Positions 1 through 64,000 of a stretch of DNA of 64,000 nucleotides are shown here, one piece after another; within the stretch, counting starts at the first letter, position 1, and every line of letters starts with the position of its first letter. The stretch spans positions 4,712,001 to 4,776,000 of the forward strand of contig CP108521.1 in the NCBI GenBank assembly GCA_035999765.1, given 5' to 3'. Source of the stretch: Streptomyces sp. NBC_01231 (lineage in GTDB: Bacteria; Actinomycetota; Actinomycetes; Streptomycetales; Streptomycetaceae). A model generated the notes under the pieces. That model was not told the origin of the DNA. It saw only the letters and a program-made list of their open reading frames with translations, and did not search any database. Both the position numbers and the translations under genes were made by a program.

Positions 1-1
1 G

Positions 2-583
2 ACGCACGGCGGCCCGTTCGCCCTGGTCGGCCCGCGTGAGACGCTCCACGACAAGGTGACGGACGCCCCCACCTCGTACGCGTACGCCGACCCGGACTTC
101 CCGCGCGCCCACCTGGCCGGCTGGGGCGAGGGCTGGCTGCACATGGCCCCGCTGATCGGCGAGGCGGTACGGGAGTCCGGGGCGGACGTCCTCCTCGTCT
201 CGCTCGGCCTGATCGACCTGGGCTTCTACACGAACGCCGAGCAGACGACGGAGAACGTCCGGGGCTTCGTGGCGGCGGCGCGGGAGGCCAACCCGCGGAT
301 ACGCGTCGTCCTGCTGCCGGTGATCCCGAACGTCCGGGCCCTGACGGACACGGACTTCGCGACGCAGGTGGCGCTCTTCAACGACCTGCTGGCGAAGACC
401 GCGGCCGACCTGGACGAGCCGCGCTCACCCCTGCTGCTGGCGTCGCTCCCGCCGTCGTACGACATCCACACCGACACCTACGACGGGACGCACCCGAACG
501 AGAGCGGCGAGCGCAAGATCGCGGCGGCGTTCGCGGACGCGATGCACCAGGCGTGGGACCTGGCGGAGCCGCATCCGGCCTGA
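2..583 (+). CDS. SGNH/GDSL-type esterase (5'-truncated by window edge)
   Basis: The reading frame is open from the first bases of the window, so the true start lies upstream; the GTG at 56 is in frame but has no good ribosome binding site and is probably internal. The 193 visible residues look like the C-terminal part of an SGNH-fold hydrolase: a strand ending in LVSLGLIDLGF (block III position, but without the usual GxND), a long helix-strand repeat, and near the end YDGTHPNESG, which carries the catalytic Asp-x-x-His pair (Asp about visible residue 161). Such enzymes cleave acyl esters. The nucleophile Ser block is outside the window, so substrate and secretion cannot be judged. Confidence 0.75.
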   Translation, partial: THGGPFALVGPRETLHDKVTDAPTSYAYADPDFPRAHLAGWGEGWLHMAPLIGEAVRESGADVLLVSLGLIDLGFYTNAEQTTENVRGFVAAAREANPRIRVVLLPVIPNVRALTDTDFATQVALFNDLLAKTAADLDEPRSPLLLASLPPSYDIHTDTYDGTHPNESGERKIAAAFADAMHQAWDLAEPHPA

Positions 584-603
584 AGCGTTTGACCGAATCT
601 GCG

Positions 604-680
604 CGTGTCCTGGTCACTCTGCGTATCGTTGTACTGCGCGGCTGTACTCGTCCGAGCTGCAGCCGGGGAGGAGCGCCACG
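604..680 (+). repeat. Duplicated Uma2 leader, copy 1
   Basis: This 77-bp leader is closely similar to 3102-3177: both share CGTATCGTTGTACTGCGCGG, the following ACTCGTCC block, and an identical GGAGGAGCGCCACG up to the ATG of a Uma2 gene. It probably holds the promoter (a TATCGT -10-like box) and the ribosome binding site, and was duplicated together with the gene. Confidence 0.7.
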
Positions 681-1286
681 ATGACCGTCCTTGAAGACAG
701 GATCGAGATGGCCGAGAGCGACGAGCACAGCGCGAGCGACGACGGACCCACGCTCGACGCGCTGTTCCAGTGGCTTGAAGAGAGTCCCATCCCCGAGGGC
801 TACAAGACCGAGATCGTCGGGGGGAACATCTTCATGTCACCTCAGCGGGCCACCCATTGGCACATCACCCTGAAAGTCATCGACCAACTGCGCGCCAAGT
901 ACCCGGTCGAGCGCCTGCTGTCCGACGTCCGCATCGACTACCCGGGCCATCTCAACGGTTTCGCCTCCGACGTGACGCTCGTGGCTGACGGGGCCGATAT
1001 GGACGACAAGGGCATCTGGCGTCACCAGGACGTCGAGTTCGTCGCCGAGGTGATCTCGAAGAGCACGGGCGCCAACGACTACGGCCCCAAGAAGACCGCG
1101 TACGCCGAGGCCGAGGTCCCCGTCTACCTCATCGTCGATCCGTACCAGGGCAGGTGCCTCGTCTGCACGCACCCCAAGGGCGGCGAGTACACGACCGAGA
1201 CGAAGGTCCCCTTCGGTGACGAAGTGGACCTCACCGGCACCGTCGTGGGCCTCATCCTGAAGACGGCCGGGTTCCCCCGGGACTGA
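681..1286 (+). CDS. Uma2 family (DUF820) putative endonuclease, paralogue 1
   Basis: 201 residues, starting at ATG with GGAGGAG 8 bases upstream. The Uma2 fold is a PD-(D/E)xK nuclease core; the expected acidic and basic residues are visible as Asp97 (ASDVTLV), Glu123 (VAEVIS) and Lys137/138 (DYGPKKTAYAEA), followed by the family's VPVYLIVDP strand. It is a close paralogue of the gene at 3178-3765, sharing both C-terminus (GFPRD/DFPRD) and leader. Uma2 proteins are very numerous in cyanobacteria and actinomycetes and their physiological target is unknown; nuclease activity is inferred from the fold only. Confidence 0.85.
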   Translation: MTVLEDRIEMAESDEHSASDDGPTLDALFQWLEESPIPEGYKTEIVGGNIFMSPQRATHWHITLKVIDQLRAKYPVERLLSDVRIDYPGHLNGFASDVTLVADGADMDDKGIWRHQDVEFVAEVISKSTGANDYGPKKTAYAEAEVPVYLIVDPYQGRCLVCTHPKGGEYTTETKVPFGDEVDLTGTVVGLILKTAGFPRD

Positions 1287-1360
1287 GGCAGGCGCCGGCT
1301 CCGAGCCGCCGGCAGGAGATGCTTGCATAGAGCGCACTCCAAGTCGTTGGCTTGGGGACC

Positions 1361-2353
1361 ATGAAGTACACGCAGCTCGGACGCACGGGACTCAAGGTCA
1401 GCCGACTCGTCCTCGGCACCATGAACTTCGGTCCGCAGACCGACGAAGCGGACAGCCACGCGATCATGGACGCGGCGCTGGACGCGGGGATCAACTACGT
1501 CGACACGGCCAACGTCTATGGCTGGGGCGAGAACAAGGGCCGTACCGAGGAGATCATCGGTAGCTGGTTCGCCAAGGGTGAGGGCCGCCGCGACAAGACC
1601 GTCCTCGCCACCAAGGTCTACGGCAACATGGCCGGGGACGGCCCCTCCTGGCCGAACCACGACAAGCTGTCCGCCGTCAACATCCGGCGAGCGGTCGACG
1701 CGTCGCTGAAGCGGCTGCAGACCGACTACATCGACGTCTACCAGTTCCACCACATCGACCGCTCGACTCCGTTCGAGGAGATCTGGCAGGCGATCGACGT
1801 CCTCGTCCAGCAGGGGAAGATCCTCTACGTCGGGTCGTCCAACTTCCCCGGCTACAAGATCGCCCAGGCCAACGAGATCGCCGCCCGGCGTGGCGGCACC
1901 ATCGGTCTCGTCAGCGAGCAGTGCCTGTACAACCTGGCCGAGCGCCGCGCCGAGATGGAGGTCATCCCGGCCGCGCAGGAGTACGGCCTCGGGGTCATCC
2001 CCTGGTCGCCGTTGCAGGGCGGGCTGCTGGGCGGCGTCATCAAGAAGGAGGTCGCGGGCGGCCGGCGCGCGAGCGGGCGGGCCGCGGACACCCTCGCCAA
2101 CCCCGCCGCACGCGCCCAGATCCAGGCCTACGAGGACCTGCTCGAGAAGCACGGGATCGAGCCGGGTGAGGCCGCACTGGCCTGGCTGCTCACCCGCCCG
2201 GGCGTGACGGGCCCGATCGTCGGTCCGCGCACCGCCGAGCAGCTCGACTCCGCGCTGCGCGCGGTCGAGCTGGAGCTGAGCGAGGAACTGCTGACCGGCC
2301 TGGAGGAGATCTTCCCCGGCCCGGGGCCGTCTCCGGAGGCCTTCGCCTGGTAG
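1361..2353 (+). CDS. Aldo/keto reductase
   Basis: 330 residues. An in-frame TTG at 1352 exists, but ATG 1361 begins the canonical MKYTQLGRTGLKVS N-terminus. The catalytic tetrad is visible: Asp48 and Tyr53 (DTANVYGWGENKG), Lys85 (ATKVYG) and His130 (YQFHHID). The C-terminal GPIVGPRTAEQLDSAL binds the 2'-phosphate of NADPH in this family. It resembles the YajO/Kvβ-like group of soluble NADPH-dependent carbonyl reductases; the substrate cannot be told. It stands alone on the plus strand and is followed by a hairpin. Confidence 0.9.
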   Translation: MKYTQLGRTGLKVSRLVLGTMNFGPQTDEADSHAIMDAALDAGINYVDTANVYGWGENKGRTEEIIGSWFAKGEGRRDKTVLATKVYGNMAGDGPSWPNHDKLSAVNIRRAVDASLKRLQTDYIDVYQFHHIDRSTPFEEIWQAIDVLVQQGKILYVGSSNFPGYKIAQANEIAARRGGTIGLVSEQCLYNLAERRAEMEVIPAAQEYGLGVIPWSPLQGGLLGGVIKKEVAGGRRASGRAADTLANPAARAQIQAYEDLLEKHGIEPGEAALAWLLTRPGVTGPIVGPRTAEQLDSALRAVELELSEELLTGLEEIFPGPGPSPEAFAW

Positions 2354-2378
2354 GCGGCGGCCCTCGGGGCCGTCGGCC

Positions 2379-2409
2379 GGCGGTGGTCGGGAACTACCTC
2401 CCGACCGCC
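2379..2409. terminator. Hairpin between convergent genes
   Basis: GGCGG-TGG-TCGGGA / TCCCGA-CCGCC with a 6-base ACTACC loop and a 3-base bulge. It lies 25 bases after the aldo/keto reductase stop and overlaps the last codons of the minus-strand small protein. No U-tract, as is common in Streptomyces. Confidence 0.45.
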
Positions 2410-2483
2410 GCCGCCACCGCGACCACGACGAACATCAGCACGAGCGCACCGGCCATGATCCGGTTCCGGGTTTTCGGGTCCAC
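2394..2483 (-). CDS. 29-residue single-span membrane peptide
   Basis: A GTG-started frame 10 bases after the ThpR stop codon encodes a short basic N-terminus (DPKTRNR) followed by a hydrophobic helix of about 20 residues (IMAGALVLMFVVVAVAAAVG) and a final Arg. The arrangement is that of a small single-pass inner-membrane peptide, positive end in the cytoplasm, translationally coupled to thpR. The ribosome binding site is weak (GAAGG directly before GTG). I do not recognise a named family; I regard it as probably real because the charge/hydrophobic pattern is clean and the frame ends properly, but conservation was not tested. Confidence 0.45.
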   Translation of the reverse strand: MDPKTRNRIMAGALVLMFVVVAVAAAVGR

Positions 2484-2493
2484 GCCTTCGAGC

Positions 2494-3066
2494 CTAACCG
2501 GCCGCCTCCAGGGGCCAGCGGCCGACCGTCTCGTAGCGGGGCTGTTCTCCCGGCACCCCCGACGTCGGCAGGTTGCTGCGGACCAGTGTCAGCTCGTCCA
2601 CCGTCCAGGTACGGCTCGTGAACCCCTTCAGGACCTCCAGGAAGGGGTGGACGTCCACTTCCTCGCGGCTGCGGGCCACCGTGAGATGGGCCTTGTACCG
2701 GCGGTGCTCCCCCATGAGTACGCCCGCCTTGCGCGCCGCCGACTCCGCCCGGTCCGCCAGCAGCCGCAGTGCGGGCACATCACCCTCCGCGCCCGCCCAC
2801 AGCGCCCGCCCGTGCCCGAACTGCCCACCGCCGCGCACCGCCAGCGGGAAGGGCGCGGTGCGGTGCGCGGCCCGCTCCAGCCGCGCCGACAGTTCCGCTA
2901 CGAGGTCGTCGTCCACCTCGCCGTAGAAGGCGAGGGTGTAGTGCCAGCCGGGGCGGCCCGTCCAGCGCATGCCGTCCGCGCCGGGAAGCTTCCGCAACTC
3001 GGCCACCTCGGCGGCGAGTTCGCTGGTCACGTCCTCCGGGGGCAGCACGGCGGCGAAGAGTCTCAT
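2494..3066 (-). CDS. thpR: RNA 2',3'-cyclic phosphodiesterase (2H family)
   Basis: 190 residues, the usual size for ThpR/LigT. Both signature 2H motifs are present: H42-Y-T44 (WHYTLAFYG) and H127-L-T129 (KAHLTVARSR). These His/Thr pairs hydrolyse 2',3'-cyclic phosphate RNA ends to 2'-phosphates; the old name 2'-5' RNA ligase reflects a reverse reaction. The N-terminus MRLFAAVLPP is typical. Soluble, cytoplasmic. It lies between the two Uma2 paralogues on the opposite strand, with a small membrane peptide immediately downstream. Confidence 0.9.
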   Translation of the reverse strand: MRLFAAVLPPEDVTSELAAEVAELRKLPGADGMRWTGRPGWHYTLAFYGEVDDDLVAELSARLERAAHRTAPFPLAVRGGGQFGHGRALWAGAEGDVPALRLLADRAESAARKAGVLMGEHRRYKAHLTVARSREEVDVHPFLEVLKGFTSRTWTVDELTLVRSNLPTSGVPGEQPRYETVGRWPLEAAG

Positions 3067-3101
3067 GGGGTCAGTCTGCCCGCCCGGCCCGCACGCCCGG
3101 G

Positions 3102-3177
3102 CGTGTCCCGGTCACCGTACGTATCGTTGTACTGCGCGGCGGCACTCGTCCACAGGGCAGCCGGGAGGAGCGCCACG
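3102..3177 (+). repeat. Duplicated Uma2 leader, copy 2
   Basis: 76-bp counterpart of 604-680, ending in the same GGAGGAGCGCCACG before the ATG at 3178. The two copies differ by scattered substitutions and a 1-bp length change, so the duplication is old. Confidence 0.7.
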
Positions 3178-3765
3178 ATGACCGTCGTAGACGACAGGAT
3201 CGCCATGGCCGACGCCAACACCAAGCGCTTGGACGAGTGGTTCGAGCGCCTTGAGCGGATGCCCGTCCCCGAAGGCTTCAGGGTCGAGATCGTCGGGGGC
3301 AACGTTCACATGACGCATCAGCGCGACACCCACTGGCAGATCATTCGCCGGATCGTACGGGCGGTCGAGGACAGGTTCGGCATGGACGCCACGGTCTTTT
3401 CGGACGTACGTATCGACTTCCCCGGCCACGAGAACGGCTTCTGCCCGGACGTGGCCCTGCTCAGCGCCTCGGCGGTGAAGGACGACGAGGGGCGCTGGCG
3501 CCATGAGGACGTCGAGTTCGTCGCCGAGGTCATCTCCCGGGGTACGGCAGCCAACGACTACGGCCCCAAGAAGACCGCGTACGCGCTGGCCGAGGTCCCC
3601 GTGTACCTCATCGCCGACCCGTATCAGGGCACGTGCCGTCTCTACCTCAAGCCCAAGGGCGACGACTACGGGATCGAGACGAAGGTCGCCTTCGGGGACG
3701 ACGTGGATCTCACCGACACCGTCGTCGGCCTCACCCTCGAGACCGACGACTTCCCCCGCGACTGA
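3178..3765 (+). CDS. Uma2 family (DUF820) putative endonuclease, paralogue 2
   Basis: 195 residues from ATG 3178, chosen because the conserved leader and N-terminus (MTVVDDRIAMAD) match paralogue 1; a longer frame opening at 2383 is the antisense of thpR and is not real. Putative PD-(D/E)xK residues are Asp91 (CPDVALL), Glu117 (VAEVIS) and Lys131/132 (DYGPKKTAYALA). It ends 12 bases from the convergent MFS gene. Function beyond predicted nuclease fold is unknown; the pair probably arose by duplication, and the aldo/keto reductase and thpR now separate them. Confidence 0.85.
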   Translation: MTVVDDRIAMADANTKRLDEWFERLERMPVPEGFRVEIVGGNVHMTHQRDTHWQIIRRIVRAVEDRFGMDATVFSDVRIDFPGHENGFCPDVALLSASAVKDDEGRWRHEDVEFVAEVISRGTAANDYGPKKTAYALAEVPVYLIADPYQGTCRLYLKPKGDDYGIETKVAFGDDVDLTDTVVGLTLETDDFPRD

Positions 3766-3777
3766 CGCCCCACAGGA

Positions 3778-5235
3778 CTACGCCGCCGCGGCCAGCTCCT
3801 CCTTCTCCCGCGGCACGAAGGCGACCCGCGGATGCCCGCCGTTCCAGCCCACGGACAGGCGCAGGTTGCCCACCCGGGCGAGGACCAGGCCGATCGTGAC
3901 GGCCGCGGCCGCCGCGATGGCGCCGCCCACCGCGAGGCCCACCCGGACGCCGTACGCGTCCGTGACCCAGCCGGCGATCGGTGCGCCCACGGGCGAGCCG
4001 CCCAGGAAGACCATCATGTAGAGGGCCATCACACGGCCGCGCATGGCCGGGTCGGTGGTCATCTGGATGCTGGTGTTCGCGGTGACGTTGACGGTCATCC
4101 CGAACATCCCGATCGGGGCCATGAGCAGGGCGAACAGCCACAGGGACGGGGCCGCCGCGGCCACCAGCTCCATCGCGCCGAAGGCCACCGCCGCCGCGAT
4201 CAGCACCCGCATCCGGGTGGTGCCGCGGCGTGCCGCCAGCAGGGCGCCCGCGAGGGAGCCGATCGCCATCAGCGTGTTGAAGAGGCTGTAGGAGCCGGCG
4301 CCCGCGTCGAAGACGTCGTCGGCGAAGGCCGAGAGGTAGACGGGGAAGTTGAAGCCGAAGGTGCCGATGAACCCGACCAGGACGATGGTCCAGATCAGGT
4401 CGGGGCGGCCGGCGACGTAGTGCAGGCCCTCCCGCAGCTGGCCCTTGGCGCGCGGGGCACGCTCGACGACGTGCAGGTCACGTGCGCGCATCAGCAGCAG
4501 GCCGGCGATGGGCGCGACGAAGGACAGACCGTTGGCGAGGAACGCGTAGCCGGTGCCGACGCCGGTGATCATCAGGCCGGCGACGGCGGGACCGACCAGG
4601 CGGGCCGACTGGAAGTTCGCGGAGTTCAGGCTGACCGCGTTCTGCAGCTGGCCCGGGCCGACCAGCTCGGAGACGAAGGACTGGCGGGCCGGGTTGTCGA
4701 CGACCGTGGCGAGGCCGACGGCGAAGGCGGCGAGGTAGACGTGCCAGATCTGGACGTGTCCGGAGAGGGTGAGGACGGCGAGCGCGATCGCGGTGAGGGC
4801 CATCGCCGCCTGGGTGACGAGCAGGGCGGGCCGCTTGCGCAGCCGGTCGACCAGGACGCCGCCGTAGAGGCCGAACAGCAGCATCGGCAGGAACTGCAGG
4901 GCTGTCGTGACGCCGACGGCGGTCGAGGAGCCGGTGAGGCTGAGGACCAGCCAGTCCTGGGCGATGCGCTGCATCCAGGTGCCGATGTTGGAGACGACCT
5001 GGCCGAGGAAGAAGAGCCGGTAGTTGCGGACCTTGAGCGAGCTGAACATCGAGGACTTGCGGGCGGCGCCCTCGACGGGCGCCTTGGGCGAGAGCTCGGG
5101 GGTGGGCGAGAGCTCGGGGCTGGCCGGTTGCTCGGGACTGGTCGAGGAGTCGCGTGCGGCCGGGGCGTCGTGTGCGGTTGGGGTGTCGTGGGTGGTCGGT
5201 GCGGGGGCGGAGTCTGCTCCGGGTCCCGAACTCAA
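3778..5235 (-). CDS. MFS transporter (MFS_3/EntS-like)
   Basis: 485 residues with about 12 predicted membrane spans, beginning near SSLKVRNYRLFFLGQ (residue about 65) after a Ser/Pro-rich, repeat-containing cytoplasmic tail (HDTPTAHDAP, SPELSPTPELSP). The MFS loop 2-3 motif appears as GGVLVDRLRKRPALL. The sequence style (NYRLFFLGQVVSNIGTWMQ, ARQSFVSELVG) is that of the MFS_3 group, which includes siderophore and drug exporters. It follows the MarR gene with a 27-base gap and is probably co-transcribed and controlled by it, which argues for export of a small toxic or signalling molecule. The long N-terminal tail could be shorter if translation starts at an internal codon. Confidence 0.88.
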   Translation of the reverse strand: MSSGPGADSAPAPTTHDTPTAHDAPAARDSSTSPEQPASPELSPTPELSPKAPVEGAARKSSMFSSLKVRNYRLFFLGQVVSNIGTWMQRIAQDWLVLSLTGSSTAVGVTTALQFLPMLLFGLYGGVLVDRLRKRPALLVTQAAMALTAIALAVLTLSGHVQIWHVYLAAFAVGLATVVDNPARQSFVSELVGPGQLQNAVSLNSANFQSARLVGPAVAGLMITGVGTGYAFLANGLSFVAPIAGLLLMRARDLHVVERAPRAKGQLREGLHYVAGRPDLIWTIVLVGFIGTFGFNFPVYLSAFADDVFDAGAGSYSLFNTLMAIGSLAGALLAARRGTTRMRVLIAAAVAFGAMELVAAAAPSLWLFALLMAPIGMFGMTVNVTANTSIQMTTDPAMRGRVMALYMMVFLGGSPVGAPIAGWVTDAYGVRVGLAVGGAIAAAAAVTIGLVLARVGNLRLSVGWNGGHPRVAFVPREKEELAAAA

Positions 5236-5262
5236 AAGGGCTCGCCTCCTCGTGGACGCTGC

Positions 5263-5700
5263 TTACCGGTGTGCGAGCTTCTCCAGCACGGGGGCGGCGG
5301 CGCGCAGTTTCGCCCACTCGTCCTCGTCGAGACCGTCGACCAGGGTGGCCAGGAAGGCGTTCCGCTTACGGCGGCTCTCCTCGAGCATGGCCTCGGCCTG
5401 CTCGGTCTTCGTGACGACCTTCTGGCGGCGGTCCTCGGGATGCGGCTCCAGGCGGACCAGCCCCTTGGCTTCGAGCAGCGCCACGATCCGGGTCATCGAC
5501 GGCGGCTGGACATGCTCCTTGCGGGCGAGTTCGCCCGGGGTGGCCTTGCCGCAGAGGGACAGGGTGCCGAGCACCGACATCTCGGTGGGGCTCAGCGACT
5601 CGTCGACCCGCTGGTGCTTGAGTCGACGCGACAGGCGCATCACGGCGGAGCGAAGGGAGTTCACGGCGGCAGCGTCGTCGCCATGGGTAAGGTCCGGCAT
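5263..5700 (-). CDS. MarR family transcriptional regulator
   Basis: 145 residues from ATG 5700 (MPDLTHGDDAAAV). In-frame upstream Met codons at MSYAKEM and beyond overlap the likely operator, so I prefer the downstream start. The winged helix-turn-helix spans about residues 40-98 (SPTEMSVLGTL; TPGELARKEHVQPPSMTRIVALLEAKGLV; wing HPEDRRQK), flanked by dimerisation helices. MarR proteins are dimeric repressors released by small phenolic or drug-like ligands. It is the first gene of a two-gene unit with the MFS exporter, the standard MarR-exporter arrangement. Confidence 0.88.
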   Translation of the reverse strand: MPDLTHGDDAAAVNSLRSAVMRLSRRLKHQRVDESLSPTEMSVLGTLSLCGKATPGELARKEHVQPPSMTRIVALLEAKGLVRLEPHPEDRRQKVVTKTEQAEAMLEESRRKRNAFLATLVDGLDEDEWAKLRAAAPVLEKLAHR

Positions 5701-5703
5701 CTC

Positions 5704-5731
5704 TTTAGCGTAACTCATTACTCTGGCTAAA
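5704..5731. promoter_or_regulatory. Possible MarR autoregulatory operator
   Basis: Immediately before the MarR start codon lies an interrupted inverted repeat with outer arms TTTAGC...GCTAAA separated by 16 bases, in unusually AT-rich sequence (contains TAACTCATTACTC). Its position would let a bound dimer block transcription of the marR-MFS unit. Inferred from symmetry and position only. Confidence 0.35.
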
Positions 5732-5850
5732 CAAGCTGGGGTGCACAGCGATTCCCGTGACGCGGGCCACTGAAACGCGACCCTCACCCGAACGAGTGAC
5801 GCGGCGGCGGAAAGTGAACGTCAGTGGCAACCTGCCGCGACCCTCATGTC

Positions 5851-6033
5851 ATGGGGACCAGTGTGCTCAGCCTGCGGATAGACGGGGAGCTGCTCGAACG
5901 GCTCCGACACCACGCGGCGAAGAGGGGAATGAGCGTCCAGGACTACGTCGTCCGGACGCTCGTTCGCGACGACTTCGACGAGCGGTTCCAGGCCGCCGTC
6001 GACGAGACGGAGAAGTTCTACGGCGTCACGTGA
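5851..6033 (+). CDS. Ribbon-helix-helix DNA-binding protein
   Basis: 60 residues from ATG 5851 (MGTSVLSLRID). The pattern VLSLRIDGELLERLRHHAAKRGMSVQDYVVRTLV is a classical MetJ/CopG-type ribbon-helix-helix: an N-terminal β-strand for groove contact, then two helices. Such proteins bind DNA as dimers; many are antitoxins, but no toxin gene is adjacent here, so it is likely a stand-alone small regulator. The acidic tail (DDFDERFQAAVDETEKFYG) may mediate contacts. It converges on the NCS2 permease. Confidence 0.75.
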   Translation: MGTSVLSLRIDGELLERLRHHAAKRGMSVQDYVVRTLVRDDFDERFQAAVDETEKFYGVT

Positions 6034-6051
6034 GACCTCCGGCCCACGCGA

Positions 6052-6075
6052 GGCCTCACGTGATCAGGTGAGACC
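6052..6075. terminator. Hairpin between convergent genes
   Basis: GGCCTCAC / GTGAGACC with an 8-base loop (one G-T type mismatch), located between the ends of the ribbon-helix-helix gene and the permease. It partly overlaps the 23-bp repeat block. Confidence 0.4.
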
Positions 6076-6138
6076 GAGGGCCGGCATCACGTGAAGCCGA
6101 GGGCCGGCATCATGTGAGGCCGAGGGCCGGCATCAGGT
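6070..6138. repeat. 23-bp tandem repeat x3 at the permease 3' end
   Basis: Three head-to-tail units (6070-6092, 6093-6115, 6116-6138) share CCGAGGGCCGGCATCA. The third unit encodes the permease C-terminus (LMPALGL), the second contains its stop codon, and the first is downstream. The period is not a multiple of three, so each copy would read MPALGLT/F in a different frame. Confidence 0.9.
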
Positions 6139-7561
6139 AGTAGAAGGCGAACACGGCCGACACGGCGTACATCGCGGCCGGGATCTCCTTGCCCCGGCCG
6201 GCCGCCAGGCGCAGCACCACGAAGGTGATGAAGCCCATGCCGATGCCGTTGGTGATCGAGTAGGTGAACGGCATCATCACCATGGTCACGAAGGCCGGGA
6301 CGGCGATGGTGTGGTCGGCCCAGTCGATCTCCTTGACCGAGCCGGCCAGGATCAGGTAGCCGACCGCGAGCAGGGCCGGGGTGGCGGCCTGGGACGGGAC
6401 CATCGTGGCGACCGGGGTCAGGAAGAGCGCCACGGCGAACAGGCCGCCGGTGACGACGTTCGCGAAGCCGGTGCGGGCGCCCTCGCCGACGCCGGCGGTG
6501 GACTCGACGAAGCAGGTGGTGGCCGAGGAGCTGCTGGCACCGCCCGCGGCGACCGCGATGCCGTCGACGAAGAGGACCTTGTTGATGCCGGGCATCTGGC
6601 CCTGGGCGTCGGTCAGCTGGGCCTCGTCGCTGACGCCCATGATCGTGCCCATCGCGTCGAAGAAGCACGACAGCAGCACGGTGAAGACGAACAGGACGCC
6701 GGTCAGCACGCCGACCTTGTCGAAGCCGCCGAAGAGGCTGACCTTGCCGAGCAGACCGAAGTCGGGGGTGGCGACGGGGTTGCCGGGCCACTTGGGGGTG
6801 GTGAGGCCCCAGGACGGCACCGTCGCGACCGCGTTGATGATCACGGCCAGGACCGTCATCGTGACGATCGATATGAGGATCGCGCCGGTGACCTTGCGGA
6901 CGATGAGGGCGAGGGTGAGCAGGGCGCCCAGGACGAAGACGAGGACCGGCCAGCCGTTCAGGTGACCGTCGGCGCCGAGCTGGAGCGGGACGGTGGTGTG
7001 GGCGACGTCCGGGATCCGGGAGATGAAGCCGGAGTCGACGAGGCCGATCAGCATGATGAACAGGCCGATGCCGATGGAGATGGCCTTGCGCAGGCCGTAG
7101 GGCACGGCGTTCATGACGCGCTCGCGCAGGCCCGTGGCGACCAGCAGCATCACGACGAAGCCGGCCAGGACGACCATGCCCATCGCGTCCGGCCAGGACA
7201 TCCTGGGTGCGAGCTGGAGGGCGACGACCGAGTTCACGCCGAGACCGGCGGCAAGCGCGATCGGCACGTTGCCGACGACGCCCATCAGGAGGGTGGTGAA
7301 CGCCGCCGTCACGGCCGTCGCCGTCACCAGCTGGCCGTTGTCGAGCTGGTGCCCGTACATGTCCTTCGCGCTGCCGAGGATGATCGGGTTCAGCACGATG
7401 ATGTAGGCCATCGCGAAGAAGGTGGCGAATCCGCCCCGGATCTCACGGGACAGAGTGCTGCCCCGCTCCGTGATCCGGAAGTAGCGGTCGAGGGCGCCGT
7501 GCGCGGGCGTGCCGCCCGGTTGACCGGACGCGGGAACCTTGGCGGGGGCCGAGGTGGGCAT
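6110..7561 (-). CDS. NCS2/AzgA-type purine permease
   Basis: 483 residues; ATG 7561 is preceded by GAGG with 8-base spacing, better than the upstream in-frame codons. About 12-14 hydrophobic segments begin at GGFATFFAMAYIIVLNPIILG (residue about 43), the signature opening of AzgA-like guanine/hypoxanthine/adenine permeases. Other family blocks are visible: GLGVNSVVALQL, GLRKAISIGIGLFIMLIGL, FFDAMGTIMGVSDEAQL and the Ser-rich SSSSATTCFVESTAGVGEGARTG segment lining the substrate site. These are proton symporters for purine bases. Single-gene unit; the C-terminus lies in a tandem repeat. Confidence 0.9.
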   Translation of the reverse strand: MPTSAPAKVPASGQPGGTPAHGALDRYFRITERGSTLSREIRGGFATFFAMAYIIVLNPIILGSAKDMYGHQLDNGQLVTATAVTAAFTTLLMGVVGNVPIALAAGLGVNSVVALQLAPRMSWPDAMGMVVLAGFVVMLLVATGLRERVMNAVPYGLRKAISIGIGLFIMLIGLVDSGFISRIPDVAHTTVPLQLGADGHLNGWPVLVFVLGALLTLALIVRKVTGAILISIVTMTVLAVIINAVATVPSWGLTTPKWPGNPVATPDFGLLGKVSLFGGFDKVGVLTGVLFVFTVLLSCFFDAMGTIMGVSDEAQLTDAQGQMPGINKVLFVDGIAVAAGGASSSSATTCFVESTAGVGEGARTGFANVVTGGLFAVALFLTPVATMVPSQAATPALLAVGYLILAGSVKEIDWADHTIAVPAFVTMVMMPFTYSITNGIGMGFITFVVLRLAAGRGKEIPAAMYAVSAVFAFYYLMPALGLT

Positions 7562-7731
7562 GCGAGACCTCATCACCAGCGGCTTTCCCCCAGGCGCCCT
7601 TGGTGTTTCGTACGAAGAGAAGTGGCCGGACACAAACGGGTTCAGTATGAACGTATGCCTGCCGGGAAGCCATCTCCGCGCGTAGACACCGTCCGGGCAG
7701 CGCGGTCGGGGGACGGTCGTAAGCTGTCCCC

Positions 7732-8013
7732 ATGGCCGTGTTCTCTTCGGGATCCCTCAAGCACGAGGCGCCGGAGCCCCTTGAGGGCCCCATCGTCCCC
7801 ACCATCGTCGGCGGCACGATCCTCTGGTTCGTCCTCTTCCTGGTGCAGCTCCCCTTCTACGGCTGGTTCGACGACCACGGCCACACGTGGTGGTTGTGGA
7901 CCTGCCTGGCCGGGGGCGGGCTCGGGTTCATCGGCATCTGGTACGTCCGCCGGCGGGACGCCGCGATCAAGAGGTCGGCCGCCGAGGACAGGCCTGTCAC
8001 CGCCGCGGAGTGA
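7732..8013 (+). CDS. DUF2530 membrane protein
   Basis: 93 residues from ATG 7732. Two membrane helices (about 24-44, IVGGTILWFVLFLVQLPFYG, and 52-70, WWLWTCLAGGGLGFIGIWY) end in a basic cytoplasmic stretch (RRRDAAIKR). The N-terminal EAPEPLEGP and WYVRRRDAA segments are typical of the actinobacterial DUF2530 family. Function unknown. Divergent from the purine permease with 170 bases between them. Confidence 0.8.
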   Translation: MAVFSSGSLKHEAPEPLEGPIVPTIVGGTILWFVLFLVQLPFYGWFDDHGHTWWLWTCLAGGGLGFIGIWYVRRRDAAIKRSAAEDRPVTAAE

Positions 8014-8025
8014 CCGGCGGTCCGT

Positions 8026-8039
8026 AGGCCCATGGGCCT
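8026..8039. promoter_or_regulatory. Perfect palindrome upstream of P-type ATPase
   Basis: AGGCCCATGGGCCT is a 14-bp perfect palindrome centred between the DUF2530 stop and the ATPase start. It could be an operator or simply a small terminator stem; nothing else supports a specific regulator. Confidence 0.25.
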
Positions 8040-8141
8040 GTAGTACCAGGGCATCACTCGCCGCCACCCCTCTCCTCCGCAAGTCGGTTCTTCCGCGCAC
8101 TCGGCGGGTGAAGGCGTAAATCCGCACGTACCGTCGGATGC

Positions 8142-10532
8142 ATGACGCACATGGACGCGGGCGCCGAAGTCCACCCTGCGCACACCACGACGGCCCCGGC
8201 CGTGAGCGGTCTCAGCACCGCCGAGGTCGCGGAGCGGGTCGCGCGGGGGCAGGTCAACGACGTGCCGGTGCGCAGCAGCCGGTCCCTGACCGAGATCGTC
8301 CGCGCGAACGTCTTCACCCGGTTCAACGCGATCATCGGTGTGCTCTGGCTGGTCATGCTGGTCGTCGCGCCGATCCAGGACAGCCTGTTCGGCTTCGTGA
8401 TCCTCGCCAACACCGGGATCGGCATCGTCCAGGAGTGGCGGGCCAAGAAGACCCTGGACTCGCTCGCCGTGATCGGGGAGGCCCGGCCGACCGTACGGCG
8501 GGACGGGATCGCCTCCGAGGTCGCCACCAGCGAGGTCGTGCTGGACGACCTCATCGAGATCGGGCCCGGCGACAAGGCCGTCGTGGACGGGGTGTGCGTC
8601 GAGGCCGACGGGCTGGAGATCGACGAGTCGCTGCTGACCGGCGAGGCCGATCCCGTCGTGAAGCGGCCGGGCGACCAGGTCATGTCGGGCAGCTTCGTGG
8701 TCGCCGGCGGCGGTGCCTTCACGGCGACCAAGGTCGGGCGCGAGGCCTACGCCGCCCAGCTCGCCGAGGAGGCCTCCCGGTTCACGCTCGTCCACTCCGA
8801 GCTGCGCTCCGGTATCTCCACGATCCTCAAGTACGTGACGTGGATGATGGTCCCGACCGCGATAGGCCTGGTCATCAGCCAGTTGTTCGTCAAGGACAAC
8901 GACCTCGGGGACTCGATCGCGCGGACGGTCGGCGGGATCGTGCCGATGGTCCCGGAGGGGCTGGTCCTGCTCACCTCCGTCGCCTTCGCCATCGGCGTCA
9001 TCAGACTCGGCCGAAAACAGTGCCTGGTGCAGGAACTCCCGGCCATCGAGGGCCTCGCCCGCGTCGACACGGTCTGCCTCGACAAGACGGGCACGCTGAC
9101 CGAGGGCGGCATGGACGTCACCGAGGTGCGGGCGCTGGGCGGCGTCGACGAGTCGTACGCACGCAAGGTCCTGGGCGCCCTCGGCAAGGCCGACCCCCGG
9201 CCGAACGCCTCGCTCCAGGCGATCATCGACGCCTACCCGGACGTCGACGGCTGGCGCCGCACCGAGTCGCTGCCGTTCTCCTCCGCCCGCAAGTACAGCG
9301 GTGCCTCCTTCACCGAGGGGAACGGGGAGACCGGCACCTGGCTGCTCGGCGCCCCCGACGTGCTGCTGCCCGCCGACGACCCCGACCTCGCCGAGACCGA
9401 GCGGCTCAACGAGAAGGGCCTCAGGGTGCTGCTGCTGACCCGGGCCGTCCGCGACCTCGGCGATCCCGAGGTGGCCGCCGGTGCCCGGCCCGCCGCGTTC
9501 GTCGTACTGGAACAGCGGCTGCGTCCGGACGCGGCCGACACGCTCGGCTACTTCGCCGAGCAGGACGTCCGCGCCAAGGTCATATCCGGGGACAACGCGG
9601 TCTCGGTGGGTGCGGTGGCCGCCAAGCTGGGGCTGAGCGGTTCCACGGTGGACGCGCGCCGGCTGCCCGCCGACCGGGACGGCATGGCCGAGGCGCTGGA
9701 CGAGGGCACGGTGTTCGGGCGGGTCACCCCGCAGCAGAAGCGGGACATGGTGGGCGCGCTGCAGTCGCGCGGGCACACGGTCGCGATGACCGGCGACGGC
9801 GTGAACGACGTGCTCGCGCTGAAGGACGCCGACATCGGGGTGGCCATGGGGTCGGGGTCGGAGGCCACCCGGGCGGTCGCGCAGATCGTGCTGCTCAACA
9901 ACAGCTTCGCGACGCTGCCCTCGGTGGTCGCGGAGGGCCGGCGGGTCATCGGCAACATCACGCGGGTGGCGACGCTGTTCCTGGTGAAGACGGTCTACTC
10001 GGTGCTGCTGGCGGTCTTCGTGGTCTGCTGGCAGGTCGAGTACCCCTTCCTGCCCCGTCATCTGACGCTGCTGTCCACCCTGACCATCGGCATCCCGGCC
10101 TTCTTCCTGGCCCTCGCGCCCAACAAGGAACGGGCGAGGCCGCACTTCGTCCGGCGGGTCATGCGGTACTCGATCCCCGGCGGGATCGTGGCGGCGGTCG
10201 CGACCTTCGTGACGTATCTGATCGCCCGTCACCACTACACCGGCGGCGGTGCGTTGGAAGCGGAGACCAGCGTCGCCACGCTGACGCTCTTCCTGATCTC
10301 CATGTGGGTACTGGCGATCATCGCCCGCCCCTACACCTGGTGGCGGATCGTCCTGGTAGCGGCGATGGGCGCCGGGTTCCTGGTGGTCCTGGTGGTGCCG
10401 GGGCTCCAGAACTTCTTCGCGCTGAAGCTGGTCGGGGTGGCGATGCCGTGGCTGGCGGTCGGCATCTCGGTGGTGGCGGCGGCCGTCCTCGAACTCACGT
10501 GGAGATGGGTCGACCGCCGCGTTGCCGCTTAG
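8142..10532 (+). CDS. CtpE-like P-type cation ATPase
   Basis: 796 residues, the size of M. tuberculosis CtpE (a calcium-transporting ATPase). Key motifs: actuator LLTGEAD (about 164-170), TM4 segment VPMVPEGLVLL (268-278), phosphorylation site D314-KTGT, nucleotide-domain KYSGASF, and the hinge MTGDGVNDVLALKDADIGVAMG. No N-terminal heavy-metal domain and no CPC motif in TM4 (PEGL instead), which argues against copper/zinc and for calcium or another hard cation, as in the P2-like/CtpE branch. Eight to ten membrane helices are predicted. The gene ends 3 bases from the convergent secreted-protein array. Confidence 0.88.
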   Translation: MTHMDAGAEVHPAHTTTAPAVSGLSTAEVAERVARGQVNDVPVRSSRSLTEIVRANVFTRFNAIIGVLWLVMLVVAPIQDSLFGFVILANTGIGIVQEWRAKKTLDSLAVIGEARPTVRRDGIASEVATSEVVLDDLIEIGPGDKAVVDGVCVEADGLEIDESLLTGEADPVVKRPGDQVMSGSFVVAGGGAFTATKVGREAYAAQLAEEASRFTLVHSELRSGISTILKYVTWMMVPTAIGLVISQLFVKDNDLGDSIARTVGGIVPMVPEGLVLLTSVAFAIGVIRLGRKQCLVQELPAIEGLARVDTVCLDKTGTLTEGGMDVTEVRALGGVDESYARKVLGALGKADPRPNASLQAIIDAYPDVDGWRRTESLPFSSARKYSGASFTEGNGETGTWLLGAPDVLLPADDPDLAETERLNEKGLRVLLLTRAVRDLGDPEVAAGARPAAFVVLEQRLRPDAADTLGYFAEQDVRAKVISGDNAVSVGAVAAKLGLSGSTVDARRLPADRDGMAEALDEGTVFGRVTPQQKRDMVGALQSRGHTVAMTGDGVNDVLALKDADIGVAMGSGSEATRAVAQIVLLNNSFATLPSVVAEGRRVIGNITRVATLFLVKTVYSVLLAVFVVCWQVEYPFLPRHLTLLSTLTIGIPAFFLALAPNKERARPHFVRRVMRYSIPGGIVAAVATFVTYLIARHHYTGGGALEAETSVATLTLFLISMWVLAIIARPYTWWRIVLVAAMGAGFLVVLVVPGLQNFFALKLVGVAMPWLAVGISVVAAAVLELTWRWVDRRVAA

Positions 10533-10535
10533 CGG

Positions 10536-11420
10536 TTACTTGACGTCGACGTAGTCACCCGTGGCGCTGACCGCCGGGGTGGTCGTGGTGCCCGCGAAGC
10601 TGAAGCGCCAGTAGCCGTCGTAGGCGGCCGTGGCGGTGGCCTTCACGTTGCCCGTCGAGTCCGAGGTCACCGTCTTGATGGTGGTGTACGTGCTGGTGCC
10701 CGCCTTGCGGAACTGCAGCTTGACCGGCTGGACGGTGTAGCCGTGGTACTTGCCGTCCTCCCAGTTGGCGCGGGACAGCTTGCCGGTCGAGGTGATGGTC
10801 TTGCCCTTGTAGACCGGCTCGGGACCGGCGTTCACGGTCAGCTTGGAGTAGCGCTGCACCTTGGTGGTGCCGAGGCCGCCCTGGTCGGCCTCGCCACCGC
10901 CGCTGTACGTGAGGGCCAGCGCGCCGGCCGACCAGGTGCCGGCGTCCGCGTTGATCAGGTCACCGTCGGCCGGGTAGATGTCGAGGTCGCCCTTGCAGGT
11001 GGCGGTGGTCGACGAGGTCGCGGTGCAGGTGGCCGGCTCGTCGCCGAACAGCATGTTGCTCGGGGTGTCGTACGAGCCCTTGTAGATGTAGGGGCCGGTG
11101 GCGAAGTCGTCGGAGGTGATGTCGACGTCCGCGCCGTGGGTCATCGTGTAGGTGACCGAGCTGACGACCTCGTTGGTGGTGCCGACCTTGATCGCGGCGG
11201 CGATCTTGAGGTTCGAGAAGGTGACGTCGAGGGGCGTCGGGTCGGCGGCAGTGCTGAACGCGGTGATGCCGGAGGAGCCGGCGTGCGACGCCGCGAAGGC
11301 CTTCGTCGCGTCCGTACGGAAGGACGACGAGGTGCTGTCGGCGGCGTGCGCGGCCGGCAGGGCGAAGGCGGAGAGAGCCAGGGCGCCGGAGACGGCGGCC
11401 ACGGTGGCACGAATGCGCAT
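10536..11420 (-). CDS. Secreted two-domain β-rich protein, array copy 1
   Basis: 294 residues from ATG 11420 with a GGGGA ribosome binding site. A Sec signal peptide (MRIRATVAAVSGALALSAFALPAAHA, first 26 residues by position) is followed by a variable domain carrying a conserved cysteine pair (CTATSSTTATC) and by a C-terminal domain of about 100 residues: KLTVNAGPEPVYKGKTI, KLSRANWEDGKYHGYT, VKLQFRKAGTSTYTTIKT, ending SATGDYVDVK. The C-terminal unit looks like an Ig-like β-sandwich. The family resembles the Streptomyces DUF5707 proteins as I remember them. This is the most diverged of four tandem copies. Extracellular; function unknown. Confidence 0.8.
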   Translation of the reverse strand: MRIRATVAAVSGALALSAFALPAAHAADSTSSSFRTDATKAFAASHAGSSGITAFSTAADPTPLDVTFSNLKIAAAIKVGTTNEVVSSVTYTMTHGADVDITSDDFATGPYIYKGSYDTPSNMLFGDEPATCTATSSTTATCKGDLDIYPADGDLINADAGTWSAGALALTYSGGGEADQGGLGTTKVQRYSKLTVNAGPEPVYKGKTITSTGKLSRANWEDGKYHGYTVQPVKLQFRKAGTSTYTTIKTVTSDSTGNVKATATAAYDGYWRFSFAGTTTTPAVSATGDYVDVK

Positions 11421-11555
11421 GTGCGTTTCCCCAATGGATCGAGGAGTCTGGTGACTCACGCGGACAGATCCGTGAGGGATGTAAAAAGTTGTGGCCACCT
11501 GGCTTGATTTGGTCTGCGCGTGGGCAAGGTTTGACACCCGCATAACACAAGCGGA

Positions 11556-11587
11556 ACGTCGGCCTCAGGAGGACCTGAGACCGACGT
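11556..11587. terminator. Hairpin between array copies 1 and 2
   Basis: ACGTCGGCCTCAGG / CCTGAGACCGACGT, a 14-bp stem with one wobble and a 4-base AGGA loop on the plus strand. It lies downstream of copy 2 and should end its transcript, implying that copy 1 has its own promoter. Confidence 0.6.
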
Positions 11588-11608
11588 CGGGGACGAGATG
11601 CGGCTGGT

Positions 11609-11660
11609 TCAGCGCACGTTCTCAGCGCACGTTCTCAGCGCACGTTCTCAGCGCACGTCG
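11609..11660. repeat. 13-bp tandem repeat x4 at the 3' end of array copy 2
   Basis: Units TCAGCGCACGTTC at 11609, 11622, 11635 and (last two bases changed) 11648. The fourth unit is the real gene end: read on the minus strand it is the last codons plus TGA. Three further copies, each retaining the TGA, run downstream. Confidence 0.9.
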
Positions 11661-12535
11661 ACGTAGTCACCCGCGGCGTTGACCGCCGGGGTCGTCGAGG
11701 TGCCCGCGAAGCTGTAGCGGAAGTAGCCGTCGACCGACGCCTTCACGGTGGTGCTCAGGTTGCCCGTGGAGTTCGACTTGATGGTCTTGACGGTGGTGTA
11801 CGTGCTGGAGCCCGCCTTGCGGAACTGCAGCTTCACCGACTGGCCGGTGTAGCCGTGGTACTTGCCATCCTCCCAGTTCGCGCGGGACAGCTTGCCCGCG
11901 ACGGTGACGGTCTTGCCCTTCTTCACCGGCTCCGGCGAGGCGTTGACCGTCAGCTTGGAGGTGCGCTGGAGCAGGGTCTTGCCGAGGTCGCCCTGCAGTT
12001 TCTCGCCGCGGGTGCTGTACGTGAGGGCCAGCCCGCCGCCCGACCAGGTGCCGGCGTCGGAGTTGGCCAGCCAGTCCTCGCTCCGGTCGATCTCGATGAC
12101 GCCCTTGCAGTCGGCTGTCGTCGCCGAGGTGGCGGTGCAGGTGGCCGGGTACTCACCGAAGAGCATGTTCCTCGCCTCGTCGACCGACGAACCCTTGTAC
12201 AGGATGGGGCCGTTGGCGAAGTCCTCGGAGGTGATGTCGATGTCGGCGCCGTGGGTCAGCGTGTAGGTGGCCGCCACGGAAACACTGCCGCTGGTCCCGA
12301 CCTTGACCGCCTTGGCGATCTTGAACTGGGAGAAGCTGACGTCGGGGGCGGGCGGAGCGGCGGCACGGAACGCGGTTCTGCCCGGGCCGGACGAGGTGAT
12401 GTGCGACAACGCCTGCTCGGCGCGCGCACGGTAGGAAGGGTCGGACGAAGCGTCGTCGGCCTGCGCGGCCGGGACGACGAACGCGGAAAGAGCGAGGGCG
12501 CCGGAGACGGCGGCCACGGTGGCGCGTATACGCAT
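11648..12535 (-). CDS. Secreted two-domain β-rich protein, array copy 2
   Basis: 295 residues from ATG 12535 (GGGGAT ribosome binding site). It has the same signal peptide as its neighbours (MRIRATVAAVSGALALSAFV..AAQA), a variable domain with the cysteine pair CTATSATTADC, and a C-terminal domain nearly identical to copies 3 and 4 (KLTVNASPEPVKKGKTVTV, RANWEDGKYHGYTGQSVKL, STYTTVKTIKSNSTGNLST, AAGDYVDVR). Nucleotide identity in the 3' third with copies 3 and 4 is almost complete whereas the middle differs, the pattern left by gene conversion. Secreted; role unknown. Confidence 0.82.
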   Translation of the reverse strand: MRIRATVAAVSGALALSAFVVPAAQADDASSDPSYRARAEQALSHITSSGPGRTAFRAAAPPAPDVSFSQFKIAKAVKVGTSGSVSVAATYTLTHGADIDITSEDFANGPILYKGSSVDEARNMLFGEYPATCTATSATTADCKGVIEIDRSEDWLANSDAGTWSGGGLALTYSTRGEKLQGDLGKTLLQRTSKLTVNASPEPVKKGKTVTVAGKLSRANWEDGKYHGYTGQSVKLQFRKAGSSTYTTVKTIKSNSTGNLSTTVKASVDGYFRYSFAGTSTTPAVNAAGDYVDVR

Positions 12536-12646
12536 GCTGATCCCCCACGTGGAAAAGGGCTCCGCAGGTGGTCGTTCCCGTGGAGCCTGTTCAGTCACGT
12601 AGTCAGATGCGTGGCAGATGCGAAAGGTTCACCCCGACGAGCAGGA

Positions 12647-12677
12647 AGGGCGCCGACGGAAGCTCCGCCGACGCCCT
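12647..12677. terminator. Hairpin downstream of array copy 3
   Basis: AGGGCG...CGGA / TCCG...CGCCCT with a 3-base loop and internal mismatches, lying between copy 3 and copy 2. Confidence 0.5.
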
Positions 12678-12736
12678 CCCCCTACGTCACATCGTCTGAC
12701 GCACGGCGCCTATCGCTCGGCGCCGATCGCCATCGC

Positions 12737-13606
12737 CTATCGCACGTCGACGTAGTCACCCGTGGCGTTGACCGCCGGGGTCGTCGAGGTGCCCGCGAAG
12801 CTGTAGCGGAAGTAGCCGTCGACCGTCGCCTTCACGGTGGTGCTCAGGTTGCCCGTGGAGTTCGACTTGATGGTCTTGACGGTGGTGTAGGTGCTGGCGT
12901 TCTTCTTGCGGAACTGCAGCTTCACCGACTGGCCGGTGTAACCGTGGTACTTGCCGTCCTCCCAGTTGGCCCGGGACAGCTTGCCCGCGACGGTGATGGT
13001 CTTGCCCTTCTTCACCGGCTCGGGAGAGGCGTTGACCGTGAGCTTCGAAAGCCTCTGGACCTTGTGGGTCTTGTAGAAGTCGTTCGAGTAGACCTCGCCG
13101 TCCTTGGACAGGGCGGCCGCGGTGACGTGCCAGGTACCGGCCAGCGGGTTGGCGTACAGCTCGCCGACCCCGTCGTCCTGCAGTCCGGGGGCGACCGTGA
13201 TGGTGAGCTTGCACTTCGACGTCGTGGCGCTGGTCGCCGTGCAGTTGGCGACCTCCTCGTTCGGCGGGAGGTAACCGTCGACATCGTCGAGGCTCGCGCC
13301 GTGCCAGAGGTCGATGTAGGCGTCCTCGATGCCGCTGGGGTGGCTGGCGGTCAGGGAGACGTTGATGGTCTTGGCGACGGTGGTACCGAGAACGATGTTC
13401 TTGCCGGCGTTCACCGTCACGTTGGAGACGGTGGGCGCGGCGGCCGCGGTGAACGTCGACCTGGCGGACGACGTGCCGAAGTGCTCGGCGGCGCTCGGCC
13501 GGTCCAGGCTTTTCGCGCCCTGCGAGTCGGCCTGCGCGGCCGGGACGACGAGGGCGGAGAGGGCCAGGGCGCCGGAGACGGCGGCCACGGTGGCACGAAT
13601 TCGCAT
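12737..13606 (-). CDS. Secreted two-domain β-rich protein, array copy 3
   Basis: 289 residues from ATG 13606 (GGGGAA ribosome binding site). Sec signal peptide ending VPAAQA; variable domain with NVTVNAGKNIVLGTT, SGIEDAYIDLWHGASLDD and cysteine pair CTATSATTSKC, AGTWHVTAAALSKDG; then KVQRLSKLTVNASPEPVKKGKTIT and the shared C-terminal domain. Its variable domain is more like copy 4 than copies 1 and 2 (LWHG and KDG motifs). Separated from copy 4 by only 49 bases, so the two are probably one transcript. Near the stop, GCGATAGGCG occurs twice 27 bases apart, a faint version of the stop-codon duplications seen elsewhere. Confidence 0.82.
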   Translation of the reverse strand: MRIRATVAAVSGALALSALVVPAAQADSQGAKSLDRPSAAEHFGTSSARSTFTAAAAPTVSNVTVNAGKNIVLGTTVAKTINVSLTASHPSGIEDAYIDLWHGASLDDVDGYLPPNEEVANCTATSATTSKCKLTITVAPGLQDDGVGELYANPLAGTWHVTAAALSKDGEVYSNDFYKTHKVQRLSKLTVNASPEPVKKGKTITVAGKLSRANWEDGKYHGYTGQSVKLQFRKKNASTYTTVKTIKSNSTGNLSTTVKATVDGYFRYSFAGTSTTPAVNATGDYVDVR

Positions 13607-13655
13607 GTGTTCCCCGATGAGAGATGAAAAGGACGAGAAAGCAGAGAGAGAGTGC

Positions 13656-14435
13656 TTACCGCACGTCGACGTAGTCACCGGCGGCGTTGACCGCCGGGGT
13701 CGTCGAGGTACCCGCGAAGCTGTAACGGAAGTAGCCGTCGACCGTCGCCTTCACGGTGGTGCTCAGGTTGCCCGTGGAGTTCGACTTGATGGTCTTGACG
13801 GTGGTGTACGTGCTGGAGCCCGCCTTGCGGAACTGCAGCTTCACCGGCTGAGCGGTGTAACCCGAGTACTTGTTGGCGTCCCAGTTGGCCCGGGTCAGCT
13901 TGCCCGCGACGGTGATGGTCTTGCCCTTCTTCACCGGCTCCGGCGAGGCGTTGACCGTCAGCTTCGACAGGCGCTGCAGCTTGAAGGTCTTGGCGTTGTC
14001 CTTCTGGACGAAGTCGCCGTCCTTGCCGGAGGCGATGACCCAGACCTTCCAGGTGCCGGCGACCGCGTTGATGGCGTTGGCGGCCGGGGCGAATTCGTAC
14101 GTCGCCTTGCAGTTCGAGGTGGTGGCGTTCACCTTGGTGCACTTGGCGTAGTGGTCACTGGTGTTGCCCAAGGCGGCGCTGTCGGCGTGCTCGAAGTCCG
14201 AGCCGTGCCAGAGCAGTGCCATGGCGCTCTCGACACCCGAGTCGTCCTTGACGGTGAACGACACCGTGACGGTCTTCGTGGCGGTGGAGCCGACGACGAC
14301 GGCCTTGCCCCCGTTCACCGAGATGCCCGAGACAGCCGTGTCGCCGTACGCGTCGTCGGCCTGAGCGGCCGGGACGGCAAGGGCGGAGAGGGCCAGGGCG
14401 CCGGTGACGACGCCGAGGGTGGCACGCATGCGCAT
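13656..14435 (-). CDS. Secreted two-domain β-rich protein, array copy 4 (first in transcription)
   Basis: 259 residues from ATG 14435 (GGGGAA ribosome binding site); a second Met two codons in is possible. The signal peptide is related but diverged (MRMRATLGVVTGALALSALA). Variable domain: ISVNGGKAVVVGSTATKTV, ESAMALLWHGSDFEHAD, cysteine pair CTKVNATTSNC, AGTWKVWVIASGKDG; then the shared KLTVNASPEPVKKGKTIT domain with RANWDANKYSGYTAQPVKL instead of EDGKYHGYTGQ. All four copies keep the 11-residue Cys-x9-Cys spacing, predicting a disulfide. The 260 bases upstream should hold the promoter of the array. Extracellular; no catalytic residues recognised. Confidence 0.82.
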   Translation of the reverse strand: MRMRATLGVVTGALALSALAVPAAQADDAYGDTAVSGISVNGGKAVVVGSTATKTVTVSFTVKDDSGVESAMALLWHGSDFEHADSAALGNTSDHYAKCTKVNATTSNCKATYEFAPAANAINAVAGTWKVWVIASGKDGDFVQKDNAKTFKLQRLSKLTVNASPEPVKKGKTITVAGKLTRANWDANKYSGYTAQPVKLQFRKAGSSTYTTVKTIKSNSTGNLSTTVKATVDGYFRYSFAGTSTTPAVNAAGDYVDVR

Positions 14436-14695
14436 GTGTCTTCCCCGTGGAGAAAAGGGGCCCCGAAGCCCGTCGTTCCACACGGCTCGTGGTGTCGTAC
14501 GGGGCCCAAGTGATCGCGGAGCCTGTTGGCTCATGGGGTCAGATACGCGACGCGTAGGGATGGTTGTACGAATGGTGAGAACTTTGTGCGGGAAGTTTAA
14601 AGATCGTTCGCACCCACCGGGGCGACCGGTCCGCCGCACCGGCCGCCGCACCGGAACTCTCCGGCGAGGCGGCCGCCCCCCTCATGCGGCCGGGC

Positions 14696-17600
14696 TCAGT
14701 CGAACCACCGATCCCGCTCCAACTCCTCCGTCCGGGACGGGTCTTCCAGCAGCGCCGCCACCTCGAACCGCCGAGGCCACTGCCCCGCCGCCCAGGCGAG
14801 GCCGGCTGCCACGCCCTCCACGGTCGCCGCGTGCAGGGTGCCGTCCGTCGTCAGGCGCCAGTCCAACTCGACCCCGTTGACGACGAGTTCCTCGTGTTCG
14901 ACGTAGGTCGAGGGGGTGCGCGCGCCCAGCAGGACCCGTACCGGCTCCGGGACGTCGTGCTCGGTTCCCTCGGAGTCGACCTCGCCCGTGACGGACTCGC
15001 TCAGGCGTCGCACCTGCAGGAGTTCCGCCAACTCGGCGGCCCGTGCCGGGCGTACGGGCAGGAGCGGGACGCCGTCCGTGAAGGGCAGCAGGTCGGGTGA
15101 GTCGACGACCACGGCGTCGGCGGCGTCCACGACCTGGACCCGTCCGTCGACCACGGCACGCAACTCGTCCGGGAGGGTCACCTGCTCGGGGTCCAGGTCG
15201 GCCAGGGCGCTGTAGAGGGCGTGCAGTTGGGCGCCGGTGACCTCGCGGTCGGGGTCGGCGAGGCGGTGCAGCAGTTCGGCGGCACCGCCGGGCTCGTCGA
15301 GCAGGGCGGAGACCGACGTGCGCACGCCCAGCGCCCGCAGTACCTGTTCGTCGTCAAAGCCGGTCGCGTCGGCCTCGTCGTAGAGGCCGCGCAGGAGGGG
15401 GTCGCCGCCGGCGGCGAGGAGGCCGGCGGGGCGGCGCCCGTCGAGGACGGGGTTTCCGCGCAACCACCAAGCCGTGTACGGCCGTACGACCTCGTGCGTG
15501 CCGTCGGGGAGCAGGATCCGCACGGGTTGGACGAGAGCGTCACGCAGCGGGGGTTGTGACAGCAGAGTCAGGGCCCGGGGCCATTTGTCCTCGTCCACCA
15601 AGTCCAGGTCCCGTACGGCGACCAGCTCGGTGGCGACCGGTGGTACGGGCGTGTCCGGGAACCGGTCGAGGATGTCCTCGCACCACACGTCCACGGCGTC
15701 CAGCAGGCCGGGGTCGTCGGGTTCGGCGAAGTCCCCTTCGCGGGGCTCCAGTTCGTCGGGATCCAGGACGACGTCGGTGGCGCGGACGAGGGCGAAGGTG
15801 GCGAGCACCCCGCAGGCGGCCAGCGGCTGGTCACCCCACTTGTCGGCCAACTCCGCCTCCACGGTCGCGAGTTCGTCCTCGCGCATGACCTGGTGGAAGG
15901 GGCTGCCGGGCAGGACGAGCTCGCCCGCGGGAGCGAGTTCACCGTCCTCGTCGGGCAGCGCGAGGGCGCCGAGCCAGGGTTCGTCGCCGGGCTCCAGGCC
16001 CGCGTCCCGTACGAGCGCGAGGACGGTGTCGGCCAGTTCCTCGGCGCCGGGCGCGTCCTGCTCCCAGTCCAGCCCGCCCTCGTCGTCGAGGGAGGCGGCG
16101 ACGGCGGCCCGGACCTGCGGGGTGGTGAGCACCGCGCGCGGGGTCGCGGGCAGGGCGCCGAGCTTCTCCAGGAGGGGGTGGGCGGCGTCCGGGTGGGCCA
16201 CCTTGAGGCCGAGACGGGCCAGGATCGCCGGGTTGACGGGGGCGCCCTCGGCGGTGGGCAGCAGGACCTGACGGGGCCCGATCGTCGTCCGCCCTCCCCC
16301 AGAGCCGAAAGCCTGGGAGGTGCCCCCAGCGAGCGGCACGGGCAACCCGGACAGCCGGTCCGGGTCGACCCCGGCGAGGCTGTCGTAGAGCCGCCGCCAC
16401 CAGTCCGGGGCCTTCTCCAGCCCGGCCAGCCGGTCCACGGCGTCCGTCAGCGGGACCCGGGCGACACCCAACGTCCGCAGCTCGACGCGTCGTTCGAGCC
16501 CGGCGGGCAGAATGGTGGGAAGCACCTCGGCGAGGACGCGCACGGTGTCGGCACCCGCGCCCTCCACCACCTCGGCGTCGCGGGGCCTCAGTGCCTCGGG
16601 CAGGTCATCGGCGTCCGACGGGCCGAAATCGCGGGAGTCCGACCGCATCGAAGCCTCGGCATCCGGCCGGCCCGACGCCTCGCCGTCCGCCCGGCCCGAC
16701 GGCTCGACAGCAGGCGGCAGGAAGGAGGTACGCGGGAGCCGCTCCAGGATCGCCTGCCGCAGGGTCCCGTCCAGTTCGCCCTTGCCCAGCGGGCCGGGCA
16801 CGAGGTCGATGATGCCGGCGGTCACCGGCCGCCAGCCGGCGAGGAGTTCGGCGTAGGCGTCCGCCGCGCGCTGCACCAGGAAGTCGGTCAGCGGGCCGGG
16901 GGCCGCGTGCCGCCGGGTGGTGTCCAGCGGGAAGGACGCGATGAGCAGGGCGGGCACACCGAGGGGCTCGTCGCTGGGGGTGGGAGCGTGCACGACGGGG
17001 CTGGTGCGGGGGCGGCCCGGGGTGCCGTCGTCGTCGACGGGCACGGCCCAGGTGACCGACCAGTGCGGCCGCAGTCGCTCCTCCACCGGACGGTCGGCGA
17101 GCAGGTCGGAGGTGAGCGGTCCGTGTGCGGCGGCCGTGTGCCACCGGGTCGTACCCTCCCGGGAGTCCGTCACGACGGTGAAGGCGCCGTCGGTGCGGCG
17201 GCTCAGGGTGCGCGGGGCGCCGTCGCCGCTCTCGATCACGACCTCCTCCAGCCCGGGCAGGGCGAGAAGCAGGGCGTCGTCCACGCCGTTCAGCAGGCGC
17301 TCGGCGAGGTCGGCGGCGGCCGGGTCGCGCAGGGGCAGGATGACGGCCGTGTCGTACGGGTCGGGGGCGGTGCCCTCGGCGGCGAACGGGAGCCGCAGCA
17401 GGGGCACGTGTCCGTCCCGCCGGCGGACCTCGTCACCCAGTCCCGGGCTGTGCCGGGCGACGTCGGCGGCCCGCTCCCGGGCCTCGGCGAGGGACCAGCG
17501 GACACCGCCGTGCCGGCCGACGACCGCGGGCTCGTCGGTGACGGACAGAACGGCGGCGAAGCCCACGCCGAACCGGCCGATGGTGTTCTCGTCGGTGCCG

Positions 17601-17929
17601 CGTTTGGCGGAGGCACGGAGCGTGGCCAGGGACTCGACACCGGCCGCGTCCAGGGCGGCGCCGGTGTTGGCGGCGACCAGGACACCGTCGCGGAGGGTGA
17701 GCCGGAGCCGGCCCGGGACACCCGCCCGGGCCGCGGCGTCGGCGGCGTTCTGCGCGAGCTCCACGACGAGCCGGTCCCGGTAACCGCCGAGGGCGAGGTC
17801 CTCCTCGGCGTTGGCGTCCTCACGGAACCGGGCGGGGCTGGTGGCCCAGGCATCCAGCACGCCTCGCCTGAGGCGAGCGGTACCGAAAGGATCCGCACCC
17901 TCGGCCGCGGGCCGCACGAACTTGCTCAC
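14696..17929 (-). CDS. Sacsin-type Hsp90-like ATPase, 1077 residues
   Basis: GTG 17929 is preceded by GAGGAGA at ideal spacing, giving MSKFVRPAAEGADPFG. The N-terminal 200 residues form a GHKL ATPase: N-box ELAQNAADA (57-65), AANTG (86-90), and G-box IGRFGVGFAAVLSV (117-130). This combination, without Hsp90 middle and C-terminal domains, is seen in sacsin-repeat N-terminal domains and in large actinobacterial proteins annotated as molecular chaperone Hsp90. The remaining 800 residues are Leu/Asp/Pro-rich and unassigned. Around residue 535 an insert GGTSQAFGSGGGRTT coincides with a palindromic Streptomyces repeat. Cytoplasmic; substrate unknown. It may act with the adjacent DUF3027 protein, but that is only proximity. 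Confidence 0.8.
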   Translation of the reverse strand: MSKFVRPAAEGADPFGTARLRRGVLDAWATSPARFREDANAEEDLALGGYRDRLVVELAQNAADAAARAGVPGRLRLTLRDGVLVAANTGAALDAAGVESLATLRASAKRGTDENTIGRFGVGFAAVLSVTDEPAVVGRHGGVRWSLAEARERAADVARHSPGLGDEVRRRDGHVPLLRLPFAAEGTAPDPYDTAVILPLRDPAAADLAERLLNGVDDALLLALPGLEEVVIESGDGAPRTLSRRTDGAFTVVTDSREGTTRWHTAAAHGPLTSDLLADRPVEERLRPHWSVTWAVPVDDDGTPGRPRTSPVVHAPTPSDEPLGVPALLIASFPLDTTRRHAAPGPLTDFLVQRAADAYAELLAGWRPVTAGIIDLVPGPLGKGELDGTLRQAILERLPRTSFLPPAVEPSGRADGEASGRPDAEASMRSDSRDFGPSDADDLPEALRPRDAEVVEGAGADTVRVLAEVLPTILPAGLERRVELRTLGVARVPLTDAVDRLAGLEKAPDWWRRLYDSLAGVDPDRLSGLPVPLAGGTSQAFGSGGGRTTIGPRQVLLPTAEGAPVNPAILARLGLKVAHPDAAHPLLEKLGALPATPRAVLTTPQVRAAVAASLDDEGGLDWEQDAPGAEELADTVLALVRDAGLEPGDEPWLGALALPDEDGELAPAGELVLPGSPFHQVMREDELATVEAELADKWGDQPLAACGVLATFALVRATDVVLDPDELEPREGDFAEPDDPGLLDAVDVWCEDILDRFPDTPVPPVATELVAVRDLDLVDEDKWPRALTLLSQPPLRDALVQPVRILLPDGTHEVVRPYTAWWLRGNPVLDGRRPAGLLAAGGDPLLRGLYDEADATGFDDEQVLRALGVRTSVSALLDEPGGAAELLHRLADPDREVTGAQLHALYSALADLDPEQVTLPDELRAVVDGRVQVVDAADAVVVDSPDLLPFTDGVPLLPVRPARAAELAELLQVRRLSESVTGEVDSEGTEHDVPEPVRVLLGARTPSTYVEHEELVVNGVELDWRLTTDGTLHAATVEGVAAGLAWAAGQWPRRFEVAALLEDPSRTEELERDRWFD
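16294..16330. repeat. Palindromic Streptomyces element inserted in frame
   Basis: CTCCCCCAGAGCCGAAAGCC followed by TGGGAGGTGCCCCCAGC. It is a relative of the element at 27206-27246 (shared CTCCCC(A/C)C..., AGCCGA/GCCGAG core and GGGGGNNCCCCC head). Such elements are scattered through Streptomyces genomes; here it sits inside the sacsin-like gene without breaking the frame. Confidence 0.65.
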
Positions 17930-18166
17930 GTTGATTCTCCTCGTCGGCGTGACGACGAAGGTACCGCGCGCTGCGCCGCCGACGATTCGAGGGCACCCCG
18001 CACGACCGCGAGCGCACCGGGCAGCACGGCACACCCCTTCAGCTCGTCAGATGCCGACTCGAGTGAGGACGGGAGCCTGAGCGGCGGCACCGCGCACAAC
18101 GAGGGCGCGGCCCGGCGCGTCAGCCCCCGCGCGCCCGCCTTCCGGACCTACGAGGACCTCGCACCC

Positions 18167-19093
18167 CTACGAGTGCCCCAGCTCCGCCGCATCCTCGTCG
18201 AAGACCCCCGGCACGGACCCCGAGTCCGCGGCCGGACGCAGCGGGAAGGGGTCCACCGTCGTCTCGTCGATCACCGGCGGAGCCGGTCGGGGCGGCGTCG
18301 GCATGACCGCTGCCTCCGAGTGGCCGCCGCAGCCGTAGGCCAGGGACACCAGGCGGCCGTCGGCCGGGGAGAACTCGTTCGCGCAGACTCCGAAGGCCTG
18401 CCCCAGGGACCCTCCGACCGGCACGAGGAACCCGCAGCTCACACAGGGCGCGGGCGCCGCCTGAGCCATCGGGGTCTTCGCGCCGTGCGCCTCCTCCCAG
18501 CGGTCGGCCGCGATGTGCAGGCCGTACCGGGACAGCACCCGGGCCCGCCGCATGCCGAGTTCCTCGGCGACCGCGGCGATGGAACCGCGCGCGGGGACGG
18601 CCGGAAGACCGGCCGGGGCGCCCGCGGTGACCTCGGCGTCCTCCGCCTCGGCCAGCTCGGTCAGCTCCTCCGAGACGGGCGCGTTGGGCAGCGGCTCGTC
18701 GTCGCCGGAGTAGCCGGGCTCCAGACGCAGGTCCTCGGCGTCCGTCGGGAGCAGGTCGCCTGGGCCCATGTCACCCGGCCGCAGGCGCTCGCTCCACGGC
18801 ACCCACTCCGGCGCCAGGAGGGCGTCCGGCCCCGGCAGCAGGACCACCTCGTCCAGCGTGACGATCTTCGCTCGGGAGGCGCGGGCGACCGTGACGGCCC
18901 AGCGCCAGCCCCGGTACCCGAGTTCCTTGCACTCGAAGAAGTGCGTGACCACGCGGTCACCCTCGGACACCAGACCCGAGTGTTCACCGACCACGCCGGG
19001 CGCGGCGGCCTCCTCGGCGGCGGCGCGGGCGAGGTCGACGGCCTCGGCGCACAGGCGGTCGGGGGTGCGGCTTCGCGTGGTCGCTGCGCTCAC
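18167..19093 (-). CDS. DUF3027 protein
   Basis: 308 residues from GTG 19093 (MSAATTRSRTPDRLC). Recognisable DUF3027 features: RVVTHFFECKELGYRGWRWAVTVARA, a second block around LLPGPDALLAPEWVPWSERLRPGD, the SIAAVAEELGMRRARVLSRYGLHIAADRW helix-turn-helix-like segment, and a Cys-rich zinc-ribbon-like C-terminal region (CVSCGFLVP...GVCANEFSPADGRLVSLAYGCGGHSE). The Pro-rich tail (PPRPAPPVIDETTVDPFPL) is disordered. Soluble actinobacterial protein of unknown role; the HTH-like segment and Cys ribbon hint at nucleic-acid binding. Divergent from the MFS gene with a 269-base shared promoter region. Confidence 0.85.
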   Translation of the reverse strand: MSAATTRSRTPDRLCAEAVDLARAAAEEAAAPGVVGEHSGLVSEGDRVVTHFFECKELGYRGWRWAVTVARASRAKIVTLDEVVLLPGPDALLAPEWVPWSERLRPGDMGPGDLLPTDAEDLRLEPGYSGDDEPLPNAPVSEELTELAEAEDAEVTAGAPAGLPAVPARGSIAAVAEELGMRRARVLSRYGLHIAADRWEEAHGAKTPMAQAAPAPCVSCGFLVPVGGSLGQAFGVCANEFSPADGRLVSLAYGCGGHSEAAVMPTPPRPAPPVIDETTVDPFPLRPAADSGSVPGVFDEDAAELGHS

Positions 19094-19362
19094 AGGTATC
19101 GCTTCTCTCCTACGCCGTCTCTCGGGTGCGTCTGCCTGTCGGCGACGGGGCGGACGGAGCGGACCCGGGGACCGCGTCAACGTCCACGCCCGCTCACGCT
19201 CGGGCGCACCTGTACCACCCATTCTGCGGGATGGCTGAGATACGCACGCTACCTGTTCGTCGCCGGTTGGCCTACACCGACGGGACTGTTCACCGTCAGA
19301 AGTGCGCGTCCATACGCGCGGTAACTGCACTACGTGGGGCTTTCTCGGGGCACTATGACGGG

Positions 19363-20796
19363 GTGGCAGCCGCGAAGACGCCCCAAGGTGCCACCGGGAT
19401 CGGTGGGTCCAAAGGGATCAGGGGGAGCAGTCGAGGCAACGGGTCGGGCCGTGTGGGCGGCTCTCTCCGCGCGATCGGCCGTGCCCTGCACCTTCCGGTG
19501 ACCGGCCCCGCCCGCGGCATCCGCAAGGTGACCCACGCGCACGGGGCCGGCGAGTCCGGGCTCGGCAAGCTGATCGAACTTCACGGTGTGAACGGCGCCG
19601 GGGATGTGATGATCACCGTCGCGCTCGCCTCCACCGTGTTCTTCTCCGTCCCCACCGACGAGGCGCGGGGCCGTGTCGCGCTGTACCTCGCGATCACCAT
19701 GGCGCCCTTCACGATCCTCGCCCCGGTGATCGGTCCGCTCCTCGACCGTCTCCCGCACGGCCGCCGCGCGGCGATGGCGGGCGCGATGCTCGCCCGGGCG
19801 CTGCTCGCACTCGTCCTGTCCGGCGCGGTGATCACCGGCAGCATCGAGATGTATCCGGCGGCGCTCTGCGTGCTGGTCGCGTCGAAGGCGTACGGCGTGG
19901 TGCGAAGCGCCGTGGTGCCCCGGCTGCTGCCACCCAAGTTCTCCCTGGTGAAGGCGAACTCCCGGGTCACTCTGGGCGGTCTCCTGGCGACCGGGATCGC
20001 CGCGCCGATCGCGGCGGGGCTCCAGGCGATCGGGCCGCGCTGGCCGCTCTACGGCGCCTTCGTCATCTTCGTCGCGGGGACGTTCCTGTCCTTCTCCCTG
20101 CCGTCGAAGGTGGACTCCGCCAAGGGCGAGGACGTGGCGCTGCTCGCCGCGGACGAGGCACACCTGCACGGGCCGCACCTGAAGCCGGTCAAGCGGCCCG
20201 GGCTGCGCACGGTCGGTATCGCGGTCACCCACGCCCTCGGCGCGAACGCCGCCCTGCGCTGTCTCTCCGGCTTCCTGATCTTCTTCCTGGCCTTCCTGCT
20301 GCGGGAGCATCCGCTGACCGGTGAGAGCGCCGCGGTGTCGCTCGGCGTGGTCGGGGTCGCGGCGGGGACCGGCAACGCGCTCGGTACGGCGGTCGGGGCG
20401 TGGCTGCAGTCGAAGGCGCCGGAGATCATCATCGTGACGGTGGTGGCGTTCGTGCTCGGCGTGGCGATCACGGCGGCCATCTTCTTCGGGGCGTTCCTGG
20501 TCGCTTGCCTGGCGGCGGCCGCCGGGTTCGCGCAGGCCCTCGCCAAACTGTCGCTGGACGCCCTGATCCAGCGGGACGTGCCCGAGCAGGTGCGTACGTC
20601 GGCGTTCGCGCGCTCCGAGACGCTGCTCCAGATGTCCTGGGTGTTCGGCGGCGCGGTCGGGATCGTGATGCCCCTCAACGGCTCGCTGGGGCTCTTCGTG
20701 GGCGCCGGTTTCGTCGCCGTCGGCTGGCTGGCCACGGTCCGTGGGCTGCTGAGTTCGGCCCGCCACGGAGGACCGGCCAGGTCGAGGGTGGCGTAA
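19363..20796 (+). CDS. MFS transporter
   Basis: 477 residues from GTG 19363; the frame is open further upstream but that part is antisense to DUF3027 and lacks a start. A basic/Gly-rich cytoplasmic tail of about 60 residues (SSRGNGSGRVGG) precedes about 12 spans starting GDVMITVALASTVFFSV. Loop 2-3 carries PVIGPLLDRLPHGRRAAM, the MFS motif A variant. A His-rich cytoplasmic loop (DEAHLHGPHLKPVKRPG) separates the halves. Substrate unknown. It precedes the lipoprotein-mqnB-mqnD genes by 61 bases and may be part of that transcript. Confidence 0.85.
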   Translation: MAAAKTPQGATGIGGSKGIRGSSRGNGSGRVGGSLRAIGRALHLPVTGPARGIRKVTHAHGAGESGLGKLIELHGVNGAGDVMITVALASTVFFSVPTDEARGRVALYLAITMAPFTILAPVIGPLLDRLPHGRRAAMAGAMLARALLALVLSGAVITGSIEMYPAALCVLVASKAYGVVRSAVVPRLLPPKFSLVKANSRVTLGGLLATGIAAPIAAGLQAIGPRWPLYGAFVIFVAGTFLSFSLPSKVDSAKGEDVALLAADEAHLHGPHLKPVKRPGLRTVGIAVTHALGANAALRCLSGFLIFFLAFLLREHPLTGESAAVSLGVVGVAAGTGNALGTAVGAWLQSKAPEIIIVTVVAFVLGVAITAAIFFGAFLVACLAAAAGFAQALAKLSLDALIQRDVPEQVRTSAFARSETLLQMSWVFGGAVGIVMPLNGSLGLFVGAGFVAVGWLATVRGLLSSARHGGPARSRVA

Positions 20797-20857
20797 CGCA
20801 CGGCACGTCGCACCCCCGCGTAGGGGCGTGGGGGGACCTGCCCGATAACCTTCGGCC

Positions 20858-21352
20858 ATGACCACGATGCAATCCGCTGTGCGACGCCGCCGCGCCGTCG
20901 CCGCCGCCGGCGCCGTATCCGCCGGACTGCTCGTCCTGTCGGCCTGTGACAAGCCGACACCGCGCACCACCGTCACGGTCGGCGGGAACTCGGTGAGCGC
21001 CGAGGCCAAGTGCTACGACGACGGCAAGAACCTCGGCCGTGAAGAGGCCACCAAGTGCGCGCTGAAGAAGGCGTCGGACGGGATCGAGGTGCCGCAGGGC
21101 GAGACCCTGCGCATCGGCGTCGACCCGGAGATCGCGGACACCGGCTGGGCCCTGTGGATCAACGGCCAGCAGGTCACCAGCGTGTACAAGAAGACGTACT
21201 ACGCCTTCCAGGGCGTCGACCTCTTCGCCGACCAGCAGGGACAGGCCGCGCCGAAGACGCTGTACATCAGCGTCGTCCAGCAGAACAAGGCCGCCGACAG
21301 CTCCGAGTTCGAGGGTGTGTGGAACTTCAAGCTGGAGAACGGGGACGCCTGA
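20858..21352 (+). CDS. DUF2771-type lipoprotein
   Basis: 164 residues. A twin-basic N-terminus (RRRRAVAAAGAVSAG) and lipobox LVLSAC with Cys30 mark a lipoprotein, so the mature protein is anchored on the outer face of the membrane. The mature part (EVPQGETLRIGVDPEIADTGWALWINGQQV, YYAFQGVDLFADQ) matches the actinobacterial DUF2771 family. It is the first of three closely spaced genes with mqnB (19-base gap) and mqnD, a conserved neighbourhood in Streptomyces. A link with menaquinone is suggested only by this context. Confidence 0.82.
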   Translation: MTTMQSAVRRRRAVAAAGAVSAGLLVLSACDKPTPRTTVTVGGNSVSAEAKCYDDGKNLGREEATKCALKKASDGIEVPQGETLRIGVDPEIADTGWALWINGQQVTSVYKKTYYAFQGVDLFADQQGQAAPKTLYISVVQQNKAADSSEFEGVWNFKLENGDA

Positions 21353-21371
21353 CCGGCGCCCGCGTCACGTC

Positions 21372-22085
21372 ATGCGTGTCCTCGTAGCCACCGCCGTCCC
21401 GGCCGAACGGGACGCGGTGGCACACGCGTTCCCGGGGACCGCTCGGGAGGTGCGGCTGCCCGGAGCGGTCCCGCTCCGGCTGCCCGGCGGGTACGACCTC
21501 CTCGCCGCCGGTGTCGGCCCCGCCCTGGCCGCCGCCTCCACCGCCGCCGCGCTCACCGCGGCCGCCCTCGAAGGCGCCCCCTACGACCTGGTCGTCTCCG
21601 CCGGGATCGCCGGTGGCTTCGCACCGCACGCCCCCGTCGGCTCGCTCGTCGTCGCCGACGAGATCACCGCCGCCGATCTGGGCGCCGAGACGGCCGACGG
21701 GTTCCTGCCGGTGACCGAGCTGGGCTTCGGGACCGTCACCCACCGTCCGCCGAAACCACTCGTACGGGAGGCCGCGTCGGCGACCGGAGCGCGTTCCGGC
21801 ACCGTCCTGACCGTGTCGACCGTGACCGGAACCGCCGCCCGGGCAGCCGCGCTGCGGACCCGCCACCCCCATGCCCTGGCCGAGGCCATGGAGGGCTTCG
21901 GTGTCGCCGAGGCCGCCGCCGCCCACGGGGTGCCGGTGCTGGAGCTGCGCGCGGTCTCCAACCCGGTCGGCCCGCGCGACCGCGCCGCCTGGCGTATCGG
22001 CGACGCGCTCACGGCCCTCACGGCGGGCTTCGGGAAGCTCGCGCCCGTACTGGAGAGTTGGAACCCACATGAGCCCCCTCACTGA
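21372..22085 (+). CDS. mqnB: Futalosine hydrolase
   Basis: 237 residues from ATG 21372. MqnB belongs to the purine nucleoside phosphorylase/MTA-SAH nucleosidase fold and removes hypoxanthine from futalosine to give dehypoxanthine futalosine in the alternative menaquinone route. Visible signatures: VLVATAVPAERDAV at the N-terminus, the glycine-rich LVVSAGIAGGF, VVADEITAADLG, and the ribose-binding EAMEGFGVAEAA with its Glu. The catalytic Asp region VSNPVGPRDRAAWRI is present. Its 3' end overlaps mqnD by 17 bases, so the two are translationally coupled. Confidence 0.92.
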   Translation: MRVLVATAVPAERDAVAHAFPGTAREVRLPGAVPLRLPGGYDLLAAGVGPALAAASTAAALTAAALEGAPYDLVVSAGIAGGFAPHAPVGSLVVADEITAADLGAETADGFLPVTELGFGTVTHRPPKPLVREAASATGARSGTVLTVSTVTGTAARAAALRTRHPHALAEAMEGFGVAEAAAAHGVPVLELRAVSNPVGPRDRAAWRIGDALTALTAGFGKLAPVLESWNPHEPPH

Positions 22086-22923
22086 GCCCCTGAAGATCGC
22101 CTACTCCCCCTGCCCCAACGACACCTTCGTCTTCGACGCGCTCGCCCACGGCCGGGTGCCCGGGGCGCCCGCGTTCGACGTGACCTTCGCGGACATCGAC
22201 ATCACCAACGGCATGGCCGAGCGCGGCGAGTTCGACGCGCTGAAGGTGTCGTACGCGGTGCTGCCGTACGTCCTCGACGAGTACGCCCTGCTGCCCTGCG
22301 GGGGCGCGCTGGGCCGGGGCTGCGGCCCGCTGGTGCTGACCCGGGAGGCGGGCGTCGACCTCACCGGCCGCACGGTCGCGGTGCCCAGCGAGAGGTCGAC
22401 GGCGTATCTGCTGTTCCGGCTCTGGGCCGCCGACACCATCCGCGGCGGGGTCGGCGAGATCGTGGTCATGCCGTTCCACGAGATCATGCCCGCCGTGCGG
22501 GACGGGAAGGTCGACGCGGGACTCGTCATCCACGAGGCGCGCTTCACGTACCAGAACTACGGGCTGCACAGGCTCGCGGACATGGGCGAGCACTGGGAGG
22601 CGACGACCGGGCTGCCGATCCCGCTGGGCGCGATCATCGCGAAGCGGTCACTGGGAGCGGAAAAGCTGACGCTGCTGGCCGATTCCATTCGCACGTCCGT
22701 CCGCGCGGCCTGGGACGACCCCGAGGTTTCCCGCCCGTATGTGATGGAGCACGCGCAGGAAATGGATCCGGCCGTCGCCGACCAGCACATCGGGCTGTAC
22801 GTCAACGAGTTCACCGCCGACCTCCGTGAGGACGGCTATGCGGCGATCCGGGGGTTGCTCACACGTGCGGCGGCCGAGGGACTGGTACCGCCCCTCGGCC
22901 CGAACGCGCTCGATTTTCCGTAA
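22069..22923 (+). CDS. mqnD: 1,4-dihydroxy-6-naphthoate synthase
   Basis: 284 residues from ATG 22069. MqnD has a periplasmic-binding-protein-like fold and converts cyclic dehypoxanthine futalosine to 1,4-dihydroxy-6-naphthoate. The diagnostic N-terminus LKIAYSPCPNDTFVFDAL (residues 8-25) is intact, as are TNGMAERGEFDALKVSY, PSERSTAYLLFRLW, the MPFHEIMPAVRDGKVDAGLVIHE segment containing the functional His, and GLPIPLGAI. With mqnB it supplies two steps of the futalosine pathway; the other mqn genes are not in this window, as expected for Streptomyces where they are dispersed. Confidence 0.93.
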   Translation: MSPLTEPLKIAYSPCPNDTFVFDALAHGRVPGAPAFDVTFADIDITNGMAERGEFDALKVSYAVLPYVLDEYALLPCGGALGRGCGPLVLTREAGVDLTGRTVAVPSERSTAYLLFRLWAADTIRGGVGEIVVMPFHEIMPAVRDGKVDAGLVIHEARFTYQNYGLHRLADMGEHWEATTGLPIPLGAIIAKRSLGAEKLTLLADSIRTSVRAAWDDPEVSRPYVMEHAQEMDPAVADQHIGLYVNEFTADLREDGYAAIRGLLTRAAAEGLVPPLGPNALDFP

Positions 22924-22962
22924 GTCGCGGTCTCACCCGTCCAGTCGCGGTCTCACACGTCC
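22923..22962. repeat. 20-bp direct repeat at the cold-shock gene 3' end
   Basis: AGTCGCGGTCTCACCCGTCC (22923) and AGTCGCGGTCTCACACGTCC (22943), 19 of 20 identical. The second contains the minus-strand stop codon of the cold-shock gene; the first is its downstream copy and touches the mqnD stop. Confidence 0.9.
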
Positions 22963-23336
22963 AACTGGTCGGCGACCGCGCGCAGCAGGCCCGCGATCTT
23001 CGCGCCGGAGACCTTGTCGGGGTAACGGCCCTTCTCCAGCATCGGGGTGATGTTCTCGAGAAGGGTCGTCAGATCCTGGACGATGGACGCGAGTTCGTCG
23101 GGCTTCCTCCGCGTCGCGGCCGCGACGGAAGGCGTCGGGTCGAGGATCACGACCGAGAGCGCCTGGTCACCGCGCTGCCCGGCGACCACTCCGAACTCCA
23201 CCCGTTGGCCGGGCTTGAGCATCTCGACTCCGGCGGGGAGGACCGAGGAATGGACGAAGACGTCACCGCCGTCGTCGCGGGAGAGAAAGCCGAAGCCCTT
23301 CTCGCTGTTGAACCACTTGACCTTGCCGGTAGGCAC
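22953..23336 (-). CDS. Cold-shock domain protein with C-terminal extension
   Basis: 127 residues, about twice the size of an ordinary CspA. Residues 1-70 are a cold-shock domain with both RNA-binding motifs, KGFGFL (RNP1) and DVFVHSSV (RNP2). Residues 71-127 form an extra helical region (ELASIVQDLTTLLENITPMLEKGRYPDKVSGAKIAGLLRAVADQLDV), seen in one conserved Streptomyces group. It probably binds single-stranded RNA or DNA; the extension may mediate dimerisation. Single-gene unit converging on mqnD. Confidence 0.9.
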   Translation of the reverse strand: MPTGKVKWFNSEKGFGFLSRDDGGDVFVHSSVLPAGVEMLKPGQRVEFGVVAGQRGDQALSVVILDPTPSVAAATRRKPDELASIVQDLTTLLENITPMLEKGRYPDKVSGAKIAGLLRAVADQLDV

Positions 23337-23499
23337 GTCTGTCCTCGTCCTCGTACTCGTCGGAAAACTGCTTCTGAAACGGCTCTTGATAGCACTTGGG
23401 CGGGTCGTCGGGACCCGCCGGTACCAAGGCTAATGGTCTTCAGGCCGGTGACAAGACGTCACCGGGTTGTTCCTTCGCGCAGGGAACTACCCTGGTCCG

Positions 23500-23748
23500 G
23501 TGCGCGACAAAACCAAAACGAATTCCGCCGAGCCCGGTGACCGACTGATCCGCGCCGGTGCGCTCGTTTTCTTCATCGGTGCGGTGGCCACTCTCGTCAC
23601 CGTGGCCCCGTTCCTCCTCGGTACGACGCCTTTTCCGACGTACATGTTCGGCCTGAGCATGCTCATGGGCGTCGGCTTCGTACTCGCCGGTGCGGGAGTG
23701 CTCCGGTCGATCGCGGCGGGCCGCCGTCAGGCGCGGGTCGGACGGTAG
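23500..23748 (+). CDS. Small two-span membrane protein
   Basis: 82 residues from GTG 23500 (MRDKTKTNSAEPGDRLIRAG). Two predicted helices, GALVFFIGAVATLVTVAPFLLG and YMFGLSMLMGVGFVLAGAGVL, end in a basic tail (RQARVGR). The pattern is common in Streptomyces genomes next to cold-shock and HAD genes. Function unknown. Its last 22 bases overlap the convergent HAD gene. Confidence 0.75.
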   Translation: MRDKTKTNSAEPGDRLIRAGALVFFIGAVATLVTVAPFLLGTTPFPTYMFGLSMLMGVGFVLAGAGVLRSIAAGRRQARVGR

Positions 23749-24404
23749 GCGGAGAGCCAGGCCGGGAACTCGGTGAGGTCGGTGAGGACCACGTCGGCTC
23801 CGGCCTCGGTCAGTTCCGCGGTGTCGCACGGGCCCGTGGTGACGGCGACCGAGACGGCGTCGGCGGCCCGGGCGCCCCGGACGTCCCCGACGTGGTCGCC
23901 GACGTAGACACCGGCCCCGTGCTCGCGCAGCGCCTCCGCCTTCTGCTCGGCCCACAGATCGCCGACGACCGCGTCCGGTTCGATGCCCAGGTACTCCAGG
24001 TGCAGTTTGGCGTTGGGCTCGTGCTTGGCGGTGACGACGACCGCCCGCCCGCCGGCCGTGCGCACCGCCGCGATCGCCTCGCGGGCGCCGGGCAGCGCGG
24101 GCGTCGGTTCTATGGCGATCGCCGGGTACATCGAGCGGTAGAGGTCACTCATGGCCGCCACCTCGTCCGCCGGGAACCAGTGGATCAGCTCCTCGGCGAG
24201 CGGCGGACCCAGCCTGGTGACCGCCAGGTCGGCGTCGATGTACGTCCCGGTGCGCTCGGCCAGCGCCAGGTAGCAGGCACGGATGCCGGGTCGGGAGTCG
24301 ATGAGGGTCATGTCGAGGTCGAAGCCGACGGTCGGGGCGGAGAAGGCGGAAGAGGCGGCTGAGGCGGAGGATGCGGGTTCGGTCGTCGAGGCCATACGGG
24401 CCAT
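23727..24404 (-). CDS. HAD-superfamily phosphatase (phosphoglycolate phosphatase-like)
   Basis: 225 residues; ATG 24404 or 24395. HAD motif I is GFDLDMTLIDS (nucleophile Asp at about residue 29), motif II VVTAKHEP (T/S position), and motif III/IV GDHVGDVRGARAA. A helical cap lies between motifs I and II. The second position of motif I is DLDMT as in PGP/Gph-like hydrolases. It should dephosphorylate a small phosphorylated metabolite; the substrate is unknown. An Ala/Ser-rich tail of about 20 residues precedes the fold, suggesting that the real start may be internal. Confidence 0.85.
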   Translation of the reverse strand: MARMASTTEPASSASAASSAFSAPTVGFDLDMTLIDSRPGIRACYLALAERTGTYIDADLAVTRLGPPLAEELIHWFPADEVAAMSDLYRSMYPAIAIEPTPALPGAREAIAAVRTAGGRAVVVTAKHEPNAKLHLEYLGIEPDAVVGDLWAEQKAEALREHGAGVYVGDHVGDVRGARAADAVSVAVTTGPCDTAELTEAGADVVLTDLTEFPAWLSAYRPTRA

Positions 24405-24478
24405 TGTGCCCAGGGGCGGTGACCGTCGGGCGTCCGCCCGGGGTGACCTGCGGCAGGCCTGTCCGGGTCCGATGCCGA

Positions 24479-24535
24479 TGACTCACCGCCGTCCCAGGTC
24501 TACCGCTGACCCACCCGCTGCCGCAGGCCTACCGC
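24479..24535. repeat. 28/29-bp direct repeat at the HAAS-protein 3' end
   Basis: Two degenerate units (24479-24506 and 24507-24535) share TGAC(T/C)CACC, GCAGG/CCAGG and CTACCGC. The second contains the gene's stop codon (CTA at 24529), and the first keeps an equivalent CTACCGC. Confidence 0.65.
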
Positions 24536-25671
24536 CGTCGCTGTGACCGCCACACCAGGAACAGCGCCGACGCGACGGCCGCGCCCCGGACCACCCACGG
24601 CCAGGTCTCGGAGACCGCGTCGTTCATGTGGCCCTCGGCGATCGGGGCGCCCCAGCGGCCCTCGGTGCGGCCCCACAGCCAGACCAGCCCGGCCGTGACG
24701 GACAGGCTGGGCAGGATGATGACCGCCAACTTCGTCTCGGCGTCGCTCAGCCGCCGGGAGGCGTACGCGATGGCCCATCCCAGCACGAGGGCGATCCAGT
24801 TGCCGAGGAAGGCACCGGCGACGAGGAGTCCGGCGGCGACCAGCAGGAAGGGATTGGTCCAGCCGCCCGAGCCGACGGGCAGGAGCCGACGCCGGGTGGC
24901 CAGAGGGGCGTCCACGACGGCTTCCCCGGCCTTCGCGAGCGGCGCGGCTTCCCCGGCCCTCGCCTTGGGCCGCCACCAGGCCTTCCCGAACTTCCCCTGC
25001 TTCCCGGGCTTCCCCGTCGTCCCACCGGCCCCGGCGGCCTTCTCCACGGCCGGGTCGGGCCGCCCCGCGGCCTCCTTCTCCGCCCCGGGGACCTCCTTCG
25101 GCGGCGGGGGCCGGAGCAGTTCCGGGATCTCCACCCCTCCGACGAACCCCGGCACGCTGTCCCCGACTCCGAAGGGGCTGCTGTCCACCCGCCACCAGTC
25201 GGGCTGCGTCCCGCTGTCGCCGAGCTCGTCCACACCCGCGAGGTGCGGCGAGAAGGGCGCGTTGTCGGCCGGCGCGGACTCCGCCGGGGTCTGGGCGGGG
25301 CGCGGGCGCGGCACGATCCGCCGCAGCCTCTTCGACCGGCCGGTGTCCCCGCTGCCCTCGCTGTCCTCTCTCTCCACGGCTCGCTGTACGGGAACAGCGG
25401 CGGCCGTGGTCCGCGAGGCGCCCCCGGTGCCGGTGGCGTCGGCACTGCCGCCCGCCGCGTCGACGACCTCGTCGGGGCTGCCGAGCCGGGAGATGATGCG
25501 GCGGACGGCGGCGGGGCTGTCGACGGGGGCCTTGGCGCGTCGCCGGTCGATCTCGTTGCGCAGGTCCGAGACCAGACGCATGCGCGTGGACGACGGCAGC
25601 TGACGCTGCTGTGCCACGTCGCCGACGCGGCTCAGATACTCGTAGACGACCTTGTCGCTCTCGATACCCAC
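24529..25671 (-). CDS. HAAS-domain membrane protein
   Basis: 380 residues from GTG 25671 with GGAGG six bases upstream. Residues 1-75 (VVYEYLSRVGDVAQQRQLPSSTRMRLVSDLRNEIDRR...RLGSPDEVV) form a HAAS-like helical domain of the kind found in sensor or anti-sigma-associated membrane proteins. A long Pro/Gly/Lys-rich linker (75-265, including GKPGKQGKFGK) leads to three or four hydrophobic segments (NPFLLVAAGLLVAGAFLGNWIALVLGWAI; LAVIILPSLSVTAGLVWLWG; VVRGAAVASALFLVW). Probably a membrane signalling or regulatory protein. A longer frame upstream to 26718 is antisense to the XPB-accessory gene. Confidence 0.75.
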   Translation of the reverse strand: MGIESDKVVYEYLSRVGDVAQQRQLPSSTRMRLVSDLRNEIDRRRAKAPVDSPAAVRRIISRLGSPDEVVDAAGGSADATGTGGASRTTAAAVPVQRAVEREDSEGSGDTGRSKRLRRIVPRPRPAQTPAESAPADNAPFSPHLAGVDELGDSGTQPDWWRVDSSPFGVGDSVPGFVGGVEIPELLRPPPPKEVPGAEKEAAGRPDPAVEKAAGAGGTTGKPGKQGKFGKAWWRPKARAGEAAPLAKAGEAVVDAPLATRRRLLPVGSGGWTNPFLLVAAGLLVAGAFLGNWIALVLGWAIAYASRRLSDAETKLAVIILPSLSVTAGLVWLWGRTEGRWGAPIAEGHMNDAVSETWPWVVRGAAVASALFLVWRSQRRR

Positions 25672-25849
25672 GAAGTTCCTCCGGGGGGCAGCGCATTGAG
25701 ACCCCGTTGGATGACCGTACCGCGTCCGCGCGGCTGCCCGGAGTCGGTGCGGGGGTCGCCGGACGCTGCCCTCGCGGACCCCCTCTTCGGCCCGCACGGC
25801 CTCGTCCTCGAACGCCGGACGGACGGGGGCACCCGCTACCGTGGGTTCG

Positions 25850-28555
25850 ATGAGCACCCCGGCCACCTCGCCCCGTTCCCTCGCAGAGGCACTCCGCGTG
25901 CGGGACGACGCCTCCCTGGCCGCCCTCCTGTGGGCCCGTCCCGATCTCATCGCCCCCGTTCCGACCGACCTCACCCAGCTCGCGACCCGCGCCGGCACCC
26001 GCGCGTCGGTCGTCCGGGCCCTGGAGCGGCTGGACCGGTTCGCGTTGCAGACGGCGGAGGCGCTGGCGGTGGCGGCGGACCCGGCGTCGTACGCGGAGCT
26101 GCTCGGTCTGATGGCCGGCGACCAGGAGGACGGGGCGGTCGCCGCCGCGCTGCCCCGGGCCCTCGGCACCCTGCGCGAACAGGCCCTGGTGTGGGGCGGC
26201 GACGACCGGCTGCGGCTGGTCCGCACGGCTCGTGAGCTGCTCGCGCCCTCGCCGCAGCACCCCTCGCCGACCGGCCTGGGGCCGACCGTGCAGGAGGCGA
26301 CGGCGGGCATGTCGCCGGGCCGTATCCAGGAGATCGTGACGGCGGCCGGGCTTCCCTCGACCCACGACTCGGTGTCCGCGGTCACCGCGCTCACCCGGCT
26401 GTTCACCCACCGCAAACGGATGGCGAAGCTGCTCGCGGGCGCCCCCGAGGAAGCCACGGAGGTGCTGTCCCGCCTCGTCTGGGGTCCGCCGTACGGGCAG
26501 GTCACCGCCGACCCGGCGACCCACCTGCGGTGGCTCCTCGACCGGGGGCTGCTGCTGCCGACCGCGCCCGGAACGGTCGTACTCCCCCGGGAAGTCGCGC
26601 TGCACCTGCGCGGCGGGCGCGCGCACCGCGCCGCCGAACCGCTGCCGCCCACGGTCGAGGTCGCCGCCACACACCGTCCACAGGTTGTGGACACGACCGC
26701 GGCCGGGCAGGCGTACACCGCGCTGGCGACCGTCGAGGAGCTGCTGAAGGACTGGGACGAGGGCGGTCCGGCGGTGCTGCGGGCGGGCGGCCTCAGCGTC
26801 CGCGACCTGAAGCGGACCGCCGTCGCCCTGGACCTCCCCGAGCCGACCGCCGCCTTCTGGGTGGAACTCGCCTACGCGGCCGGGCTGATCGCCTCCGACG
26901 GCGAGACCACCGAGCGGTACGCGGCGACCCCGGCCTACGACGAGTGGCTGGAGCAGTCCCCGGGCCAACGCTGGACCCGGCTCACGGAGGTGTGGCTCAC
27001 GGCCACCCGGACGTCCGGTCTGGTGGGCGGGCGGGACGCGAAGGAACGTACGTTGTCGGCGCTCGGTCCGGGTCTCGACCGCTCCGCCGCGCCCGAGGTA
27101 CGGCACCGGGTGCTGGCCCTGCTGGCCGCGCTGCCGGAGGGCGCCTCACCGTCCGCCGAGTCGTTGCTCGCCCGGCTGCGCTGGGAGCGCCCGCCGCGCG
27201 GCCGGGTGGGGGTCCCCCCGCGCGAGCGAAGCCGAGCGTGGGGGAGCGAGGACGACCTGCGGACCCGGCTCGCCCGGTGGACCCTGTCCGAGGCGGAGCT
27301 GCTGGGCGTGACGGGCCGGGGCGCGCTGGCGGCGCACGGGCGGGCCCTGCTGGGCGCGCCCGCACCGAGGGCCGCGGGCACGACGAACGCCTCGACCGCT
27401 TCAGCTACGTCGACACTGTCGACGCCCTCGGACACGTCGACCACTTCGACCCCCTCGGACACGTCGACCCCATCCGGGACCGCGACCGCACCTGGTACGT
27501 CGACCGGATCGGACGCGGAACCGACCGGTCCCGGCGACAAGCTGCCCGTCCACCATCACCGCACCCCCCTCGCGCCCCTCGAGCCACTCGCCCCCCTCTC
27601 GCTCCCCGAGCAGGCCACCGCCTCCGCCACCGCCGCCCGGCTCCTCGCCCCGCTCCTCCCCGAGCCGCTGGACCACGTCCTGCTCCAGGCGGACCTGACG
27701 GCGGTGGCGCCCGGCCCGCTCAAGCGCCCGCTGGCGGACATGCTGGACGTGCTCGCGGACGTGGAGTCGAAGGGCGGGGCCACCGTCTACCGGTTCACGC
27801 CCGGCTCGGTGCGCCGCGCCCTGGACTCCGGTCTGGCCGCCTCCGACCTTCAGGACTTCCTCACCGCGCACTCGCGTACGCCGGTTCCGCAGCCTCTCGC
27901 GTACCTGATCGACGACGTGGCCCGTAAGCACGGCCATCTGCGGGTGGGCGCCGCCTCCGCGTACGTCCGCTGCGACGACGACGCGCTGCTGAACGAGATC
28001 ATGGCCGACAAGCGCGCCGCGGGCCTGCGGCTGCGCCGCCTCGCCCCGACCGTGCTGGCCACCCAGGCCGACCCGGCCACCCTCCTCGACGGCCTGCGCG
28101 CGATGGGCTTCGCCCCGGCCGCCGAGTCCGCCGAGGGCGACGTACTGATCACCCGCGCCCTCGCCCACCGCACCCCGCCGCGCACGGCGCCGGAACCGGT
28201 CCCGGACGGCCCCCCGGCCCCCGACGCGACCCTCCTCGCCGCCGCGATCCGCGCCATCCGCGCCGGCGACCTCGCCTCCACCACCCCCCGCAAGGCGACC
28301 GCCGGCCCGGTCGGCTCGGGCGAACTCCCCCGCACCAGCGCCGCCGAGACCCTCGCCACCGTGCAGGCCGCCGTCCTCACCGGCGAGACCCTGTGGATCG
28401 GCTACGTCAACGCCGAGGGCTCCGCCACCCAGCGCGTCATCGCCCCGATCCGCGTCGAGGGCGGCTTCGTCACGGCGTACGACCACACCGCGGACGAGGT
28501 CAGGACGTATCCGCTGCACCGGGTCACCGGGGTCGCGGAGCTCGCCGACGACTGA
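25850..28555 (+). CDS. XPB-associated protein (helicase-XPB N-terminal-like, WYL-like tail)
   Basis: 901 residues (ATG 25850; a GTG three codons upstream is possible). It contains no Walker motifs. The N-terminal half is a series of winged-helix-like repeats (SLAEALRVRDDASLAALLWARPDLI; TDLTQLATRAGTRASVVRALERLDRFALQTAEALA) and the middle holds the XPB/Ssl2-like N-terminal domain (QADLTAVAPGPLKRPLADMLDVLADVES; GLAASDLQDFLTAHSRTPVPQPLAYLIDDVA). The last 65 residues (GETLWIGYVNAEGSATQRVIAPIRVEGGFVTAYDHTADEVRTYPLHRV in outline) resemble a WYL ligand domain. Residues about 515-560 are a Thr/Ser repeat (STPSDTSTTSTPSDTST), and an in-frame palindromic element adds about 14 residues near 452. It directly precedes XPB; likely its partner in repair. 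Confidence 0.8.
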   Translation: MSTPATSPRSLAEALRVRDDASLAALLWARPDLIAPVPTDLTQLATRAGTRASVVRALERLDRFALQTAEALAVAADPASYAELLGLMAGDQEDGAVAAALPRALGTLREQALVWGGDDRLRLVRTARELLAPSPQHPSPTGLGPTVQEATAGMSPGRIQEIVTAAGLPSTHDSVSAVTALTRLFTHRKRMAKLLAGAPEEATEVLSRLVWGPPYGQVTADPATHLRWLLDRGLLLPTAPGTVVLPREVALHLRGGRAHRAAEPLPPTVEVAATHRPQVVDTTAAGQAYTALATVEELLKDWDEGGPAVLRAGGLSVRDLKRTAVALDLPEPTAAFWVELAYAAGLIASDGETTERYAATPAYDEWLEQSPGQRWTRLTEVWLTATRTSGLVGGRDAKERTLSALGPGLDRSAAPEVRHRVLALLAALPEGASPSAESLLARLRWERPPRGRVGVPPRERSRAWGSEDDLRTRLARWTLSEAELLGVTGRGALAAHGRALLGAPAPRAAGTTNASTASATSTLSTPSDTSTTSTPSDTSTPSGTATAPGTSTGSDAEPTGPGDKLPVHHHRTPLAPLEPLAPLSLPEQATASATAARLLAPLLPEPLDHVLLQADLTAVAPGPLKRPLADMLDVLADVESKGGATVYRFTPGSVRRALDSGLAASDLQDFLTAHSRTPVPQPLAYLIDDVARKHGHLRVGAASAYVRCDDDALLNEIMADKRAAGLRLRRLAPTVLATQADPATLLDGLRAMGFAPAAESAEGDVLITRALAHRTPPRTAPEPVPDGPPAPDATLLAAAIRAIRAGDLASTTPRKATAGPVGSGELPRTSAAETLATVQAAVLTGETLWIGYVNAEGSATQRVIAPIRVEGGFVTAYDHTADEVRTYPLHRVTGVAELADD
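27206..27246. repeat. Palindromic Streptomyces element inserted in frame
   Basis: GTGGGGGTCCCCCCGCGCGA GCGAAGCCGAG then CGTGGGGGAG. It encodes VGVPPRERSRAWGS inside the XPB-associated protein. The same class of element is at 16294-16330. Very common in Streptomyces, usually intergenic. Confidence 0.7.
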
Positions 28556-28645
28556 CCTTGATCGTCGCCGGTTGAGGCACACTGGACGTTTGGCCGTGCA
28601 GAGCCGTTGCAGAGCCACGCAGGTACCGCAGAAAGGCAGCCGCGC

Positions 28646-30289
28646 GTGAATGGTCCCCTCATCGTCCAGTCCGACAAGACCCTGCTCCTGGAAGTCGACC
28701 ACGAGCAGGCCGACGACTGCCGTCGGGTCATCGCGCCGTTCGCGGAACTGGAGCGGGCCCCGGAACACATCCACACCTACCGGGTGACGCCGCTCGGCCT
28801 GTGGAACGCCCGGGCGGCCGGACACGACGCCGAGCAGGTCGTGGACGCGCTGGTGCAGTACAGCCGGTACCCGGTGCCGCACGCGCTGCTCGTGGACATC
28901 GCCGAGACGATGGACCGCTACGGGCGGCTGACCCTCAGCAAGCACCCGGCGCACGGGCTGGTGCTCACCTCCACCGACCGGCCGGTGCTGGAGGAGGTGC
29001 TGCGCTCCAAGCGGATCGCCCCGCTGGTCGGCAACCGCATCGACCCCGACACCGTCGCCGTGCACCCCTCCGAGCGCGGGCAGATCAAGCAGACGCTGCT
29101 GAAGCTGGGCTGGCCGGCCGAGGACCTCGCGGGGTACGTCGACGGCGAGGCACACGCGATCGAGCTGGCCGAGGAGGGGTGGGCCCTCAGGCCGTACCAG
29201 AAGCAGGCGGTGGAGAACTTCTGGCACGGCGGGTCCGGTGTGGTCGTCCTGCCCTGCGGGGCCGGGAAGACGCTCGTCGGCGCCGGGGCCATGGCGCAGG
29301 CCAAGTCGACCACGCTCATCCTCGTCACGAACACCGTGTCCGCCCGGCAGTGGAAGCACGAGCTGGTGAAGCGGACATCGCTGACCGAGGAGGAGATCGG
29401 CGAGTACAGCGGGACGCGGAAGGAGATCCGGCCCGTCACCATCGCCACGTACCAGGTGCTGACGACGCGGCGGAAGGGTGTCTACCCGCACCTGGAGCTG
29501 TTCGACTCCCGGGACTGGGGACTGATCCTCTACGACGAGGTGCACCTGCTGCCGGCGCCGGTCTTCAAGTTCACGGCGGATCTTCAGGCGCGGCGGCGGC
29601 TCGGCCTGACCGCGACGCTCGTCCGTGAGGACGGCCGCGAGTCGGACGTGTTCTCCCTCATCGGGCCGAAGCGGTTCGACGCGCCCTGGAAGGAGATCGA
29701 GGCGCAGGGCTACATCGCGCCCGCCGACTGTGTCGAGGTCCGGGTGAACCTGACCGACTCCGAGCGGATCGCGTACGCCACCGCCGAGACCGAGGAGAAG
29801 TACCGCTTCTGCGCGACGACCGCGACCAAGCGGAAGGTGACCGAGGCGATCGTGCGGCGGTTCGCCGGGCAGCAGATCCTCGTCATCGGGCAGTACATCG
29901 ACCAGCTGGACGAGCTGGGGGAGCATCTGAACGCGCCCGTGATCAAGGGGGAGACCAGCAACGCCCAGCGCGAGAAGCTCTTCGGCGCGTTCCGGGAGGG
30001 CGAGATCAGCGTGCTGGTGGTGTCGAAGGTCGCGAACTTCTCGATCGACCTGCCGGAGGCGACGGTCGCCATCCAGGTGTCGGGGACCTTCGGGTCACGG
30101 CAGGAGGAGGCACAGCGGCTGGGGCGGGTGCTGCGGCCCAAGGCGGACGGGCACAAGGCCCACTTCTACTCGGTCGTCGCCCGCGACACCATCGACCAGG
30201 ACTTCGCCGCGCACCGGCAGCGGTTCCTGGCGGAGCAGGGGTACGCCTACCGGATCGTCGACGCGGACGAGCTGCTGGCCGAGAGCTGA
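28646..30289 (+). CDS. XPB/Rad25-family DNA helicase
   Basis: 547 residues from GTG 28646 (MNGPLIVQSDKTLLLEV). Domain order: XPB damage-recognition-like N-terminal domain (HIHTYRVTPLGLWNARAAGHDAEQVVDAL), RecA-like domain 1 with ALRPYQKQAVENF, Walker A PCGAGKT (about residue 205) and Walker B YDEVH (about 297, DEVH rather than DEAH), the SF2 motif III LTAT, then RecA domain 2 with VLVVSKVANFSIDLPEA and QRLGRVLRPK (motif VI). A 3'-5' SF2 helicase; in bacteria its role is repair-related and poorly defined. Follows the XPB-associated gene by 90 bases. Confidence 0.93.
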   Translation: MNGPLIVQSDKTLLLEVDHEQADDCRRVIAPFAELERAPEHIHTYRVTPLGLWNARAAGHDAEQVVDALVQYSRYPVPHALLVDIAETMDRYGRLTLSKHPAHGLVLTSTDRPVLEEVLRSKRIAPLVGNRIDPDTVAVHPSERGQIKQTLLKLGWPAEDLAGYVDGEAHAIELAEEGWALRPYQKQAVENFWHGGSGVVVLPCGAGKTLVGAGAMAQAKSTTLILVTNTVSARQWKHELVKRTSLTEEEIGEYSGTRKEIRPVTIATYQVLTTRRKGVYPHLELFDSRDWGLILYDEVHLLPAPVFKFTADLQARRRLGLTATLVREDGRESDVFSLIGPKRFDAPWKEIEAQGYIAPADCVEVRVNLTDSERIAYATAETEEKYRFCATTATKRKVTEAIVRRFAGQQILVIGQYIDQLDELGEHLNAPVIKGETSNAQREKLFGAFREGEISVLVVSKVANFSIDLPEATVAIQVSGTFGSRQEEAQRLGRVLRPKADGHKAHFYSVVARDTIDQDFAAHRQRFLAEQGYAYRIVDADELLAES

Positions 30290-30323
30290 CGGAGGGCGGG
30301 CCGACGCCTGGCCGAGAGCTGAC
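30275..30323. repeat. 16-bp exact repeat of the XPB 3' end
   Basis: CTGGCCGAGAGCTGAC at 30275-30290 (codons LAES plus TGA) recurs exactly at 30308-30323, 33 bases downstream in the intergenic region. Confidence 0.85.
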
Positions 30324-30373
30324 CGGCGCGGAGAACTCGCCGGTGCGGCGGCTTCTCCAGTCGGCCGAGGCGG

Positions 30374-30559
30374 TCACCTGCGGCGGACGCCCGCCTCTTC
30401 GCCGTACTCGCCGAGCACGACGACGTCGAACGCGGCGCCCGCGAACACCTTGACGGCACGCAGGGCCTCGCCGAACACATGCCGGTGGCTGCCCAGGACA
30501 GGGGTGGCGCCGGCCGGGCGGGGCGGGCGCGGAGCTGGAGTGATGGTTGCTGCGCTCAT
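30374..30559 (-). CDS. Small basic protein, 61 residues, unknown
   Basis: From ATG 30559 (MSAATITPAPRPPRPAGA), with GGAGG almost touching the start codon. The N-terminal third is Pro/Ala-rich; the rest is GSHRHVFGEALRAVKVFAGAAFDVVVLGEYGEEAGVRRR, which looks like an amphipathic helix followed by a hydrophobic strand and a basic tail. Similar short proteins occur in other Streptomyces as I remember them, but I cannot assign a family. It is opposite in direction to both neighbours and lies just before the HelR-like leader. Confidence 0.5.
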   Translation of the reverse strand: MSAATITPAPRPPRPAGATPVLGSHRHVFGEALRAVKVFAGAAFDVVVLGEYGEEAGVRRR

Positions 30560-30930
30560 GCCTCCATGGTCGCTCTCCCGGCATAAGAACAGCATCGGTC
30601 TGTGGGACTGACCCGCGTGGTCACCGCGTAGTACTTACGGGCGAGGGAGAGCCCTCAGGGTGGAGGGAGGTCCCTGACTTCTCCCCCTAGGGGAAGGCGG
30701 GACCCTCTGCTTCCGCGAAAATCCGTTGGCCCCCGCTTCCCCCACTCACCTAGAATCTCCGCTCTTGCCCGCCTCCCGTACGGAGTGCCGCCGCCCGGAC
30801 GGAAACCGGTCGGCATCTCGCAGTCCCGTATGCGCAGCCGCGTACTTCGCAGCCATGCATGTCTCAGCCACGTACCTCGCAGCCATGCGTTTCGCAGGCC
30901 GCATTCCGCTGGTCCACCGGAGGCACCACC
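30560..30930 (+). promoter_or_regulatory. Leader and promoter region of the HelD/HelR-like gene
   Basis: 371 bases without a gene. It contains a CCCCTAGGGG palindrome (about 30684-30693), a possible promoter (TTGGCC at 30726 and TAGAAT at 30751, 19-base spacer), and three degenerate units of about 29 bases built on GTACYTCGCAGCCATGC (about 30813-30900). The start codon is TTG at 30931 with GGAGG eight bases upstream. I looked for the rifamycin-associated element palindrome known from helR promoters and did not see it. Confidence 0.4.
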
Positions 30931-32973
30931 TTGTCCACGCACGTCGGCGACGATCCCCTCGCCCGAGAACGCTCCCACCTCGCCGGCTCCCGCGCCGCCC
31001 TGCGGGCCATGCGGGAGGACGTCGAATCCCTCGACATCAGAGACGTCACCGCGAACTGGGTCAACGCCGAGGTCCTCTCCCGCCAGATCGACGACCGCAT
31101 CAAGGCCCTGGCCGACCTGAGCGAGACCCCGCTCTTCTTCGGCCGCCTCGACTACCTGCACGCTCCCGGCGCCGAGCAGGCCGAGGGCGCGGAGGGCGAG
31201 CGCTTCTACGTCGGGCGCCGGCACGTGCACGACCACGACGGCGACCCGATGGTCATCGACTGGCGCGCACCGGTCTCGCAGCCGTTCTACCGGGCCTCCA
31301 AGAAGGACCCGATGGACATCACGCTGCGCCGCCGCTTCGGCTACACGGGCGGCGACCTCACGGCGTACGAGGACGAGCACCTCTCCGACCCGGCCGAGGC
31401 CGCGAAGACCAGCAAGCTGCTCCAGCGGGAGATCGAACGGCCGCGTGTCGGCCCGATGCGCGACATCGTGGCGACCATCCAGCCCGAGCAGGACGAGATC
31501 GTACGCAGCGGACTGGGCGGGACCGTCTGCGTGCAGGGAGGCCCCGGCACCGGGAAGACCGCCGTCGGCCTGCACCGGGTCGCCTACCTCCTGTACGCCC
31601 ACCGCGAGCGGCTCGCCCGCACCGGCACCCTGGTCATCGGACCGAACCGGTCCTTCCTGCACTACATCGAGCAAGTACTGCCCGCCCTGGGTGAGTTGAC
31701 GGTGAGTCAGGCCACCGTCGACGACCTGGTCGGGCATGTCGAGGTACGCGGCACGGACGACGCGACGGCGGCGGTCGTCAAGGGCGACGCGAGGATGGCG
31801 GACGTCCTCAGGAAGGCCCTCTACTCCCACGTGACCATGCCCACCGAGCCGGTCGTGGTGGTGCGGGGCTCCCGCCGCCGGCGGGTGGCCGCGTACGAGG
31901 TCGAGGACATCGTCCGCGAGTTGCTGGAGCGGGGCATCCGCTACGGCGCCGCCCGCGAGGCCCTCCCGCAGCGCATCGCGCACGCCGTGCTGGTGCAGAT
32001 GGAGCGGTCGGGGGAGGCACCGGACGACCGGGTGCAGGACGCGGTGGCCCGCAACGCGGCGGTGAAGGCGGTCGTCAAGCAGGTCTGGCCGCCGGTCGAC
32101 CCGGCGAAACTGGTGCTGCGCCTGCTCACGGACGCGGACTTCCTCGCCACGCACGCGGAGGGGATCCTCACCGAGGAGGAGCAGAAGACGATCCTGTGGG
32201 CGAAGCCCGTCCGCAGCGTCAAGGCGGCCAGATGGTCACCCGCGGACGCGGTGCTGATCGACGAGGCGCAGGACCTGATCCAGCGCACCCACTCCCTGGG
32301 CCATGTGGTGCTGGACGAGGCGCAGGACCTCTCCCCCATGCAGTACCGGGCCGTCGGCCGCCGCTGCACCACCGGTTCGGCCACCGTCCTCGGCGACCTC
32401 GCGCAGGGCACCACCCCCTGGGCGACCCGGAGTTGGGACGAGGCCCTGGCCCACCTCGGCAAGACGGACGGCGTGATCGAAGAACTGACGGCCGGTTTCC
32501 GCGTCCCGACCGACGTCATCACGTACGCCTCCCGGCTCCTCCCCCACATCGCCCCGGGCCTGACCCCGGTCGCGTCGGTCCGGGAGAACCCCGGCTTCTT
32601 CGACGTCCGCCCGATCACCGGTACCACCGAAGTCATCGCCGCCTGCGAGGAGTTGCTGCGCAACGAGGGCTCGACGGGCCTGATCGCCGCCGACGCCCGC
32701 GTCCCCGCCCTGGCGCAGGCGCTCACTGCGGCCGGCCTCGGCCACCTGGCCCCGGGTGAGGAGACGACACAGGAGACCCGCCTGACCCTGGTCCCGGCCT
32801 CCCTCGCCAAGGGTCTGGAGTACGACTACGTGGTCCTGGACGAGCCCCAGGCCGTGGTCGACGGCGAACCCGACGAGCGCACGGGCCTGCGCCGCCTGTA
32901 CGTGGCCCTGACCCGAGCGGTCTCGGGCCTGATCGTGACCCACGCGGCCCCGCTGCCACCGCAGCTGTCGTAG
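30931..32973 (+). CDS. HelD/HelR-type SF1 ATPase (RNA polymerase recycling motor)
   Basis: 680 residues from TTG 30931. The N-terminal coiled region (ERSHLAGSRAALRAMREDVESLD..ANWVNAEVLSRQIDDRI), followed by LFFGRLDY..GERFYVGRRHVHD and MVIDWRAPVSQPFYRA, is the signature of actinobacterial HelD/HelR proteins that insert into RNA polymerase. Walker A is GGPGTGKTAVGLHRVAYLLY (about 203). The Walker B/Q-motif appears as VVLDEAQDLSPMQYRAVGRR, with an extra DEAQDL shortly before it. The C-terminal motif region has LTLVPASLAKGLEYDYVVLDEP and RRLYVALTRA (motif VI). These motors release stalled RNA polymerase, and HelR-type members confer rifamycin tolerance; which applies here is not decidable. Monocistronic. 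Confidence 0.88.
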   Translation: MSTHVGDDPLARERSHLAGSRAALRAMREDVESLDIRDVTANWVNAEVLSRQIDDRIKALADLSETPLFFGRLDYLHAPGAEQAEGAEGERFYVGRRHVHDHDGDPMVIDWRAPVSQPFYRASKKDPMDITLRRRFGYTGGDLTAYEDEHLSDPAEAAKTSKLLQREIERPRVGPMRDIVATIQPEQDEIVRSGLGGTVCVQGGPGTGKTAVGLHRVAYLLYAHRERLARTGTLVIGPNRSFLHYIEQVLPALGELTVSQATVDDLVGHVEVRGTDDATAAVVKGDARMADVLRKALYSHVTMPTEPVVVVRGSRRRRVAAYEVEDIVRELLERGIRYGAAREALPQRIAHAVLVQMERSGEAPDDRVQDAVARNAAVKAVVKQVWPPVDPAKLVLRLLTDADFLATHAEGILTEEEQKTILWAKPVRSVKAARWSPADAVLIDEAQDLIQRTHSLGHVVLDEAQDLSPMQYRAVGRRCTTGSATVLGDLAQGTTPWATRSWDEALAHLGKTDGVIEELTAGFRVPTDVITYASRLLPHIAPGLTPVASVRENPGFFDVRPITGTTEVIAACEELLRNEGSTGLIAADARVPALAQALTAAGLGHLAPGEETTQETRLTLVPASLAKGLEYDYVVLDEPQAVVDGEPDERTGLRRLYVALTRAVSGLIVTHAAPLPPQLS

Positions 32974-33078
32974 CCGCGCGCCGCGCTGCCCTCGCACCTG
33001 CCGTAGCCGGGGGCGCCGCTGCCCTCGCAACCATCGCAGCCGGGCGCCCCGCTGCCACCACACCCGTCGTAGCCGAGC
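32947..33078. repeat. 33-bp tandem repeat x4 at the HelD-like gene 3' end
   Basis: Units start at 32947, 32980, 33013 and 33046, each of the form GCC(C/G)CGCTGCC...TCGTAGCCG. Unit 1 encodes APLPPQLS and the TAG stop; units 2-4 are downstream but in the same frame, and units 2 and 4 retain the TAG. Runs up to the end of the convergent cutC gene. Confidence 0.92.
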
Positions 33079-33094
33079 ACCCCGCTCACCCCCG

Positions 33095-33796
33095 TCACCC
33101 CCCGTCCAGCACCCGCCGCCACTCCGTCACCGCGTCCGCCGACACCGGCCGCCCCCAGCCGTCCGGCCGGGCGGCCCCGCCGATGTGGAAGCCGTCGATG
33201 CCGGCGGCCAGCAGGTGCGGTACGTGATCGAGTCGCAGTCCGCCGCCGACCAGCAGCCGCTGCTCGTACCCGGGCTCCCCGCGCCGCGCCGCCTCCGCGA
33301 GCAGCGTGGGGAGACCGTCGTCCACGCCCGACGCCGCGCCGGCCGTCAGGTACGTGTCGAGGCCCGGCAGCCCGTCAAGCTGCTTGCGCAGCGCGTCCCG
33401 GTCGGCGGCGTGGTCGATGGCCCGGTGGAACGTCCACCGGCACCCGTCCAGTACGCCCGCCACCCGCTCCACGGCCGACAGGTCCACCCCGCCGTCCGCG
33501 TCGAGGAACCCGAGCACGAACTCCTCGGCACCGGCCTCCCGCAGCTCACCGGCGACCCGGACCACCCGGTCCACCCCGGCGGCACCGCCCGCCGCGAACC
33601 CGTCCGTCAGCCGCAGCATCACCCGCAGCGGGATGTCGACGGCCGCCCGGATCCCGGCGACGGTGTCGGGTGACGGGGTCAGCCCGTCGGCCGCCATGTC
33701 GGTGACCAGCTCGAGACGGTTCGCGCCTCCGGCCTGGGCGGCGACCGCGTCCTCGACGCCGAGGGCGATCACCTCCAGGACTGCACGGTTGCTCAT
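33095..33796 (-). CDS. cutC: CutC family protein
   Basis: 233 residues. CutC is a TIM-barrel protein: VLEVIALGVEDAVAAQAGGANRLELVTDMAADGLTPS at the N-terminus is diagnostic, followed by VMLRLTDGFA, EFVLGFLDADGGVD, TFHRAIDHA (conserved Arg/His), LTAGAASGVDDGLPTL and LLVGGGLRLDHV with GIDGFHIGGAAR closing the barrel. It was named for copper homeostasis in E. coli, but the biochemical role is unsettled. A DasR-like operator lies 33 bases upstream of the start codon, and murQ-murR are nearby, which may point to a link with amino sugars. Confidence 0.92.
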   Translation of the reverse strand: MSNRAVLEVIALGVEDAVAAQAGGANRLELVTDMAADGLTPSPDTVAGIRAAVDIPLRVMLRLTDGFAAGGAAGVDRVVRVAGELREAGAEEFVLGFLDADGGVDLSAVERVAGVLDGCRWTFHRAIDHAADRDALRKQLDGLPGLDTYLTAGAASGVDDGLPTLLAEAARRGEPGYEQRLLVGGGLRLDHVPHLLAAGIDGFHIGGAARPDGWGRPVSADAVTEWRRVLDGG

Positions 33797-33828
33797 GGGA
33801 CCCCATTCAACGACGACGACAGGTCTAG

Positions 33829-33844
33829 TCCAATTGAAAGACTA
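33829..33844. promoter_or_regulatory. Putative DasR-responsive element (dre) upstream of cutC
   Basis: ACAGGTCTAGTCCAAT matches the DasR site consensus ACTGGTCTAGACCACT at 13 of 16 positions and shares AGGTCTAGTCCA with the site before nagKA (58961-58976, reverse strand). It is 33 bases upstream of the cutC start, a position suited to repression. Confidence 0.5.
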
Positions 33845-33897
33845 CGCCCCTACGATCCACGCCCGCCCGCGCCACGAACAGAACACGGTGAGACCTC

Positions 33898-33937
33898 GAC
33901 GAGCCCACGACGAGCCCACGACGAGCCCACGACGAGA
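33898..33937 (+). repeat. 11-bp tandem repeat just upstream of the HD gene
   Basis: CGACGAGCCCA at 33898, 33909 and 33920 plus a partial fourth unit CGACGAG at 33931, ending eight bases before the ATG at 33946. It replaces the usual ribosome binding site region; CGAGAATGG is the only weak candidate. Confidence 0.85.
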
Positions 33938-33945
33938 ATGGCCCC

Positions 33946-34593
33946 ATGGCCGACCTCGACGCCCTGCGCACCCGCTTCACCCACGCCCTCGAAGGAGCCC
34001 GGTCCCCCGAGGCCACCGGCCCCGATCCGGTGCCGTACGCCGACAACCTGCTCGCCCGCTGGCAGGAACCCCAGCGCCGCTACCACACGCTCACGCACCT
34101 CACCGCGGTCCTCGACCACATCGACGTCCTCGAAGCGCACGCCGCCGACCCGGACGTCGTACGCCTGGCCGCCTGGTTCCACGACGCGGTCTACTTCCCC
34201 GACCGCTCCGAGAACGAGGAACGCTCGGCCCGCCTCGCCGAACGCGCCCTCCCCGAGGCCGGGGTCCCCGCCGCGAAGACCGCCGAGGTGGCCCGCCTGG
34301 TCCGCCTCACCGTCACCCACGACCCGGCCGACGACGACCGCGACGGCCAGGTCCTGTGCGACGCCGACCTGGCGATCCTGGCCGCGCCGCCCTCCGCGTA
34401 CGCCGCCTACACGGCCGCCGTCCGCGAGGAGTACGGCTTCGTGCCCCCGGACGCCTTCCGCGACGGCCGCGCCGCGATCCTGCGCCAGCTCCTCGACCTG
34501 CCGGCCCTGTTCAGGACGCCGTACGGCCGGGCGGAGTGGGAGGCGACGGCCCGCTACAACCTGGCCGCCGAGCTGGAAATGCTGTCGACCTGA
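33946..34593 (+). CDS. HD-superfamily metal-dependent phosphohydrolase
   Basis: 215 residues. The HD-fold metal ligands are visible: H47 and H51 (RYHTLTHLTAV), H79-D80 (AAWFHDAVYF) and the downstream H of RLTVTHDPADDDRDGQVLCDADLAIL with its Asp. The layout (QRRYHTLTH, WFHDAVY, CDADLAILA, YGFVPPDAFRDGRAAIL) matches the COG4339 group of predicted HD hydrolases. Substrate unknown; nucleotide or phosphorylated metabolite likely. Followed 27 bases later by the GNAT fusion, same strand. Confidence 0.85.
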   Translation: MADLDALRTRFTHALEGARSPEATGPDPVPYADNLLARWQEPQRRYHTLTHLTAVLDHIDVLEAHAADPDVVRLAAWFHDAVYFPDRSENEERSARLAERALPEAGVPAAKTAEVARLVRLTVTHDPADDDRDGQVLCDADLAILAAPPSAYAAYTAAVREEYGFVPPDAFRDGRAAILRQLLDLPALFRTPYGRAEWEATARYNLAAELEMLST

Positions 34594-34620
34594 GACAGCG
34601 GCCGCCTTACCCTGCACCCC

Positions 34621-35697
34621 ATGCGCGCAATGGGCGGGGACCGGGTGGAAGAGGCCGTCGCGAGCTGCGTGGCGCTGTTGCGGACCGCGACGGAGCGGGA
34701 CTGGGACGGGCCACGGGCGGGGCTGCTGGAGTGGAGCTGCCGCTACACGGCGGAGCACATCGCGAGCGATCTCATCGCGTACGCCGGCCAGTTGGCGGGC
34801 CGTGCGCAGACCGCGTACGTCCCCTTCGAGATCACCTTCGAGGACGGCACGGACAACGCGGGGGTCCTGGACGTGATCGAGGCGACCGGCGCCCTGCTCT
34901 CCGCCACCGTCCGCACCACGCCCCGCGAGGTACGCGCCTTCCACCCGTACCCTTTCCGCAGCGCCAACCGCGAGGGCTTCGCCGCGATGGGCGTCGCCGA
35001 GGTGCTGCTGCACACCCATGACATCGCCGAGGGCCTCGGCCTGCCGTACGAGCCGCCCGCCGGGCTCGCCGAGTACGTCCTGACGGGGATCTTCCCGCAC
35101 GTCCGTCCCGGCCCCGACCTGTGGCGCACCCTGCTGTGGGCGACCGGCCGCGGCGAGCTGCCGGGGCGCGCGCGGCTCACCGAGTGGCGCTGGAGCAACA
35201 ACCTCGTCCTCGCCACCGACCGGCTCACCCTGGAGGGCGTCACCCCCGCCGCCGCCGCCGATCTGCGGGCGGGCGGCGACGGCGGCTTCGAGTGGCTCGA
35301 CGGCGGCCCGTACGAGGGCACCCGGGAGGCCTCGGAGTGGATGATGAAGGCCTACGAAGGCGGGATACACCGCCCGGAGTTCGGCCTGTTCGTCCTGGTC
35401 CGCCGCTCGGACGGCCGCGCCGTCGGCGGCCTGGGCTTCCACAGCGCCCCCGACGAGGAGGGCCGCGCGGAGATCGGCTACGACCTCGTCCCCGGCGCCC
35501 GCGGCCACGGCTACGTCACGGAGGCCCTGAGCTCCCTGTCCCAGTGGGCGCTGGCCCGCGCCGACGTACAGTCCCTGTTCGCGACCGTCGAGCGCGCCAA
35601 CACCCCCTCCCAGGCGGTGGTCTCACGCGTCGGGTTCAGGCAGGTGAGCGAGGACGCCGACGACGAGGGACTACTGGCCTACGAACTGCGCGGCTGA
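34621..35697 (+). CDS. Maleylpyruvate isomerase-like N-domain fused to GNAT acetyltransferase
   Basis: 358 residues. Residues 1-200 form a DinB/mycothiol-dependent isomerase-like helical domain (EWSCRYTAEHIASDLIAYAGQLAG; GVAEVLLHTHDIAEGLGL, with the His expected for metal binding). Residues about 200-358 are a GNAT domain: EWRWSNNLVLATDRLTLEGV, GGLGFHSAPDEEGRAEIGYDLVPGARGHGYVTEAL (acetyl-CoA loop GARGHGY), SLFATVERANTPSQAVVSRVGFRQV. The fusion suggests a small-molecule or thiol-conjugate acetylation step, unproven. The gene end lies in a 35-bp tandem repeat. Confidence 0.82.
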   Translation: MRAMGGDRVEEAVASCVALLRTATERDWDGPRAGLLEWSCRYTAEHIASDLIAYAGQLAGRAQTAYVPFEITFEDGTDNAGVLDVIEATGALLSATVRTTPREVRAFHPYPFRSANREGFAAMGVAEVLLHTHDIAEGLGLPYEPPAGLAEYVLTGIFPHVRPGPDLWRTLLWATGRGELPGRARLTEWRWSNNLVLATDRLTLEGVTPAAAADLRAGGDGGFEWLDGGPYEGTREASEWMMKAYEGGIHRPEFGLFVLVRRSDGRAVGGLGFHSAPDEEGRAEIGYDLVPGARGHGYVTEALSSLSQWALARADVQSLFATVERANTPSQAVVSRVGFRQVSEDADDEGLLAYELRG

Positions 35698-35809
35698 GTC
35701 CACGTCCGCGGGCCTACGCGCTTCGCCGCCGAGTCCGCATCCACAGGCCTACGAGCCTCCTCGCCGAGTCCGCTCGCTCACGAACTGCGCGGCTGAGTCC
35801 GCCCCTTCG
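35676..35809. repeat. About 35-bp tandem repeat x4 at the GNAT-fusion 3' end
   Basis: Units start at 35676, 35711, 35746 and (after a shortened third unit) 35775, sharing GGCCTACG and GCGGCTGAGTCC/CGCCGAGTCC. Unit 1 contains the TGA stop; unit 4 restores ACGAACTGCGCGGCTGAGTCC-like sequence. The convergent DUF4031 gene ends inside the last unit. Confidence 0.85.
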
Positions 35810-36056
35810 GTCTGCGCAGGCCCGCCCCGTGCAGCAGCCGCACCACCTCGCGGCTGCTGACCTCCACCGCGCCCGCCGCCACCACGTCCCCGTACCGATG
35901 CGAGGGAATGTCGTAGTGGTCGCGCTCGAAGGCCCGCCGGGGCACCCCGAGCGTCTCGGCGAACGCGTGCAGTTCGTCGAACGAGACATCGCTGACGAGG
36001 TGGGACCACATGCGCCCGTGGCCGGGCCAGGTCGGCGGGTCGATGTAGACCGTCAC
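35778..36056 (-). CDS. DUF4031 protein
   Basis: 92 residues from GTG 36056, which overlaps the upstream gene's TGA (GTGA). The sequence VTVYIDPPTWPGHGRMWSHL and SDVSFDELHAFAETLGVPRRAFERDHYDIPSHRYGDVVAAGAVEVSSREVVRLL in outline is the DUF4031 family: a small Trp/His-rich fold without known activity. Its last residues (RTQPRSS) are encoded by the neighbouring gene's duplicated 3' end read on the other strand, so this C-terminus is probably recent. Confidence 0.85.
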   Translation of the reverse strand: MTVYIDPPTWPGHGRMWSHLVSDVSFDELHAFAETLGVPRRAFERDHYDIPSHRYGDVVAAGAVEVSSREVVRLLHGAGLRRPKGRTQPRSS

Positions 36057-36472
36057 GACGGGTCCGGCCCTCCGATGGCGGCCCCCAGCGAGCCGACCGC
36101 CGCGACCTTCACTCCGGCCTTGTGGCAGACCCAGCGCGGATCCGGGCCGAGTTCCGGCTCCACCTCCAGCGCGTGCGGATCGCCGGCCCCGCACACCGGG
36201 CACAGCGGCCAGCGGCCGTAGGCCTCCAGCAGGGCGTCCTGTACGTCCTGCGCGACCAGCCCGGCGACGAACTCCACGCCCTGCGGCCACTGCTCGACCC
36301 ACCAGCGGCGCTGGACGACGGAGTCCTCGACCATGGACACCACATCGGCGGCGGCGACCTCGTTCGAGGCCAGGTCGGCGAGCACGAGGGCGCGCGCCGC
36401 GTGCAACGCCTGCTCCAGGGGACTGATGGGGTCGCCGGCGGGGTCGCCGGTCGGATCGCTGGTGGGGTCCAT
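36053..36472 (-). CDS. Hypothetical protein with CxxC/CH metal-site-like motif
   Basis: 139 residues from ATG 36472. The N-terminus is a short repeat (DPTSDPTGDPAGDP). A helical region follows (LEQALHAARALVLADLASNEVAAADVVSMVEDSVVQRRWWVEQWPQG), then CPVCGAGDPHALEVEPELG and WVCHKAG, i.e. a CxxC...CH arrangement that could bind zinc. Translationally coupled to DUF4031 by a 4-base GTGA overlap, so the two probably act together. No recognised family; divergent from the RpiR gene. Confidence 0.65.
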   Translation of the reverse strand: MDPTSDPTGDPAGDPISPLEQALHAARALVLADLASNEVAAADVVSMVEDSVVQRRWWVEQWPQGVEFVAGLVAQDVQDALLEAYGRWPLCPVCGAGDPHALEVEPELGPDPRWVCHKAGVKVAAVGSLGAAIGGPDPS

Positions 36473-36509
36473 ACACCCATTGTGCGCAACCTTGACCGCG
36501 ACACCGAGC

Positions 36510-36524
36510 CGAAAATATCTTTCA
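36510..36524. promoter_or_regulatory. Candidate MurR/RpiR operator
   Basis: CGAAAATATCTTTCA fits the TGAAA-N5-TTTCA style of site used by RpiR-family regulators (14 of 15 positions in that pattern). It lies four bases before the GTG start of the RpiR gene, in the 55-base divergent intergenic region, so autoregulation is likely. Confidence 0.4.
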
Positions 36525-36527
36525 CTC

Positions 36528-37445
36528 GTGACTCGCGAAGTGAAGGAAGTTTTCAGCCGGGGCGGCACGGGCCCTCCGCCCGCGCCCGCGGCCCTCGCCG
36601 CCAAGGTGCGCACGCTGGCTCCGTCCATGACCCGTTCCATGCAGCGGGTCGCCGAGGCCGTAGCGAGCGACCCGGCCGGCTGCGCGGCCCTGACCGTCAC
36701 CGGCCTCGCCGAACTCACCGGCACCAGCGAGGCGACGGTCGTCCGCACGTCCCGTCTGCTGGGCTACCCCGGCTACCGCGACCTGCGCCTCGCGCTGGCC
36801 GGTCTCGCCGCCCAGCAGCAGTCCGGCCGGGCGCCCGCGATCACGACGGACATCGCGGCCGACGACCCGATCGGCGACGTCGTCGCGAAACTCGCCTACG
36901 ACGAGCAGCAGACCCTCGCGGACACGGCGGCGGGCCTGGACACCGTGCAGCTCGGGGCGGCCGTGACGGCGCTGGTCGGCGCGCGACGGACCGACGTGTA
37001 CGGCGTCGGGGCGAGCGGGCTGGTCGCCCAGGACCTCACCCAGAAGCTGCTGCGGATAGGGCTGATCGCCCACGCGCACAGTGACCCCCACCTGGCGGTG
37101 ACCAACGCGGTGCAACTGCGCGCGGGGGATGTCGCCATCGCGATCACCCACTCGGGCTCGACCGGCGACGTCATCGAACCGCTCCGGGTCGCCTTCGAGC
37201 ACGGGGCGACGACGGTGGCGATCACCGGGCGGCCGGACGGGCCCGTGACCCAGTACGCCGATCACGTACTGACGACGTCCACCGCGCGGGAGAGTGAACT
37301 ACGACCGGCGGCGATGTCGTCGCGGACCAGTCAGCTGCTGGTGGTGGACTGTCTGTTCGTCGGGGTGGCGCAGCGGACGTACGAGACGGCGGCACCGGCG
37401 CTGTCGGCGTCCTACGAGGCGTTGGCGCATCGGCATCGCCGGTAG
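36528..37445 (+). CDS. MurR/RpiR family regulator
   Basis: 305 residues from GTG 36528 (a GTG four codons on is an alternative). N-terminal HTH_6 domain, about residues 20-95 (LAPSMTRSMQRVAEAVASDPAGCAALTVTGLAELTGTSEATVVRTSRLLGYPGYRDLRLALAG), then a SIS sugar-phosphate-binding domain (VYGVGASGLVAQDLTQKLLRIG, AIAITHSGSTGDVIEPLRVA, LTTSTARESELRP). It sits directly before murQ, so MurNAc-6-phosphate or a related sugar phosphate is the expected effector. Cytoplasmic regulator of cell-wall amino-sugar recycling. Confidence 0.88.
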   Translation: MTREVKEVFSRGGTGPPPAPAALAAKVRTLAPSMTRSMQRVAEAVASDPAGCAALTVTGLAELTGTSEATVVRTSRLLGYPGYRDLRLALAGLAAQQQSGRAPAITTDIAADDPIGDVVAKLAYDEQQTLADTAAGLDTVQLGAAVTALVGARRTDVYGVGASGLVAQDLTQKLLRIGLIAHAHSDPHLAVTNAVQLRAGDVAIAITHSGSTGDVIEPLRVAFEHGATTVAITGRPDGPVTQYADHVLTTSTARESELRPAAMSSRTSQLLVVDCLFVGVAQRTYETAAPALSASYEALAHRHRR

Positions 37446-37521
37446 CCGCCCCCGCCGCCCCTGCCTGCCGTCCCTGTGGAAAGACATCACACCGCGTATG
37501 GAGAAAGAGCCACCTCTCACC

Positions 37522-38457
37522 ATGACCTCGACCTCCGACTCCCGTGATCTCCAGGCCCAGTTGGGATCCCTCACCACCGAGGCCTTCCGCCCCGAGCTCG
37601 CCGACATCGACCGGCTGCCCACCCTCGACATCGCCCGCCTCATGAACGGCGAGGACACCTCCGTACCGACCGCCGTGGGCCGACGACTGCCCGAGATCGC
37701 CGCCGCGATCGACGCGATCGCCGACCGGATGGCCCGTGGCGGACGCCTGCTCTACGCGGGCGCCGGTACCGCCGGACGGCTCGGCATCCTGGACGCCTCC
37801 GAGTGCCCGCCCACCTTCAACACGGACCCCGCCCAGGTCGTGGGCCTGATCGCGGGCGGCCCCGAGGCCATGGTCACGTCCGTCGAGGGGGCGGAGGACT
37901 CGGCGGAGCTGGCCCGGACCGACCTCGACGCGCTCGCGCTGACGCCGGACGACACGGTGGTCGGCATCTCCGCGTCCGGCCGTACCCCGTACGCCATCGC
38001 GGCGGTGGAACACGCCCGCGCGCAGGGGGCGTTGACGGTCGGCCTGTCCTGCAACGCGGACAGCGCACTCGCCGCGGCCGCCGATCACGGCATCGAGGTG
38101 GTCGTCGGCCCCGAGCTGCTCACCGGCTCGACCCGCCTCAAAGCGGGCACAGCCCAGAAGCTCGTCCTCAACATGCTGTCGACGATCACGATGATCCGCC
38201 TGGGCAAGACGTACGGGAACCTGATGGTCGACGTCCGCGCCTCCAACGAGAAGCTGCGGGCCCGGTCGCGCCGTATCGTCGCCCTCGCCACCGGCGCCGA
38301 CGACAAGGAGGTCGAGCGCGCCCTGGCCGCCACGGACGGCGAGGTGAAGAACGCGATCCTCACCATCCTGGCCGACGTGGACGGCCCCACGGCGGCCCGC
38401 CTCCTGGAGGAGTCCGACGGCCACCTGCGCGCGGCACTGGCGGCGCCGACCCGCTAA
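37522..38457 (+). CDS. murQ: N-acetylmuramic acid 6-phosphate etherase
   Basis: 311 residues; ATG 37522 gives the usual MTSTSDSRDLQ start, and an in-frame ATG at 37498 is less likely. MurQ cleaves the lactyl ether of MurNAc-6-P to GlcNAc-6-P and D-lactate, feeding NagA. Family signatures: LTTEAFRPELADIDRLPTLDIARLMNGEDTSV, SIS-domain GAGTAGRLGILDASECPPTF with the catalytic Glu, VGISASGRTPYAIAAVEHAR, GSTRLKAGTAQKLVLNMLST and TYGNLMVDVRASNEKLRAR. It is the substrate supplier for nagA, found at 59.9 kb in the same window. Confidence 0.95.
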   Translation: MTSTSDSRDLQAQLGSLTTEAFRPELADIDRLPTLDIARLMNGEDTSVPTAVGRRLPEIAAAIDAIADRMARGGRLLYAGAGTAGRLGILDASECPPTFNTDPAQVVGLIAGGPEAMVTSVEGAEDSAELARTDLDALALTPDDTVVGISASGRTPYAIAAVEHARAQGALTVGLSCNADSALAAAADHGIEVVVGPELLTGSTRLKAGTAQKLVLNMLSTITMIRLGKTYGNLMVDVRASNEKLRARSRRIVALATGADDKEVERALAATDGEVKNAILTILADVDGPTAARLLEESDGHLRAALAAPTR

Positions 38458-38462
38458 CAAGC

Positions 38463-39101
38463 TCAGCTGCGGACGAGGATCGCGTGGGTGACGTTCGGTG
38501 AGCCGACCAGCTCGGACACCCGGTAGCCGTCGATTCCGTCGCCCAGGTCGTCGAGCGGCCGCTCCCCACGTCCGATGAGTAGCGGCGCGATCACCACGTG
38601 GAGTTCGTCGATCAGTCCGGCGCGCAGATACTGCCGGATGACCGCCGCCCCGCCGCCGATCCGGACGTCCCTGCCGTCCGCGGCGTCGAACGCGCGCCGC
38701 AGGACCGCCTCCGGCGGCTCGTCGGTGAAGTGGAAGGTGGTTCCGCCGGCCATCTCGAGTGCCGGGCGCAGATGGTGGGTGTGGACGAAGACGTCGTGGT
38801 GGTAGGGCGGATTGTCACCCCACCAGCCCTGCCAGGACTCGTCCTCCCACGGCCCGCGCTGCGGACCGAACATGTTCCGCCCCATGATCGTGGCGCCGAT
38901 GTTCTGATCACCGCGGACGAAGTGGTCGACATCGATCCCGGACTTCCCCGCGGCCGCATCCTGCGACGCGGACATGAACCAGCTGTGCAGGTCGTCGCCC
39001 CAGCCCACGCCATCGCCGAACGGGGCGTCCAGCCGCTGGTTCGGGCCGGCCATGAAGCCGTCGAGGGAGATCGTCAAGTTGTGTACCCGGACCTTGGGCA
39101 T
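38463..39101 (-). CDS. Dihydrofolate reductase-like (RibD C-terminal domain) protein
   Basis: 212 residues from ATG 39101 (MPKVRVHNLTISLDGFMAGP). The LTISLDGFMAG start, TIMGRNMFGPQRGPW, VFVHTHHLR, GGTTFHFTD and the NADPH-binding RDVRIGGGAAVIRQYLRAGLIDELHVVIAPLLIG region define the YyaP/YwjB-type DHFR-like group. These are NADPH-dependent reductases of unknown substrate, not the essential folate enzyme. Converges on murQ. Confidence 0.88.
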   Translation of the reverse strand: MPKVRVHNLTISLDGFMAGPNQRLDAPFGDGVGWGDDLHSWFMSASQDAAAGKSGIDVDHFVRGDQNIGATIMGRNMFGPQRGPWEDESWQGWWGDNPPYHHDVFVHTHHLRPALEMAGGTTFHFTDEPPEAVLRRAFDAADGRDVRIGGGAAVIRQYLRAGLIDELHVVIAPLLIGRGERPLDDLGDGIDGYRVSELVGSPNVTHAILVRS

Positions 39102-39131
39102 GGCCTTCACCTCTCGTGCGGTGTCGTGCTC

Positions 39132-39815
39132 TCACCCCTGCGTCGTTCCGAGCCTGCCTGGATCGACATCCCCGCGCACCTTTTTCCAGACGAGCGTGTA
39201 GCGCCAGAAGAGCCGCCGCCTCAGCCGGGCGCCGGGGAGGAGGCGGCGGACCTCGCGGGCGAGCTCGGTGTACGAGACGTCCGGGTGGCGGGTCACGGCG
39301 GTCATCGCGACGGGACGGGGTGCCTTTCGTCCCCGGTTCTTGACCCAACTGAAGATCAGGTTGAGCGGCACGGAGGCGAGGCCCAGCAACTGCTGGGCAC
39401 GGGTGTCCTCCTGGGCACAGCCGACGACCACCAGGGTTCCACCGGGGGCCAGTTGCTTCCGGAAGTGGGCAAGGGCGTCGGTCAGGGGGAGGTGGTGGAG
39501 TACGGCGACGCAGGTGACGACGTCGTAGGGGGCGCCTTGGTCGTACGACCGCCCGTCCGCGACGGCATAGCTGACGGGGAGGTCGGGACCGGTCGACTCC
39601 CTCGCCTCGCCGATGATCCGCTCGTCGCTGTCGATGCCGTGCACGTGGGTCGCGCGCGTCGCCAGAAGCCGGGCCAGGTCGCCGGAACCGCAGCCGACGT
39701 CGAGGGCACGGTCGAAGCCACGGGGCAACTGGCGCATGATCCACGGGTGATAGTGAGCGTTGTGGCTCCAGGGGTGGGCATTGTTGAAGCGGGCGAGGGC
39801 GTCCAGGAGAGGCAT
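39132..39815 (-). CDS. Class I SAM-dependent methyltransferase
   Basis: 227 residues. Rossmann-type SAM motifs: motif I ALDVGCGSGDLARLL, motif II VHGIDSDERII, post-II YAVADGRSYD, motif IV DVVTCVAVLHHLPL and LAPGGTLVVVGC. A helical C-terminus (SVPLNLIFSWVKNRG, ARLRRRLFWRYTLVWKK) follows. Small-molecule methyltransferase, substrate unknown. The IS605-family left end lies only about 25 bases upstream of the start codon, so its native promoter may have been displaced. Confidence 0.88.
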   Translation of the reverse strand: MPLLDALARFNNAHPWSHNAHYHPWIMRQLPRGFDRALDVGCGSGDLARLLATRATHVHGIDSDERIIGEARESTGPDLPVSYAVADGRSYDQGAPYDVVTCVAVLHHLPLTDALAHFRKQLAPGGTLVVVGCAQEDTRAQQLLGLASVPLNLIFSWVKNRGRKAPRPVAMTAVTRHPDVSYTELAREVRRLLPGARLRRRLFWRYTLVWKKVRGDVDPGRLGTTQG

Positions 39816-39971
39816 GGGTTCATCAGAGTCCTTTCATGGACACTCCCGGCTTCAGCCGGGGGAGGAAGCGAAAACCCTGCGGAGCAGGGCAAGGGGCGGG
39901 GTTTCGCCGCCAGGGCGAAAGTCCGTGCTCTGACCCGCAGATTTGATCGTTACCTGTCGCGTCGCTAGTTT

Positions 39972-41171
39972 GTGAGCGTGGCCACGACGCATGTGAAGCG
40001 GGCTTTCAAGTACCGCTTCTATCCCACGGACGAGCAGGCAGCCGAGCTGTCGCGCACGTTCGGGTGCGTGCGGAAGGTCTACAACATGGCGCTCGCGGCC
40101 CGTACCGAGGCGTGGGCGCGGCAGGAACGGGTCAACTACAACGCCACTTCGGCCATGCTGACGGTGTGGAAGAAGACCGAGGAACTGGCGTTCCTCAACG
40201 AGGTGTCCTCGGTCCCACTCCAGCAGTGCTTGCGGCACTTGCAGACGGCGTTCACCCATTTCTTCGGCAAGCGGGCGAAGTACCCGCGCTTCAAGTCGAA
40301 GAAGAAGTCCCGCAGGTCCGCCGAGTACACCACCAGCGGTTTCCGCTTCCGCGACGGGAAGCTGACGCTGGCCAAGATGCCACAGCCTCTGGACATCGTC
40401 TGGTCGCGTCCGCTCCCCGCGGGGGCGAAGCCGTCCACGGTGACCGTGTCCCAGGACGCGGCCGGGCGCTGGTTCGTCTCGATGCTGTGCGAGGACCCCG
40501 CCGTCCAGGCCCTCCCGGCCAACGACAACGCGGTCGGCATTGACGTCGGTCTGGACCACCTCCTCACCCTGTCGACCGGGGAGAAGATCGCCAACCCCCG
40601 GCACGAGCGCCGCGACCGTGCACGGCTCGCCCTGGCCCAGCGCCGCGCGGCGAAGAAGACCAAGGGCAGCAAAAACCAGGCCAAGGCCCGGCGCAAGGCC
40701 GCCAAAGTCCACGCCCGTATCGCCGACCGCAGGCGTGACGGGCTGCACAAACTGACCACTCGTCTCGTGCGTGAGAACCAAACGCTCGTGATCGAGGATC
40801 TGACCGTGCGCAACATGGTCAAAAACCGGAGTCTGGCTCGCGCCATCAGTGACGCGGCATGGTCGCAGTTCCGGAGCATGCTGGAGTACAAGGCCGCCTG
40901 GTACGGGCGGGAAGTGATCGTGGTCGACCGCTTCTTCCCCTCCTCCAAGCTGTGCTCCACCTGCGGCACCTTGCAGGACAGGATGCCGCTGCACGTACGC
41001 ACCTGGACCTGCGACTGCGGAACGACCCACGACCGGGACGTGAACGCAGCGAAGAACCTGCTGGCCGTCGGACTGACGGTGACAGCCTGTGGAGCTGGTG
41101 TAAGACCTCAACGGAGAACTCCGGGCGGGCAGCCGGCGACGAAGCAGGAACCCCCACGGCGCGAGCCGTAG
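39972..41171 (+). CDS. tnpB: TnpB RNA-guided nuclease/transposase accessory protein
   Basis: 399 residues, full length for TnpB. The split RuvC triad is intact: Asp191 (VGIDVGLDHL), Glu275 (LVIEDLTVRNM) and Asp356 (THDRDVNAAKN). The zinc finger has Cys328, Cys331 (CSTCG), Cys347 and Cys349 (CDCG). N-terminal OrfB helix-turn-helix-like domain (RAFKYRFYPTDEQAAELSRTFGCVRKVYN) and basic KRAKYPRFKSKKKSRRS are present. TnpB proteins are guided by ωRNA from the element's right end and cut next to a short TAM. GTG 39972 is used as start; GTG 39978 is equally possible. No frameshift or stop, so probably active. Confidence 0.92.
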   Translation: MSVATTHVKRAFKYRFYPTDEQAAELSRTFGCVRKVYNMALAARTEAWARQERVNYNATSAMLTVWKKTEELAFLNEVSSVPLQQCLRHLQTAFTHFFGKRAKYPRFKSKKKSRRSAEYTTSGFRFRDGKLTLAKMPQPLDIVWSRPLPAGAKPSTVTVSQDAAGRWFVSMLCEDPAVQALPANDNAVGIDVGLDHLLTLSTGEKIANPRHERRDRARLALAQRRAAKKTKGSKNQAKARRKAAKVHARIADRRRDGLHKLTTRLVRENQTLVIEDLTVRNMVKNRSLARAISDAAWSQFRSMLEYKAAWYGREVIVVDRFFPSSKLCSTCGTLQDRMPLHVRTWTCDCGTTHDRDVNAAKNLLAVGLTVTACGAGVRPQRRTPGGQPATKQEPPRREP

Positions 41172-41211
41172 GAATCCCCCTCGTTTACGAGGGGGAGGAA
41201 GTCAATTCAAC
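41105..41211 (+). ncRNA. Predicted ωRNA (TnpB guide scaffold)
   Basis: The region from the tnpB 3' end to the element boundary folds into three hairpins: CGGAG AA CTCCG (41112-41123), ACGGC GCGA GCCGT (41156-41169) and CCCCCTCG TTTA CGAGGGGG (41176-41195). This is where ωRNAs of IS605 elements lie. The guide would be the next 15-20 bases outside the element, starting near AGGGCATGCGGCCC. The 5' end of the RNA is not known and may extend further into tnpB. Confidence 0.5.
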
Positions 41212-41600
41212 AGGGCATGCGGCCCTTCGCTGTTTACCTTGCGCACCCTGGCCCGCAGCACGTCGGCCTGCGGGGCGGGCCTGGTGGACCCGGGCTCGCA
41301 GTCCCACTCCCGGCCCCCGCCGAGGGGCCGGAGCTGCACCCTTCCCCCCAGGTGCCCCATCACCTCCCCCACGCGTCCGTCCCGCTCGTCGACGACGTAC
41401 GACCCCACCGGCGGCCTCTCCCCGCGCAGTACGGACGCCAGCCGCTCGGCCGTGCATACGTTGCAGCGGCCGAGGTCGACCAGCGGGAAGGGCTCGTCAC
41501 CGGCGCCGGTGAGGGGATCGACGCCGAGGGACGGCAGGACGACACCTACGCCCACGAGGGCCTCTCGCAGGGACTCCAGGACTTCTTGGGTGGACCGCAC
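41202..41600 (-). CDS. Hypothetical protein, WhiJ-type neighbourhood
   Basis: 132 residues from GTG 41600, which has GGAGGAAA five bases upstream. The sequence begins VRSTQEVLESLREALVGVGVVLPSLGVDPLTG and includes CNVC and a VGSYVVDERDGRVGEVMGHLGGRVQLRPLGGGREWDCEP stretch in outline, resembling conserved Streptomyces proteins encoded divergently from XRE/DUF397 pairs. Its stop codon (TCA at 41202) lies inside the right end of the TnpB element, so the insertion replaced or trimmed the native C-terminus. Function unknown. Confidence 0.7.
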   Translation of the reverse strand: MRSTQEVLESLREALVGVGVVLPSLGVDPLTGAGDEPFPLVDLGRCNVCTAERLASVLRGERPPVGSYVVDERDGRVGEVMGHLGGRVQLRPLGGGREWDCEPGSTRPAPQADVLRARVRKVNSEGPHALLN

Positions 41601-41716
41601 GCTTTCCTCCGTCGGCACGCTGGGTTCGCCATTCACAACACAGCGTGTCCGGTACGCCTCTAACCTGGCCATACGGACCAGCCCAACAACCTCACCTGGT
41701 GGATGGGGAGTCGCAC

Positions 41717-42556
41717 ATGCCGGGACCGAAGGACCTCGACCCGTCGTCGTCCCCGAGGGCGCTGCTGGGCGCGGAGCTGCGGCGCGCGAGAGAGAAGGCC
41801 GGGCTGAGCCAGGAGGAGCTGGGACAGCGGCTGTTCGTGAGCGGGTCGTTCGTGGGGCAGCTGGAGGCGGGGACGCGGAGGATGCAGCGGGATGTCGCGC
41901 GACTGCTGGACGAGGTGCTGGGGACGGAGGACTTCTTCCTGCGGAACTGTGGGGCGTCGGCGAAGTCGAAGTACCCGGAGCACTTTGCGGAGGCAGCGGA
42001 GGCGGAGGCGCGGGCTTCGGCGATCAGTCAGTACGCGCCGCTGCTGATCCCGGGGTTGCTACAGACGGCCGCGTACGCACGGGCGGTGTGCCGCGCGTAT
42101 CGGCCGACGGCTCCGGAGGAGGAGATCGAGAACCTGGTGGCGGCCCGGATGGAGAGGGCTCGACTCCTCGACGATCCAACAGAGCCGATGTTGTGGGCGG
42201 TGGTTGACGAAGCAGCGCTGCGTCGGGTGACGGGTGGGCGCACGGTGATGACGGAAGCCCTGCACCATGTCGCCCAACTGGCACGCCGGGGCCGGGTAAT
42301 CGTGCAGGTGCTGCCGTTTGATGCGGGAGCACCTGCGGCGATGGAGGGCTCCACCAAGCTCATGGACTTCGAGGATGCCCCTCCGCTAGTCTACCTCGAG
42401 GGCGTCGGCACCGGCCGACTGGAGGACGATCCGGCCATCGTCAGACACCAACGCTTCACCTACCGTCTCCTGATGGCCTCTGCCCTCTCCCCTCAGAAGT
42501 CCCTGGCTCTGATCGAGGCGATGGCACAGGATTACGCCCATGAGGAACACCCCTGA
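41717..42556 (+). CDS. XRE-family regulator with DUF5753 (WhiJ/Scr1-like)
   Basis: 279 residues from ATG 41717 (GGGGAG six bases upstream). The N-terminal HTH is about residues 18-70 (ELRRAREKAGLSQEELGQRLFVSGSFVGQLEAGTRRM). The rest is the DUF5753 domain (EAEARASAISQYAPLLIPGLLQTAAYARAV; RVIVQVLPFDAGAPAAMEGSTKLMDFED). In Streptomyces these pair with a DUF397 protein encoded immediately downstream and control development or secondary metabolism; whiJ is the type locus. The 17-base overlap with the DUF397 gene confirms the pairing. Confidence 0.92.
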   Translation: MPGPKDLDPSSSPRALLGAELRRAREKAGLSQEELGQRLFVSGSFVGQLEAGTRRMQRDVARLLDEVLGTEDFFLRNCGASAKSKYPEHFAEAAEAEARASAISQYAPLLIPGLLQTAAYARAVCRAYRPTAPEEEIENLVAARMERARLLDDPTEPMLWAVVDEAALRRVTGGRTVMTEALHHVAQLARRGRVIVQVLPFDAGAPAAMEGSTKLMDFEDAPPLVYLEGVGTGRLEDDPAIVRHQRFTYRLLMASALSPQKSLALIEAMAQDYAHEEHP

Positions 42557-42734
42557 GTCCTGGCGCAAGTCCAGCTACAGCGGCGGCAGCGGCGGCGACT
42601 GCCTCGAAGTGGCCATCGGTCACCGCACCGCCGTCCCCGTCCGCGACTCCAAGGCCCCTCACGGCCCGAAGCTCATGCTCCGGCCGGAGTCATGGTCTGT
42701 GTTCGTCAAGGCGGTCATAGAGGTCAAGATCTGA
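42540..42734 (+). CDS. DUF397 protein (partner of the XRE regulator)
   Basis: 64 residues. The family core SWRKSSYSGGSGGDCLEVAI and VPVRDSKAPHGPKLMLRPESW is complete. DUF397 proteins are small partners, probably antagonists, of WhiJ-like XRE regulators. The start codon overlaps the preceding gene by 17 bases. Confidence 0.92.
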   Translation: MRNTPESWRKSSYSGGSGGDCLEVAIGHRTAVPVRDSKAPHGPKLMLRPESWSVFVKAVIEVKI

Positions 42735-42759
42735 CCTATATCGCTCCTAGCGTGGCCCC

Positions 42760-43293
42760 ATGACTGACACCACACACGCCATCACCACCGACGAGCGCAC
42801 CGACCTGCTGGAGGCGCTGGCCCACGGTCGGCGCTTCCTGCGCTTCACGACCCGCGATCTCACCGACGAGCAGGCCGGGCAGCGGACCACCGCCAGCGAG
42901 CTGTGCCTGGGCGGCCTGATCAAACACGTCACGTCGGTGGAACGGCACTGGGCCGACTTCATCCTCAACGGCCCCTCGGCCATGCCCGACTTCACCGCCA
43001 TGACCGAGGCCGACTTCGCCCGGCGGGCCGACGAGTTCCGGATGCAGCCCGGCGAGACGCTGGCCGGTGTGTTGGCCGACTACGACGAGACGGCCCGCCG
43101 CACCGACGAACTCGTCATGGCCCTGCCCGACCTGAACGCCGCCCATCCGCTTCCCAAGGCGCCGTGGAACGAGCCCGGGGCTCGATGGTCGGCTCGCAGG
43201 GTGCTGCTGCACATCGCCTCCGAGACCGCCCAGCACGCGGGCCACGCCGACATCATCCGCGAGTCCCTGGACGGCGCCAAGAGCATGGGTTGA
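42760..43293 (+). CDS. DinB/DUF664 family protein
   Basis: 177 residues. Four-helix DinB-like fold with the metal-binding His pattern: GGLIKHVTSVERHW (His about 55 and 62) and LLHIASETAQHAGHADIIRESLDG near the C-terminus (His 149/160/163 area). The DUF664 group includes mycothiol-dependent S-transferases and isomerases in actinobacteria. Substrate unknown. Stands alone; followed by 225 bases of regulatory sequence. Confidence 0.88.
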   Translation: MTDTTHAITTDERTDLLEALAHGRRFLRFTTRDLTDEQAGQRTTASELCLGGLIKHVTSVERHWADFILNGPSAMPDFTAMTEADFARRADEFRMQPGETLAGVLADYDETARRTDELVMALPDLNAAHPLPKAPWNEPGARWSARRVLLHIASETAQHAGHADIIRESLDGAKSMG

Positions 43294-43450
43294 CCGGTCC
43301 CGAAGCTCAAGTCTCCAGCTCCGAGCCCTCTTTTCAAGGAATGGGTGGTGGGCCCCAACCCACCCACCCACCCCGCGTGTTGACTTGAAGCGTTCGGCTT
43401 GCGACGCAGAGTCACGATCGTCTAGCGTGCCCGGATAACGAGACAGAACA

Positions 43451-43484
43451 GCCCCCGTCAGGTGCTAGCAACACCTGCGGGGGC
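43451..43484 (+). promoter_or_regulatory. Strong leader hairpin 1 of the HTH-Uma2 cassette
   Basis: GCCCCCG-T-CAGGTG, loop CTAGCAA, CACCTG CGGGGGC: 13 base pairs with a single bulged T, 34 bases before the next hairpin's end and 35 bases before the start codon. It could be a terminator for the DinB gene or an attenuator for the downstream cassette. I recall similar hairpins before related HTH genes in other Streptomyces. Confidence 0.6.
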
Positions 43485-43495
43485 CTGACCTACGA

Positions 43496-43516
43496 GATCG
43501 AAGGAAAAGTTCGATC
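43496..43516 (+). promoter_or_regulatory. Hairpin carrying the ribosome binding site in its loop
   Basis: GATCGAA / TTCGATC, a perfect 7-bp stem with loop GGAAAAG. The AAGGA Shine-Dalgarno bases straddle the stem-loop junction and the ATG is two bases after the stem, so folding should modulate translation of the HTH gene. Confidence 0.55.
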
Positions 43517-43518
43517 CC

Positions 43519-44400
43519 ATGGCTGACGCCAAGCTTAGTGCTGCCTTCCTGCCCGCGCACGCCCCTTCGCACCCGTTGGCCAATCCGGGGTATGGCAAAC
43601 GCTCCGCCCCCGACCAACGCCCCCGCACCGCGCACGACTTCGCCCACCTCCCGCCCCGCGAAGCCGCCATCGCCGCGTACATCGACCGCCTCCCCGACGG
43701 CGCCGACATCTCCGTAAAGACGCTGGCCAAGCACCTCCCGTACGGACAGTGCGCGCTCCGCACGGCCCTCAACCGCCTGCAAGAGGCAGGGCACTTGCGT
43801 CGAGGACGGGAACACCTGGCGGCATCCGACGGCGGCTCCCGTTGGATCACCCGATCGTGGTTCTCCCGGACCGCACGTGACGACGACTGGTGGGCGGGCT
43901 TCGTGCGGGGTGACGTACCGAAGGAGCAGCCGCCGGACTCACCGCGCCGGACCACCCGCTCCCGCGCCCACATCCTCCTGGCCGCCCTCGGCCGTACGAC
44001 CCCCGCGCTCTCCCTCTCCGAGGCCGACTGCGCGACGCTGGCCCCGCTGCTGACGGAGTGGTTCGCGCGGGGTGTCACGGACGAAGCCGTCGTGCACGCC
44101 CTGACCTCCGGCCTGCCCACCCCGGTCCACCACCCGGCCGCCCTCATCCACAACCGCCTGACCACCAAGCTCCCACCGGAGCCCGCACCGCCACCACGCC
44201 CACCTCTGCGCATCCTGGAGTGCGCCAAGTGCGGCATCCCGGGACGGCCGGAGGCGTTGCGGGGCGGTGTCTGCGGAGCGTGCCGGGGCGAAACCGGCCC
44301 CGCGCGCCCCTCCGTGCCGCTCACCACGGCGACAGTCCGGACTCACGCCGCCGAAGTCCGCGCGGCGATGGTTCCCCGATCAGAAAGGCCTCGCGTATGA
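43519..44400 (+). CDS. Winged-helix/HTH protein with C-terminal zinc ribbon
   Basis: 293 residues. Residues about 40-115 form an HTH (LPPREAAIAAYIDRLPDGADISVKTLAKHLPYGQCALRTALNRLQEAGHLRRGREHL), typical of replication-initiator-like or phage-type regulators in actinomycete mobile DNA. The middle holds an ALSEADCATLAPLLTEWFARGVTDEAVVHALTSGLP helical block. The C-terminus has two CxxC knuckles (CAKCGIPGRP...GGVCGACRG). First gene of a four-gene cassette and preceded by two strong leader hairpins. Likely a DNA-binding regulator; target unknown. Confidence 0.7.
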   Translation: MADAKLSAAFLPAHAPSHPLANPGYGKRSAPDQRPRTAHDFAHLPPREAAIAAYIDRLPDGADISVKTLAKHLPYGQCALRTALNRLQEAGHLRRGREHLAASDGGSRWITRSWFSRTARDDDWWAGFVRGDVPKEQPPDSPRRTTRSRAHILLAALGRTTPALSLSEADCATLAPLLTEWFARGVTDEAVVHALTSGLPTPVHHPAALIHNRLTTKLPPEPAPPPRPPLRILECAKCGIPGRPEALRGGVCGACRGETGPARPSVPLTTATVRTHAAEVRAAMVPRSERPRV

Positions 44401-44459
44401 CCGCTCCGACGCTCCGCCGACACCGCTCCGGGGCACCATGGAGGGGAGGAGGCGACGCC

Positions 44460-45137
44460 ATGACCCCCAGCACCGCCCAGCGCCCGCAGATGTCCCAGGA
44501 GGACTTCGAGGAACTGGCCAGCAAGGCCCCGGAGAGCGTGACGCTCGAACTCCTCGACGGACGGCTGTACGTCAAGGGCGATCACATCGAGATCAAGGAC
44601 TTCGAGGAACTGGCCCGCAAAGCTCCCGAAGGAGTCAGCCTTGAGCTCATCAACGGGAAGCTAGAGATCAAGCCCATGCCGGACCAACGGCACAACGCCA
44701 TCGTCATGTGGCTCATCGTCGAAGCCCTCCAGCAGCGCCCGGACTGTCGTATGTATCCCGAACAGGGGCTGAAGATCGGCGCCTACCGTAAGGGCCACGC
44801 CAAGGCGGATGCGGCTCTCGCACCGCTCGACCACTTCGTGGCGCAGGACGGCGACTGGGCAGAGCCCGACGGCGTACAAATGGCCGTCGAGGTGACGTCC
44901 TACGACCGTGACACCGACCGACGGGACCGCGTGGAGAAGGCGCAGGGCTACGCGGAAGCCGGCATCCCCGTCTACCTCCTGATCGACCGCGACACCGACT
45001 CGCTCGTCGTCCACCACGGTCCCAAGGGCGGCGTGTACCAACACAACCCCTCGTACCCTTACGGAACCGTCGTCGAGCTCCCCGACCCCGTGAACATCAC
45101 CCTGGAAACCGAGAAGCTCAAGGACTATGCGGACTGA
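44460..45137 (+). CDS. Uma2 family putative endonuclease, paralogue 3, with duplicated N-terminal segment
   Basis: 225 residues from ATG 44460 (GGAGG upstream); a longer frame from 44058 is antisense-type shadow of the HTH gene. Putative PD-(D/E)xK residues are Asp117 (AKADAALA), Glu144 (AVEVTSYD) and Lys160 (RVEKAQGYAEAGIP). Residues 15-39 and 47-71 are tandem copies of the family's N-terminal motif (DFEEL..KAPE.V.LEL..G.L), offset by 32 residues; ordinary Uma2 proteins have one. Only distantly related to the two paralogues at 0.7 and 3.2 kb. Follows the HTH gene by 59 bases. Confidence 0.85.
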   Translation: MTPSTAQRPQMSQEDFEELASKAPESVTLELLDGRLYVKGDHIEIKDFEELARKAPEGVSLELINGKLEIKPMPDQRHNAIVMWLIVEALQQRPDCRMYPEQGLKIGAYRKGHAKADAALAPLDHFVAQDGDWAEPDGVQMAVEVTSYDRDTDRRDRVEKAQGYAEAGIPVYLLIDRDTDSLVVHHGPKGGVYQHNPSYPYGTVVELPDPVNITLETEKLKDYAD

Positions 45138-45170
45138 CGTCCCCACAGGGAGAGGCAAGGAAGCACCACA

Positions 45171-45377
45171 GTGGAACCAGCGCACACCCGGGAAGAGCTG
45201 CGGCGGCTACGCGACGAAGCCGAGATCGCCGAAGCGCGGGCTCGCGAGGCCGCGCCGTCCGGTCCTCCAGTGCCCCACAACAAGTTCATGGCTCAGCTGG
45301 ACGCGGAGATCGAACAAGAGGCCTTCATGACCCGGAGCGCCCGAATCCCCCCCGACGACCGGAGCCGCACCCCATGA
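45171..45377 (+). CDS. Small charged protein, 68 residues
   Basis: From GTG 45171 with AAGGAA nine bases upstream. MEPAHTREELRRLRDEAEIAEARAREAA is a highly charged helix, followed by a Pro-rich turn, AQLDAEIEQEAFM and a basic tail. Its TGA overlaps the ATG of the next gene (ATGA), so it is translated as part of the cassette. No family recognised; size and charge would suit a partner or antitoxin-like protein, but that is speculation. Confidence 0.65.
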   Translation: MEPAHTREELRRLRDEAEIAEARAREAAPSGPPVPHNKFMAQLDAEIEQEAFMTRSARIPPDDRSRTP

Positions 45378-45940
45378 ACCACGCCCAGCTCACCGCCCTG
45401 GGCCGCGCCCTCCGGGTTCTCGGAGAACACGGTGACGCCCTGACCGGCGACACCCCCGACGCCAAGCTCCACGAGGTCAAGGCCGACATCAAGCGTGCCC
45501 TGGACCTGCTGGACGACAGCGTCAGCGGCGCCGCACCCTCCACTCGGTGCGCCGAGCACCCCCAAGGGCCGGTGGACGAGAACGCCCCCGACCTGTGCCT
45601 GCTGTGCGAGACCCGGCGGCGGGGGGCTCGGCGTTCCGAGATCAACGGGCCCGCGCCCGCGCACGCCGCCGATCCCACGCCCTCCCGCTACGGCGTACGG
45701 GAGGACCGGCCGCAGCCCCAGCAGCGGTGGCTGCCGGAGCTGTGGAACGGACAGGTGTGGCAGTTGTGCGGGACCCCGCGCCGGGACCGGCACGAGGCCG
45801 AGCTGTACCTCAACGCCCAGCGACGCGGGCCCCGCGCCGCCATGGCCTACCGGCTGGTGCACGAGTTCACCGACTACGAGGTCCTGCGGGTCTGGGGCAC
45901 CCCGGTGCGCGTCGACATCGAGCCGCTCGGCAACCTCTAG
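45374..45940 (+). CDS. Hypothetical protein with Cys/His knuckle, 188 residues
   Basis: Starts at the ATGA overlap with the preceding gene. N-terminal helical part (MNHAQLTALGRALRVLGEHGDAL; KLHEVKADIKRALDLLDDSV), then CAEHP..DLCLLCETRRR, a CxH...CxxC arrangement that could bind zinc, a Pro-rich linker, and a C-terminal part rich in aromatics (QRWLPELWNGQVWQLCGTPRRDRHEAELYLNAQRR; EFTDYEVLRVWGTPVRVDIEPL). Last gene of the HTH-Uma2 cassette, ending 27 bases from the convergent esterase. No family recognised. Confidence 0.65.
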   Translation: MNHAQLTALGRALRVLGEHGDALTGDTPDAKLHEVKADIKRALDLLDDSVSGAAPSTRCAEHPQGPVDENAPDLCLLCETRRRGARRSEINGPAPAHAADPTPSRYGVREDRPQPQQRWLPELWNGQVWQLCGTPRRDRHEAELYLNAQRRGPRAAMAYRLVHEFTDYEVLRVWGTPVRVDIEPLGNL

Positions 45941-45967
45941 AGACCTCGACCCGGCAGGGGCAGCCGG

Positions 45968-47539
45968 TCAGTCCAACAACGGCAGCGCCGCGTACTCGTA
46001 CCCCTCCCACAGCCGCCGCGACGCTTCCTCCGGGTACGCCCTGACCTGCGGGTCCGCGTCCAGTACCTGCACCAGCCGCGCCTCGGTGTCGTACGCCGGC
46101 CAGCCCGGGTCGCCGGTCCTCGCGAACGCCGTCCAGGACTGCCGGATGTGGGCCGACAGCGCCTCCGCCTCCGCCGTGACCTCCCCGGCGAACAGCAGCA
46201 GGCCGAGATCGGCGCCGAACGTGCCGAAGAGCAACGGGACATCGAGACCGTGGCAGGCACCCATGGCGCCCGAGATGGCCGGTGCCGACCAGGTCAGTTC
46301 GTAGACATGGGCCCGGCCGCCGCCCGCGACCTGCGCCTCGGCCAGATGGAGACTCGGCATGGCGAACAGCCAGTCGGTCTGGACGCGTTCGAAGAGTTCG
46401 CCCGGCGAGGCGTCGGGGAACGCGGCACGGTACCTGTCCTCGCCCGACTGACCCGCCGCGCCCGACTCTCCCGCGGCGCCCGGCGCGCCCGCCGCGCCCG
46501 GCGCGAACATCCGCAGCGCCCCCCGCGCCTGCTCTTCCGTGATCTTCCCCAGTTGCCTGCCCATCGCCAGGAACAGCCGGAACTCGTCCCGGTTGTGGCC
46601 GACGACCAGTTCCACGTCCCGGGCCGCCCCGGCCTTCAGCGCCTCCCAGGGCGTGACCGGCAGGACCTCGCCGTCGACCACCGGGGAGAACGGGGTCACG
46701 GTGGGGGCGGACTGGCCCCACCTGTCCACGTACTGGAGCATCTTCGCGCCCAGTGCCGCGCCCGCCGAGGTCAGCCGGTGCGGGGCGATCGTGGACAGGT
46801 CGGCGGCCGTCGGACGCAGGCCCGCCTCCGCGGCGATCGCCGTCGCGATGTCACGGGCCAGCGGCTCGGAGAAGTACGTGCCCGGCACGCTCTGGGCGAT
46901 GCCCCGCCGGAACAGTCCGGACGCGCTCTCCATGGCGAGCAGGGCCGCCAACGATCCGGCGCCGGCCGACTCGCCGAAGACGGTCACCTGGCCGGGGTCG
47001 CCGCCGAACGCCGTGATGTTGTCCCGTACCCACTCCAGCGCGGCGACCTGGTCGAGCAGCCCGCGGTTGGCGGGCGCCCCCTCGATGAGGGTGAAGCCCT
47101 CGATGCCGACGCGGTAGTTCAGGGTGACGACCACGACGTCGCCGTCCCGCGCGATGCGGTGGGCGTCGTAGCCGGGGCTGCCCGTGTGGCCGAGCTTGTA
47201 GGCGCCGCCGTAGATCCACACCATGACCGGGCGGCGGGCGGCCGGATCCGGGTCGGGCGTCCAGACGTTGACCGTCAGCCATTCGTCGCCCAGCGGGACC
47301 TCCGGTGGGACGCCCTCGCCCAGTCCTGCCGCGTCCTGTGGGGGCGGCGAGCCGAAGGCGTACGCGTCCCGGACGCCGTCCCACGCCTCGGGCGGGCGGG
47401 GCGCCTGGAAACGGGCCTCGCCGACCGGTGGGGCGGCGAACGGGATGCCGCGAAAGACGGCCAGCCCGCCCTCCGCTCGCCCGCGCACCGCGCCCGCCAC
47501 GGTGCGGACCTCAGGGTTTCGGGCCTCGGATGTCGTCAC
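45968..47539 (-). CDS. Type B carboxylesterase
   Basis: 523 residues, the usual length. α/β-hydrolase of the cholinesterase/pNB-esterase family: oxyanion hole VMVWIYGGAYKLG (about 106-118), nucleophile elbow FGESAGAGS with Ser191, acidic residue near GHNRDEFRLF, and catalytic His in GACHGLDVPLLFG. No signal peptide, so cytoplasmic. About residues 350-368 are a Gly/Ala repeat (PGAAGAPGAAGESGAAGQSG) in a surface loop, encoded by a short in-frame tandem repeat (about 46435-46505). Substrate unknown. Bounded by a strong hairpin on the upstream side. Confidence 0.9.
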   Translation of the reverse strand: MTTSEARNPEVRTVAGAVRGRAEGGLAVFRGIPFAAPPVGEARFQAPRPPEAWDGVRDAYAFGSPPPQDAAGLGEGVPPEVPLGDEWLTVNVWTPDPDPAARRPVMVWIYGGAYKLGHTGSPGYDAHRIARDGDVVVVTLNYRVGIEGFTLIEGAPANRGLLDQVAALEWVRDNITAFGGDPGQVTVFGESAGAGSLAALLAMESASGLFRRGIAQSVPGTYFSEPLARDIATAIAAEAGLRPTAADLSTIAPHRLTSAGAALGAKMLQYVDRWGQSAPTVTPFSPVVDGEVLPVTPWEALKAGAARDVELVVGHNRDEFRLFLAMGRQLGKITEEQARGALRMFAPGAAGAPGAAGESGAAGQSGEDRYRAAFPDASPGELFERVQTDWLFAMPSLHLAEAQVAGGGRAHVYELTWSAPAISGAMGACHGLDVPLLFGTFGADLGLLLFAGEVTAEAEALSAHIRQSWTAFARTGDPGWPAYDTEARLVQVLDADPQVRAYPEEASRRLWEGYEYAALPLLD

Positions 47540-47655
47540 GGTGGGCGCTCCTGCCGTCAGGTCGATGGTTGGTCGCCTGAATCATTGCTGTCACCCACGA
47601 CTTTGTCACCCATGACCTCGTGGCGTACTCATCCCGCGTGATCCGCGACCACCCA

Positions 47656-47702
47656 CAGACAGGGCCCGGCCCCCGCCGGAGGCGGGAGCCGGGCCCTGTC
47701 TG
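47656..47702. terminator. Strong hairpin, terminator of the old-yellow-enzyme gene
   Basis: CAGACAGGGCCCGGC / GCCGGGCCCTGTCTG, 15 perfect pairs, continued by an inner CCCGCC GGA GGCGGG stem. It begins 28 bases after the minus-strand stop at 47730. Confidence 0.85.
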
Positions 47703-47729
47703 AGACATGGGCGGGGCGGGAGCGGGGAC

Positions 47730-48854
47730 TCAGCTGAGCGTCGCCAGCGCCGCCGCGTCGTACGGCTTGAGCTCGTCGACGCGACCGGCGAGGACCTTCG
47801 CGGCCCACTCCGGGTCCTGGAGCAGCGCGCGGCCCACGGCGATCAGGTCGAACTCCTCGGCCTCCAGGCGGTCGAGCAGGTCGTCGATGCCCCGGACCGG
47901 GGAGCCCTCGCCCTGGAAGCCCTTGATGAAGTCGCCGTCGAGGCCGACCGAGCCGACGGTGATGACGGGCTTGCCGGTGAGCTTCTTGGTCCAGCCCGCC
48001 AGGTTGAGGTCGGCGCCGTCGAACTCGGGGAGCCAGTAGCGGCGGGTGGAGGCGTGGAAGGCGTCGACGCCGGCCGCGGCGAGCGGGGCGAGGATGGCCT
48101 CCAGCTCCTCGGGGGTCTCGGCGAGGCGGGCGCGGTACGCCTCCTGCTTCCACTGGGAGTAGCGGAAGAGGATCGGGAACTCGGGCGAGACGCTCTCGCG
48201 GACCGCCGCCACGATCTCCTCGGCGAACTTCGCCCGGGCCACCGGGTCACCGCCGTAGGCGTCCGTACGGCGGTTGGTGCCCGCCCACAGGAACTGGTCG
48301 ATCAGGTAGCCGTGGGCGCCGTGCAGCTCCACGCCGTCGAAGCCGATCCGCTCGGCGGCGGCCGCGGCCTCGGCGAACGCGCCGATGACGTCGTCGAGGT
48401 CCCGCCGGGTCATCGCCTTGCCGGTGGCCTCGTCGGCGCCGATGCGCAGTCCGGAGGGGCCGACGGCGGGGGCGTCCGCGTAGGGCGGCTGGCCCTGCTC
48501 GCGCACCATGCCGATGTGCCACAGCTGCGGGACGATCGTGCCGCCCGCCGCGTGCACCTCCTCGGCGACCTTCGCCCAGCCCGCGAGCTGCTCCTCGCCG
48601 TGGAAGCGCGGGATGGTGTCGCTCTGCCCGGCCGACGCGTGGCCGACGTACGTGCCCTCGGTGACGATCAGGCCGACACCCGCGGCGGCCCGGCGCGCGT
48701 AGTACGACGCCACGTCCGCGCCCGGGATCCCGCCCGGGGAGAACGCGCGGGTCATCGGCGCCATGGCGATGCGGTTCGGGACGGTCAGGCCGCCCAGATC
48801 GACGGGCCGGGACAGGACTTCGGCCGCACGGGAGGCGGAGGCGGCGACGGTCAC
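47730..48854 (-). CDS. NADH:flavin oxidoreductase (old yellow enzyme family)
   Basis: 374 residues. FMN TIM-barrel of the OYE family: VPNRIAMAPMTRAFS near the N-terminus, PQLWHIGMV, active-site GVELHGAHGYLIDQFLWAGTNRRTDAYGG in outline (HGAH with N at the next turn), FRYSQWKQEAYRARLAETPEEL, and FMN phosphate site TVGSVGLDGDF..LIAVGRALLQDPEW. It reduces activated C=C bonds at the expense of NAD(P)H. Soluble. Monocistronic, between two strong terminators. Confidence 0.92.
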   Translation of the reverse strand: MTVAASASRAAEVLSRPVDLGGLTVPNRIAMAPMTRAFSPGGIPGADVASYYARRAAAGVGLIVTEGTYVGHASAGQSDTIPRFHGEEQLAGWAKVAEEVHAAGGTIVPQLWHIGMVREQGQPPYADAPAVGPSGLRIGADEATGKAMTRRDLDDVIGAFAEAAAAAERIGFDGVELHGAHGYLIDQFLWAGTNRRTDAYGGDPVARAKFAEEIVAAVRESVSPEFPILFRYSQWKQEAYRARLAETPEELEAILAPLAAAGVDAFHASTRRYWLPEFDGADLNLAGWTKKLTGKPVITVGSVGLDGDFIKGFQGEGSPVRGIDDLLDRLEAEEFDLIAVGRALLQDPEWAAKVLAGRVDELKPYDAAALATLS

Positions 48855-48967
48855 GTGGGGGCTCCTCGGGTTGGACCGGTGGGTATGTGCATGCGCATAG
48901 ACAGTGCGTAGGCGTCAACCGCCATGTCCGCGCCGGCATTCCGCCGATGGTGTGACCCCGGACACGC

Positions 48968-49009
48968 CCGAGGGCGGCACTCCCTGTCTCCAGGAAGTGC
49001 CGCCCTCGG
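48968..49009. terminator. groEL terminator
   Basis: CCGAGGGCGGCACT / AGTGCCGCCCTCGG, 14 perfect pairs around a 14-base loop, located 31 bases downstream of the groEL stop. Confidence 0.85.
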
Positions 49010-49039
49010 TCAAGGACGGTTGATCAACCCTCAGGTCGA

Positions 49040-50773
<1,734 letters not shown>

Positions 50774-50791
50774 TCACCGACTCGGTCCTTC

Positions 50792-50818
50792 TTGTCACTC
50801 TCACCTTCAGAGTGCTAA
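50792..50818. promoter_or_regulatory. CIRCE (HrcA operator), downstream copy
   Basis: TTGTCACTC-N9-GAGTGCTAA (50792-50800, 50810-50818) matches the CIRCE consensus TTAGCACTC-N9-GAGTGCTAA at 16 of 18 positions. It lies 127 bases upstream of groEL. Confidence 0.85.
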
Positions 50819-50827
50819 CGCCAATGA

Positions 50828-50854
50828 TTAGCACTCGCCCCCCGAGAGTGCAAG
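50828..50854. promoter_or_regulatory. CIRCE (HrcA operator), upstream copy
   Basis: TTAGCACTC-N9-GAGTGCAAG (50828-50836, 50846-50854) matches CIRCE at 16 of 18 positions. The nine-base gap to the other copy makes the inner half-sites a further symmetrical pair. Confidence 0.85.
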
Positions 50855-50856
50855 GC

Positions 50857-50875
50857 GCACTCGCGAAGCGAGTGC
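50857..50875. promoter_or_regulatory. Third GCACTC/GAGTGC inverted repeat
   Basis: GCACTCGC GAA GCGAGTGC, an 8-bp perfect stem using the same CIRCE half-site core but with a 7-base core spacing. Immediately upstream of the two CIRCE copies; may be a low-affinity HrcA site or a remnant. Confidence 0.5.
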
Positions 50876-51064
50876 TCGTTGAGGGGTGGTGGTCGGGCGA
50901 CGGGCGGGCGCAAGCGCCTCGGAAGGATCCGCAGGTGAACAGCGTTCGACGGCCGCGCCCCGGACACGGCCGCCGCGCCCTGGACAGGCCCGGGGTGAGC
51001 ACCCGGCACCCCGGACCGGCTCACACCCCGGACACACCGGCCGGCCCGCACTCCGGACACACCG

Positions 51065-51098
51065 AAGGGCTCGCACCCCGTGAGAGGTGCGAGCCCTT
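51065..51098. terminator. Terminator of the cold-shock gene
   Basis: AAGGGCTCGCACC / GGTGCGAGCCCTT, 13 perfect pairs with an 8-base loop, 42 bases downstream of the minus-strand cold-shock stop. The 190 bases between it and the CIRCE array hold nothing else I can identify. Confidence 0.85.
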
Positions 51099-51139
51099 CG
51101 AAGAAGAACAGAAGAACGTCGCTGCTTACCCGGCGCGAT

Positions 51140-51346
51140 TCAGCCGGTCGCCAGACGAACCATGTCCGCCTGCGGCCCCTTCTGACCCTGTGAGATCTCG
51201 AAATCGACCCGCTGCCCCTCTTCCAGGGTGCGGTACCCGTCCATCTGGATGGCGCTGTAGTGGACGAAAACATCCGCACCACCGTCGACCGCGATGAAGC
51301 CGTACCCCTTCTCCGCGTTGAACCACTTGACGGTGCCCTGAGCCAT
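51140..51346 (-). CDS. Cold-shock protein (CspA/ScoF type)
   Basis: 68 residues from ATG 51346 with GGGGAG upstream. Complete single-domain Csp[30 protein letters not shown] contains RNP1 (KGYGFI) and RNP2 (VFVHY), followed by [26 protein letters not shown]. It binds single-stranded RNA/DNA and prevents secondary structure. The 350-base non-coding stretch upstream probably includes a long 5' leader of the kind that regulates csp genes. Confidence 0.95.
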
Positions 51347-51700
51347 GCCTAACTCCCCTATTACTGGCCCTTGCACAGATCCACACTTCATGGATCCGGG
51401 TCAGACCTCACCCCCCACATGATTGGGGGCGTGCGCCGGAACGCGTCGACCGCGGCCGAATGTATCTGCCCAACTGCCGTCTGCAACAGGTCAATCGGAC
51501 GAGAATTCCGGACGCGAGCGATCCGGAATGTGGTGAGAATTCACCCGAATTCAGGGCAAGCCGGGCCCCACAAAGAACACAAAAGCCACGAAAGAGGCGC
51601 ACACTTTGGCTACATCTTGTCGGGCGTAAGGAAGAAATCAAGGCTGCCGACCTGTAAAACGGCGGCGCGTTCCCCAACTGTACCGCGCTCAACCACATTG
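51347..51700 (-). promoter_or_regulatory. Long non-coding region upstream of the cold-shock gene
   Basis: 354 bases without a convincing gene and distinctly less GC-rich than its surroundings. It should contain the csp promoter and 5' leader. Visible structure includes a CCCCC(A) / (T)GGGGG hairpin at about 51411-51430. A frame on the plus strand (51371-51754) lacks a ribosome binding site and Streptomyces codon bias and is not called. Confidence 0.4.
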
Positions 51701-51737
51701 AATTGCCCCCTCCGCTTCTCTTACGGAGGGGGCAATT
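51701..51737. terminator. Terminator of the thrC-moaD operon
   Basis: AATTGCCCCCTCCG / CGGAGGGGGCAATT, 14 perfect pairs around a 9-base loop, 40 bases downstream of the MoaD-like gene on the minus strand. Confidence 0.88.
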
Positions 51738-51776
51738 CGATGAACGCTCGGTAACTGATGTTACCGAAGGTAATGA

Positions 51777-52052
51777 TCAGCCGCCGGCAACGGCCGGAAT
51801 GATGGAGACACCGGCGCCGTCCGGGGTCGCGGTCTCCAGCCCCTGCTCGAAGCGGACGTCGTCGTCGTTCACGTACACGTTGACGAACCGGCGCAGCTTG
51901 CCCTGGTCGTCGAGAACGCGCGCGGCGATGCCGGTGTGGTTCTTCTCGAGGTCGGCGATGACCTCGCCGAGGGTGCCCCCCTCGGCGGCGACCTCGGCCT
52001 TGCCGCCGGTGTAGGTGCGCAGGATGGTGGGGATGCGGACGTTGACGCTCAC
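51777..52052 (-). CDS. MoaD/ThiS-family sulfur-carrier protein
   Basis: 91 residues from GTG 52052 with GGAGG upstream. β-grasp (ubiquitin-like) fold: VNVRIPTILRTYTGGKAEV, TLGEVIADLEKNHTGI, RRFVNVYVNDDDVRFEQGL, and the C-terminus SIIPAVAGG. The terminal Gly-Gly is exposed with no extension, ready for adenylation and thiocarboxylation. It is downstream of the ThrC paralogue on the same strand, and both lie behind a SAM-I riboswitch, so sulfur donation for homocysteine or methionine synthesis is more likely than molybdopterin synthesis; no other moa genes are near. Confidence 0.9.
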   Translation of the reverse strand: MSVNVRIPTILRTYTGGKAEVAAEGGTLGEVIADLEKNHTGIAARVLDDQGKLRRFVNVYVNDDDVRFEQGLETATPDGAGVSIIPAVAGG

Positions 52053-52082
52053 GATGTGACCTCCGGTCGGGGTTACTGGCCT

Positions 52083-52151
52083 AGGGGCGCGGGGCTGTGT
52101 GGGATGTGCGGCTGCCGTCGCGCGGGCGCGACCGGCCGCACCGGCCTGCAG
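52083..52151. repeat. Streptomyces REP-like element, copy 1 (between ThrC and MoaD genes)
   Basis: AGGGGCGCGGGG..GGGATGTGCGGC..GGGCGCGACCGGCCGCACC. The same consensus appears at 59963-60028. Abundant dispersed intergenic repeats of this type are known in Streptomyces chromosomes. Confidence 0.6.
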
Positions 52152-52166
52152 TCGGACAACTACCTC

Positions 52167-53450
52167 TCAGACGAGCCCGGCCTCACGGAACGACTCCAGG
52201 TTGGGACGAATGGTCGCGGTCAGCCCCGTTCCCGCCACCGCGTCCAGCGTCTTGAGCCCGTCGCCGGTGTTGAGCACCACCGTGGTCTTGGCCGGGTCGA
52301 GAAGACCATTCTCGATCAGCTTCCTCGTCACACCCACCGTCACACCACCCGCGGTCTCCGCGAAGATGCCCTCGGTCCGCGCCAGCAGCTTGATCGCGTC
52401 GACGACCTGCTCGTCGTTCACGTCCTCCACCGCACCGCCGGTGCGACGGGCGATGTCGAGCACGTAAGGACCGTCCGCCGGGTTGCCGATCGCCAGCGAC
52501 TTGGCGATGGTGTTCGGCTTCTGCGGCCGGACCACATCGTGCCCGGCCTTGTAGGCGACGGACACCGGCGAGCAGCCCTCGGCCTGCGCACCGAAGATCT
52601 TGTACGGCTTGTCCTCGACGAGCCCGAGCTCGATGAGCTCCTTCAGACCCTTGTCGATCTTCGTGAGCTGCGAGCCTGAGGCGATCGGCACGACCAGCTG
52701 GTCCGGGAGCTGCCAGCCGAGCTGCTCGCAGATCTCGTACGCCAGCGTCTTGGAGCCCTCGGCGTAGTACGGCCGCAGGTTGACGTTGACGAAGCCCCAG
52801 CCCTCGCCGGCCGGGTCGCCGATCAGCTCGGAGCAGAAACGGTTCACGTCGTCGTAGTTGCCCTCGATGCCGACGAGCTCTCCGCCGTAGACGGCGGCCA
52901 TGACGACCTTGCCCTGCTCCAGGTCGTGCGGGATGAACACGCAGGAACGGAAGCCGGCCCGGGCGGCGGCGGCGCCCACCGCACCGGCGAGGTTGCCGGT
53001 GGAGGAGCACGACAGGGTGGTGAACCCGAAGACGCGGGCGGCCTCGATGGCCTGGGCGACGACCCGGTCCTTGAAGGAGTGCGTCGGGTTGCCCGAGTCG
53101 TCCTTGACGAAGAGCTTGCCGGCGTCGACGCCCAGCTCACGGGCCAGGTTGTCGGCCTTGACGAGCTTGGTCCAGCCGGGGTTGATGTTGGGCTTGTCGG
53201 CCACGTCCGCCGGGACGGGCAGCAGCGGCGCGTAACGCCAGATGTTCGCGGGGCCCGCCTCGATCCGCTTGCGGAGCTCCTCGGCGTCGTAGGCGGAGAA
53301 GTCGTAGGCGATCTCGAGCGGGCCGAAACACTCCTCGCACGCGAAGACCGGGCCGAGGGGCACGCGGTGGCCGCACTCGCGGCAGCTCAGCGCTGCGGCG
53401 GGGCCGAGGTCTACGGTGTTCGTGGTGCTTGCATCAGTCTGCACAGCCAT
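52167..53450 (-). CDS. thrC: Threonine synthase-family PLP enzyme (probable homocysteine synthase)
   Basis: 427 residues from ATG 53450. N-terminal zinc ribbon C23-x2-C26...C38-x2-C41 (SCRECGHRVPLGPVFACEECFG), then a fold-type II PLP domain with Lys127 in NPTHSFKDRVVAQAIEAAR, phosphate-binding CSSTGNLAGAVGAAAARAG, and VPIASGSQLTKIDKGLKEL and VLNTGDGLKTLDAV. The family uses O-phosphohomoserine. As annotated it is a threonine synthase, but the SAM-I riboswitch in front and the ThiS-like protein behind indicate control by the methionine branch. I infer that it makes homocysteine from O-phosphohomoserine with a thiocarboxylated carrier as sulfur donor; I recall recent Streptomyces work on such a system but could not check it. 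Confidence 0.9.
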   Translation of the reverse strand: MAVQTDASTTNTVDLGPAAALSCRECGHRVPLGPVFACEECFGPLEIAYDFSAYDAEELRKRIEAGPANIWRYAPLLPVPADVADKPNINPGWTKLVKADNLARELGVDAGKLFVKDDSGNPTHSFKDRVVAQAIEAARVFGFTTLSCSSTGNLAGAVGAAAARAGFRSCVFIPHDLEQGKVVMAAVYGGELVGIEGNYDDVNRFCSELIGDPAGEGWGFVNVNLRPYYAEGSKTLAYEICEQLGWQLPDQLVVPIASGSQLTKIDKGLKELIELGLVEDKPYKIFGAQAEGCSPVSVAYKAGHDVVRPQKPNTIAKSLAIGNPADGPYVLDIARRTGGAVEDVNDEQVVDAIKLLARTEGIFAETAGGVTVGVTRKLIENGLLDPAKTTVVLNTGDGLKTLDAVAGTGLTATIRPNLESFREAGLV

Positions 53451-53469
53451 GGAGGCGAGGCCCTTTCTC

Positions 53470-53608
53470 CTCATCTTCCTCACGACGCACTTCGCCGTGA
53501 GACGGATTTGGCACCTTCCCTAGTCGGGAGCCTCGCTGGTGACGAGAACCGACTGGAGGGTTGCCGGGGCTTCATCGGGCCGTATCCCTCTGCCCCTCTG
53601 GATGAGCG
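53470..53608 (-). promoter_or_regulatory. SAM-I (S-box) riboswitch
   Basis: On the minus strand the conserved core is complete: AGAGGGATACGGCCCGATGA, then AGCCCCGGCAACC, and 3' AAGGTGCCAAATCCG. P1 can pair CTCATC (53608-53603) with GATGAG (53475-53470). The 3' strand of P1 runs into GAGGAG, the Shine-Dalgarno region of the ThrC-family gene whose ATG is at 53450, suggesting control of translation initiation: SAM binding would hide the ribosome binding site. This matches the S-box family (RF00162 type) by inspection. Confidence 0.9.
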
Positions 53609-53795
53609 GTATGTGGTTGTTGATCGGTGAAACGAGGCGGCGACCCCCGACATGCGATGGTCACCCGCGTTGTTCAAGACTGTAACCGAAGGCCAGGACA
53701 GTTGAGATAGCCGTCCGAACCGCGAGATGGATCACATGGCCCACACGAGACCATGGACAGCAGCTCGCCGAGAGAACGCAGAGGAGCCGCGCACT

Positions 53796-54740
53796 GTGCT
53801 GAATGAAGTCGAGCGCTGGCTGAGCACCCGCTCCTGGTCGAAGACCGATCGCCCGCTCCACAAGATCCTGGCAGCGAAACGCGCCACGGGCCAGTCGGTC
53901 AGCGTGGTGCTGCCGGCGCTGAACGAGGAGGAGACGGTCGGTGACATCGTCGCCGTGATCCGTCACGACCTCATGCAGCAGGTCCCGCTCGTCGACGAGA
54001 TCGTCGTCGTGGACTCGGGATCGACCGACCGCACGTCCGAGGTGGCAGCCGCAGCCGGGGCGAGGGTCGTCCACCGCGACGACATACTGCCCCGCATACC
54101 GACCGTCCCCGGCAAGGGCGAGGTGCTGTGGCGCTCGCTCCTCGTCACCGGCGGCGACATCGTCTGTTTCATCGACGCCGACCTGAAGGAGTTCTCCTCG
54201 GACTTCGTCTCCGGGATCGTGGGCCCGCTGCTCACCGACCCCGGGGTCCACCTGGTCAAGGGCATGTACGACCGTCCGCTGGGCGGCGCCGCCGGCCAGG
54301 GCGGCCGGGTCACCGAACTGATGGCCCGCCCGCTGCTGAACATGCACTGGCCGCAGCTGGCCGGTTTCGTCCAGCCGCTGGGCGGTGAGTACGCGGCCCG
54401 CCGCTCCCTCCTCGAACAGCTGCCGTTCCCCGTCGGGTACGGCATCGAGCTGGGCATGCTGGTCGACTCCCTGCACCTGGTGGGCCTCGACGCCCTCGCC
54501 CAGGTCGACATCGGCGTGCGCATCCACCGTCACCAGGACGGACAGGCGCTGGGCCGCATGTCCGCCGCGATCTACCGCACGGCCCAGCTCCGGCTGGCCC
54601 GCGGCCACCTCATCCGGCCCTCCCTCACCCAGTTCGAACGCAGCGGGGACGGCTTCGAGCCACGCACCTACTCGGTCGACACGGAGGAGCGCCCGCCGAT
54701 GGCGGAGATCGCGGAGTACACGGCACGGAAGGTCGCCTGA
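53796..54740 (+). CDS. gpgS: Glucosyl-3-phosphoglycerate synthase-like GT2/GT81 glycosyltransferase
   Basis: 314 residues from GTG 53796 (GAGGAG nine bases upstream), giving MLNEVERWLSTRSWSKTDRP; ATG 53727 would add 23 residues. GT-A fold: SVVLPALNEEETVGDIVAVIR, DEIVVVDSGSTDRT, DxD as DAD (127-129, CFIDADLKEF), GMYDRPLGG, and QPLGGEYAARRSLLEQLPFPVGYGIELGML. This is the GpgS type that transfers glucose to 3-phosphoglycerate, a step to glucosylglycerate or methylglucose polysaccharide precursors. Adjacent otsA/otsB supports a role in compatible solutes or glucose storage. Confidence 0.85.
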   Translation: MLNEVERWLSTRSWSKTDRPLHKILAAKRATGQSVSVVLPALNEEETVGDIVAVIRHDLMQQVPLVDEIVVVDSGSTDRTSEVAAAAGARVVHRDDILPRIPTVPGKGEVLWRSLLVTGGDIVCFIDADLKEFSSDFVSGIVGPLLTDPGVHLVKGMYDRPLGGAAGQGGRVTELMARPLLNMHWPQLAGFVQPLGGEYAARRSLLEQLPFPVGYGIELGMLVDSLHLVGLDALAQVDIGVRIHRHQDGQALGRMSAAIYRTAQLRLARGHLIRPSLTQFERSGDGFEPRTYSVDTEERPPMAEIAEYTARKVA

Positions 54741-54860
54741 CGCGGGTGTGCCGTCGTATGCCATCGCCGTGTGACGCGGACCGTAGTACGTGCTTCTACG
54801 GTCCGTGGCGAACGTCATCCGTACGTTTGAGCGTTTCCGGGCCGGGCTAGGTTGTGGCGT

Positions 54861-56258
54861 ATGGCCTCCACCAGCGGTGCTGCTCAGGTACTCGTCGCGT
54901 CCAACCGCGGCCCGGTTTCGTACGAGGTGCGCGAGGACGGCTCGCTGCACGCCAAACGGGGCGGCGGCGGGCTGGTCTCGGGGCTGTCCGCGATCGGCTC
55001 GGACGCGGGTTCCCTGTGGGTGTGCTCGGCGCTGGGTGACGGCGACCGGGAGGCGGTGCGGCGCGGGGTCGGCGAGGACGGCGTGCGGATGCTGGACATC
55101 CCGGCCGACGTGCACGCCGACGCGTACAACGGCATCGCCAACTCGGTGCTGTGGTTCGTGCACCACATGCTGTACCAGACCCCGCTGGAGCCGGTCTTCG
55201 ACGCGGAGTTCCGGCGGCAGTGGGCGTCGTACGAGACGTACAACCGGGCCTTCGCCGAGGCGCTGGCCGAGGAGGCGGCGCAGGGCGCGTCGGTCGTGGT
55301 CCAGGACTACCACCTGACGCTGGTCCCGGGCCTGCTCCGGGAACTGCGCCCGGATCTCAGGATCGGCCACTTCTCGCACACGCCGTGGGCGCCGCCGGAG
55401 TACTTCCGGATGCTGCCGGACGACATCGGGCAACAGGTCCTGCGGGGCATGCTGGGCGCCGACCGGCTGGGCTTCTTGACCCACCGTTGGGCGGACGCGT
55501 TCACCGCGTGCGCCGAGGAGTTCGCCGGGGGGCTCGGGGGCACCCGGATCGGCGTGCACGGTCTCGGCGCGGACGCGGACTTCCTGCGGAAGCGGGCGCA
55601 CGAGGCGGACGTCGACGAACGGATGACGGCGCTGCGGGCCGAGATCGGCGAGGGCCGGAAGGCGATCGTCCGGGTCGACCGCACCGAGCTGTCGAAGAAC
55701 ATCGTGCGAGGGCTGCTGGCGTACCGGCAGCTGCTGGACGACCATCCGGAGTGGCGCGAACGGGTGGCGCACGTGGCGTTCGCGTACCCCTCGCGGCAGG
55801 ACCTCGCGGTGTACCGGGACTACACGGCCGACGTGCAGCGTCTGGCCGAGGAGATCAACTCCCAGTACGGGACGCCGGGCTGGACCCCTGTCGTGCTGCA
55901 CGTCAAGGACGACTTCGCCCGCTCGCTGGCGGCCTACCGGCTGGCCGACGTGGCCCTGGTGAACCCGATCCGGGACGGCATGAACCTCGTCGCCAAGGAG
56001 ATTCCGGTCCTCTCCGAAGAGGGCTGCGTGCTGGTGCTGTCGCGGGAGGCGGGGGCGTTCGAGGAGCTGGGGGACGACGCGATCGCGGTGAACCCGTACG
56101 ACGTGGTGGCGACGGCCCGGGCCCTGCACGAAGCGCTCACCCTGCCGCCCGGCGAACGGGCCGAGCGCACCAAGCGGCTCGCCGCGGCGGCCACCGCGCT
56201 GCCCCCGGCCCAGTGGTTCCTGGACCAGTTGCACGCGCTCGACGCTCAGTCCAGCTGA
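54861..56258 (+). CDS. otsA: Trehalose-6-phosphate synthase (GT20)
   Basis: 465 residues from ATG 54861. VLVASNRGPVSYEV, GGGGLVSGLSAIG, FVHHMLYQ, VVQDYHLTLVPGLLRELRPDLRIGHFSHTPWAPPEYFRMLP, RVDRTELSKNIVRGLLAYRQLL and NPIRDGMNLVAKEIPVLSEEG define the family and its active site. Compared with E. coli OtsA, HDYHL is QDYHL and the VDRxDYxKG motif is VDRTELSKN, variations shared with actinomycete enzymes; I recall that the S. venezuelae enzyme prefers GDP-glucose. It makes trehalose 6-phosphate for OtsB, whose gene overlaps convergently. Confidence 0.92.
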   Translation: MASTSGAAQVLVASNRGPVSYEVREDGSLHAKRGGGGLVSGLSAIGSDAGSLWVCSALGDGDREAVRRGVGEDGVRMLDIPADVHADAYNGIANSVLWFVHHMLYQTPLEPVFDAEFRRQWASYETYNRAFAEALAEEAAQGASVVVQDYHLTLVPGLLRELRPDLRIGHFSHTPWAPPEYFRMLPDDIGQQVLRGMLGADRLGFLTHRWADAFTACAEEFAGGLGGTRIGVHGLGADADFLRKRAHEADVDERMTALRAEIGEGRKAIVRVDRTELSKNIVRGLLAYRQLLDDHPEWRERVAHVAFAYPSRQDLAVYRDYTADVQRLAEEINSQYGTPGWTPVVLHVKDDFARSLAAYRLADVALVNPIRDGMNLVAKEIPVLSEEGCVLVLSREAGAFEELGDDAIAVNPYDVVATARALHEALTLPPGERAERTKRLAAAATALPPAQWFLDQLHALDAQSS

Positions 56259-57115
56259 GCCGCCAGCGCCTTCAGCAGCCGCACGACACCCGCCGGTCCG
56301 TCCACCACCAGGTCGGCCCGCTCCCTCAGCTCCGTCACCTCGTCGCTGCCGCTGCACACCAGCAGGCCGGGGGTGCCGTCGGAGCGGAGTTTGTCGACCG
56401 CGGCGAAGGCGGGGAGGTCGCCCAGGTCGTCGCCGCCGTAGAGGACGGACTCGGCGGAGATCTCGCGGGCGTACTCGAGGAGGGCGACGCCCTTGTCCAT
56501 GCCGGGCGGGCGCAGTTCGAGGACCATCCGGCCGGGTTCGACGATCAGCCCGTGCCGGGCGGCCAGCTCGGTGAGGGGGGCGCGCAGGGCCTCGAAGGCG
56601 GCCTGCGGGTCCGAGGCCCGGCGGGTGTGGACGGCGAGCGCGCGGCCCTTCTCCTCGATCCAGGAGCCCTGCCAGGCGTCGATCCGGTCGAGGAAGCCGG
56701 GCAGTTCGGCGCGGGCGGCGGCGACGCCGGGGTGTGCGGCGGGGGCGTTGACGGTGCCGGTGACGGCGTCCCAGCGTTCGGCGCCGTAGTGGCCGAGGAC
56801 GACGAGGTGTTCCAGACCGGGGACGCCCGCGAAGCCGCCGTGGCGCACCGCGACGCCGGCCGGGCGGCCGGTGACCACGGCGACGGCTGCGACCTTCGGT
56901 GCGAGGGCGGCGAGCGCGGCCACCGCGTCCGGGTGCGCCCGGGCCTGCTCGGGGTCCGCCACGATCGGCGCGAGTGTCCCGTCGAAGTCGAGCGCGATCA
57001 CCGCGCGGGCGGGGCGCGCGAGGATGGCGTCCAGTCCGTCGCGGCCGGCGGGAGTCGTCGGCGTCGGCAGAGGGCCAGGAGCGTGCGGGTCCGTGGAATC
57101 CAAGTGACTGCCCAT
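56246..57115 (-). CDS. otsB: Trehalose-6-phosphate phosphatase
   Basis: 289 residues. HAD phosphatase with motif I ALDFDGTLAPI (nucleophile Asp43, Asp45), motif II VAVVTGRPA, GHYGAERW, cap-domain SWIEEKGRALAVHTRRA (family marker), PPGMDKGVALLEY, and motif IV LYGGDDLGDLPAF. It removes phosphate from trehalose 6-phosphate. The 3' end overlaps otsA by 13 bases in convergent orientation, so the pair is not an operon and antisense interaction of transcripts is possible. Confidence 0.93.
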   Translation of the reverse strand: MGSHLDSTDPHAPGPLPTPTTPAGRDGLDAILARPARAVIALDFDGTLAPIVADPEQARAHPDAVAALAALAPKVAAVAVVTGRPAGVAVRHGGFAGVPGLEHLVVLGHYGAERWDAVTGTVNAPAAHPGVAAARAELPGFLDRIDAWQGSWIEEKGRALAVHTRRASDPQAAFEALRAPLTELAARHGLIVEPGRMVLELRPPGMDKGVALLEYAREISAESVLYGGDDLGDLPAFAAVDKLRSDGTPGLLVCSGSDEVTELRERADLVVDGPAGVVRLLKALAAQLD

Positions 57116-57217
57116 GAGGCGACCTTAACCGCGAAGGACGCGAGCATTCTCGGCACACCTCGGGCTTTTTCGATCAGGTCTCGACCCGCCGAGTCGGGCC
57201 GTGGGTGGGCATAGGCC

Positions 57218-57246
57218 TGGGGGTCTGGGGGCGGAGCCCCCAGGAG
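57218..57246. repeat. GC-rich palindromic Streptomyces repeat
   Basis: CCTGGGGGTCTGGGGGCGGA GCCCCCAGG contains the stem CTGGGGG cggag CCCCCAG. This exact style of element is scattered through Streptomyces intergenic regions; it lies between otsB and the DUF3263 gene in a 182-base gap. Confidence 0.65.
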
Positions 57247-57297
57247 ACGCCCGCACCAGCACCGGTGCTGTAAGACCGGCGTTCACTGACCCACCGC

Positions 57298-57537
57298 TCA
57301 CCGCTCACCGCGCCGAGCGTCCCGTACCCGGCGCAGCCGGTTCACCGTCACCGGGTCGAACGCCAGCGCCCTCTCGTCGTCCAGCAGTGCGTTGAGCAAC
57401 TGGAAGTACCGCACCGGCGCCAGCCCCAGCTCCTCCCGTATCGCCCGCTCCTTCGCGCCGGGCCCGCTGAAGCCCCGTCGTTCCAGCGCGAGGATGTCCC
57501 GCTCCCGGCGGTCGAGCCGCTGCTGCTCCTGGTCCAT
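57298..57537 (-). CDS. DUF3263 protein
   Basis: 79 residues from ATG 57537. LDRRERDILALERRGFSGPGAKERAIREELGLAPVRYFQLLNALLDDERALAFDPVTVNRLRRVRDARR in outline matches DUF3263: a small helical protein with an HTH-like centre (KERAIREELGLAPVRYFQLLNALL) and basic ends, so DNA binding is plausible. Conserved in Streptomyces next to otsB. Function unknown. Confidence 0.9.
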   Translation of the reverse strand: MDQEQQRLDRRERDILALERRGFSGPGAKERAIREELGLAPVRYFQLLNALLDDERALAFDPVTVNRLRRVRDARRGER

Positions 57538-57612
57538 GCCCGGCACGCTAGCCGCCGCCACTGACAGCGACCACCGTGCTCCGGGCACCACCGTGCACCG
57601 TGCAGGCCCCGG

Positions 57613-58929
57613 CTACTCCGCGCTCTGTGCGGTGGTCGCCGTCGCCTGGAGCTGGTCCAGTACCGACGACGGGCTGCCGTTCGGGGCGACGGCCCGGCCG
57701 ATCCGCTGCTTGATGTCCGCGCTGACCTCCGCCCAGGAGGTCTGCCCGGCGGGGTACAGCTCGGAGACGGGCAGCTCGTCGAGGAACGGCTTGAGGGCCG
57801 CGTCCCGCTTCGTCCCGCTCATGACCTGGGACGCGGACGTGGTCACCGGCAGCAGGTCGTACTCCCGCGAGAAGTCGAGGACGTTCTTCTCCTCGTACAC
57901 GAAGTCGAGGAAGTCGCCGATCTGCTCGGCGTGGCCGTTCTTCCGGAACGCGGTCATCCAGTCGGCGACGCCCATCGACACCTTGCTGGGGCCGTCCTGG
58001 CCGGGCATCGGCACCATGCCGAACTTCACGCCCTTCTTCTCGGCCATCTTCATCAGCGAGGGATGTCCGTTGAGCATGCCGACGTCCCCGTTGGTGAACG
58101 CGGTGAACGCGGCGGCACGGTTGAGCTCGCCGGGGGCGACCGGCCCGGTGAGGCCCTTGTCGACGAGGTCGCTCTTGAGCCAGGTGAACGTGTTGACGTT
58201 CTCCGTGGAGTCGAGGTCGTAGCCGCCGCTCTCCGCGGTGTAGCCGCCCCCGCCGCTGAGCAGCCACTGCATGGTCTCGGCCTGCGCCTCCTCGGGGCCG
58301 AGGGGCAGCGCGTACGGGTACTTCACGCCGCGCGCCTTCAGCGCCGCGGCGTCGGCGGCGAGCTCGTCCCAGGTGGTGGGCGCGCTGAGGCCCGCCTTGG
58401 AGAAGAGGGTCTTGTTGTAGAAGAGCACGCGGGTGGAGGCGGCGAACGGGAGGCCGTACTGCACCCCGTTGACCTGGCCCGCCCGGCCGAGCTGGGAGAC
58501 GAAGTCGGCCTGGGTGGATATGGAGAGCAGGTCGTCGGCCGTGTAGAGGAGGTTCTTGGCGGCGTAGTCGGCGTACGAGCCGATCTGCGCCATGTCGGGC
58601 GGGTCACCTGCGGCGACCATCTTCTTGACCTTGCTGTCGATGTCGTTCCAGGAGTACACGGTGACGTCGACCTTCACGCCCTCGTGCTTCGACTCGTACT
58701 CCTTGACGAGCTCGTCCCAGTACCTCTGTGAGCTGTTCGCCGAGGCGTCACCGTAGTCGGCGGCGACCAGCTTCAGGGTCACCTCGCCCGAGTCCCCCGT
58801 GAGGCCGCAGCCGCCCAGGACCGCCGTCATGCCCAGCGCGGACACCACCGCGATCGTTCCCGTCCTACCCCGCCGCCGCTGCACTGCCAACCGCCCCAAG
58901 ATCACTGATCGAAACTTTCGAAAGGTCAT
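57613..58929 (-). CDS. ABC transporter sugar-binding lipoprotein
   Basis: 438 residues from ATG 58929. A long basic N-region (RRRGRTGTIAVVSALGMTAV) and lipobox VLGGC with Cys41 mark a lipoprotein. The rest is a family 1 extracellular solute-binding protein (DELVKEYESKHEGVKVDVTVYSWNDIDSKVKKMVAAGDPPDMAQIGSYADYAAKNLL in outline; VNGVQYGLPFAASTRVLFYNKTLFSKAGL; NGDVGMLNGHPSLM). No permease or ATPase genes are adjacent. It is divergent from nagK with two DasR-like sites in the 75 bases between them, so an amino sugar such as GlcNAc or chitobiose is a reasonable ligand guess. Confidence 0.9.
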   Translation of the reverse strand: MTFRKFRSVILGRLAVQRRRGRTGTIAVVSALGMTAVLGGCGLTGDSGEVTLKLVAADYGDASANSSQRYWDELVKEYESKHEGVKVDVTVYSWNDIDSKVKKMVAAGDPPDMAQIGSYADYAAKNLLYTADDLLSISTQADFVSQLGRAGQVNGVQYGLPFAASTRVLFYNKTLFSKAGLSAPTTWDELAADAAALKARGVKYPYALPLGPEEAQAETMQWLLSGGGGYTAESGGYDLDSTENVNTFTWLKSDLVDKGLTGPVAPGELNRAAAFTAFTNGDVGMLNGHPSLMKMAEKKGVKFGMVPMPGQDGPSKVSMGVADWMTAFRKNGHAEQIGDFLDFVYEEKNVLDFSREYDLLPVTTSASQVMSGTKRDAALKPFLDELPVSELYPAGQTSWAEVSADIKQRIGRAVAPNGSPSSVLDQLQATATTAQSAE

Positions 58930-58942
58930 ACATATTAACGAA

Positions 58943-58976
58943 CAAGGTCTACACCACGTAAGTGGACTAGACCTCT
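58943..58976. promoter_or_regulatory. Paired DasR-responsive elements between the binding protein and nagKA
   Basis: Site A, 58961-58976, AGTGGACTAGACCTCT, matches AGTGGTCTAGACCACT at 14 of 16. Site B, 58943-58958, has the core GGTCTACACCAC (11 of 12). A half-site CTAGACC follows at 58996. The arrangement can repress both divergent genes; GlcN-6-P, made by NagA, is the known DasR effector. Confidence 0.7.
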
Positions 58977-59004
58977 TGTGGGTACTCGGGCCACACTAGA
59001 CCCC

Positions 59005-59949
59005 GTGAGACATGTCATCGCCCTCGACGTGGGCGGCACCGGGATGAAAGCCGCCTTGGTCGGGCCGGCGGGCGAGCTGCTGCACCGCGCTCGCCGCGCC
59101 ACCGGGCGCGAGCGCGGACCGGACGCGGTCGTCGAGGGGATCCTCGACTTCGCCGCCGAACTGCGCGCCCACGGCGTCCGGCACCTCGGCGAGCCCTCGG
59201 CCGCGGCCGGTGTCGCCGTCCCCGGAATCGTCGACGAGGAGCGGGGCGTCGCCACCTACTCGGCCAACCTGGGCTGGCGGGACATACCGCTGCGCGAGCT
59301 GCTCTCCCAGCAGCTGGGCGGCCCGGTCGCCCTCGGTCACGACGTGCGCACCGGCGGCCTGGCGGAGGGCCGGATCGGCGCGGGCCGGGGCGCGGACCGC
59401 TTCCTGTTCGTGCCGCTGGGCACCGGCATCGCGGGCGCCATCGGCATCAGCGGCCGGGTCGAGGCGGGCGCGCACGGCTTCGCGGGCGAGATCGGCCACA
59501 TCGTCGTACGGCCCGGAGGGGCGGCCTGTCCGTGCGGGCAGCGCGGCTGCCTGGAGCGGTACGCGTCCGCGGCGGCCGTCAGCGAGGCGTGGGCGGCGGC
59601 CTCCGGGGACCCAGAGGCGGACGCGGCCGACTGCGCGAAGGCCGTCGAGTCCGGCGACCCGAACGCCGTACGCGTCTGGCGGGACGCGGTCGACGCACTC
59701 GCCGACGGCCTGGTCACCGCCCTCACTCTGCTGGACCCGCGCACCCTGATCATCGGTGGCGGCCTCGCGGAGGCGGGGGAAACCCTGTTCACACCCCTGC
59801 GGGACGCGGTCCGGCAGCGGGTCACCTTCCAGAAGCTGCCGACGATCGTCCCGGCGGCCTTGGGGGACAGCGCCGGCTGCCTCGGTGCGGGCCTCCTGGC
59901 CTGGGACCTGCTCGACACCACACCTACGACGCCCGAGGAGCCCACGTGA
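59005..59949 (+). CDS. nagK: N-acetylglucosamine kinase (ROK family)
   Basis: 314 residues from GTG 59005. ROK kinase: phosphate loop ALDVGGTGMKAALVG, hinge GVAVPGIVDEERG, ATP-domain LFVPLGTGIAGAIG, sugar-site GFAGEIGHIVVRPGG with the catalytic Glu-x-x-His, and the zinc motif CPCGQRGCLERYAS. Annotated relatives include glucokinases, but coupling to nagA (GTGA overlap) and the DasR sites point to GlcNAc, giving GlcNAc-6-P. No ribosome binding site is visible upstream (the half-dre touches the GTG), so the mRNA may be leaderless. Confidence 0.88.
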   Translation: MRHVIALDVGGTGMKAALVGPAGELLHRARRATGRERGPDAVVEGILDFAAELRAHGVRHLGEPSAAAGVAVPGIVDEERGVATYSANLGWRDIPLRELLSQQLGGPVALGHDVRTGGLAEGRIGAGRGADRFLFVPLGTGIAGAIGISGRVEAGAHGFAGEIGHIVVRPGGAACPCGQRGCLERYASAAAVSEAWAAASGDPEADAADCAKAVESGDPNAVRVWRDAVDALADGLVTALTLLDPRTLIIGGGLAEAGETLFTPLRDAVRQRVTFQKLPTIVPAALGDSAGCLGAGLLAWDLLDTTPTTPEEPT

Positions 59950-61184
59950 CGGCCACCCCCTCAGGGGCGCGGGACCGCGCCGATATGCGGCCTCGCCGCG
60001 GGGCGCGACCAGCCACACCCGCCCCGCACCCCGCGACCGGCCATGCGCCCCTGGTCCTCTCCGGCGCCAACGTGGTCATGCCGACCGGAACCGTCGAAGA
60101 CGGCCGGCTGGTCGTCGAGGGCACCCGCATCTCCGCCACCATCCCGGAGAACGCCCAGGTCATCGACGTAAGCACCCACTGGCTTGTCCCCGGCTTCATC
60201 GACCTCCACAACCACGGCGGCGGCGGAGCCTCCTTCACCTCCGGGACGGTCGACGAGGTCTTCAAGGGCATCCACACCCACCGACTGCACGGCACCACCA
60301 CGCTCGTCGCCTCGACGGTCACCGGTGACATGGACTTCCTGACCCAGCGGGCCGGCCTGCTGTCCGAGCTGGCCGAGCAGGGCGAGATCGCCGGCGTCCA
60401 CTTCGAGGGGCCGTTCATCTCCCCGTGCCGCAAGGGCGCGCACTCCGAGGCGCTGCTGCGGGATCCGGACCCGGCGGAGGTGCGCAAGCTGATCGACGCG
60501 GCGCGGGGCCGGGCGAAGATGGTCACCCTCGCCACCGAGCTGCCCGGCGGCATCGACTCCGTACGGCTGCTCGTGGAGCACGGCGTGATCGCGGCGATCG
60601 GGCACACGGACGCGACGTACGAGCAGACGACGGCGGCGATCGACGCGGGCGCGACGGTGGCGACCCACCTCTTCAACGCGATGCCGACGCTCGGCCACCG
60701 CCACCCCGGCCCCGTCGCGGCCCTGCTGGAGGACGAGCGCGTCACCGTCGAGCTGATCAACGACGGCACTCATCTCCACCCCGCCGCCCTTGAACTGGCG
60801 TTCCATCGCGCGGGCGCGGACCGGGTGGCGTTCATCACGGACGCGATGGACGCGGCCGGATTCGGCGACGGCCGTTACTGGCTCGGTCCCCTGGAGGTCG
60901 AGGTCGCCGACGGCGTGGCCCGGCTGGTGGAGGGCGACTCGATCGCGGGCTCCACCCTCACGCAGGACCGCGCGTTCCAGCGGGCGGTGACGGTCGACCG
61001 GCTGCCGGTGGAGGCCGTGGTCGCGGCCCTCTCCGCCAACCCGGCCCGGCTGCTCGGCATGGACGACCGCATCGGCTCCCTGGAACCGGGCAAGGACGCC
61101 GACCTGGTCCTGCTCGACGCCGACTTCGCCCTCAAGGGCGTCATGCGCCGGGGAGAATGGGTGGTCGATCCCCAACTGGGGTGA
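59946..61184 (+). CDS. nagA: N-acetylglucosamine-6-phosphate deacetylase
   Basis: 412 residues from GTG 59946, overlapping the nagK TGA by four bases. Amidohydrolase TIM barrel: PGFIDLHNHGGGGASFTSG (H88, H90), VHFEGPFISPCRKGAH (metal-binding Glu), IGHTDATYEQT, THLFNAMPTLGHRHPGP and FITDAMDAAG (catalytic Asp). It converts GlcNAc-6-P to GlcN-6-P, the DasR ligand. The first 30 or so residues (SGARDRADMRPRRGARPATPAPHPATGHAP by position 6-35) are an unusual Arg/Pro/Ala stretch encoded by a REP-like element, making the protein about 25-30 residues longer than usual. Confidence 0.93.
   Translation: MTATPSGARDRADMRPRRGARPATPAPHPATGHAPLVLSGANVVMPTGTVEDGRLVVEGTRISATIPENAQVIDVSTHWLVPGFIDLHNHGGGGASFTSGTVDEVFKGIHTHRLHGTTTLVASTVTGDMDFLTQRAGLLSELAEQGEIAGVHFEGPFISPCRKGAHSEALLRDPDPAEVRKLIDAARGRAKMVTLATELPGGIDSVRLLVEHGVIAAIGHTDATYEQTTAAIDAGATVATHLFNAMPTLGHRHPGPVAALLEDERVTVELINDGTHLHPAALELAFHRAGADRVAFITDAMDAAGFGDGRYWLGPLEVEVADGVARLVEGDSIAGSTLTQDRAFQRAVTVDRLPVEAVVAALSANPARLLGMDDRIGSLEPGKDADLVLLDADFALKGVMRRGEWVVDPQLG
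59963..60028. repeat. Streptomyces REP-like element, copy 2 (inside nagA 5' end)
   Basis: AGGGGCGCGGGACCGCGCCG, GATATGCGGCC, GGGCGCGACCAGCCACACC. It aligns with 52083-52151 over its whole length. It covers nagA codons 6 to about 28. Confidence 0.6.
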
Positions 61185-61291
61185 TTGATGCCGCTGTTGA
61201 GGAGGAGGGTCGTCCTGCGAAACTGGGACGACCGTCGTCCGTTTGAGATGATCGCTCTCCGGACAGCCAGACGGGAGGGGAGGTCGGTCCA

Positions 61292-62221
61292 GTGATTCTC
61301 ACAGTCACGCTGAACACCGCTCTCGACATCACCTATCGCGTGGGTTCCCTGCGCCCGCACGCCTCCCACCGGGTCACCGACGTGACCGAACGGCCGGGCG
61401 GCAAGGGGGTGAACGTGGCCCGGGTGCTCGCCGCCCTCGACCACGAGGTGACGGTCACCGGCTTCGTCGGCGGCGCCACCGGACGTTCCGTACGGGAGGG
61501 GCTCACCGTGGTGCCGGGGCTGGTGGACGCCCTGGTCCCGGTCGGCGGCCCGACCCGGCGCACGATCGCCGTCGTGGACGAGCAGAGCGGCGACACCACC
61601 CAGCTCAACGAGCCCGGCCCGACGGTCACCCCCGCGGAGTGGCGGGCCTTCCAGGATGCGTACGAGGACCTCGTCCCGTCCGTGCACGCGGTGGCTCTGT
61701 GCGGGAGCCTGCCGCCGGGCGTGCCGGTGGGGGCGTACGCGGGACTCGTACGGACCGCGAAGACGGCCGGTGTCCCCGTCCTCCTCGACACCAGCGGCGA
61801 GGCGCTGCGCCGGGGCGTGGCCGCCCGCCCCGACCTGGTGAAGCCGAACGCCGACGAACTGGCCGAACTCACCGGCTCCCACGAGCCGTCGCGCGCCACC
61901 CAGGACGCTCGGCGCCGCGGCGCCCAAACCGTGGTCGCCTCCCTCGGCGCGAAGGGCCTGCTCGCGGTGACCCCCGAGGGCCGCTGGCGCGCCGCCCCGC
62001 CCGCCCACGTCCACGGCAACCCCACCGGCGCCGGCGACTCGGCGGTCGCGGGCCTGCTGTCGGGACTCGTGGAACAACTGCCCTGGCCGGACCGGCTGGC
62101 CCGCGCGGTCGCCCTGTCGGCGGCGACGGTCCTGGCACCGGTGGCGGGCGAGTTCGACCGGGCGGCGTACGAGGAACTGGTGGGGCGGGTGGCGGTGACG
62201 GAGGAGGTCAGCGCGGCGTAG
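61292..62221 (+). CDS. PfkB-family hexose kinase (1-phosphofructokinase-like)
   Basis: 309 residues from GTG 61292 (GGGAGGGGAGG upstream). ILTVTLNTALDITYRV, RPGGKGVNVARVLAAL (PfkB motif 1), ALCGSLPPGVP, KPNADELAELTG and the anion-hole/catalytic motif NPTGAGDSAVAGLLSGL (Asp base) define the FruK/LacC branch, which phosphorylates fructose-1-P, tagatose-6-P or related sugar phosphates. It lies 107 bases after nagA on the same strand and may extend the amino-sugar operon, handling a downstream hexose phosphate. Substrate not determinable. Confidence 0.9.
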   Translation: MILTVTLNTALDITYRVGSLRPHASHRVTDVTERPGGKGVNVARVLAALDHEVTVTGFVGGATGRSVREGLTVVPGLVDALVPVGGPTRRTIAVVDEQSGDTTQLNEPGPTVTPAEWRAFQDAYEDLVPSVHAVALCGSLPPGVPVGAYAGLVRTAKTAGVPVLLDTSGEALRRGVAARPDLVKPNADELAELTGSHEPSRATQDARRRGAQTVVASLGAKGLLAVTPEGRWRAAPPAHVHGNPTGAGDSAVAGLLSGLVEQLPWPDRLARAVALSAATVLAPVAGEFDRAAYEELVGRVAVTEEVSAA

Positions 62222-62265
62222 CCGGGGATGGGGCGGAAGCCGACCCGCTCCTCAGCCCAGTTCAG

Positions 62266-63207
62266 TCACTTGTCCGCGAGGTACACCTGATCCAGGACTG
62301 CGTCGCACTGGTTGCCGTCGTTGCAGGCGATCACGATCGTGTTCGTGCCCTTGGTCAGGTTCACGTTGGCCCAGGTGTTCTGCCAGCCGTGCTCCCAGTC
62401 GCCCTTGGGCAGTCCACCGAAGTTCTTCATGCCCAGGGGCTGGCTGTTGGCCTTGCCGTTGACCACGAGCGTCGCATTGGCGTCCACACCCGGGATGCCG
62501 TAGTTCACGTAGAGCCGATAGGTGCCGGCCTTCTCGATGCCGTTGACGGCCCAGGTGACCTTGGCACCGACCTTGTTGAAGCCCGTGACGTAGACCCCGC
62601 CCTCCGCCTTGGCCCCCTTGATTTCAGAGGCCGTGGTGGTACCGCCCTCCAGGCGCAGCGTCTTCGCGTCGCTCTTCGGCAAATCCTGGCTCGCCGCGCT
62701 CTCGCTGTTCGACGGGCTCGGCTCGCTGCTCTGCGAGGTCGTCGGTGTCGTGGACGCCTCGTTGCCGGCCTTGTTGTCGTCCTCGCCGCCGTCATTCATC
62801 ATGGCCACGCCGATGCCGATGACGACCGCGGCGACCACCGCGATCGCGCCGATCAGCAGGCCCTTGGTGTTGGGACCGCGACGGCCACCGCCACCACCAC
62901 CGCCGTACGACGACTGCTGGGTGGCCGCGGCGCCGCCGGGAAGGGTCTCGGGGGCCGCGTAGTGGCTGTTCGGCTGGGCGTAGGAGGCCTGGCCCTGCTG
63001 CGGGACCTGGCCGTAGGGCGCGGTCGCGGCTGCCTGGCCCTGCTGGCCGTACTGCCGCTGGCCCACCGCCCGCACTCGGTTGACGGAGTTCGGGTAGCCG
63101 TAGCCATTGGACGGCGGCTGGGCTCCGTTGGCCTGCCCGTCCGCGTACAGATAGCCGAACGGGTCCTCGTCCTCGGGCGTGCTCGCGCCGTTGTTGCCGG
63201 CCGTCAT
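62266..63207 (-). CDS. Membrane-anchored protein with CBM-like (jelly-roll) domain
   Basis: 313 residues. A Gln/Gly/Tyr-rich cytoplasmic region (QRQYGQQGQAAATAPYGQVPQQGQASY; GGGGGGG) precedes one membrane helix (about 116-137, GLLIGAIAVVAAVVIGIGVAMM), a Ser/Thr/Pro-rich extracellular stalk (STTPTTSQSSEPSPSNSESAAS) and a C-terminal domain of about 130 residues (LRLEGGTTTASEIKGAKAEGGVYVTGFNKVGAKVTWAVNG.. WAVNVNLTKGTNTIVIACNDGNQCDAVLDQVYL in outline) of CBM35/CBM6 type. Probably displays a carbohydrate-binding module on the cell surface, fitting its place beside GlcNAc genes. Type II topology (N-in). Confidence 0.82.
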   Translation of the reverse strand: MTAGNNGASTPEDEDPFGYLYADGQANGAQPPSNGYGYPNSVNRVRAVGQRQYGQQGQAAATAPYGQVPQQGQASYAQPNSHYAAPETLPGGAAATQQSSYGGGGGGGRRGPNTKGLLIGAIAVVAAVVIGIGVAMMNDGGEDDNKAGNEASTTPTTSQSSEPSPSNSESAASQDLPKSDAKTLRLEGGTTTASEIKGAKAEGGVYVTGFNKVGAKVTWAVNGIEKAGTYRLYVNYGIPGVDANATLVVNGKANSQPLGMKNFGGLPKGDWEHGWQNTWANVNLTKGTNTIVIACNDGNQCDAVLDQVYLADK

Positions 63208-63322
63208 CCCTTGGTCTCCTCAACAGGTGCGGATGCGATTCATACGGTGAGAAGGGCGAGCCTACCCGCTCCTGATGCCCCAAACGGGTGACTCGGATCG
63301 CATCAGCTCGCCGGCCTGGGGA

Positions 63323-64000
63323 TCAGCCCGCGCGTCTGTGTTGTTTGGGACGAGATCGTTTCTCGACGTACATCCGCTCGTCAGCGGATTTCAACACCTC
63401 GTCCGCCGTCATTCCGCAGTGGGCCCAGCCGATGCCGAAACTGCCGCCGACCCGCATCGCCCGTCCGTCGACCCGGATGGGCTGGATGATCTCGTTGCGC
63501 AGTCGTACGGCCAGGTCCTGGGCGTCGGCGCGGCCGAGCCCGTCGGCCAGCACGACGAACTCGTCGCCGCCGAGCCGGGCCACCGTGTCGCCGTCGCGGA
63601 CGGCCCGGGACAGCCGGCGCGCGACCTCGATGAGGACCGCGTCGCCCGCGTTGTGCCCGAACCGGTCGTTGATCGACTTGAAGCCGTCGAGGTCGCAGAA
63701 GAGAACCGCGAGCCCCTTGGTGCCGTCGTCGCGCTCACTCTCAGGAGTGACGGTGTGCACATGGTGGTCGTAGCCGTCGAAGGTCTGGGCGACCGGCCGG
63801 AAGTCGAAACCGTCGCCGCTCGCGGCGAAGGCGGGGTGGCCGTAGGCCGCGTCGACGGACTCCAGCTCGCCCGTGGGGCGCTGACACAGCCGCGAGGAGA
63901 GCCGGGCGCGCAGCTCGGCGGAGTTCGGCAGGCCGGTGAGGGAGTCGTGGGAGGCGCGGTGGGCGAGCTGCAGCTCGCGGCGCTTGCGCTCCTCTATGTC
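63323..64000 (-). CDS. cdgB: Diguanylate cyclase CdgB (C-terminal part, gene continues beyond window)
   Basis: 225 residues are visible; the frame is open to the window edge, so the N-terminal sensory domains (expected GAF/PAS) are outside. GGDEF domain: ELQLAHRASHDSLTGLPNSAELRARL, FCDLDGFKSINDRFGHNAGDAVLIEVARRL, I-site RDGD (visible residues 135-138) and active-site RLGGDEF (GGDEF 144-148), both intact. About 50 extra residues lie between LTGLPN.. and FCDLDGF (ELESVDAAYGHPAFAASGDGF). It makes cyclic di-GMP, the BldD ligand controlling development. The cdgB name rests on gene order similar to S. coelicolor SCO4281 from memory. Confidence 0.88.
   Translation of the reverse strand, partial: DIEERKRRELQLAHRASHDSLTGLPNSAELRARLSSRLCQRPTGELESVDAAYGHPAFAASGDGFDFRPVAQTFDGYDHHVHTVTPESERDDGTKGLAVLFCDLDGFKSINDRFGHNAGDAVLIEVARRLSRAVRDGDTVARLGGDEFVVLADGLGRADAQDLAVRLRNEIIQPIRVDGRAMRVGGSFGIGWAHCGMTADEVLKSADERMYVEKRSRPKQHRRAG

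Follow-up and report, generated by a model that had tools for sequence, protein, structure and literature searches.

What does a gene of the threonine synthase family make when it stands behind a SAM riboswitch and ahead of a sulfur carrier gene, in a genome that holds a separate thrC? The question is raised by a locus in a 64 kb stretch of DNA (the window), which covers positions 4712001-4776000 of an 11.34 Mb single-contig genome. The initial annotation had proposed that the pair makes homocysteine from O-phosphohomoserine and that the name threonine synthase is misleading.

The arrangement and its meaning are already in print. According to the accessible part of PMC12172450, Hasebe, Adachi, Maruyama and Hamano (2024, AEM 90:e01247-24) described a methionine route through O-phospho-L-homoserine and gave the names MetM to the homocysteine synthase and MetO to the carrier of the S. 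albulus pair. The same source states that MetM prevents methionine auxotrophy in S. albulus and that a SAM riboswitch lies upstream of S. albulus metM, unlike the cyanobacterial homologue. In the available text of PMC8079986, the S. lividans arrangement (SAM)-SLIV_16930-SLIV_16925 is tabled as a cis-regulatory element under threonine biosynthesis, and 21 of the 22 tabled S. lividans elements are highly transcribed. PMC1779556 lists CysO-type operons, and the term threonine synthase is absent from its main text as available. New in the present analysis are the breadth of the distribution, the tendency to avoid MetX, the blocked carrier termini and an apparent change of expression platform.

Results

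Layout of the locus

The features of the locus, in window coordinates, are:

53468..53608, minus strand: SAM-I (S-box) riboswitch aptamer (RF00162, 79.5 bits, model positions 1-108 of 108)
53601..53606, minus strand: P1 helix 5' strand CTCATC (matches the pattern in 79 of 80 pattern-matched leaders)
53470..53475, minus strand: P1 helix 3' strand GATGAG (80 of 81 leaders by pattern, L083 by eye)
53457..53472, minus strand: predicted alternative hairpin GAGG-AGAAAGGG-CCTC (ViennaRNA; Shine-Dalgarno in the loop)
53462..53468, minus strand: Shine-Dalgarno AGAAAGG, 11 nt before ATG 53450
52167..53450, minus strand: metM, ThrC-family PLP enzyme of 427 aa (TIGR00260, PALP; own tree group; published orthologue)
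51777..52052, minus strand: metO, ThiS/MoaD/CysO-type sulfur carrier of 91 aa with GTG start and C-terminal Gly-Gly (Pfam ThiS)
51700..51738, minus strand: terminator-like hairpin after metO, 15-bp perfect stem without T-run (inverted repeat)

Judging from its relatives, the source genome is evidently a Streptomyces. Among the best 80 of 588 related loci in our named collection, 79 are from Streptomyces and the remaining one is named 'Actinobacteria bacterium OV320', with enzyme identities of 87-96%. The 120 listed metM relatives (of about 8000 matches) are 84-96% identical and, where named, come mainly from Streptomyces. On the same strand, downstream of the metO hairpin, lie a cold-shock domain gene (window 51140-51346) and a GroEL-like frame recognized by eye (49040-50737). 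A glycosyltransferase family 2 gene (53727-54740) is divergent from metM, and frames resembling trehalose phosphate synthase and phosphatase were seen by eye at 54852-56258 and 56246-57115.

The hairpin 3' of metO is a perfect 15-bp inverted repeat with a 9-nt loop at 51738-51700. Perfect repeats of 10 bp or more occur within 170 nt after the carrier stop in 58 of 80 related loci, compared with 2 of 1600 mononucleotide shuffles. A strong terminator had been claimed here; the recurrent hairpin stands, but there is no T-run, so that the label is owed to the hairpin by itself.

A SAM-I riboswitch adjoins the ribosome binding site of metM

The aptamer is the sole Rfam match above gathering score in the window (cut-off 44.4 bits), and the whole 11.34 Mb genome holds only this one RF00162 match. 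The covariance-model search thus substantiates the S-box core that had been read on the minus strand, at full length. P1 pairs CTCATC (53606-53601) with GATGAG (53475-53470), and as its 3' strand ends one base before AGAAAGG it abuts the ribosome binding site, in line with the earlier description. We take AGAAAGG (53468-53462) to pair with the 3' end of the 16S rRNA.

When P1 is absent, ViennaRNA predicts the alternative hairpin, which shares GAG with P1 and leaves the Shine-Dalgarno exposed in the loop. If P1 is forced to form, the final Shine-Dalgarno bases are predicted to pair downstream. The calculated mean unpaired fraction of the Shine-Dalgarno is 0.91 for the free leader, 0.70 with P1 forced and 0.95 with the P1 5' strand blocked, which corresponds to a modest predicted change. 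Comparison of 81 leaders (the window and 80 related loci) revealed GAGG in 80 of 80 matched leaders and CCTC in 79 of them, with CTTC in L084. No compensatory changes in this hairpin occur among the 80 matched leaders; because the sequence hardly varies here (80 of 81 leaders fit the pattern), the alternative hairpin is without covariation support. The distance from aptamer to ATG differs by single bases across the 81 leaders, and upstream in-frame starts are therefore not conserved. On this comparison ATG 53450 is the more likely metM start, and GTG 53483, given in the list of open reading frames, was rejected.

A stem followed by a T-run between aptamer and gene is typical of terminator-type control. 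All 23 riboswitch-bearing loci among L104-L132 were scanned strictly for a perfect stem, 5 bp or longer, with TTTT after it. The scan detected this element in three of them (L122, L128 and L131), all distant, while 20 have no strict terminator-like hairpin. Inspection by eye of 16 of these 23 leaders additionally showed hairpins with shorter T-runs in L119 and a few other loci. As for the translational SAM control that had been suggested, the expression platform looks translational in Streptomyces, with the modest folding effect described above, and the aptamer-metM pair appears to be under terminator-type control in some distant Actinomycetota, as judged from the three terminator-like leaders.

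MetM forms a group separate from ThrC

The assignment of the gene behind the S-box to the ThrC family is confirmed by matches to TIGR00260 thrC (271.9 bits, cut-off 167.1) and Pfam PALP. The best matches of MetM are threonine synthases, and the enzyme lies outside the cysteine synthase branch that marks CysM-CysO-Mec systems. MetM shares with ThrC the lysine motif SFKDR and other invariant residues, and the TIGR00260 model does not separate the two. A quick tree of 59 rows (35 MetM, 23 ThrC), in contrast, resolves them as separate groups with SH-aLRT values of 99 and 84. In this tree, which follows a check suggested earlier, MetM does not group with the ThrC encoded by hom-thrC-thrB.

Further differences are found in the alignment. 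Four N-terminal cysteines (positions 23, 26, 38 and 41 of the window protein) are kept in 35 of 35 MetM rows, while the ThrC of the same genome starts after this segment. A NinF domain (Pfam PF05810) falling on the four-cysteine segment was rejected at 22.6 bits, under the cut-off of 27.5. Altogether 34 alignment columns separate MetM from ThrC, among them ThrC T89, S156, R161 and N189 versus MetM L154, N224, Y229 and S258. We presume that S156, R161 and N189 are phosphate contacts in threonine synthase; a literature search for the phosphate-contact residues of ThrC returned nothing useful. Together with the carrier partner and the SAM riboswitch, the separate tree group, the cysteine segment and the changed residues set MetM apart from ThrC.

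Methionine and threonine genes elsewhere in the genome

The proposal had been made to depend on a second thrC in the genome, and this gene is present at genome positions 6872102-6873088, encoding a protein 37% identical to MetM. It lies downstream of a homoserine dehydrogenase gene and upstream of a gene whose product carries what we take to be a homoserine kinase motif, in the order hom-thrC-thrB. A canonical ThrC scoring 408 bits or more was likewise found in 22 of the 23 genomes tested among 108 with MetM, the exception being G274 (see below).

No match to MetA was found in the genome, nor to MetX in the NF001209 search (E 1e-60), which gave matches in 6 of 14 control genomes. The best MetX-like protein (L018) reaches 134.9 bits against the TIGR01392 cut-off of 500 and was rejected as the MetX of this genome, being of the PRK07581 type. 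The TIGR01392 cut-off was reached by none of the 14 control genomes, so that missing it proves little, and we relied on the NF001209 search. Two of the 12 PF01053 matches in the genome are strong: one protein is a cystathionine gamma-synthase (681.8 bits against a cut-off of 513), the other a cystathionine gamma-lyase (568.4 bits against 440); the other 10 are partial and do not exceed 31 bits. Among 25 of the 43 rows for each of the two strong proteins, no O-acylhomoserine sulfhydrylase model scored above cut-off. As cystathionine gamma-synthase is kept, a second homocysteine route is possible in this genome.

The carrier MetO and its C-terminus

MetO matches Pfam ThiS with 60.3 bits and ends in AVAGG, which bears out the description of a small carrier with a bare Gly-Gly terminus. 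Its best NCBIfam match is SAMP1 (59.3 bits, just below the cut-off of 60). Its best match among solved structures is 3dwg_C, listed as cfp10A, which we take to be CysO of M. tuberculosis. MetO is one of four ThiS-family genes in the genome, alongside a CysO-like gene, ThiS and one more, and its product shares 58% identity with the CysO-like protein. The CysO-like gene adjoins a cysteine synthase-like frame (L013), and a Prok-JAB gene lies about 1.5 kb from it, at genome positions 4101900-4102223 (L013, L180).

We analysed carriers at 109 loci, comprising the best 80 of the 588 relatives and 29 others (L104-L132) drawn from the MetM genomes. In 108 of these a carrier gene lies downstream of metM on the same strand, at a distance of -13 to 278 nt (median 56). 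At the remaining locus, L114 (G204), no carrier was found within about 1.5 kb of metM; this metM has a SAM riboswitch.

While 93 of the 108 carriers end in Gly-Gly, the coding sequences of 15 continue beyond it, adding Cys in nine cases, Ala in three, Arg in two and Arg-Arg in one (L068, L088, L091, L097-L100, L103, L110, L112, L121-L123, L126 and L128). Thiocarboxylation is known on a free terminal glycine. Residues after Gly-Gly therefore imply trimming, and from their sequences the extended carriers apparently have to be trimmed at the C-terminus before they can be thiocarboxylated. A Prok-JAB protein above cut-off is present in 30 of 30 genomes tested among the 108 with MetM, including seven hosts of extended carriers; in one of these seven (G064, 62% complete) the match is weak (26.0 bits). 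Genomes with bare Gly-Gly carriers also have Prok-JAB, so the match shows capacity rather than cause.

MetM is widespread in Actinomycetota and tends to avoid MetX

With the window protein as query, MetM was found in 108 of 296 Actinomycetota genomes, scoring at most five candidates per genome. All of these reach 254 bits and 48% identity or more, after which the matches fall to 228 bits and 35%. MetX (NF001209, E <=1e-60) is present in 103 of the same genomes. Of the 296, 22 genomes have both enzymes, 86 only MetM, 81 only MetX and 107 neither, which yields a Fisher odds ratio of 0.34 (p = 8e-5) in a statistic that ignores relatedness. By this measure the two enzymes tend not to share a genome.

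A survey with stricter filters found RF00162 in 145 of the 296 genomes. For at least 58 of the 108 genomes with MetM, a same-strand SAM riboswitch precedes metM by 1-264 nt, a lower bound since the count is drawn from 150 listed RF00162 matches; the linkage thus extends through the phylum. A similar linkage to MetX was seen in 26 of 102 MetX genomes, in a subset of 28 matches on MetX contigs chosen by eye among the 150 listed (G285, with a fragmented MetX, was left out).

MetM is also carried by Acidimicrobiales. Many profile-search matches, among the 120 listed of about 8000, are named 'threonine synthase [Acidimicrobiales bacterium]', and one of these proteins (P0126) is 100% identical to that of L113 in genome G274. 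In G274 (Acidimicrobiales, 99% complete; L113, L155, L165) MetM is the only ThrC-family protein above cut-off. Acidimicrobium ferrooxidans was named in 2018 as being without known homocysteine routes (PMC5764234, in the text available).

Discussion

The window pair is almost certainly a metM-metO route to homocysteine and methionine. We further hold it to be very probable that the whole is a metM-metO operon for SAM-controlled homocysteine synthesis from O-phosphohomoserine and the sulfur of MetO. The parts, their linkage through the phylum, the missing MetA and MetX matches and the separate ThrC are results of this analysis; the enzyme activity is taken over from the orthologue in S. albulus, and the adduct chemistry, the activation of the carrier and the translational mode are inferred. 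In its published description, as far as accessible, the S. albulus system comes from the same genus and has a ThrC-like homocysteine synthase, metO and an upstream SAM riboswitch, and in this comparison by description we saw no difference from the window locus. This precedent (PMC12172450, accessible part) and the separate ThrC support the earlier proposal of homocysteine formation from O-phosphohomoserine. Against our explanation stand the 22 of 108 MetM genomes that also have MetX, the 107 of 296 genomes that have neither, the cystathionine gamma-synthase kept by the genome, the carrier-less locus L114, genome G274 with MetM as its sole ThrC-family protein above cut-off, the changes at the presumed phosphate contacts, the modest folding change at the Shine-Dalgarno and the activity of a Microcystis relative (see below).

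In the proposed mechanism MetO would acquire a thiocarboxylate at the C-terminal glycine, probably through a MoeZ-type enzyme. MetM would take the phosphate off O-phosphohomoserine and attach the sulfur from MetO at the gamma carbon to give homocysteine, probably as a MetO-homocysteine adduct at first, which a JAMM protease would cut as in CysM-CysO-Mec. Homocysteine would then be converted to methionine by methionine synthase. When SAM is plentiful, the riboswitch would close P1 beside the Shine-Dalgarno and lower translation; when SAM is scarce, the small alternative hairpin would present the Shine-Dalgarno in its loop.

In the S. albulus work of Hasebe and co-workers, thiocarboxylated MetO is said to be the sulfur donor. 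The HcyS/HcyD/MetY system of Wolinella succinogenes reportedly uses an O-acetylhomoserine sulfhydrylase and not a ThrC relative. It likewise represents protein thiocarboxylate-dependent methionine synthesis (Krishnamoorthy and Begley 2011, as far as accessible). The CysM reaction may serve as the natural model for that of MetM: CysM combines O-phosphoserine and the CysO thiocarboxylate into a CysO-Cys adduct, which is cut by Mec (PMC3227635, accessible part). In both systems a PLP enzyme works with a thiocarboxylated carrier, and the acceptor is a phosphorylated amino acid. MetO resembles 3dwg_C, presumably CysO of M. tuberculosis, and the CysO-like protein of its own genome. Unlike CysM, MetM stems from the ThrC branch, its acceptor would be O-phosphohomoserine, and a SAM riboswitch lies ahead.

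The TIGR00260 score of MetM, above cut-off, would also suit a second, SAM-regulated threonine synthase with the carrier as a bystander. Against such an enzyme stand the canonical ThrC of hom-thrC-thrB, which has counterparts in 22 of 23 MetM genomes tested, and the recurrent linkage of riboswitch and carrier throughout the phylum. While the S. albulus protein is published as a homocysteine synthase, a Microcystis relative (51.6% identical to S. albulus MetM) acts as a threonine synthase in vitro, and the cyanobacterial thrC is adjoined by a metO-like gene of the sulfur carrier family (47.25% to S. albulus metO); this relative was highly expressed, with methionine not raised, in threonine-treated cells (PMC12172450, accessible part). 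G274, with no other ThrC-family protein above cut-off, also speaks for threonine formation. We regard this reading as extremely unlikely, and a plain duplicate threonine synthase was rejected. Regarding the name, the published MetM function agrees with the view that 'threonine synthase' misleads, but the Microcystis activity and G274 suggest that it may not mislead for every relative.

The same two observations, together with the common ancestry with ThrC, would fit a bifunctional MetM that makes homocysteine with thiocarboxylated MetO and threonine without it. We judge this unlikely for the window protein, as the 34 separating columns, including the changes at ThrC T89, S156, R161 and N189, suggest specialisation and its genome has no need of a second ThrC. 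It is also conceivable that MetM uses free sulfide, with MetO serving mainly molybdopterin, thiosugars or protein tagging. Carriers can share sulfuration partners, as mycobacterial MoeZR serves both MoaD and CysO according to the partly accessible literature, and the best NCBIfam match of MetO is SAMP1. However, the carrier gene follows metM directly at 108 of the 109 loci, and the genome has three other ThiS-family genes, the CysO-like gene and ThiS included; we consider this reading very unlikely. The metM-metO route to homocysteine is the reading we prefer.

Taken further, MetM-MetO may be a main and widely mislabelled homocysteine route not only in Streptomyces but also elsewhere in Actinomycetota, many Acidimicrobiales among them. 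In some lineages its carrier would be a blocked proform (Cys, Ala or Arg after Gly-Gly) trimmed by a JAMM protease, and aptamer and operon would have shifted between control by transcription termination and by translation. We consider the chances of this joint reading to be evenly balanced. If it is true, JAMM trimming of the blocked carrier adds a control point, and the terminal Cys of the carrier would mimic the CysO-Cys adduct.

All source names shown for 240 listed relatives (two listings of 120 each, of about 8000) are threonine synthase. As these names coincide with a TIGR00260 model that accepts MetM, pathway predictors may overlook this route to methionine and predict one threonine route too many. 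Labels in 108 of the 296 sampled Actinomycetota genomes would be corrected by a model specific to MetM, which would also help to test the homocysteine gap that the available text of PMC5764234 notes for Acidimicrobium.
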